The notes: a model not told the origin generated them from the sequence alone. A stretch of DNA of 22,246 bases from a virus (IMGVR_UViG_3300030389_001065:1-22246); one strand, 5' to 3'; numbered from the stretch's first letter, positions 1 to 22,246 are shown. Translations and numbers: made by a program.

Positions 1-392
1 AAGTAGCAGCCCCCGGCACTACAGCAGACCGTATTGGTAATTCGTATTCTGTATCAGGCACAGGAGTTACGACAACTGATGGAACCACTGCTGGCAGTTT
101 AGGAGGATTAGGAACAGTCACTAATGGCATAAACGCCTATACGCCAATTACAGCAAGTCAACTGACAGATGGTGAATCATTCTCATATACAGTCTCACAT
201 ACGACAGGTGATACTATAGCTACAAGTTTGACCACGGGCGAAGTCAGTCCATTTGGAGATTTGACCAGTACTTCGGGAGGCACAGCAACTAACCTAGCTG
301 GTACTGTTGATAATCATGTAATAACAATAACTGCGGGTTCAGCAGGTACTACAGCCACAGGTTCTTATGTTACATCAGTATCAGTGGATTAA
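1..392 (+). CDS. Partial Thr/Ser/Gly-rich protein, possibly exported (5' end outside window)
   Basis: An open frame enters from the left edge (first full codon at base 3) and ends with TAA at 390-392, giving 129 visible residues. The protein is rich in Thr, Ser and Gly, has no cysteine, and alternates polar and hydrophobic residues as beta-sheet fibre or adhesin-like proteins do. The segment 'YSVSGTGVTTTDG' resembles 'YTVTGTGIKHDGG' in the next gene, and both carry an aromatic beta segment further on ('FSYTVSHT' against 'FQFTETYS'), so the two may be diverged paralogues. The next gene starts 8 bases after this stop. No function can be assigned. Without the N-terminus, export is inferred only from the neighbour. 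Confidence 0.6.
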   Translation, partial: VAAPGTTADRIGNSYSVSGTGVTTTDGTTAGSLGGLGTVTNGINAYTPITASQLTDGESFSYTVSHTTGDTIATSLTTGEVSPFGDLTSTSGGTATNLAGTVDNHVITITAGSAGTTATGSYVTSVSVD

Positions 393-400
393 TATGAATT

Positions 401-829
401 ATGCAAAAACTTTTGTTTCTGTTTTTCATATATGCACTACCAGCTAACGCAAATATTGTACCTAATTTTGTTCAAGGTAGTATGTCTAGTACTACAAATA
501 CTCAAACTACTCTCACAGAATCAATTATTAGTAAGGATTACTCCACGGGTTACGAATATACAGTTACAGGCACAGGGATTAAACATGATGGTGGCAGCAT
601 GTCACCAAATGCAACTTCAGTTAGTGGAACTGTAGGAGGGCATAGTTATACATGGACAGGAGCAAATATGACAACAAAACCCAACTGGACTCTGACAAAT
701 CCCACCTCTGGAAATGCCTTTCAGTTTACGGAAACGTACTCTGGGCCCGGACTTCAAAACGTAACGAGCATAAATCGTACCATAGAAACAGAATCAGTTA
801 CTACTACTACCTCTGTGTTCTCGCAATAA
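401..829 (+). CDS. Exported beta-rich protein with signal peptide, function unknown
   Basis: The 142-residue product begins 'MQKLLFLFFIYALPANA', a short Sec signal peptide with a plausible signal peptidase I site after Ala-Asn-Ala at residue 17. The mature part is Thr/Ser/Gly-rich with no cysteine and no membrane segment, so it is probably secreted to the periplasm or cell surface, or becomes part of the particle. It follows the preceding partial gene by 8 bases in the same orientation. A second, out-of-frame reading frame (652-1452) overlaps its last 178 bases. I recall similar small exported proteins in marine cyanophage genomes, always of unknown role. Confidence is good that the frame is coding, low on function. 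Confidence 0.7.
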   Translation: MQKLLFLFFIYALPANANIVPNFVQGSMSSTTNTQTTLTESIISKDYSTGYEYTVTGTGIKHDGGSMSPNATSVSGTVGGHSYTWTGANMTTKPNWTLTNPTSGNAFQFTETYSGPGLQNVTSINRTIETESVTTTTSVFSQ

Positions 830-1452
830 TATTTAGTCCAATAAAAGTTTTTGCTAATTCTGTTAGTCAAAGCAACAGTGGTTCAGTTACAAATCAAAAC
901 TGGAATGTTAATAATTCTGGGTTTCACACCAACCAGTATGGTGGCGGTGTTGTCTGTCAAGGAGCAATGATGACTATTACTCCCTTTACTACATTTAATT
1001 CAAATTTTCGCAAACCTTTCCGAGATTACTATTATACGCCTGTTTATGACGAAACAGATCTAGAGGGCAGTTTTGATGAGAATGGCAACCCTATAGGAGA
1101 TGGTCAGCCGGATTCACCCGGTTCAATTCTCTATTATCAACAAAATTACTCTGGTACAAATAAGGATAGTTTTGCACTTGGAACAGGAATCACATTAAAT
1201 TTTAGTGTCCCATTAGATCGTAAATTTACGAGACAATGTAAAGAGGCAGCACAAGTACAGAATGATATAAATAAACAAAAACTTAAAAACCTAGAGCTTG
1301 ATTGGCATTTTGCAAGATTGCGTCATTGTGGTGAGAAAAAAATTGCTGGAATACAATTTACAAAAGACAGCCCTTATTATAATTTATGCAAAGATATAGA
1401 AATCGTTGAAAAGAAAGGTCAAGTATTACCACATAAACACAAATTAGAGTAG
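652..1452 (+). CDS. Exported Cys-containing protein, start uncertain, function unknown
   Basis: The frame is open from 652 to the TAG at 1450-1452. A signal-peptide-like segment 'CVLAIIFSPIKVFA' followed by 'NSVSQ' is encoded at about 811-860. The mature part is Asn/Ser/Gly-rich, then has 'GTGITLNFSVPLDRK' and a C-terminal helical, charged part with cysteines in 'RQCKE', 'RHCGE' and 'NLCKD'. Together with an earlier 'VVCQG' cysteine these could form disulfides after export. The start is a problem: ATG 652 lies inside the previous gene and adds about 46 residues before the hydrophobic core, though AGGAGG sits 12 bases upstream. No ATG, GTG or TTG occurs in frame between it and the ATG pair near 967. 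A rare start such as ATC 793, a frameshift, or a sequence error are alternatives. Confidence 0.6.
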   Translation: MDRSKYDNKTQLDSDKSHLWKCLSVYGNVLWARTSKRNEHKSYHRNRISYYYYLCVLAIIFSPIKVFANSVSQSNSGSVTNQNWNVNNSGFHTNQYGGGVVCQGAMMTITPFTTFNSNFRKPFRDYYYTPVYDETDLEGSFDENGNPIGDGQPDSPGSILYYQQNYSGTNKDSFALGTGITLNFSVPLDRKFTRQCKEAAQVQNDINKQKLKNLELDWHFARLRHCGEKKIAGIQFTKDSPYYNLCKDIEIVEKKGQVLPHKHKLE

Positions 1453-1518
1453 CAACTGATCTGTCCATCAGAGCAGAGGCAAAGTTAATTGCATGATAAT
1501 GGGTCAAGTTGCTAGATA

Positions 1519-2154
1519 TCATTTTACATCATTTTTCTTTTTTGTAAGCTTTTTTATAATATTTTTTACTAAAGGTTTTATAAGATTAAGCAATAATGGA
1601 GTAGTAGCAGCAACCAAAGCGATGCCAGCAGCAGTAGTAGAATCTTTAACTGAAGGTAAGTATTTTTCGATAAATTTTGTATCCTCATAAATCGTTATAC
1701 ATTCCTTATTTTCTATTTTATGCCCAGAAACTATTTGTAGCTTTTTAGAATTTCTGAAATCACCAATCATCTGATCTTTTGAAGGGTCTGGACATTTTAT
1801 AAAAAACTCTTCTTCTTTTTTTTTAGGTATTTCTATTTTTTGTTCCTTATATTTAGGTTGTTCATCAAATTGTTTTTTTTCTTCTTGCTTTATTTCAGTA
1901 ATATTTATTTTTCTTCTGTCATATAACAAAGGTTGAAATGTAGGCATTGAACCATAAGGGCATGAAATACTAGTACCTCGTGGGTCATCATTATACAAGG
2001 CAGTATTTTTTGGACTAGCATCTCTGTGATACCTAACGCATCCCGGTAATTTTAACGATGGTAATGGTACATCTAAAACTTGATATGGATTGTTAACTGG
2101 AACATTTATTTTTTGTATATCTATCTCAGGTATTTTAATTTGAGGTATTTCCAT
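1519..2154 (-). CDS. C-terminally membrane-anchored, Lys/Glu-rich protein of unknown function
   Basis: The 211-residue product has an N-terminal part built from short Ile-Pro repeats ('IPQIKIPEIDIQKINVP', residues 3-19), a cysteine-containing middle (Cys39, 65, 121, 152), a highly charged Lys/Glu stretch at 86-116, and a hydrophobic segment at about 174-195 followed by a strongly basic tail ('KNIIKKLTKKK'). There is no N-terminal signal peptide, so this looks like a tail-anchored membrane protein. Its ATG overlaps the stop of the upstream gene as TAATG, so the two are translationally coupled and may act together at the membrane. It converges with the plus-strand exported genes, which end 66 bases away. 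I recall the 'LPGCVRYHRDA' region from marine phage hypothetical proteins, but no function is known to me. Confidence 0.8.
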   Translation of the reverse strand: MEIPQIKIPEIDIQKINVPVNNPYQVLDVPLPSLKLPGCVRYHRDASPKNTALYNDDPRGTSISCPYGSMPTFQPLLYDRRKINITEIKQEEKKQFDEQPKYKEQKIEIPKKKEEEFFIKCPDPSKDQMIGDFRNSKKLQIVSGHKIENKECITIYEDTKFIEKYLPSVKDSTTAAGIALVAATTPLLLNLIKPLVKNIIKKLTKKKNDVK

Positions 2155-2366
2155 TAAAGAGGAATTGATGGGCCACTAAACTTAGGTAGCTGTTTTGGGA
2201 TTTCTTCTATCATTTTTTCTTTAAGATCGCCCATAATTTTGTTTTTAAGTGTTCTTTCAAACTCAGGTGATTTCATGTAACGAATAGCAAGAAACGCCCC
2301 TATAGACATTGAACTTACCATCAAAAATGAGATAATTGATAAAACATTAGCTATTTTTTGAAACAT
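2154..2366 (-). CDS. Small single-pass membrane protein
   Basis: The 70-residue protein has one membrane segment at about residues 7-28 ('IANVLSIISFLMVSSMS' onward) and then a soluble, charged helix ending in 'PKQLPKFSGPSIPL'. An AAAAGG ribosome-binding sequence lies about 10 bases before the ATG. The stop overlaps the next gene's start (TAATG). A holin is one reading because of size, membrane segment and position after the tail genes. One membrane segment plus a long charged C-terminus also fits an anchor or partner for the next membrane protein, and neither can be settled here. The first codon lies in a CATG palindrome shared with a possible divergent small gene on the plus strand. Confidence 0.75.
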   Translation of the reverse strand: MFQKIANVLSIISFLMVSSMSIGAFLAIRYMKSPEFERTLKNKIMGDLKEKMIEEIPKQLPKFSGPSIPL

Positions 2367-2487
2367 GAAAGAAGCCTTTTCTAAAGCATTAGTACCTGTG
2401 ACAATTATAACCTTTTGTGGAATCTGTGCATTAGCACCACTTTATGTTGGTCTATCAGTAATTTCTACCAAGGTACACCAGAGGTAG
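2365..2487 (+). CDS. Possible 40-residue membrane peptide, divergent to 2154-2366
   Basis: An ATG at 2365-2367 opens a 40-codon frame ending in TAG at 2485-2487. The peptide starts 'MKEAFSKALVPVTIITF', is hydrophobic from about residue 9 to 34 and ends in a basic 'STKVHQR', which is a convincing single membrane helix. It fills the only sizeable gap between minus-strand genes and overlaps the 3' end of the gene at 2465-2791 by 23 bases. Its start shares the palindrome CATG with the start of the minus-strand membrane gene. There is no Shine-Dalgarno sequence in front of it. The match of length to gap and the membrane character favour a real gene, while the missing ribosome site and opposite strand argue against. 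Confidence 0.35.
   Translation: MKEAFSKALVPVTIITFCGICALAPLYVGLSVISTKVHQR
2404..2409 (-). promoter_or_regulatory. Possible -10 box for the two membrane-protein genes
   Basis: The minus strand reads TATAAT here, 38 bases upstream of the ATG at 2366, within the largest intergenic gap on this strand (2367-2464). No good -35 hexamer sits 16-18 bases upstream and there is no extended -10 TG. In such AT-rich DNA a chance match is likely, so this is only a candidate for independent expression of the membrane-protein pair. Confidence 0.2.
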
Positions 2488-2791
2488 TTGTTGGTGTTTT
2501 TGATTCTGTTATCTGTGCAGCAATATCTGTTTCAATAGCTGTTACTTCATCAGAACCGATCACAGATTTAGCCCATGCAATAGCATTATCTTTGGTTATA
2601 TCTGCATATGCAGTAAATGATTTAGAATCAGCTTCTGCAAGTTTTACAGAGCCATAAGCAGAACCAACATGTTCTACACCACTAACAGTTTCAGAATCAC
2701 TCGCTGTCCAGTGAACAGTGGTAACCACATCAGATAAACTTCCAACAGTTTTTGTTGCATCTAAAGCAGCAATATCCCAAGTAACAGCCAT
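2465..2791 (-). CDS. Conserved phage accessory protein, 'MAVTWDI...SGVPW' type
   Basis: The 108-residue, acidic, cysteine-free protein begins 'MAVTWDIAALDA', has 'TTVHWTASDSETV' at about residues 24-36 and ends in 'TPTTTSGVPW'. I recognise this pattern from small proteins next to tail-fibre genes in marine phages, particularly cyanophages, where it is annotated as a domain of unknown function. It has no membrane segment or signal peptide and is predicted to be a small beta-rich cytoplasmic or virion-associated protein. It lies 23 bases after a coiled-coil gene that itself follows the fibre, so a fibre accessory or chaperone role is possible but not shown. Confidence 0.8.
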   Translation of the reverse strand: MAVTWDIAALDATKTVGSLSDVVTTVHWTASDSETVSGVEHVGSAYGSVKLAEADSKSFTAYADITKDNAIAWAKSVIGSDEVTAIETDIAAQITESKTPTTTSGVPW

Positions 2792-2814
2792 GATAATTAA
2801 TGTTTAGCTTTATT

Positions 2815-3024
2815 TTACTTTGATTCTACTGTTCTATCAATTTCAGTTACAACATCAGGTAATTTTGCAAATTGCTTTAATGCACCCTGATCTTCCATTA
2901 TTGGTTGCATGAGTTTATTTTTTTCTGCAACTTTTTCTTGTATTTCTTTTTCAAGAATTTGTGCTTTTGCAATATTTAAATCAAGACGAGTTTTTGTCTC
3001 TTCGTAAAGTTCTTGTGGGGTCAT
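2815..3024 (-). CDS. Small helical/coiled-coil protein downstream of tail fibre
   Basis: The 69-residue protein is almost entirely helical and charged, with heptad-like spacing in 'LNIAKAQILEKEIQEKVAE' (about residues 16-34), suggesting a short coiled coil. It has no cysteine, membrane segment or signal peptide. It lies between the tail fibre (ends 3071) and the conserved 108-residue protein, so it probably belongs to the same late transcript. A fibre-assembly role is inferred from position only. A perfect 14-base palindrome lies just upstream, and no clear ribosome-binding sequence is seen. Confidence 0.7.
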   Translation of the reverse strand: MTPQELYEETKTRLDLNIAKAQILEKEIQEKVAEKNKLMQPIMEDQGALKQFAKLPDVVTEIDRTVESK

Positions 3025-3030
3025 AAAAAT

Positions 3031-3060
3031 TGTATATGTAAATATATTGTATTAATACAA
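3031..3060 (-). promoter_or_regulatory. Perfect 14-bp palindrome with promoter-like hexamers
   Basis: TTGTATTAATACAA at 3047-3060 is a perfect inverted repeat with no loop, in the 46-base gap between the fibre stop and the next minus-strand start (3024). On the minus strand TTGTAT (3060-3055) and TATACA (3036-3031) are 18 bases apart, each matching 4 of 6 consensus -35/-10 bases. A promoter here would give an almost leaderless message. The palindrome could equally be a protein-binding site or chance in AT-rich sequence. Confidence 0.25.
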
Positions 3061-3070
3061 ATCAAATAAA

Positions 3071-4528
3071 TCAATCTTCTTCTTCTTCTTTCAAAGGTTC
3101 GACAATTATTTTCCCATTTTCATCTGTCAAGTTACTTTTTTTCATGTGAGAATCTTGTCTTTCACCAATAACCAACCAAGAAATAGTATCAGTGCAGGTA
3201 TTATCTTCTACTGTTATGGTTAAAATGTTTTTTGAAACTGAACCTTTAACTGCTGTCCACCCTGTTTCATTAGATGTAAAGCACTGAATATCTCTATTTA
3301 ATAAAATGAATGTACCTTCGCTCATTCCTGAAACTTTATCAATATTCACAGTTGCTGTTCCACTCACTAAATCCACTTTCCCTCTATAAATATTATCTGC
3401 TTGAGGCCCTTCTACAAATGAATGAACTAAATTATGGGTATCTGTTTTTTCTGGTAAGGGATGATCAATTTTAAATGAACCAGAGCCTTTAGATAAAGAA
3501 CCAGTAATAGTAACATTTCCAGCCGTACTTATTTGCATAGTTGTCAAAAGTGTGGACGAATCTACTCTTTCTGCAAATTTCATTCCACCATCTGTTTCTA
3601 TACCAGCCCAAGAATATTTTTTAAAAACAGTTTCATTATTTGATGTGACCATCAACCCATCGTTATATGCAGAAGTAGTATTATTAGCACCTTTTATTCT
3701 AAATCTTGAATCTGATATTGAAGTAGTACCCAAGCCTAAATTTCCTGAACTATCAAGTCTAAGACGCTCCGAACCTGAAGTAGCAAATCTTATATGACTA
3801 GCTTCCCTATTAAATATACCTAACTCTAAATTATTATTTAAGAATATATCTGCTCCATCTGATCCACTAGAACCTGATGTAGAATTTCTTAAAGCTATGT
3901 CTACAAAATTAGACGAACTTTCTACATGTAAAGAAGAATTAGGCGATGAAGATCCAATACCCACTTTTCCTGTATAATCTATCACCATCCTGTCTGCTAA
4001 AGTTCCACTTATTTCAGTTTGAAATCTTAAATCACCATTAGTATCTGAATTTCTCGTAGCTCTTATAGCACTTTCAGCTCCACCTTCAGAAATTATTATT
4101 TTAGGAGCTGATCCAGCATCACCATGAACATGAAGTTTATCACTAGGACTTGTTGTGCCTATACCTAAGCCTGTCGAGTTTATTCTTAATCTTTCTACAC
4201 CACCAGTTGCCACATTAAAAGTATCAGCAGCACTTGAAAATACTCCTGTATTTAAATCATCTCTAAAAGCTAGTGCTGGAGTGCTAGCAGACCCATCTTC
4301 AAGAGTTAATGTGCCATCAAGTTGTAAAAGTTCAATCCATGCGTTATTAGCTGAATTTCTTATTTTAAGAACACCATTTGTAGTATCTGCCCACCATTGA
4401 TATGCGTAAGTTGTAGCTGGACTTGAGGAGTTTGAGTTATTACTAACGATTGCGGCAAGAGCATTATTTAGGTCTGTACGAAATGCCGCCCCTGATGCGT
4501 TGGCTATAACATAATCGTGTGTTGCCAT
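3071..4528 (-). CDS. Tail fibre protein with GIG-type repeats
   Basis: The 485-residue protein has a short N-terminal region ending with 'WWADTTNGVLKIRNSANNAW' (about 45-64), as in many phage fibres that report a sample-like beta segment, then three repeats of the pattern R-x-x-I/L-x-x-x-G-x-x-G-I/L-G-x-x-S-P at about 113-134, 180-202 and 253-278 ('LGIGTTSPSDKLHV', 'VGIGSSSPNSSLHV', 'LGLGTTSISDSRFRI'). A distinct C-terminal domain follows (about 350-460, from 'GSFKIDHPLPEKTD' to 'SWLVIGERQDSHM'), then a tail ending in five acidic residues. That C-terminal domain is one I recall as recurrent in marine phage fibres. AAGGA lies 9 bases before the ATG. The protein lies directly after the J-like tip protein, so it probably attaches there and helps bind the host surface. 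Confidence 0.85.
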   Translation of the reverse strand: MATHDYVIANASGAAFRTDLNNALAAIVSNNSNSSSPATTYAYQWWADTTNGVLKIRNSANNAWIELLQLDGTLTLEDGSASTPALAFRDDLNTGVFSSAADTFNVATGGVERLRINSTGLGIGTTSPSDKLHVHGDAGSAPKIIISEGGAESAIRATRNSDTNGDLRFQTEISGTLADRMVIDYTGKVGIGSSSPNSSLHVESSSNFVDIALRNSTSGSSGSDGADIFLNNNLELGIFNREASHIRFATSGSERLRLDSSGNLGLGTTSISDSRFRIKGANNTTSAYNDGLMVTSNNETVFKKYSWAGIETDGGMKFAERVDSSTLLTTMQISTAGNVTITGSLSKGSGSFKIDHPLPEKTDTHNLVHSFVEGPQADNIYRGKVDLVSGTATVNIDKVSGMSEGTFILLNRDIQCFTSNETGWTAVKGSVSKNILTITVEDNTCTDTISWLVIGERQDSHMKKSNLTDENGKIIVEPLKEEEED

Positions 4529-4584
4529 TGACTAATCCTTTTTATATAAGTATATGATAGTTGATAACTTAAATATAAACATAT

Positions 4585-7500
4585 TTACTGACCTTTACCA
4601 AACCCTATTGCTGTGTACCTAAAGTTAAGATTTTTGAAGTTGTTGCTTGCATCTCTTACCTCTATAACAAATTGAGATCCTGTAATAGATGTAATTTTAA
4701 AATAATCTCCTGATACAGCACCTTCAAGCGTAATTCCTATAGTTGGCAAAAATGCTGTTGTCGAGGTACTTAGTGTATTAGTTCCTGTGAAAAACGGTGA
4801 ACCAAAAGTAACTGTTTTAGCAGAAGTTCCAGAAGCTATGTTAGTGTTTACTGTTTCTGTTCTACGTTTTACGCTTGCTTCAAAGCCAAGTTCGGTAACA
4901 TTGATATTTTGTGCTGGATCATTTGATTCAAGTTCGGATTTAAATTTAAATCCTCTAGCAGTATATTCACCATTTGCAAAAGTATTAAATTGAGTAAAGT
5001 TTGCACCATAAGTACATGAAGTTCCACTTGATATTGTTGCACTGGCACTAGCTGTAACTGTAAAAGAGTTGTCATTAGGAACTGTTTGTATTTCATAATT
5101 ACCATCTGCCGCAGATCCAGCAGTAAAATCTATGACAACAAAATCTCCTACAGAATATCCATGATCAGTTTTTGTAATAGTAATTGTAGTTCCACTCTGT
5201 TCATAGGTGGCTGAAACTGAAGTTGCAGGGTCTATATCTGTTGTTGCAACTAGAAGCTTTGCATTGACATCTTCTGCTAAATCTCCGTCAAATTCGGTCC
5301 AAGTATCAATATTTGCAGTTCTTGAATCAATCAAATCGTTTGGTAATATTCCAGAAGTTACAAATCTTCTTTTTAAAGTAAGATTAAAAATTCCTTCTAG
5401 ATCAACTTTATTTTGAAACTCATAACTTCCGCTTGAATTTATAGGGCCAGCAAAATCTATATTAGATAAATCATCAATATTTTGAGTAACATCATCAATT
5501 GTTAATGTTCCATCTAACAACAATCCATCAAAATCTGCATCATAAAATGTATTTACTTTTTCGCCTTGGAATGGTGGTGAGTCTGTATCTTCTCTTTCTG
5601 TAAGGATTACTTGATTAGGTTGAGGGTCTGGTTGAGTTACAATTATTTTTGCAGCATTATTTGACCTGCGACCACCATCATCAATAAATTTAATCAAATA
5701 TGTCCCTGTCAATGCTGGAACAAGTGTTTCTGTAATATTTCCAGCAAGTTTTGGAATAATTTCAGTTGCATTAGAGAATGTAGCAGTAGCTCCTGTGTTT
5801 GGAGTATGCCTAACTGAAACTGATCCTCCATGCAAAACGTCAACAGAAGAAGAAGGGTTAAAACGTAGTCTTACAAATTCATCCGAGATTGGTTCTATTG
5901 TTAATCCAGATGGATCATCTGGTAAAGCAGTTTTTCCAACGGTGGTAAAAGTAGTTGTTGCAGGTTGTATGCTTGGTTTTCCTAATGCGTTAAAACTAAA
6001 AACTCGCACTTCATAAGTTCCAGCTTTTGTTTCAAAAATTGTAAAATCTGGTCTTGTTACTCGTTCACTGATCAAGTTTTCATTTTTAAATCTAAATTGA
6101 ACCATGTATTCTGTAACACCTTGCACTGGTTCCCATTGAACAAAAAGCTTTGATACAGCACGATTATTAATAACAACAATTTGTTCAGTACCTTGCAAGT
6201 TGCTTGGTGCAGGTTTTAATTGAGTTAAAGTTGTTATTGTTCTTGTTGTTAAAGTAGAACCATCTTCAACAGAATCATATTTTGAAGAATTAAATGCCAC
6301 AGCGGTAACTTGATATGCCAAACCATCTACTTCTGTAACTCCAATAACCCTAAAAGTTTGTAATTGAACTGTTGTATTTTCTATAACCCAGACCGAGTTT
6401 GCCTGTGGAATAGAGCTAAATGCAGAAGAAACTGTAATAGTTGTTCCAGAGATAGAACTTATTGATCTTGTTTCTAATGTTCCATCTCTCAAAATTACAG
6501 ATAATGTCGCTGAATCTGTTGTTGCTAAATCTGTATTATTTTCATCATCAACTTTTACTTGTGTTGAAGATGATCCTGTTGTAATTCTTCCACCTCTTCT
6601 AACCCCAGCCCTCAATGGATCTGCAATTTGTATTACTTGTGAAGGTCTAACAAGAACCCCAGCTTCAAGTGTAGTAGTAAAATTAACAACCTCTCCTTCA
6701 TTGTTTTGAGTATATAAAAACCATTTTCCTAATCTTGACGCTTGACCTCTTGAAGTTACTGCAATGGCTTTTAAATTTTTTATAACAACCCCATATTTTG
6801 CTTGCAATGCAGTATCTTCTACAGTTTCATATTCAATTGTCCTTGTCTCCATATCAAAATAAGCAACATTTATGACTGTATGTTTTGTTCTTAATGAACT
6901 ATTTGAATAAGTAAAACCAGCTTCAGTTACATTTGATAAATTAAATAAATAAGACGCATCTGTTGGTCTATCTTGCCCAAGAGCAACTGTACCCGCAGAG
7001 TAAAAAGGCATAGCTCTCATACAACTACAAAGCTCATTTATCAAGTTATAAGCTTGTTTTTGATTTTGAATGACTACATTACATGAAAAACGCGGCTCAG
7101 TATTGCCTGTTCCTGTCATGTCATCAACTAATTCTGATGCGTAAACAGATGCACTATAAAAGCTAAAAACATCAATATTAGATGTGTCTATTTGATCTCC
7201 AAAACCTTTTGAAGTTGTTAAAAGGTCATATAAAACCCAAGCTGGGTCATTTGAATATTCTTTATCACTTTTAAATGTTCCATTAAACGTGCCGCTATAG
7301 CTTATAGAACCATCTGACCTTACAGTCCCATTGTGAGGTATCTTAATTTTTGTTCCTCTTACGCGGAAAGACCGTCTAGGCGTTGAAGAAAAGGTTTTAG
7401 CATCAAACCTTAGAGCAACATGAGCAGAATTGGCAAAAGTCGATTGTGCATTTATTATTTCTGTGTAATTTGTAAAAGTAAACTGATTTCTTAAAGTTGT

Positions 7501-8154
7501 GTTTGGGTTGTTATTAGTGTCTGATGTAACTCTATTGACTCTTACTGTTACAGGAAAGCTTGTTCCGCTTGGCAAATTTACTTTATAATCTCTAAAATAT
7601 GCACTTGCAGTCCTTCCTTTCACAGTGTCAGTAATAACTGTCTGTGTTGTTCCATCATTTTCTATGGTTTGAATATTTAAAGTAACTTCTGCCCCATCAA
7701 TATCACCATCAGCTAAAAATTCTTGTAATTCATTAAAGGCAATAGTGACCCTTACTGCATTGACAGAAGTATTGGTAATACTGACAGAAACAGGTGAACT
7801 TGTTGTAACTATTTGATTTACTGAAAATTCTGTTTCTTGTTCTGTTATTGCTTGTATGGCTGTTTGATCAGATGTTCCAAATCTTGGTTCAAATGATACA
7901 TTTTGAAAGTTAAAATCTTCATCTGAAGGACTTGTTCCAGCCGCTTGTTGTAAAACTTGAGTTCCATTTAAAAATACGTCTTTAAGTGCTGAAGTATTAT
8001 ATTCAGTTGAACCTTTTGAACCTGTCGCAGAAGGAAAACCTTCAATTTCTCCTTCACCAAGTAATTCCACTAATGTTTGAAACTGTTTTGATGCAAGTAC
8101 ATTACTTGGAATATTTGGATCTGTAAGATCAGATGGAATACCTACTAAAGTCAT
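4585..8154 (-). CDS. J: Tail tip / host specificity protein, lambda J-like
   Basis: The 1189-residue protein starts with 'LVELLGEGEIEGF' (about 28-40), a hallmark of the J/central tail-hub family. A tail-hub region lies at about 420-520 ('SRGQASRLGKWFLYTQ' and 'VRPSQVIQIADP'), followed by two fibronectin type III-like domains at about 645-840. Residues 981-1046 form a beta-rich repeat domain also found in the M-like protein of this genome. The last 80 residues end 'FRYTAIGFGKGQ', a beta sandwich-like end that may contact the receptor, possibly related to H-type lectin tips (low certainty). The gene overlaps I by four bases (ATGA). J assembles as the trimeric tail tip and reads the host receptor. 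Family certainty is high; receptor is unknown. Confidence 0.9.
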   Translation of the reverse strand: MTLVGIPSDLTDPNIPSNVLASKQFQTLVELLGEGEIEGFPSATGSKGSTEYNTSALKDVFLNGTQVLQQAAGTSPSDEDFNFQNVSFEPRFGTSDQTAIQAITEQETEFSVNQIVTTSSPVSVSITNTSVNAVRVTIAFNELQEFLADGDIDGAEVTLNIQTIENDGTTQTVITDTVKGRTASAYFRDYKVNLPSGTSFPVTVRVNRVTSDTNNNPNTTLRNQFTFTNYTEIINAQSTFANSAHVALRFDAKTFSSTPRRSFRVRGTKIKIPHNGTVRSDGSISYSGTFNGTFKSDKEYSNDPAWVLYDLLTTSKGFGDQIDTSNIDVFSFYSASVYASELVDDMTGTGNTEPRFSCNVVIQNQKQAYNLINELCSCMRAMPFYSAGTVALGQDRPTDASYLFNLSNVTEAGFTYSNSSLRTKHTVINVAYFDMETRTIEYETVEDTALQAKYGVVIKNLKAIAVTSRGQASRLGKWFLYTQNNEGEVVNFTTTLEAGVLVRPSQVIQIADPLRAGVRRGGRITTGSSSTQVKVDDENNTDLATTDSATLSVILRDGTLETRSISSISGTTITVSSAFSSIPQANSVWVIENTTVQLQTFRVIGVTEVDGLAYQVTAVAFNSSKYDSVEDGSTLTTRTITTLTQLKPAPSNLQGTEQIVVINNRAVSKLFVQWEPVQGVTEYMVQFRFKNENLISERVTRPDFTIFETKAGTYEVRVFSFNALGKPSIQPATTTFTTVGKTALPDDPSGLTIEPISDEFVRLRFNPSSSVDVLHGGSVSVRHTPNTGATATFSNATEIIPKLAGNITETLVPALTGTYLIKFIDDGGRRSNNAAKIIVTQPDPQPNQVILTEREDTDSPPFQGEKVNTFYDADFDGLLLDGTLTIDDVTQNIDDLSNIDFAGPINSSGSYEFQNKVDLEGIFNLTLKRRFVTSGILPNDLIDSRTANIDTWTEFDGDLAEDVNAKLLVATTDIDPATSVSATYEQSGTTITITKTDHGYSVGDFVVIDFTAGSAADGNYEIQTVPNDNSFTVTASASATISSGTSCTYGANFTQFNTFANGEYTARGFKFKSELESNDPAQNINVTELGFEASVKRRTETVNTNIASGTSAKTVTFGSPFFTGTNTLSTSTTAFLPTIGITLEGAVSGDYFKITSITGSQFVIEVRDASNNFKNLNFRYTAIGFGKGQ

Positions 8155-8927
8155 TCAGCAGTTCCCTCTATTTGAACAGTATCAATACCAGCACTAACAA
8201 CAACAGATCCTGTAAAAACTTCTCCGTAAATTATAGGAACAGCAACACCTGCTCTTGAAATATTTGTTATTGCAGAAAAACCAAAAGAATTTTGTGCTCT
8301 TTGATCTGGTAATACAACATCATTTTGTGGTATTGGATCAGCACCAGTTGATTCAACTATTGGTGGAGGAGTGATTTCTGGTGTGGGTGCAATCAAAGGA
8401 GTTACACCATCGGACACAATATCAGAAGTAACAGCAGAAGAAACACTTCCTAAAACACCTGTAGTTCCAGATTCCGCTGCAATAGCACTTGCACCAGCAA
8501 CAAGAGCAGCAGCCCCAACAGCCGAATTAGCAACAGTAGCAACAGTTCCAATAGCAGCCCCAGCAACGGTATTTGCTACACCTAAAGCAGTACCAGCAAC
8601 AGCAGTTACAGCAGTGGCAGCAGTAGAGACAACAGCGGCACCTGCGCTGACTATACCTGATATTACTGGCACAATAAAACCAGAACCAGTTGCAACAGGG
8701 ATAATTTGAATATCTCCTTTACCTCTGATTGATAAAAAATCTAAAGATACATCAAAATTATTCATTTTAATTTTGTAATATTGTTCACACATATGTTTTT
8801 CTACCTCTGGATAATTACAAATCAAAAATCTTACTGCCTCTGCTGGACTTGATACAGCAGCTTCAAAATATGATGATCCTAAAAATTTCCTTAATCTGCC
8901 ATAAACTTTAATTTTTTTAAGCTGCAT
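8151..8927 (-). CDS. I: Tail assembly protein, lambda I-like
   Basis: The 258-residue protein begins with a beta-grasp (ubiquitin-like) region, 'IKVYGRLRKFLG' to 'GDIQIIPVATGSG' (residues 6-83), as in the lambda I family. A long Ala/Gly/Val-rich hydrophobic stretch follows at about 84-150 and a Pro/Asp-rich linker at 174-208. The conserved C-terminal segment 'FGFSAITNISRAGVAVPIIYGE' at 215-236 closes the protein and is what usually leads to the J interaction. It overlaps K by 11 bases and J by 4. Gene I products are needed for tail-tip assembly but are scarce or absent in the mature lambda virion. The hydrophobic stretch may make this protein membrane-active or be packed in the tail hub. Confidence 0.85.
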   Translation of the reverse strand: MQLKKIKVYGRLRKFLGSSYFEAAVSSPAEAVRFLICNYPEVEKHMCEQYYKIKMNNFDVSLDFLSIRGKGDIQIIPVATGSGFIVPVISGIVSAGAAVVSTAATAVTAVAGTALGVANTVAGAAIGTVATVANSAVGAAALVAGASAIAAESGTTGVLGSVSSAVTSDIVSDGVTPLIAPTPEITPPPIVESTGADPIPQNDVVLPDQRAQNSFGFSAITNISRAGVAVPIIYGEVFTGSVVVSAGIDTVQIEGTAE

Positions 8928-9624
8928 ATCTATAAACCTTTTTTGTGGCTTGTTGATAGTTTAAATCAAATTGTTCTCTACAACTCAATTTACCTAGTGA
9001 ATGATGCAAAATTGTTTGATCTCCTATATATAAAGCAGCATGGCCTAAAACATCTTTGACAGATTCCATTAGTAAAACATCACCAATTTGTATATCTTCT
9101 TTATTATCTAATTCTATGAAACCTAGTTCAGGTAAAGTTTTAACAAATAATGGATTTTTTATAAATTGTTTTAGTGTTTTAGGTCTTTTTGTGTAATTTA
9201 TTTTTATATTTTTATTTTCTTCAAACCAATCTGTTATAAGTGACCAGCAATCATGTACTCCCCAAATAAAACTTCTACCAATCAATGATGGTGCTTTCCA
9301 TCCTGACGGTTCAAACATAATCCAATCTTTCGTTAATACGCTATAAATGTGCCATGGTAAACCTAAATACTCGCAACTAGCTTTATCGTTATCAGAGGGG
9401 ATTGCAGGGTCATAAGGATGTGAATGTACAACGCCAATAATCTCTCCTGTGTCTTCACATTCAGCCCAATCATCAGGATCAATTACAAAAAATTCAAAAC
9501 TACTTTCTGCAATATTTTTACAAGGCCAGTAAGTTTTTTCTCCTTTAATAATTGCCAGCAATCCGCATGATTCTTTTGGCATAGATTCTTCAGCGTGTTT
9601 TGCAGCTTGATCTTTCCAAGTCAT
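8917..9624 (-). CDS. K: Tail tip peptidase, lambda K-like (JAB/MPN plus NlpC/P60)
   Basis: The 235-residue protein has two hydrolase domains. The N-terminal MPN/JAB domain (about 5-105) has Glu18, 'VHSHP' with His67 and His69, then Ser77 and Asp80, so the JAMM zinc-binding set looks complete. The C-terminal NlpC/P60 domain (about 115-235) has catalytic Cys126 in 'GVHDCWSL' and His195 in 'LGHAALYIGD'. In lambda this protein is required for tail-tip assembly, and the NlpC/P60 domain may cut host peptidoglycan at genome entry. It overlaps L by 4 bases (ATGA) and I by 11. Both active sites look intact. Confidence 0.92.
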   Translation of the reverse strand: MTWKDQAAKHAEESMPKESCGLLAIIKGEKTYWPCKNIAESSFEFFVIDPDDWAECEDTGEIIGVVHSHPYDPAIPSDNDKASCEYLGLPWHIYSVLTKDWIMFEPSGWKAPSLIGRSFIWGVHDCWSLITDWFEENKNIKINYTKRPKTLKQFIKNPLFVKTLPELGFIELDNKEDIQIGDVLLMESVKDVLGHAALYIGDQTILHHSLGKLSCREQFDLNYQQATKKVYRYAA

Positions 9625-10199
9625 GCGTTTATAAAACTACCTACAGCTGGAAAATCTTTTTTTGTTACTTGACGTTTTGGCGCACGAACCGATTGAAGAT
9701 CAAGAGCAGAAGTTAGTTCAAATTGTACAATATTTCTATTTTCAAGGGTTTTTCTGTTGACAAAATATATTTCTTGAGGCAATTCTGCTGTACTGTCAGG
9801 TGTGCCATAAGGATTTTTATTAGATGGAAAATTTTCAGCATCTAAAAATTGTGCAAGTGTTCTAATTCTCACTACTTTTGCACCTTGTAAGTCATTAAAA
9901 GGAGTTGTCGCGTTTACAGATGCCATAAGACTTGTAATATTACCTAAAATATTTGACACTGTAAAAACAGGTCTTGGCAGCCTTCCACGACCAGAATATT
10001 CAAAACCAGTTGCAGTTAAAGGAAATTTATCATAAGTGTTACCCTGCCAAATTATTGAAGCATTACTATTTAATCCAACACCAGAATGAAATCTTGAAAC
10101 AGTAGTTGCTCCATGTAAAGCAGAATCTAAAGTTAAAGTGAAAAGCTCAATAATTGACTTATTTGTTAATGCTTGAAGTTCTGCTGTTGGTATAGTCAT
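9621..10199 (-). CDS. L: Minor tail protein, lambda L-like, lacking the Fe-S cysteines
   Basis: The 192-residue protein matches the L family in its N-terminal and middle parts ('IIELFTLTLDSALHG', 'ATGFEYSGRGRLPRP', 'IVQFELTSALDLQSV'). It lies between M-like and K-like genes, as in lambda. It contains no cysteine. Lambda gpL (232 residues) carries four C-terminal cysteines that hold an iron-sulfur cluster; here 'PKRQVTKKDFPAVGSFINA' goes straight from the end of the main domain to a short tail, so that segment seems to be missing. The start overlaps the stop of the M-like gene as TAATG and its stop overlaps the K start as ATGA, so this short end is built into the gene order and is not a frameshift artefact visible here. 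Confidence 0.88.
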   Translation of the reverse strand: MTIPTAELQALTNKSIIELFTLTLDSALHGATTVSRFHSGVGLNSNASIIWQGNTYDKFPLTATGFEYSGRGRLPRPVFTVSNILGNITSLMASVNATTPFNDLQGAKVVRIRTLAQFLDAENFPSNKNPYGTPDSTAELPQEIYFVNRKTLENRNIVQFELTSALDLQSVRAPKRQVTKKDFPAVGSFINA

Positions 10200-10765
10200 T
10201 ATGGTTCAAACACCTCCCTAAAAGTGCAGCTTAAAATTGCTCTATTGTTATATGGTATTGTTTTTGACCATGCCTGACAAACATATTTACCAGCACCAGA
10301 TAAAGTTACTGAAACATTACCACTATTAGTTGCGCTGTCTGATGCAGTAACTGTAAAAGTATTTTGGTCAACTGCCGTTGATATTGCAAAAGTGCCATCA
10401 GAAGCAGAGCCAGAAGTATAATCAATTGTAACAACATCACCGATGGCAAGACCATGATTTGAAATCGTAATTGTTGAAGTTGTGCCTGATTGTGAATAAG
10501 TACCTGTTTTTGTAAAGCCTTCTGCTGGTGGAGTAAAATCAAAGCTTGCCTGATCGTTTACACGACTTCTTAAAAACGCCTCTATGACATCTGATTCCTC
10601 TTCTGTGACGTTAAAAACTAAATCATATATTTTAGGGTCTTGAGTCAATGGAAGGCCAAATAAAGCTCTAAATTCATACCCATCGCCCAAAGCAGTTGTT
10701 CTTATTTTTGGAACACTTGCTTTTTTTGTTCCATATACAGGATTGATTGAAGGAAAAGTTGCCAT
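10199..10765 (-). CDS. M: Minor tail protein, lambda M-like, with an inserted beta domain
   Basis: The 188-residue protein has an M-family core split in two: residues 1-80 ('ALGDGYEFRALFG', 'FLRSRVNDQASFDFTPP') and 160-188 ('YVCQAWSKTIPYNNRAIL' to 'REVFEP'). Between them, at about 84-157, sits a domain with 'SGTTSTITISNHGLAIGDVV' and 'FTVTASDSAT' that matches residues 981-1046 of the J-like protein of the same phage. M-type proteins help link the tape measure/tip to the tail tube. The gene starts two bases after the tape measure stop. The order TMP-M-L-K-I-J is that of lambda, although I see no H-like second tape-measure gene. Confidence 0.85.
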   Translation of the reverse strand: MATFPSINPVYGTKKASVPKIRTTALGDGYEFRALFGLPLTQDPKIYDLVFNVTEEESDVIEAFLRSRVNDQASFDFTPPAEGFTKTGTYSQSGTTSTITISNHGLAIGDVVTIDYTSGSASDGTFAISTAVDQNTFTVTASDSATNSGNVSVTLSGAGKYVCQAWSKTIPYNNRAILSCTFREVFEP

Positions 10766-10766
10766 G

Positions 10767-12842
10767 TTACCTTGTTAAAATACCGCCAGCTTGTTTTTCT
10801 TTTACTAGTTGAGCTTGAACAACAACACCTATTACTTGCCCTAAAGCATTAAGGTCAACATTGTTACCAGAAGCAGTTGCTGCACCACCTTCTACATTAA
10901 CTGTAACGTAATTATTTGTAATACCACCACCAAGCTGATTATTTGGAATAATTGTTCCAGCAGTGCGAGGAACAAACAGTTCAGGCCCTTTTTCTCCTAC
11001 AACTGAAATTTTATTAACAGGTGGCCTACCACCATCTGCAAAAAGACCACCTAATAAACCACCAACAATAGTTCCAACTGGGTTAATAAGTGACCCAGCA
11101 ACAGAACCTATAACACCTCCAATACCTCCTGCTCCTCCTGTGCCAGTTGCTCCAGCTGTAAAATTATCTCCAAAACTTCCAAGAAGATTATCAAGTTGTG
11201 CATCAATTATCTTATCTCTAATTCTATTAAGTATATTTGTCATTGCCTCACCAAAAGATTGTGCGCCTGTTATTGCATCTCTCAAATTATCTTTAATACT
11301 TGTTTGTATGGCGGCACCAATCTCATCAAATTTATTTTTTAACTCATCCGCCTCAGTTTTTTGTTTTCTAAGTTCATTTGTGCCTTCAATATAAGCTGTA
11401 ATAACATCCCTCAAACCTTCACCATGAATTGCAACAAGAGCATTTATTTCTTGTTGTGTTTTGACTTGTTCCAAATTTCCATCAAGAGCAGCTTTTGCTA
11501 AAGTCCTTTCGCGGACTAATTCTGGAATTTTATCTTTTAATAGTTGATTTATTTCTTGTTGTGTCAGTTTACTATAATCTAATTCTTCGTTTGTTTTATC
11601 AATTTGATTTGTACTTTCTATCTCATCATGCAATTTATCTCTTACTACTTTGTATTGACCATGCAATAAATTGAGTTGTTTTGTGAGAGAATTTATAGCT
11701 CTTTTATTGTTGTTTTCTTCTGCTTTTGCTAATCTCCTCAAAATTTGGAACCTTTCAGCATCAATTTTCAACATCTCTGCGCGAAGAGCTTCTTGGCCTC
11801 CTTCTTTTACTAATTTATTGAATTTTTTTTGTTCATTATTTTGTTTTATAAAAGCTGTCGTAACTGCTCCTATTGCTGTTGCTATAGCCACAAAAGGCAA
11901 TGCGTTTAAAGCTATAGCTAAAACACCTGCTGCACCACCTGCTGCAATAAAAGCAGCAGAAACTAAACCAACTGCTACAGCAGTACCTTTAGCTGCAACC
12001 GCAATGGCTGTAAATATTAAGGCAGTTTTTCCTATTGGAGAATTTACAAAGTTAGTTGCAGCAACAGTTAATTCAGTTAATCCCCTAACAACAGGCAAAA
12101 CAACTGGTAACAAAGCATCACCAAAAGCCCTTGATAAATTTTCAGCTTCATTACTTAAATTCTTAAATACTTGTGTTGGATCGTTTTCTAAAATTGCTTT
12201 TAAATCTTTACCACCTTCGTCTGCTAGTTTGCTTAATGCTCTAATAACGACTTCACTTGTTAAATTTCCTTCGGCAGCAAGTTTTTTTAATTCACCAGTA
12301 CTAACACCTAATTCTTCTGATAAAGGTTTTAGAACAAGAGGGATCTGTTCTGATACGCTTCTAAATTCGTCCCCTGCTAATTTTCCAGAACCTAAAGCCT
12401 GTGCAAGTTGCCTAAAGGCATTGGAAGCTTCCTGTGAAGTTGCACCACCTAATTTTGCTGCGGTATTAAAACCTATGAAAGTGGTTCTAATATCTTCCAA
12501 GCTTGTTCCTAATGGTTTCAATCTTGCTGTAATATTTGTCACGCCATCTAAAGCTTCAGTGGCACTTAAACCAAATAATTTCTGACCATCAGTTGCAATT
12601 TTTTGTGCTGCTGCAAAATCTCCTGTAGCTTTAGTTAATAAGCCTAAACGAATATTTAACTTTTTAAAATTAGTTGAAGTTTGTATTGCATTTTTTGCTA
12701 ATAATGTAAGACCTATACCACCAAGAGCAGTTCTAAGACCACCAAAAGCAGACTGTAATTTATTAGTTTGAGTCTGAACACCACTTAAAACTCTAGTCGC
12801 ATTGGTGGCATCTACAGTAAGTTTTACATTTGCCTGTGCCAC
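10767..12842 (-). CDS. Tape measure protein
   Basis: The 691-residue protein shows the usual tape measure layout: an N-terminal region ('LNIRLGLLTKATGDFAAAQ', 'FRQLAQALGSGKLAGDEFRS' at about 141-161) typical of the TMP N-terminal domain, a hydrophobic block at about 272-332 that may cross the membrane at genome entry, a long helical middle (335-550), a Gly-rich segment (565-600) and the C-terminal 'FADGGRPPVNKISVVGEKGPE' region seen in many tape measures. The start is GTG, 25 bases after the stop of the chaperone fusion. If the usual 1.5 Angstrom per residue rule holds, the tail is near 100 nm, suggesting a siphovirus. AAAGG lies about 13 bases upstream of GTG. Confidence 0.92.
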   Translation of the reverse strand: MAQANVKLTVDATNATRVLSGVQTQTNKLQSAFGGLRTALGGIGLTLLAKNAIQTSTNFKKLNIRLGLLTKATGDFAAAQKIATDGQKLFGLSATEALDGVTNITARLKPLGTSLEDIRTTFIGFNTAAKLGGATSQEASNAFRQLAQALGSGKLAGDEFRSVSEQIPLVLKPLSEELGVSTGELKKLAAEGNLTSEVVIRALSKLADEGGKDLKAILENDPTQVFKNLSNEAENLSRAFGDALLPVVLPVVRGLTELTVAATNFVNSPIGKTALIFTAIAVAAKGTAVAVGLVSAAFIAAGGAAGVLAIALNALPFVAIATAIGAVTTAFIKQNNEQKKFNKLVKEGGQEALRAEMLKIDAERFQILRRLAKAEENNNKRAINSLTKQLNLLHGQYKVVRDKLHDEIESTNQIDKTNEELDYSKLTQQEINQLLKDKIPELVRERTLAKAALDGNLEQVKTQQEINALVAIHGEGLRDVITAYIEGTNELRKQKTEADELKNKFDEIGAAIQTSIKDNLRDAITGAQSFGEAMTNILNRIRDKIIDAQLDNLLGSFGDNFTAGATGTGGAGGIGGVIGSVAGSLINPVGTIVGGLLGGLFADGGRPPVNKISVVGEKGPELFVPRTAGTIIPNNQLGGGITNNYVTVNVEGGAATASGNNVDLNALGQVIGVVVQAQLVKEKQAGGILTR

Positions 12843-12867
12843 AAATAAAAAAAGCCTTTATTATATA

Positions 12868-13397
12868 TTACCTCGATTTGGCCTTTTGTCGTTGTGCTGC
12901 TCTTTTTTCTTCTTCATATTTGTTTTCATAATATGCAGCCCAATATATTAACTCTTCTTCAGTAATTAATTTTCTTAATTCTTGTAATGTTTTTCTTAGT
13001 TCTGTTGCGAGAAAAAACTCAAAATTTAGCCAGTTATCTCGCTTTAGTCTTTTTTTGCCGTTTCAACATCTAATTTAATATCAAACAAAAATAACTCTAT
13101 TTCATTCAAAATATTTTCTGGTAATTCTCTCTGTAAATTAGGTGCATCTGCAAGTGCGAAAGCTTTTGTACCATCTTCAAGCTCTGCCATTTGACAAAGT
13201 AGTTGAGTTGACACAGTTAAAGCTTCATCAGTTCCCGTTGCACTTTGCGCTTTTTGCCTATCATATCTTGTTAATGGTTTAAAATATAAATCAACAATCT
13301 TTTCACCTTTAGAATTTTTAAATTCATATTTACGTCTAGATGTCATCTGATCTTTGTAAGAATCAGTCAACAAATCAATGGTTCTTTTGTTTGGCAT
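12868..13397 (-). CDS. Tail assembly chaperone fusion (G-T type) made by -1 frameshift
   Basis: The short form (117 residues, 13044-13397) ends 'DVETAKKD'. At 13056-13050 the minus strand reads A AAA AAA in the phase of a slippery heptamer, followed by G. A -1 shift bypasses the stop and continues for 60 codons to TAA at 12870-12868: 'NWLNFEFFLATELRKTLQ' then 'EEELIYWAAYYENKYEEEK', which is a compact helical domain typical of T-type chaperone extensions. The fusion is 176 residues. Such G/GT pairs coat the tape measure before tail tube assembly, in this exact position between tail tube and tape measure. The extension is not explained by any ordinary start. Confidence 0.9.
13044..13397 (-). 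CDS. Tail assembly chaperone, short form (G type)
   Basis: The 117-residue product begins 'MPNKRTIDLLTDSYKDQM' and is highly charged. It lies between the tail tube gene and the tape measure, as G-type chaperones do, and is made when the ribosome reads through the slippery site without shifting. It is expected to be the more abundant form. Together with the shifted form it probably binds the tape measure and recruits tube subunits. Confidence 0.88.
   Translation of the reverse strand: MPNKRTIDLLTDSYKDQMTSRRKYEFKNSKGEKIVDLYFKPLTRYDRQKAQSATGTDEALTVSTQLLCQMAELEDGTKAFALADAPNLQRELPENILNEIELFLFDIKLDVETAKKD
13050..13056 (-). promoter_or_regulatory. Slippery heptamer A AAA AAA, -1 frameshift site
   Basis: Seven adenines on the minus strand are in the X XXY YYZ phase of the chaperone gene (GCA AAA AAA GAC TAA), two codons before its stop. 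The -1 frame is open for 60 further codons that encode a recognisable chaperone extension. No strong downstream pseudoknot or internal Shine-Dalgarno sequence was found by eye. Confidence 0.85.
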
Positions 13398-13426
13398 AAA
13401 TAGAAGTGCGAAGTATTTCTAATTTA

Positions 13427-13846
13427 CTATATAGCTGAAGTTATAGTACCACTTGTAATGAAACTGATATTAATTATTTGAACCTCGCCAAGTGTTGCAC
13501 CATATTCTGCGGAAGTAATGATTCCTGCAAAACTAATTTTTTTTGCTGAAGTATCTCTATCAGGAAACAGTTCAAACAATGCATCAGCATTATCACCTGT
13601 TGTCAAAACATCATCAATAAATGTTGTGTAACCTGCACCAGTTTCACTAGGAGAATATAAAAGTTCTGCCGTACCTTCAGCAGCAATCAATCCACCAATA
13701 TTTGTTTTAAATGTATCTCCTTGCTTTGTTGTCTCTATGACATCTTTGCTAATAGACAAAGACCAAGATCTCGTTTGGCCTACGTCAGCTTCAGTACCGC
13801 CAGCGTTTTCAAACATGATTTTTCCAACATCGCCCTTAATAGCCAT
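13427..13846 (-). CDS. Major tail tube protein
   Basis: The 139-residue protein has 'VGQTRSWSLSISKDVIETT' (about 22-40), then 'TFKTNIGGLIAAEGTAELL' and a C-terminal beta segment ('EYGATLGEVQIINISFITSG'), the usual pattern of short siphovirus tail tube subunits that stack as hexamers. It has no cysteine. It lies directly upstream of the chaperone pair and after the tail terminator, as in lambda V-type layouts. Position and the 'WSLSISKDVIETT' motif make the family assignment firm; the length is short because no C-terminal Ig-like domain is present. Confidence 0.88.
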   Translation of the reverse strand: MAIKGDVGKIMFENAGGTEADVGQTRSWSLSISKDVIETTKQGDTFKTNIGGLIAAEGTAELLYSPSETGAGYTTFIDDVLTTGDNADALFELFPDRDTSAKKISFAGIITSAEYGATLGEVQIINISFITSGTITSAI

Positions 13847-13871
13847 AACAAAAGAAAGTATTTATTTTATA

Positions 13872-14015
13872 TTACCCTTTTTTAGCTTTTTTTACATCTT
13901 TTTTTAAATTTTCTTGCTTTTCCATATATCGTCTGCAACGACCATCCCAATAAACAGGATTACGCTTGCCTTTGACTGCTTCAATGGCATCAAGCATTTC
14001 TTCTGTTACTTCCAT
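13872..14015 (-). CDS. Small basic protein (47 aa) between tail terminator and tail tube
   Basis: A 47-codon frame starts with an ATG that follows the stop of the tail terminator without a gap (TGAATG) and ends in TAA at 13874-13872. The protein starts 'MEVTEEMLDAIEAVKGK', then has 'RNPVYWDGRCRRYMEK' (about 19-34) and a Lys-rich end ('KKDVKKAKKG'). The coupling and filling of the gap support a real gene. Short proteins of this kind, with a Tyr-Trp-Asp-Gly-Arg motif, occur in phage tail operons but I know no role. Cys27 is the only cysteine. Confidence 0.7.
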   Translation of the reverse strand: MEVTEEMLDAIEAVKGKRNPVYWDGRCRRYMEKQENLKKDVKKAKKG

Positions 14016-14438
14016 TCAAAGATCCTCGTAAATATTGAAAGTGATTCTTAATTGTGTTTGAAACTTACCTTCTGGACTTGAAGTAAGTATCTCAGGCCCA
14101 ACAGGTGCATCAAAAATCACACTCGACACTGTTATTCTATTGTATAAGTCTCTCAATCTTTTGCAAATTGTAAAGTTAGACCCTGCACCAAGACCCTCCT
14201 CTGTAAAAACATTGAGCAATAATAAACCTACAATGTTGTTCGAAGCAGTGCTTGAATCACCTTGAGAAAGATATTCATTAGTACCAAAACTTGTAATACA
14301 CTGAACAAAAGTATCTTCCGTTGTCGAATCAAAAGTCATGTTATTGAATACAACAGGGATTGCGGGGCTTGATGCGAGTTCTGTAGCTAATCGTGCCTCT
14401 ATTGTAGATCTAACAGTGTTTAAATCAGTTGCAGCCAT
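14016..14438 (-). CDS. Tail terminator protein (lambda U-like / DUF4128 type)
   Basis: The 140-residue protein begins 'MAATDLNTVRSTIEARLA', has 'TFVQCITSFGTNEYLSQGD' in the middle and ends with 'EGKFQTQLRITFNIYEDL', the sequence pattern of tail terminator proteins that form a hexameric ring capping the tail tube. Its neighbours are an HK97 gp10-like protein on one side and the tail tube on the other, which is the expected position. It overlaps the upstream gene by one base. Distant homology to lambda U is inferred from order and pattern rather than strict identity. Confidence 0.82.
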   Translation of the reverse strand: MAATDLNTVRSTIEARLATELASSPAIPVVFNNMTFDSTTEDTFVQCITSFGTNEYLSQGDSSTASNNIVGLLLLNVFTEEGLGAGSNFTICKRLRDLYNRITVSSVIFDAPVGPEILTSSPEGKFQTQLRITFNIYEDL

Positions 14439-14788
14439 TAAATACCTCTTTTAATTTTTTCATACTCCCTTCTGGCATATTGTTCAAGTTCTTTTCCTAT
14501 TAAAGCTGGAAAACCAGCAACAGTTCCTTGTCTTGTTCTATATTGACCGCCCCATGATGGCGGTAAATTAGTTCCAAAGCATACTGGTTCTGCGTAAGGT
14601 AAATTGTTTATTATTGTGCCTTCTAAAGGTTTAATTTCTGTTTGCCATGCTGCTCTTAATCTTCCTGTGTCAACAGGGGTTTTTATTTTTACTCGACTAG
14701 TCCACTCCAAAGTAGTTGCAGCTACTAAATCCTCTACTGCCTCTCTCATTACATCATCAATTTGGTCAAGCCTTATTTTTCTTGCCAT
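14438..14788 (-). CDS. HK97 gp10-like head-tail connector protein
   Basis: The 116-residue protein has the typical gp10 motif 'RVKIKTPVDTGRLRAAW' at about 32-48 and then 'TIINNLPYAEPVCFG' (about 58-72), and a C-terminal helix 'GKELEQYARREYEKI'. This family forms part of the neck between portal ring and tail. It overlaps the tail terminator gene by one base and starts two bases after the stop of the preceding connector gene. Family assignment is clear, the exact ring position is not. Confidence 0.9.
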   Translation of the reverse strand: MARKIRLDQIDDVMREAVEDLVAATTLEWTSRVKIKTPVDTGRLRAAWQTEIKPLEGTIINNLPYAEPVCFGTNLPPSWGGQYRTRQGTVAGFPALIGKELEQYARREYEKIKRGI

Positions 14789-14790
14789 TT

Positions 14791-15144
14791 TTACCTCAAA
14801 ATAAGATCAAAACTTACAGCAGTATTATTTTGCTCATTTGTTATTACTTGAACAATTTTAAATTCAACACTACTTATAACAACTCTATCTTTTGTTGTAG
14901 GAATAAATGTAAGATCCCCAGCAGATATAGTAAGTAATTTATCCTGTGACTCAATCAAATCATTTACTTGATTTCTTGAAACATTTCTTAATGCACCTTT
15001 TATAGTTGTATCAGATGTAGATTCTGTAATAGCTCCAGTAGTGGTATTATATGCCCCTGCTGTTACCTGTCTGATAGTAACATCACCTCCAAGTTTGCTC
15101 AGAGTTTTTGATGCCGCTTTTTTTAGTGCATTTGCAAGGCTCAT
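14791..15144 (-). CDS. Putative neck / head-tail joining protein
   Basis: The 117-residue protein has a short N-terminal helix ('LANALKKAASKTLSKLG'), then a beta-rich part with 'GDVTIRQVTAGAYNTTTG' and 'TIKGALRNVSRNQVNDLIE', ending 'FKIVQVITNEQ' and 'FDLILR'. It resembles head-tail stopper or joining proteins in size, beta character and position between the connector (15382-15942) and the gp10-like protein. ATGA overlap with the upstream gene shows coupling. The particular family is uncertain. Confidence 0.72.
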   Translation of the reverse strand: MSLANALKKAASKTLSKLGGDVTIRQVTAGAYNTTTGAITESTSDTTIKGALRNVSRNQVNDLIESQDKLLTISAGDLTFIPTTKDRVVISSVEFKIVQVITNEQNNTAVSFDLILR

Positions 15145-15416
15145 AATGAATAAGCTATAACCTGACCACTTGCGAGAGTAATACTTGTAATAACACCTTC
15201 AACTTCGGTTGATGCCTTCATTGTTATACCGTTAATAGTAGAAGAACCATTTTCTGTTAAGTTTTCTGCTACAAAAGTTGCTTCAGCATCTGCCAAACAA
15301 TGCACCTTACCAAATCTGCCTGTGTGGGTTGCAGTGTTTGTAATAATTAACCCTGCTGGGTATTGGTAGCCGTAGTTCACTTTAAGACCTCTTAATTGAT
15401 AAATTTGCTCTTCCAC
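15141..15416 (-). CDS. Small beta-rich virion-associated protein
   Basis: The 91-residue protein starts with GTG ('VEEQIYQLRGLKVNYGYQ') and has the patterns 'HTGRFGKVHCLADAEATF' (about 31-48) and 'GVITSITLASGQVIAYSL' at its C-terminus, typical of small beta proteins that I recall in marine phage head or neck regions. It overlaps the 3' end of the connector gene by 35 bases and the next gene by four (ATGA). It may be a small capsid or neck decoration. No catalytic residues are seen. Confidence 0.72.
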   Translation of the reverse strand: MEEQIYQLRGLKVNYGYQYPAGLIITNTATHTGRFGKVHCLADAEATFVAENLTENGSSTINGITMKASTEVEGVITSITLASGQVIAYSL

Positions 15417-15942
15417 CTATTCTAATACCCATCAAGTAATGATCAACTATTGGTGGAATACGATCAATACCTACAGCCCCAAAGAATCTAGGGGTTACAT
15501 TTATATTGCCAATACTTACAGCAGCAAAGTCCTCTAAGCCGCTTAGTTCTAACCCGTTCCTATTGTTGTTTAGATATACAGCCAAGATTACTTGTGCGTG
15601 TTTTACCCTATCTGGGATTTCAGTGTCAAGGTAATAATCGGCAACTAATCTATTTGGAAAACTCAAACCATACAAATTTGTGTATGTATCTGGCTTTCTT
15701 ACTCCTGATCTAGGCCACTCCAAAGCTTGAGTGTCATCTACTCTTGCTCCCAAAAACTTTTCTCTGTCTATCCTTTGGGCTGCTGTAAACAATGCACGAT
15801 TTTTATTGTCATTACTTGACCCATCCCATGCGGCAGCGTCATCACTGAGAACTAAACCCTCAATAAATGAATTTGCATCAGCAAGAGTAATATAAGTGTT
15901 TGCGTTAGCACCGCCAACAGTAGCATCAAGAGTTATCGCCAT
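15382..15942 (-). CDS. Head-tail adaptor, DnaT-like family
   Basis: The 186-residue protein starts 'MAITLDATVGGANANTYIT', has 'ALFTAAQRIDREKFLGAR' (about 50-67), 'LEWPRSGVRKPDTYT' (74-88) and 'VKHAQVILAVYLNNNRNGLE', the layout of the family often labelled 'DnaT-like ssDNA-binding' in phage annotations. Its regular place after the capsid gene and the helical bundle pattern show that it is a gp6-type adaptor ring below the portal, not a replication protein. It overlaps the previous small gene by 17 bases and the next by 35. Confidence 0.85.
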   Translation of the reverse strand: MAITLDATVGGANANTYITLADANSFIEGLVLSDDAAAWDGSSNDNKNRALFTAAQRIDREKFLGARVDDTQALEWPRSGVRKPDTYTNLYGLSFPNRLVADYYLDTEIPDRVKHAQVILAVYLNNNRNGLELSGLEDFAAVSIGNINVTPRFFGAVGIDRIPPIVDHYLMGIRIGGRANLSIKRS

Positions 15943-16063
15943 TGAGTTTTACCTTTTTGGGCTTAGATTTTGGTTTTGGCTTTTCTAGAGTTTGAACAAG
16001 TGAAGCTGCTTTTTCGGCAGCCTCATTTTGTTCTCTCATTCGCCTAAAAGCGAACATAGCCAT
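15926..16063 (-). CDS. Small basic protein (45 aa) after decoration protein
   Basis: A 45-codon frame begins at an ATG overlapping the stop of the decoration gene (TAATG) and ends in TGA at 15928-15926, 17 bases inside the adaptor gene. The protein starts 'MAMFAFRRMREQNEAAEK' and ends in a Pro-Lys-rich tail ('KPKPKSKPKKVKLNGDNS'). The coupling on both sides supports a genuine gene. The amphipathic first half and basic tail could bind DNA or the capsid; function is unknown. Confidence 0.72.
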   Translation of the reverse strand: MAMFAFRRMREQNEAAEKAASLVQTLEKPKPKSKPKKVKLNGDNS

Positions 16064-16428
16064 TAGCTTGATGCACCCTTAAGAGCAACAAAGTTTATAA
16101 CAATCGCTTGGCTTAAGTTACCAGCAGATACATTAGAAACTGTTACTGCAAAAGAACCAGCAGCAATACTATTAGCGTTCACAAGATATGAACCAGCAGT
16201 TCCAGCAGAACCATGACAAGCTACAACAACGTCTGTTGCTGCAATCTTGCTGTTAGTTACTGTGAAAGATACCTCTGTGCCAGCGTCAAGCTGTGCATTG
16301 TTCATTGTGATTTGACCAGACTCTGTGTTGAGTGTGACCCCAGTAGATTTGTTAGTGGCCTGAGTTACAGTTCCACCTGTTGTTGGGCCTACTAAAGACC
16401 CAGCAGTTACTTCAAATAGTGATGGCAT
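16063..16428 (-). CDS. Capsid decoration-like protein
   Basis: The 121-residue protein has 'GTVTQATNKSTGVTLNTE' (about 19-36), 'GQITMNNAQLDAGTEVSFTV' (about 38-57) and 'SYLVNANSIAAGSFAVTVSN'. This beta-sandwich-like pattern is common next to phage major capsid genes. It follows the capsid gene after two bases, so a high copy number and attachment to the capsid surface are plausible. It has one cysteine and no signal peptide. Decoration or head-fibre function is inferred from position and pattern. Confidence 0.75.
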   Translation of the reverse strand: MPSLFEVTAGSLVGPTTGGTVTQATNKSTGVTLNTESGQITMNNAQLDAGTEVSFTVTNSKIAATDVVVACHGSAGTAGSYLVNANSIAAGSFAVTVSNVSAGNLSQAIVINFVALKGASS

Positions 16429-16430
16429 GA

Positions 16431-17468
16431 TTAATCCTGATTAGATACGTTAGTAGCTCTAACAATACCGATATTCTTTGTCTCATACACTTTCGACCAT
16501 GATGCAACTGTTTCCAAAACTGTTCTGTTTGGGTTAACTGTTGATACAGCGTATTTTAGACCTACTGGGTGATAGATGTAGTGGAGATCCACTGCCATAG
16601 CTTCTTCCAAAGCTAAAATATCACGATCAGTTTGTGTTCTGATTGGTGCTTGCTCACCTGTAACAACTGCTCCTTCTGTAAAGAAGAATGTTGAATACTC
16701 AGTAGAAGCTCCAGAGCCTGTTGTTGGAATATCATCAGAAACGATAATTCTTAAACCACCAAAGCTCTCGACAACATTAGGGCCATCAAAAGCTCTTGTT
16801 GTACTACCAGCAGTAGCTCCTGTATCAGGTGCGCCTGTGTTGTCGTAGATGCGGTCAATCATATTACGCTCTAACAAGTCTCCATAAACGTTGGAGTGCA
16901 TTGCTATTGCTGTAAGCTTGCTACCTTGATCACCTAGTAAAGACTTTGCCTTTGCAATGTGTCTTGGACTTAGAGTTGTTGGGCTATCACCAGACTCTGA
17001 ATCAATAGTCAAAGCAAATAAAGCTGAGTTGCTATCGTTTGCGTTGATAGATCCAAATGCACCAGTTAAGCAAGAATATAAATCCTTTTGCTTTTGGTTA
17101 TTTACATAAGCAGCCATTTTCTGAGCAATAGCAGCCATAGGATCAATACCACCACCAACTGCAAGTGAAGCTAAGTCTCTTGAACTAAAAGCTCTACCTC
17201 TATGAAGAACAGCAGCAATTTGGTTATCTGCTGTAATTTTTGATGGAGTTAAAGATGTTGAGTCTGTTAAAACTTCAAAATCACCTGTTAAGTTTGCTTT
17301 GTAGAAAGGAATCTTTACAAAGTCACCGCCTCTTTCTGCGGATAAATTTAATTCTGCCAAAGGTTGCACTACCCCACTCTGTAAGAAGCTGTCAGTTTGT
17401 GTTGTCGCTTCGATCAAGTAGGGAGTAAACACCTCAGGAATAATTAAATCCGATCTTAATGTTGCCAT
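16431..17468 (-). CDS. Major capsid protein (HK97 fold, Gp13-like type)
   Basis: The 345-residue protein starts 'MATLRSDLIIPEVFTPYL', followed by an elongated region ('RGGDFVKIPFYKANLTGD'), 'GRAFSSRDLASLAVGG', 'AMHSNVYGDLLERNMIDRI' and near its end 'VDLHYIYHPVGLKYAVS'. This is the pattern of the phage major capsid family often found with a separate scaffold and no maturation protease. No protease gene is seen in this window between portal and capsid, and the N-terminus has no long delta domain. No Shine-Dalgarno sequence is seen upstream of its ATG, odd for a protein needed in hundreds of copies; the 68-base leader has repeats and hairpins that could matter. Confidence 0.92.
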   Translation of the reverse strand: MATLRSDLIIPEVFTPYLIEATTQTDSFLQSGVVQPLAELNLSAERGGDFVKIPFYKANLTGDFEVLTDSTSLTPSKITADNQIAAVLHRGRAFSSRDLASLAVGGGIDPMAAIAQKMAAYVNNQKQKDLYSCLTGAFGSINANDSNSALFALTIDSESGDSPTTLSPRHIAKAKSLLGDQGSKLTAIAMHSNVYGDLLERNMIDRIYDNTGAPDTGATAGSTTRAFDGPNVVESFGGLRIIVSDDIPTTGSGASTEYSTFFFTEGAVVTGEQAPIRTQTDRDILALEEAMAVDLHYIYHPVGLKYAVSTVNPNRTVLETVASWSKVYETKNIGIVRATNVSNQD

Positions 17469-17536
17469 TAGAATTTAATTAATATGTTTACTTCGAGGCA
17501 CAACCTCTGACATGGCACAACCACGTTAGTTCTATA
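17469..17536 (-). promoter_or_regulatory. Leader of the major capsid gene with direct repeats
   Basis: This 68-base gap is the longest in the head region. GGCACAACC (plus-strand reading) occurs at 17497-17505 and again at 17514-17522, a 17-base period. The first copy lies in a GAGG...CCTC hairpin. GTTAG (17525-17529) and CTAAC (17537-17541) form a second 5-bp stem across the scaffold stop. The 20 bases before the capsid ATG are almost pure A/T with no ribosome-binding sequence. The arrangement suggests a binding site or RNA structure that sets capsid levels, but none is a recognised element. Confidence 0.3.
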
Positions 17537-18208
17537 CTAACCGCTAACTGCGTTTTTGAGCATATTATATTTATTTATATCTGTTCTATATAACCTACTT
17601 TGCTCTGTAAGGTTGAAAGATTCCTTTGCAAATGGGTTCTTCTCACCAGCAGCAACTGTTTCAGTCTGAACTTTAGTTGTCGTTGCTCCACCGCCTTGTG
17701 GTCTTGGGTTTTTCTGTACCCATGAAGGCATTTTTGACATCGCCCACTCTTTAACTGGAGTTCTGTTATATCCATCAACAACAACAACTGTTCCATCAGC
17801 CTCTCTTGCAAGTTGATCCTTACTGATGCGAGATAACACATATTGGGGATCGTGTACAACATCAGCAAGGGCTGTTACTGCTGGGGCTTCAACTTCAAGT
17901 TGTCTCTGCCTTGCTTCTAACTCTTGGATTCTTTTGTTTTTTGCCTCTTCTGCATCACGATACTGCTGTGCCTGTTTAGCAATCGCCTCATCATATCTGC
18001 CTTTTGCCTCTAGCTCTTCTTTTTCTTTTTGCTGTTTGAAAGCAATAAGAGCATCTACATCAACATCTGGTGGTACAGCTTTTGCTGCCTCCTTTGCTTT
18101 TTTGTAATCGTCTAGAATTTCTCTGTTGCTTTTTCTGAGTGCTTCAACTTCTGCCATCAACGCTGCTGTATCAACAGGTGGATTTGGTTTGATTGGTTCG
18201 TCAGCCAT
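17537..18208 (-). CDS. Scaffold protein
   Basis: The 223-residue protein has a long helical, coiled-coil-prone core ('LMAEVEALRKSNREILDDYK' at about 17-36; 'QQKEKEELEAKGRYDEA' and 'KNKRIQELEARQRQLEVE' at 60-110) rich in Glu, Lys, Ala and Gln, and a C-terminal region ending 'FNLTEQSRLYRTDINKYNML'. It has no cysteine and lies directly upstream of the major capsid gene. This composition and position are typical of phage scaffolding proteins that shape the procapsid and then exit. The C-terminal basic helix probably binds capsid subunits. No fused protease is visible. Confidence 0.88.
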   Translation of the reverse strand: MADEPIKPNPPVDTAALMAEVEALRKSNREILDDYKKAKEAAKAVPPDVDVDALIAFKQQKEKEELEAKGRYDEAIAKQAQQYRDAEEAKNKRIQELEARQRQLEVEAPAVTALADVVHDPQYVLSRISKDQLAREADGTVVVVDGYNRTPVKEWAMSKMPSWVQKNPRPQGGGATTTKVQTETVAAGEKNPFAKESFNLTEQSRLYRTDINKYNMLKNAVSG

Positions 18209-18237
18209 AAATAAAAAATTTACAATTATTCACAATA

Positions 18238-18540
18238 CTAGCTCCACTTTGTAAGGTTCGCCCAATATGCCCCTGACATTTTACCTTTGGCAATATTTTT
18301 GGCGTGTCTGGCCTTAAAATTACGTCTTTTTGCCTTATCTGCCATGCTTTCACCCTTTCTTGGTGGCTTTGTATCTGCGCCCTGCGCTCCAAATCTAATT
18401 AATTTGACCTTATCGCCCTCTTTTGCAAGAACAACATGAGATTTTGTTGGGTGTGATGGGGTTTTCTTTGCTTTATTGACTTCAGTTAAACCATATTTTT
18501 TTAATTTACGATCAATCTTTTCTTTTTTACTTAATGTCAT
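18238..18540 (-). CDS. Conserved basic head-region protein (100 aa)
   Basis: The 100-residue protein has 'TPSHPTKSHVVLAKEGDKVK' (about 27-46), 'LIRFGAQGADTKPP' and a strongly conserved-looking end 'RRNFKARHAKNIAKGKMSGA' (72-91). I recall this pattern from small proteins beside portal or capsid genes in cyanophages and other marine phages. It is basic, with no cysteine or membrane segment. It overlaps the upstream 50-residue gene by four bases (ATGA). A DNA- or capsid-binding role fits its charge but is not shown. Confidence 0.82.
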   Translation of the reverse strand: MTLSKKEKIDRKLKKYGLTEVNKAKKTPSHPTKSHVVLAKEGDKVKLIRFGAQGADTKPPRKGESMADKAKRRNFKARHAKNIAKGKMSGAYWANLTKWS

Positions 18541-18689
18541 TTGCCTATTTTCTCCTGTGCCATCCTATGCGCTCTTGCAAAGCTCATACCTTCACGCATT
18601 TTTCTCACCATATAATTCATGTGCCTTTTTGTATGATGCACTGAATGAGCTTTTAATATTTCTTTTTGTTTTTTTGTTAGTGGAGCCAT
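18537..18689 (-). CDS. Small basic head-region protein (50 aa)
   Basis: A 50-codon frame starts at an ATG overlapping the stop of the upstream gene (TAATG) and its stop overlaps the downstream start (ATGA). The product, 'MAPLTKKQKEILKAHSVHH' then 'TKRHMNYMVRKMREGMSFAR', is a His/Lys/Met-rich helix-turn-helix-sized peptide. The motif 'HHTKRHMNYM' with 'GMSFARAH' is one I recall from many phage head modules. Tight coupling on both sides makes it a real gene. Function is unknown. Confidence 0.8.
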   Translation of the reverse strand: MAPLTKKQKEILKAHSVHHTKRHMNYMVRKMREGMSFARAHRMAQEKIGK

Positions 18690-18949
18690 TACCTTTTCTT
18701 TTGGTATTTTGAATAAATTTTAGCGTCTGCTGTTCTTGCACCACCTTTTCCTGTCATATAACTATTTACCCTGCCCATGGCCCACGCTGCCATAGGTACA
18801 TTACGAGATCCAGCAGAAAGATATGCACCTTGACCCTTTCGGTAAACTTCTGCAAGTTCACCATAAAAAAAGCGTGTACCTTCAGCCTTTTTTTTAAGAC
18901 TTGCTTTTACGCTTTCGCTTAGTGGTTTTCTTCTTCTTGCCTGAGACAT
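18689..18949 (-). CDS. Conserved basic head-region protein (86 aa)
   Basis: The 86-residue protein has 'RRKPLSESVKASLKKKAEG' (6-24), 'GELAEVYRKGQGAYLSAGS' (30-48) and 'AAWAMGRVNSYMTGKGGART' (about 54-73). This combination is recurrent in marine phage genomes next to portal and terminase genes, annotated as unknown. It is strongly basic. Its first 56 bases overlap the 3' end of the upstream basic gene in a different frame, which is a larger overlap than its neighbours show, and its stop overlaps the next start (TAATG). The start is ATG. It may bind nucleic acid or the head vertex. Confidence 0.8.
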   Translation of the reverse strand: MSQARRRKPLSESVKASLKKKAEGTRFFYGELAEVYRKGQGAYLSAGSRNVPMAAWAMGRVNSYMTGKGGARTADAKIYSKYQKKR

Positions 18950-19127
18950 TTTGTTCTGTGCGTGATTTAGATACAGCCTTTATATCAATAAACTCTCCTT
19001 TTCGATAGGCTTCAGCAGTTCTTTTGATTTCAGCAGCTTTCGCTAGCTTATTCATAGCCCCAGACAGATATTTTTTAGGAACACCTGTCTTTTTGTCTTT
19101 TGGAACTCGCCGAAATTTTCTTTTCAC
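18894..19127 (-). CDS. Lys-rich head-region protein (77 aa, GTG start)
   Basis: The 77-residue protein begins at GTG, which overlaps the stop of the upstream 29-residue gene (GTGA). It contains 'RRVPKDKKTGVPKKYLSGA' (about 6-24) and 'KLAKAAEIKRTAEAYRKGEF' (27-46), a pattern I recall from marine phages, and ends in a Lys/Arg cluster ('GKKKKTTKRKRKSKS'). The last 56 bases overlap the next gene in another frame; that overlapped part encodes the low-complexity Lys tail, so the tail may be a by-product of the overlap. Function unknown. Confidence 0.78.
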   Translation of the reverse strand: MKRKFRRVPKDKKTGVPKKYLSGAMNKLAKAAEIKRTAEAYRKGEFIDIKAVSKSRTEQNVSGKKKKTTKRKRKSKS

Positions 19128-19213
19128 TTTTTAGTTTTCTTTTTAGCAGTGGTTTTAGTTTCTTTGGGCTTTTTTGTTTCCTCTTCGCCCTGTACCTTAA
19201 AAATATATCCCAT
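19124..19213 (-). CDS. Tiny Lys-rich protein (29 aa)
   Basis: The 29-codon frame has ATG at 19213-19211, overlapping the stop of the upstream gene (TAATG), and TGA at 19126-19124 within the GTG start of the next (GTGA). A strong AAAGGAGG lies 9 bases before the start, the best ribosome site in this region. The product is 'MGYIFKVQGEEETKKPKE' followed by a Thr/Lys-rich tail. The ribosome site and two-sided coupling support translation despite its size. Confidence 0.65.
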   Translation of the reverse strand: MGYIFKVQGEEETKKPKETKTTAKKKTKK

Positions 19214-19281
19214 TACTTTTTGCCTCCTTTCTTTTTCTTCTTTGTTCCTTTGGGCTTCATAGAACCATAGTGTGAAGGCAT
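19213..19281 (-). CDS. Tiny Lys-rich protein (22 aa)
   Basis: The 22-codon frame encodes 'MPSHYGSMKPKGTKKKKKGG' plus two Lys. 'MPxHYG' followed by a Lys tail is a pattern I recall in marine phage small proteins near head genes. Its stop overlaps the start of the next tiny gene (TAATG). No ribosome-binding sequence is obvious, and an internal ATG at 19260 would give a 15-residue form. It is a weak call because any Lys-rich tract can be open. Confidence 0.5.
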   Translation of the reverse strand: MPSHYGSMKPKGTKKKKKGGKK

Positions 19282-19306
19282 GACAATAAAAGTAGCTGTT
19301 TTTATA

Positions 19307-19456
19307 TTACTTCTTTTTGCGTTTTTTAGCTGTCTTTTTTTTGCCAGCAGTAGATAGTGCAATGGCCTGTGCTTGCTTCATTGTGCGGCCCTCTTTCACT
19401 AACAAACGAATATTGCTAGAGATAACAGATTCAGACTTTCCTTTTTTAAGTGGCAT
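19307..19456 (-). CDS. Small phage protein (49 aa) with 'KQAxAIAL' motif
   Basis: The 49-residue product begins 'MPLKKGKSESVISSNIRLL', continues 'VKEGRTMKQAQAIALSTAGK' and ends in a Lys/Arg tail. The order K-S-x-x-x-I-S-x-N-I-x-x-L then E-G-x-x-x-K-Q-A-x-A-I-A-L is a recognisable small phage family that I recall from many head modules, with unknown role. It lies five bases after the stop of the head morphogenesis gene. The amphipathic helices and basic tail fit nucleic-acid or protein binding. Confidence 0.78.
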   Translation of the reverse strand: MPLKKGKSESVISSNIRLLVKEGRTMKQAQAIALSTAGKKKTAKKRKKK

Positions 19457-19461
19457 AATTT

Positions 19462-20706
19462 TTATGTATATAACTCTTGTAACCTTTTTAATGAAACTTC
19501 GCTACCATCATTTCTAATCATTTTTCGTAACGCTGCCTGTCCAGACCCCTCTTTTTTTGCCAATCTTTTAAATATTTTTACTTTTCCTTCACTACCTAAA
19601 GTTTTAACTTGCAACTTTCTATCTTGATCAAGTAACCAGTTTCCGTATGTTGTACCTTGCGGAACTCTGCCTGTAATACTTGGTCTTTTATCAAATTTAG
19701 TCGCTGGCGGCTTTTCAAGACTTGAAAACTCTTCTTGCAATCTGTCAAAGTCAACAATAGGGACAGTAGTTGATCGACAATTAAAATGTTGAGGTGGTGT
19801 AGGCCCTTTGTTATATTCAAATATTTGACCATCTAATCTTCGACATATCGGACTTGTTCTTGAGTCTAGCGTTGCAACATATTTGTATTGAGGAGCAACT
19901 TTTTTATTTGCTGCATATACGGCCTGTGATGCCTGATTTGTAACTTGATTAACAGAAGTCCTGACAATAGTTGAGATTTGATTATTAGCTACTTTTGTAA
20001 GTTCTCCGCCAGCTAAAGCTAATTGTTTAACCGAAAGAGGGGCTAAATCTGCAAAATCAAGCCTACCAACAAGTCTCCTAGTGATCTGATCTAATGACTC
20101 ACCAGCAAACACTCCTGATCTAACAGCTAAATCTAATTTTTCTGCTGAAGATTCTGCTAAACCTCTAAATGCTTTACTTACTGTTGTGCCATTTGGCAAT
20201 CTTATTGCAGCCCCTTGAGTAGCTGTAAGACTGAATTTACCAGAACCAAAGTTTACAAAATTATCTTCTGTAAAAGCTTTACTTGTAAAAATATTTACTT
20301 TTGATGGGTCAGTAATTATCACTGACTCTGCATACTTAGGACTTATAGAAACACTGTTGATAGGTACATCACCAGATGCAGTAACCTTTTTCAATTCGTT
20401 TTCAATAAAATCTTTTTGTAATATCGTTACTCCTTGAAGTTCTTTTTTAAAATCTCTAGCTGATTTAGTTGACCAAGTTGCAAGACTATCCTTTGACTGT
20501 TTGATAACTGCTCTAAGTCTTTTTCTTGTTTGAGGTGCAATAATTACACCTTCACCAGCCGCTTGCTGTCTTAGATTTATTTGTCTCAGTTGTCTTGCTG
20601 CATTTAAAATTATTTCGTTATAAGTTACAGCATATTTTTTTGCAACAGAATTACTATATCTATTTAAATCAATAGTTTCCCTAAAAAATACCTCTGGAAT
20701 ATCCAT
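19462..20706 (-). CDS. Head morphogenesis protein (SPP1 gp7 / Mu F-like)
   Basis: The 414-residue protein has a long helical N-terminal half and the family signature near its end: 'YVATLDSRTSPICRRLDGQ' (about 276-294) and 'PPQHFNCRSTTVPI' (304-317), with Cys288, His307 and Cys310. The preceding helix 'RTSVNQVTNQASQAVYA' is also typical. Such proteins are minor head components that bind portal or DNA and help set up ejection. It starts three bases after the portal stop, as in SPP1-like orders. Family assignment is firm, detailed role unknown. Confidence 0.9.
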   Translation of the reverse strand: MDIPEVFFRETIDLNRYSNSVAKKYAVTYNEIILNAARQLRQINLRQQAAGEGVIIAPQTRKRLRAVIKQSKDSLATWSTKSARDFKKELQGVTILQKDFIENELKKVTASGDVPINSVSISPKYAESVIITDPSKVNIFTSKAFTEDNFVNFGSGKFSLTATQGAAIRLPNGTTVSKAFRGLAESSAEKLDLAVRSGVFAGESLDQITRRLVGRLDFADLAPLSVKQLALAGGELTKVANNQISTIVRTSVNQVTNQASQAVYAANKKVAPQYKYVATLDSRTSPICRRLDGQIFEYNKGPTPPQHFNCRSTTVPIVDFDRLQEEFSSLEKPPATKFDKRPSITGRVPQGTTYGNWLLDQDRKLQVKTLGSEGKVKIFKRLAKKEGSGQAALRKMIRNDGSEVSLKRLQELYT

Positions 20707-20709
20707 TTA

Positions 20710-22131
20710 TCATTCTTCCTCTTGTTCCTCCTCTAGTTCTGGGTCAGGTTCTTCTGGTGGCTCTATTTCTGTAAGACCTCCTTGCTGTGTGCTTTCTATC
20801 TCTTCTTCAATATCAAAATCGTCTGGCAAAACTTCTCCTGTAGATAATTGTTTCAACAATGTTTCTTGTGTAATAGTGCCAGCAGTGAACAATGTAAGTA
20901 AAGCTGTTATTTCTTGTGGCTGTAATCTTGCACTTACAAAGTCTCTATTGACAAAACTACTGCCAGCATTAGGTTCATTGAGATATTCACTATGAAACCT
21001 TAAACAATTATCAATCAAATCTTGCATCTGCTGTGCAATTACCATCATTGTGCTGTCATTCTGTGATCTATCAATCCTCTTGGCCTCTGCTGTTTCTCCT
21101 ACTAACTTCTGTCCAAGGACTGCGGCTAGTGACAATGTATTGATCTGCTCTGCAATATCTTTCAATCTTGTAAACTGACTATCATAACTATCACCTGACG
21201 GCGATATATATTCCATACGTGACTCAGGTGGGAGTGATATTGCTTCATTAGGGCCTGTTGTTATCTCATCTGCATTTGGATAACCAAAAACTGCAAGCAT
21301 AGGAACAGAACTAATATGCAAAATATTATCCAAGTCAGACTGTATCTGATAATGCTTGAGATTTAATTCTGCAATGTCATACAAAGGGCTACGACTCTCA
21401 AAGTATCCAACTCTATTTGAATAAGCAATTGCAAAAGGAATTTTATCTTTAATACTCATTTCACCTTGTTCAAATAATTTATATTCACTCTTTTTTGCAT
21501 CTTTTCTATGAATCTCATATCTGCCACGTTCAAGAACTCTGATTTGTTTGACAATCTTGTCACCATATTTACCATCTGGTTCAACAATCTGTTCTAACAA
21601 GCGTACTTGTGTGAGTTGCCTTACCCCATCTATGATTTCCGTTCTAAAACCTAAAATATCTTTTGGTGTATATGTCACCCAGTATGGCCTTGCTTTGTCT
21701 CCCTCTTTTGGTGCATCAACAAGAACCCCAACATGACCAAAGCTAATAGCTTGTCTTGCTGTCTGATATAGCCACACGTTCAAATCGTTACCCTCTAAAT
21801 CGACATCAAACAACTGTTCTCTTACTAAGTCAGATACATCATCAAGTCTTACTGGTTTTCTTACCAACATACCTGATAGCATTTTCTCGATTCGTTGCAG
21901 ATAGGGAACTACTGTCGACCTGCTGAGTCTGACATCATAGCTATCGTCCGTCTCTCGACTTTCTTGCGGCAAATACTTTCTATGCTCACTCCGGATCTTG
22001 TATGTTCCTTCCTTCAAATCTGTTATCAAATCCCAGAATTGGCTCATTCTCTGATAAGCAGCATTAGGGCTTGCAACTGTAGTGGCAGCTTGTGTTATGG
22101 GCTGATTGTAAATATTTAGTGAGCTATACAC
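20710..22131 (-). CDS. Portal protein (DUF4055-type)
   Basis: The 473-residue protein starts at GTG with TGAGG about eight bases upstream; a later ATG at residue 29 is a weaker alternative. Residues 64-120 ('YDVRLSRSTVVPYLQRIEKM' onward) and 'LNLKHYQIQSDLDNILHIS' (about 258-276) match the portal-like DUF4055 family common in siphoviruses, and 'GETAEAKRIDRSQNDSTMM' is the usual late motif. The C-terminus is a very acidic tail ('EPPEEPDPELEEEQEEE'). It forms the dodecameric ring for DNA entry. Terminase end upstream and gp7-like gene downstream confirm the order. Confidence 0.9.
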   Translation of the reverse strand: MYSSLNIYNQPITQAATTVASPNAAYQRMSQFWDLITDLKEGTYKIRSEHRKYLPQESRETDDSYDVRLSRSTVVPYLQRIEKMLSGMLVRKPVRLDDVSDLVREQLFDVDLEGNDLNVWLYQTARQAISFGHVGVLVDAPKEGDKARPYWVTYTPKDILGFRTEIIDGVRQLTQVRLLEQIVEPDGKYGDKIVKQIRVLERGRYEIHRKDAKKSEYKLFEQGEMSIKDKIPFAIAYSNRVGYFESRSPLYDIAELNLKHYQIQSDLDNILHISSVPMLAVFGYPNADEITTGPNEAISLPPESRMEYISPSGDSYDSQFTRLKDIAEQINTLSLAAVLGQKLVGETAEAKRIDRSQNDSTMMVIAQQMQDLIDNCLRFHSEYLNEPNAGSSFVNRDFVSARLQPQEITALLTLFTAGTITQETLLKQLSTGEVLPDDFDIEEEIESTQQGGLTEIEPPEEPDPELEEEQEEE

Positions 22132-22157
22132 AGTTTTGCCTCAATACTATCATGTTC

Positions 22158-22246
22158 TTAATATATTCTAATCCCTGTAGCTTTGCCCGACCTAGCAAAT
22201 AATGGATTGAACTCTCTCCAAATGCAATATCCAAGCGCATCGGCCA
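22158..22246 (-). CDS. terL: Terminase large subunit, C-terminal end (partial)
   Basis: The minus-strand frame entering from the right edge (first full codon at 22244) encodes 28 residues, 'ADALGYCIWREFNPLFARS' then 'GKATGIRIY', and stops with TAA at 22160-22158. 'DALGY' near the end, followed by 'WREFNPL', matches the C-termini of terminase large subunits, where the Asp may be the last nuclease active-site acid. The stop lies 26 bases before the portal GTG. A second open frame here (ending at 22124) lacks these features. Identification rests on a short piece plus the position upstream of the portal. Confidence 0.75.
   Translation of the reverse strand, partial: ADALGYCIWREFNPLFARSGKATGIRIY

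Follow-up and report, generated by a model that had tools for sequence, protein, structure and literature searches.

Two copies of a small barrel in one tail tip

The window analysed here, meaning the whole stretch of this marine virus record (22,246 bases), carries on its minus strand a lambda-type tail module that encodes, in this order, a tape measure protein, M, L, a K-like protein, I and J. M is a distal tail, or Dit-like, protein of 188 aa (10199..10765) into which a barrel is inserted, and its residues 11-84 match PF05939 (Phage_min_tail) above the cut-off. J, the central tail fibre or host-specificity protein of 1189 aa (4585..8154), was identified by PHROG 31 (E 1.7e-179) together with FNIII-A_GpJ and Phage-tail_3, the FNIII-A domain occupying residues 106-236 (7447..7839). 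Neither L (192 aa, 9621..10199, PF05100) nor I (258 aa, 8151..8927, PHROG 32) has an insert in the window. Context is provided by the tape measure gene (10767..12842; PF20155, E 4.9e-37) and by the K-like tail protein, recognized by domain matches to JAB and NlpC/P60 (8917..9624); all of these features lie on the minus strand. A fibre-like protein of 485 aa is encoded beside J.

An initial annotation, made from the sequence alone, had proposed that M and J share a beta-rich domain, and this was borne out by the detection of one copy at M residues 87-155 (10301..10507, minus strand) and another at J residues 981-1049 (5008..5214, minus strand). The two units align without gaps with 38/68 identities (BLASTP, E 2e-18), and the 35 matches counted over the first 60 columns compare with the approximately 36 of 60 estimated by eye. 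The alignment score of 192 compares with a mean of 38 (SD 6.5) and a maximum of 73 for 2000 shuffles, and the match did not vanish when alignments of M copies and J copies were compared as profiles (hhalign probability 99.6, E 1.5e-24, 67 columns). As the annotation had also described, the unit splits the M core between 'FDFTPP' and 'YVCQAW'; in J it is a clean insert in the C-terminal domain, flanked by '...LLVATT' and 'F.TFANG.Y'.

With about 69 residues, the unit forms a small beta barrel that stands on its own and is homologous to the beta-barrel domain of bacteriophage endosialidases (Pfam PF12195, End_beta_barrel). The M copy scores 35.2 bits, marginally over the 35-bit gathering cut-off, and PF12195 is matched at E<=0.01 by 20 of 30 diverse copies of the unit. 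Scores for the J copy fall below the cut-off (24 bits for whole J, 30.8 for the domain alone), and this copy is therefore assigned to the family through its homology to M. Searches of the PDB with phmmer separated the two parts of M, the insert matching the phi92 endosialidase (4hiz, E 3.7e-7) and the core matching lambda gpM (8iyk, E 2.9e-7). An AlphaFold2 model of the unit alone, built from 30 aligned copies, reached a pLDDT of 92.1, and all eight of its Foldseek matches in the PDB with E<=0.001 were endosialidases (TM 0.71-0.79 by query). Among predicted viral proteins the same model matched tail spikes and J proteins, one tail sheath protein and a large number of phage proteins without a name.

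The model of whole M (pLDDT 86.9) was similar to lambda gpM (8iyk_E, TM 0.83 by target length), such that the ring core characteristic of the evolved-Dit class is present in M by PF05939 and by resemblance to gpM in both sequence and fold. The best E-value for whole M was obtained with a baseplate chain of the T5-like phage DT57C (8hqz_H, 204 residues), which aligned over its full length and, judged from its length and fold, is probably a T5-type distal tail protein with an extra OB-fold.

Insertion, age and mobility of the unit

In both M and J the unit interrupts cores that exist independently of it. M proteins with the unit occur in MED4-117 and MED4-184/P-HS2, which are siphoviruses of Prochlorococcus (54% over the full length); those of the marine virus AG-345-A17 and Synechococcus phage S-H1 are without it. 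Among 397 M genes in fetched related loci, 235 have the unit and 162 do not, counts that, like those given below for loci with a near-full J, should not be read as population frequencies because the loci were picked by query. The closest pair with and without the unit (L236 and L125) share 87% of their core residues, and in the C-terminal domain of J the flanks of the unit are colinear in relatives that lack it. The possibility that the domain belongs to the ancestral M fold in all relatives thus fails, since domain-less orthologues of M exist, and the proposal of an exchangeable domain is strongly supported by such orthologues of both M and J and by extra copies elsewhere. Insertion at one site and the existence of relatives without the domain also conform to the definition of an evolved Dit, in which the Dit core contains an extra module that is missing from plain Dits. 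Absence from many relatives further indicates that the unit is not essential to the tip.

A single gain of the unit in M is compatible with the M-core phylogeny. Two origins were considered because the free tree needs two changes, and were set aside because a single clade was not rejected (AU p 0.76). In the 168 loci with a near-full J, copies were present in both M and J in 90, in neither in 52 and in M only in 26, and no J copy was found without an M copy. The first 62 loci, which had all or none, had suggested an obligate coupling of M and J that is ruled out by the 26 M-only loci.

The window's two copies are, on the evidence of sequence comparison, old. At the DNA level they are 69% identical (141/204), a result that answers in the negative the question of recency raised by the initial annotation, and each is nearest to orthologous copies from other phages. 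The same pattern held across the related loci, where nearest neighbours were M copies for 171/171 M copies, J copies for 85/87 C-terminal J copies and L copies for 23/24 L copies. M-J identity is 47.7% within genomes and 47.8% between genomes, and this equality indicates that there has been no concerted evolution. The suggestion that the domain spread within the genome by duplication consequently stands for the lineage and is rejected as a recent local event in the window, given the DNA divergence and copies that are no more alike than across genomes. Long vertical retention is seen at the M, J and L sites. With dN/dS at 0.18 for the barrel domain and 0.21 for the M core, and dS near saturation, codon comparisons indicate that the unit is under purifying rather than diversifying selection.

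The unit is mobile between virion genes. Two related loci (L043 and L045) have a third barrel copy, cleanly inserted in J between 'FNGTFK' and 'KEYSNDP', at a site that is empty in the window ('FNGTFKS/DKEYS', around residues 294-298, 7263..7275, minus strand). Identity of these third copies is 87-88% when they are compared with M-type copies and about 54-56% when they are compared with the C-terminal copy in the J gene that carries them, and on these values the third copy derives from an M-type copy, which retains the idea of duplication in a changed form. Another J insert, approximately 20 residues upstream of this site, most resembles C-terminal J copies (L321), and a divergent copy lies inside the FNIII-A domain of J near window residue 192 (L190). 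The unit is also present near residue 30 of L in 24 related loci and as a C-terminal extension of I in three (L195, L204 and L243). Together these are seven insertion sites (M, L, I and four positions in J), with tandem C-terminal J copies (L026 and L223) forming a possible eighth. Related tail tips have up to four or five copies per genome; L190 has four supported copies and one tentative copy, and L195 also has several.

These assignments were examined with an HMM built from M copies only, which recovers copies in L (40-81 bits), I (25-39 bits), J, capsid (57 bits) and tube proteins, the weakest C-terminal J copies scoring down to 12 bits. When run on 15,654 decoy ORFs, reversed and shuffled, the full unit model gave zero matches. 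A further eight candidate copies, around residue 110 of J (site 'JA'), were detected with an iterated profile only, and were left out of the count because the M-only profile does not recover them.

Copies also occur beyond tail tips. The T7-like podoviruses P-SSP2 and P-SSP3 have the unit in the major capsid protein, with 63% identity to the window J copy over 49 residues; it is absent from P-SSP7 and P-GSP1. Further copies were located in myoviruses, where P-HM1, P-HM2 and MED4-213 have one in their giant fibre, and in tail tube protein B of NATL1A-7. Searching viral contigs with the capsid copy added about 20 capsid genes from metagenomic loci, 12 nozzle-type genes, one baseplate-wedge protein and others. 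A scan of bacterial genomes with the J-type copy, capable of detecting close relatives only, produced no confirmed match.

Candidate roles of the barrel

Occupation of at least seven tail-tip positions and of unrelated virion proteins makes the barrel look like a reusable surface part, probably one for gripping the host. We consider it somewhat better than an even bet that the unit is a mobile decoration module for auxiliary gripping of host-surface glycans, akin to the carbohydrate modules of evolved Dits. Siphoviruses of a marine cyanophage-related group have repeatedly acquired the barrel in loops or at the termini of M, L, I and J, and other phages in other virion proteins. The barrels most likely act as auxiliary, low-affinity, avidity-driven modules for binding the host surface. 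Their ligands are probably glycans of the outer envelope, and the barrels would keep the virus attached to the cell during the search of the receptor-binding end of J for its target. The lambda tail contains six M subunits in a ring and three J subunits (PMC10721106); by analogy, nine barrels would be expected per particle here, arranged around and below the ring of the tail tip. Homology, fold, insertion into existing cores, mobility and purifying selection are demonstrated by the comparisons above, and we infer that the barrels are exposed on the assembled tip, bind glycans and contribute through avidity.

A surface location and carbohydrate binding are plausible on grounds of homology to the barrel of the K1F endosialidase, which is one of three polysialic-acid binding sites of that enzyme and a hotspot of host discrimination, with loops that distinguish host strains (PMC12632334). 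Precedents come from modules in Dit loops, whose binding to host cells is weaker than that of the main receptor-binding protein (PMC7291167), and from 936 phages, where carbohydrate modules recur in Dit, the major tail protein and the neck, and where GFP fusions have demonstrated host binding by one tail and one neck module (PMC6669499). The K1F site and these precedents together make auxiliary, avidity-driven binding of the envelope the best reading. The sialic-acid mode of binding is probably not kept because K1F Ser460 and Ser468, which reportedly accommodate the carboxylates of sialic acid, align with Asp115 and Asp123 of M, which are near-invariant among M copies. In terms of the aligned residues, this change speaks against sialic-acid binding but leaves the assignment to PF12195 untouched. 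The results are easier to reconcile with a generic, conserved ligand than with one that differs between strains. As counterpoints to the gripping role, the rate of evolution of the domain does not exceed that of the M core, unlike what would be expected of a diversifying host-range determinant, the fold has structural roles in other proteins, and many relatives lack the unit.

The main rival is structural reinforcement, in which the barrels pack on neighbours in the tip or on one another and stabilize the M ring and J cone without binding the host. Purifying selection at the level of the core and the lack of J copies without an M copy in the near-full J loci are in keeping with such a function, as are the structural roles of the small-barrel fold in F1-ATPase and ubiquitin E1. 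No common interface would, however, be shared by M, L, I, several J loops and capsid and nozzle proteins, and the M-only loci, together with close relatives that manage without the unit, also count against reinforcement, which we regard as unlikely, if deserving of serious consideration.

Alternatively, the M barrel may be a docking platform for side fibres or some other accessory protein, in the way that L-shaped fibres are anchored to the distal-tail ring of T5 through p132 (PMC7291167). The top structural match of whole M to the DT57C chain, which probably has an extra barrel, and the fibre-like gene next to J agree with this suggestion; the occurrence of the unit in J, L, I and capsid proteins and the existence of relatives without it in M are left unexplained, and we judge docking to be improbable. 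A similarly small probability attaches to the barrel being a near-neutral promiscuous domain, a stable and easily inserted fold that spreads through illegitimate recombination and that phages tolerate without selecting for it, which is also one way to interpret the promiscuity of Ig-like domains. The numerous insertion sites and host proteins and the phage-only distribution in the close scan of bacterial genomes could be accommodated in this manner; the low dN/dS and the long retention by vertical descent of the copies in M, J and L count against it. Finally, a recent duplication inside the window genome, to which the spacing of about 5 kb between related copies might point, is very improbable in view of the divergence of the copies and their grouping with M and J copies of other phages.

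Implications and comparison with known systems

The PF12195 family, the evolved-Dit principle and promiscuous virion domains of the Ig-like type are already known. In the open-access literature we found no report of an endosialidase-type barrel reused across lambda-type M, L, I and J proteins and cyanophage capsid and nozzle proteins. If the gripping reading is extended to all of these proteins, the barrel would be a promiscuous decoration domain in general use among the virions of marine phages, comparable to the Ig-like domains, and would lend phages of picocyanobacteria a common and non-specific hold on their hosts, a generalization for which we see the chances as evenly balanced. Attachment is poorly understood for phages of the most abundant phototrophs of the ocean, and a well-folded module of 69 residues found in tip, capsid and nozzle proteins should be easy to express, allowing a cheap and direct assay of what it is on the host that these phages grip. 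Natural pairs with and without the unit, 87% identical in the rest of M, are ready controls for such work. The findings also extend the idea of the evolved Dit from phages of Gram-positive dairy bacteria to the lambda-type tail tip.

Among known systems, the phage endosialidases (K1F endoNF, 1v0e/3gvk; phi92, 4hiz) share with the unit the PF12195 family, the fold and an arrangement as a separate module in a virion attachment protein. The barrel described here differs in having no catalytic propeller, in residing in structural tip proteins and in the replacement of the serines that contact sialic acid by aspartate. Ig-like domains, which recur promiscuously in the virion proteins of phages (Fraser et al. 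2006, as cited in PMC10721106), are similar in that one small beta domain, with a presumed weak surface binding, is distributed across unrelated virion proteins, but they have another fold and belong to another family. T5 pb9 is likewise a distal-tail ring protein with an extra small barrel in a phage of Gram-negative hosts. The T5-type protein carries an OB-fold that gpM is without (PMC7291167), and this extension contrasts with an inserted PF12195 barrel that has homologues in J, L and I. The evolved Dits of Lactobacillus phage J-1, lactococcal 936 phages and streptococcal phages resemble M in that a loop of their distal-tail ring protein contains an extra, inserted beta-rich module, and the 936 phages resemble our loci further in having related modules in additional virion proteins. 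Those systems belong to phages of Gram-positive bacteria, and most of their modules are of the BppA type and are inserted in loops of galectin domains or in Dit arms, whereas here an endosialidase-type barrel, with a putative function in carbohydrate binding, is carried by a lambda gpM-type ring without a galectin domain.

Further inserts in J and the genes around it

Two of the compared loci (L026 and L223) carry a tandem pair of barrels at the C-terminus of J (residues about 1000-1120), the second copy being very divergent. Inserts are also present near the position of window J residue 110 in L175, L180, L190, L193, L196 and L197, where they occupy residues about 142-226 of their own proteins. 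These inserts have 'HGYSVGEVIHW'-like motifs in common and resemble the barrel only with an iterated profile; they could be a far relative of the barrel or else reflect chance profile drift.

Downstream of J, the window encodes a fibre-like protein of 485 aa (3071-4528) with repeated 'GLGIGTTSPSDKLHV'-type motifs, the N-terminus of which matches PHROG 29834, a family of unknown function. The window I protein (8151-8927) contains an Ala/Val/Thr-rich stretch in mid-protein that is absent from its counterparts in L195, L204 and L243. Upstream of the tail module lie the head genes (19462-22131 and 16431-17468), encoding a DUF4055 protein at the portal position, a Mu F-like protein and a Gp13-like major capsid protein.

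Copies in nozzle, baseplate-wedge and small proteins

The podovirus nozzle protein (PF25675) bears the barrel, in some cases in two copies (L436, 1193-4582, and 11 related loci), as does a baseplate-wedge-like protein (L450, 1532-5185) in which a laminin-G/concanavalin-like lectin domain adjoins it. One barrel copy is also found in each member of a family of small ORFs, the longest of 189 aa (L448, 1642-2208, and 20 related loci). Their sole family match is to the barrel region of PHROG 32294, and the L448-type product is possibly a free-standing decoration protein.

Capsid copies in cyanopodoviruses

The T7-like major capsid protein of some cyanopodoviruses contains a barrel insert close to its C-terminus, as in P-SSP2 (L166, 1640-2953), L418 (1610-2944) and approximately 19 more loci; the major capsid proteins of P-SSP7 and P-GSP1 are without it. 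A single head may present hundreds of these capsid barrels.
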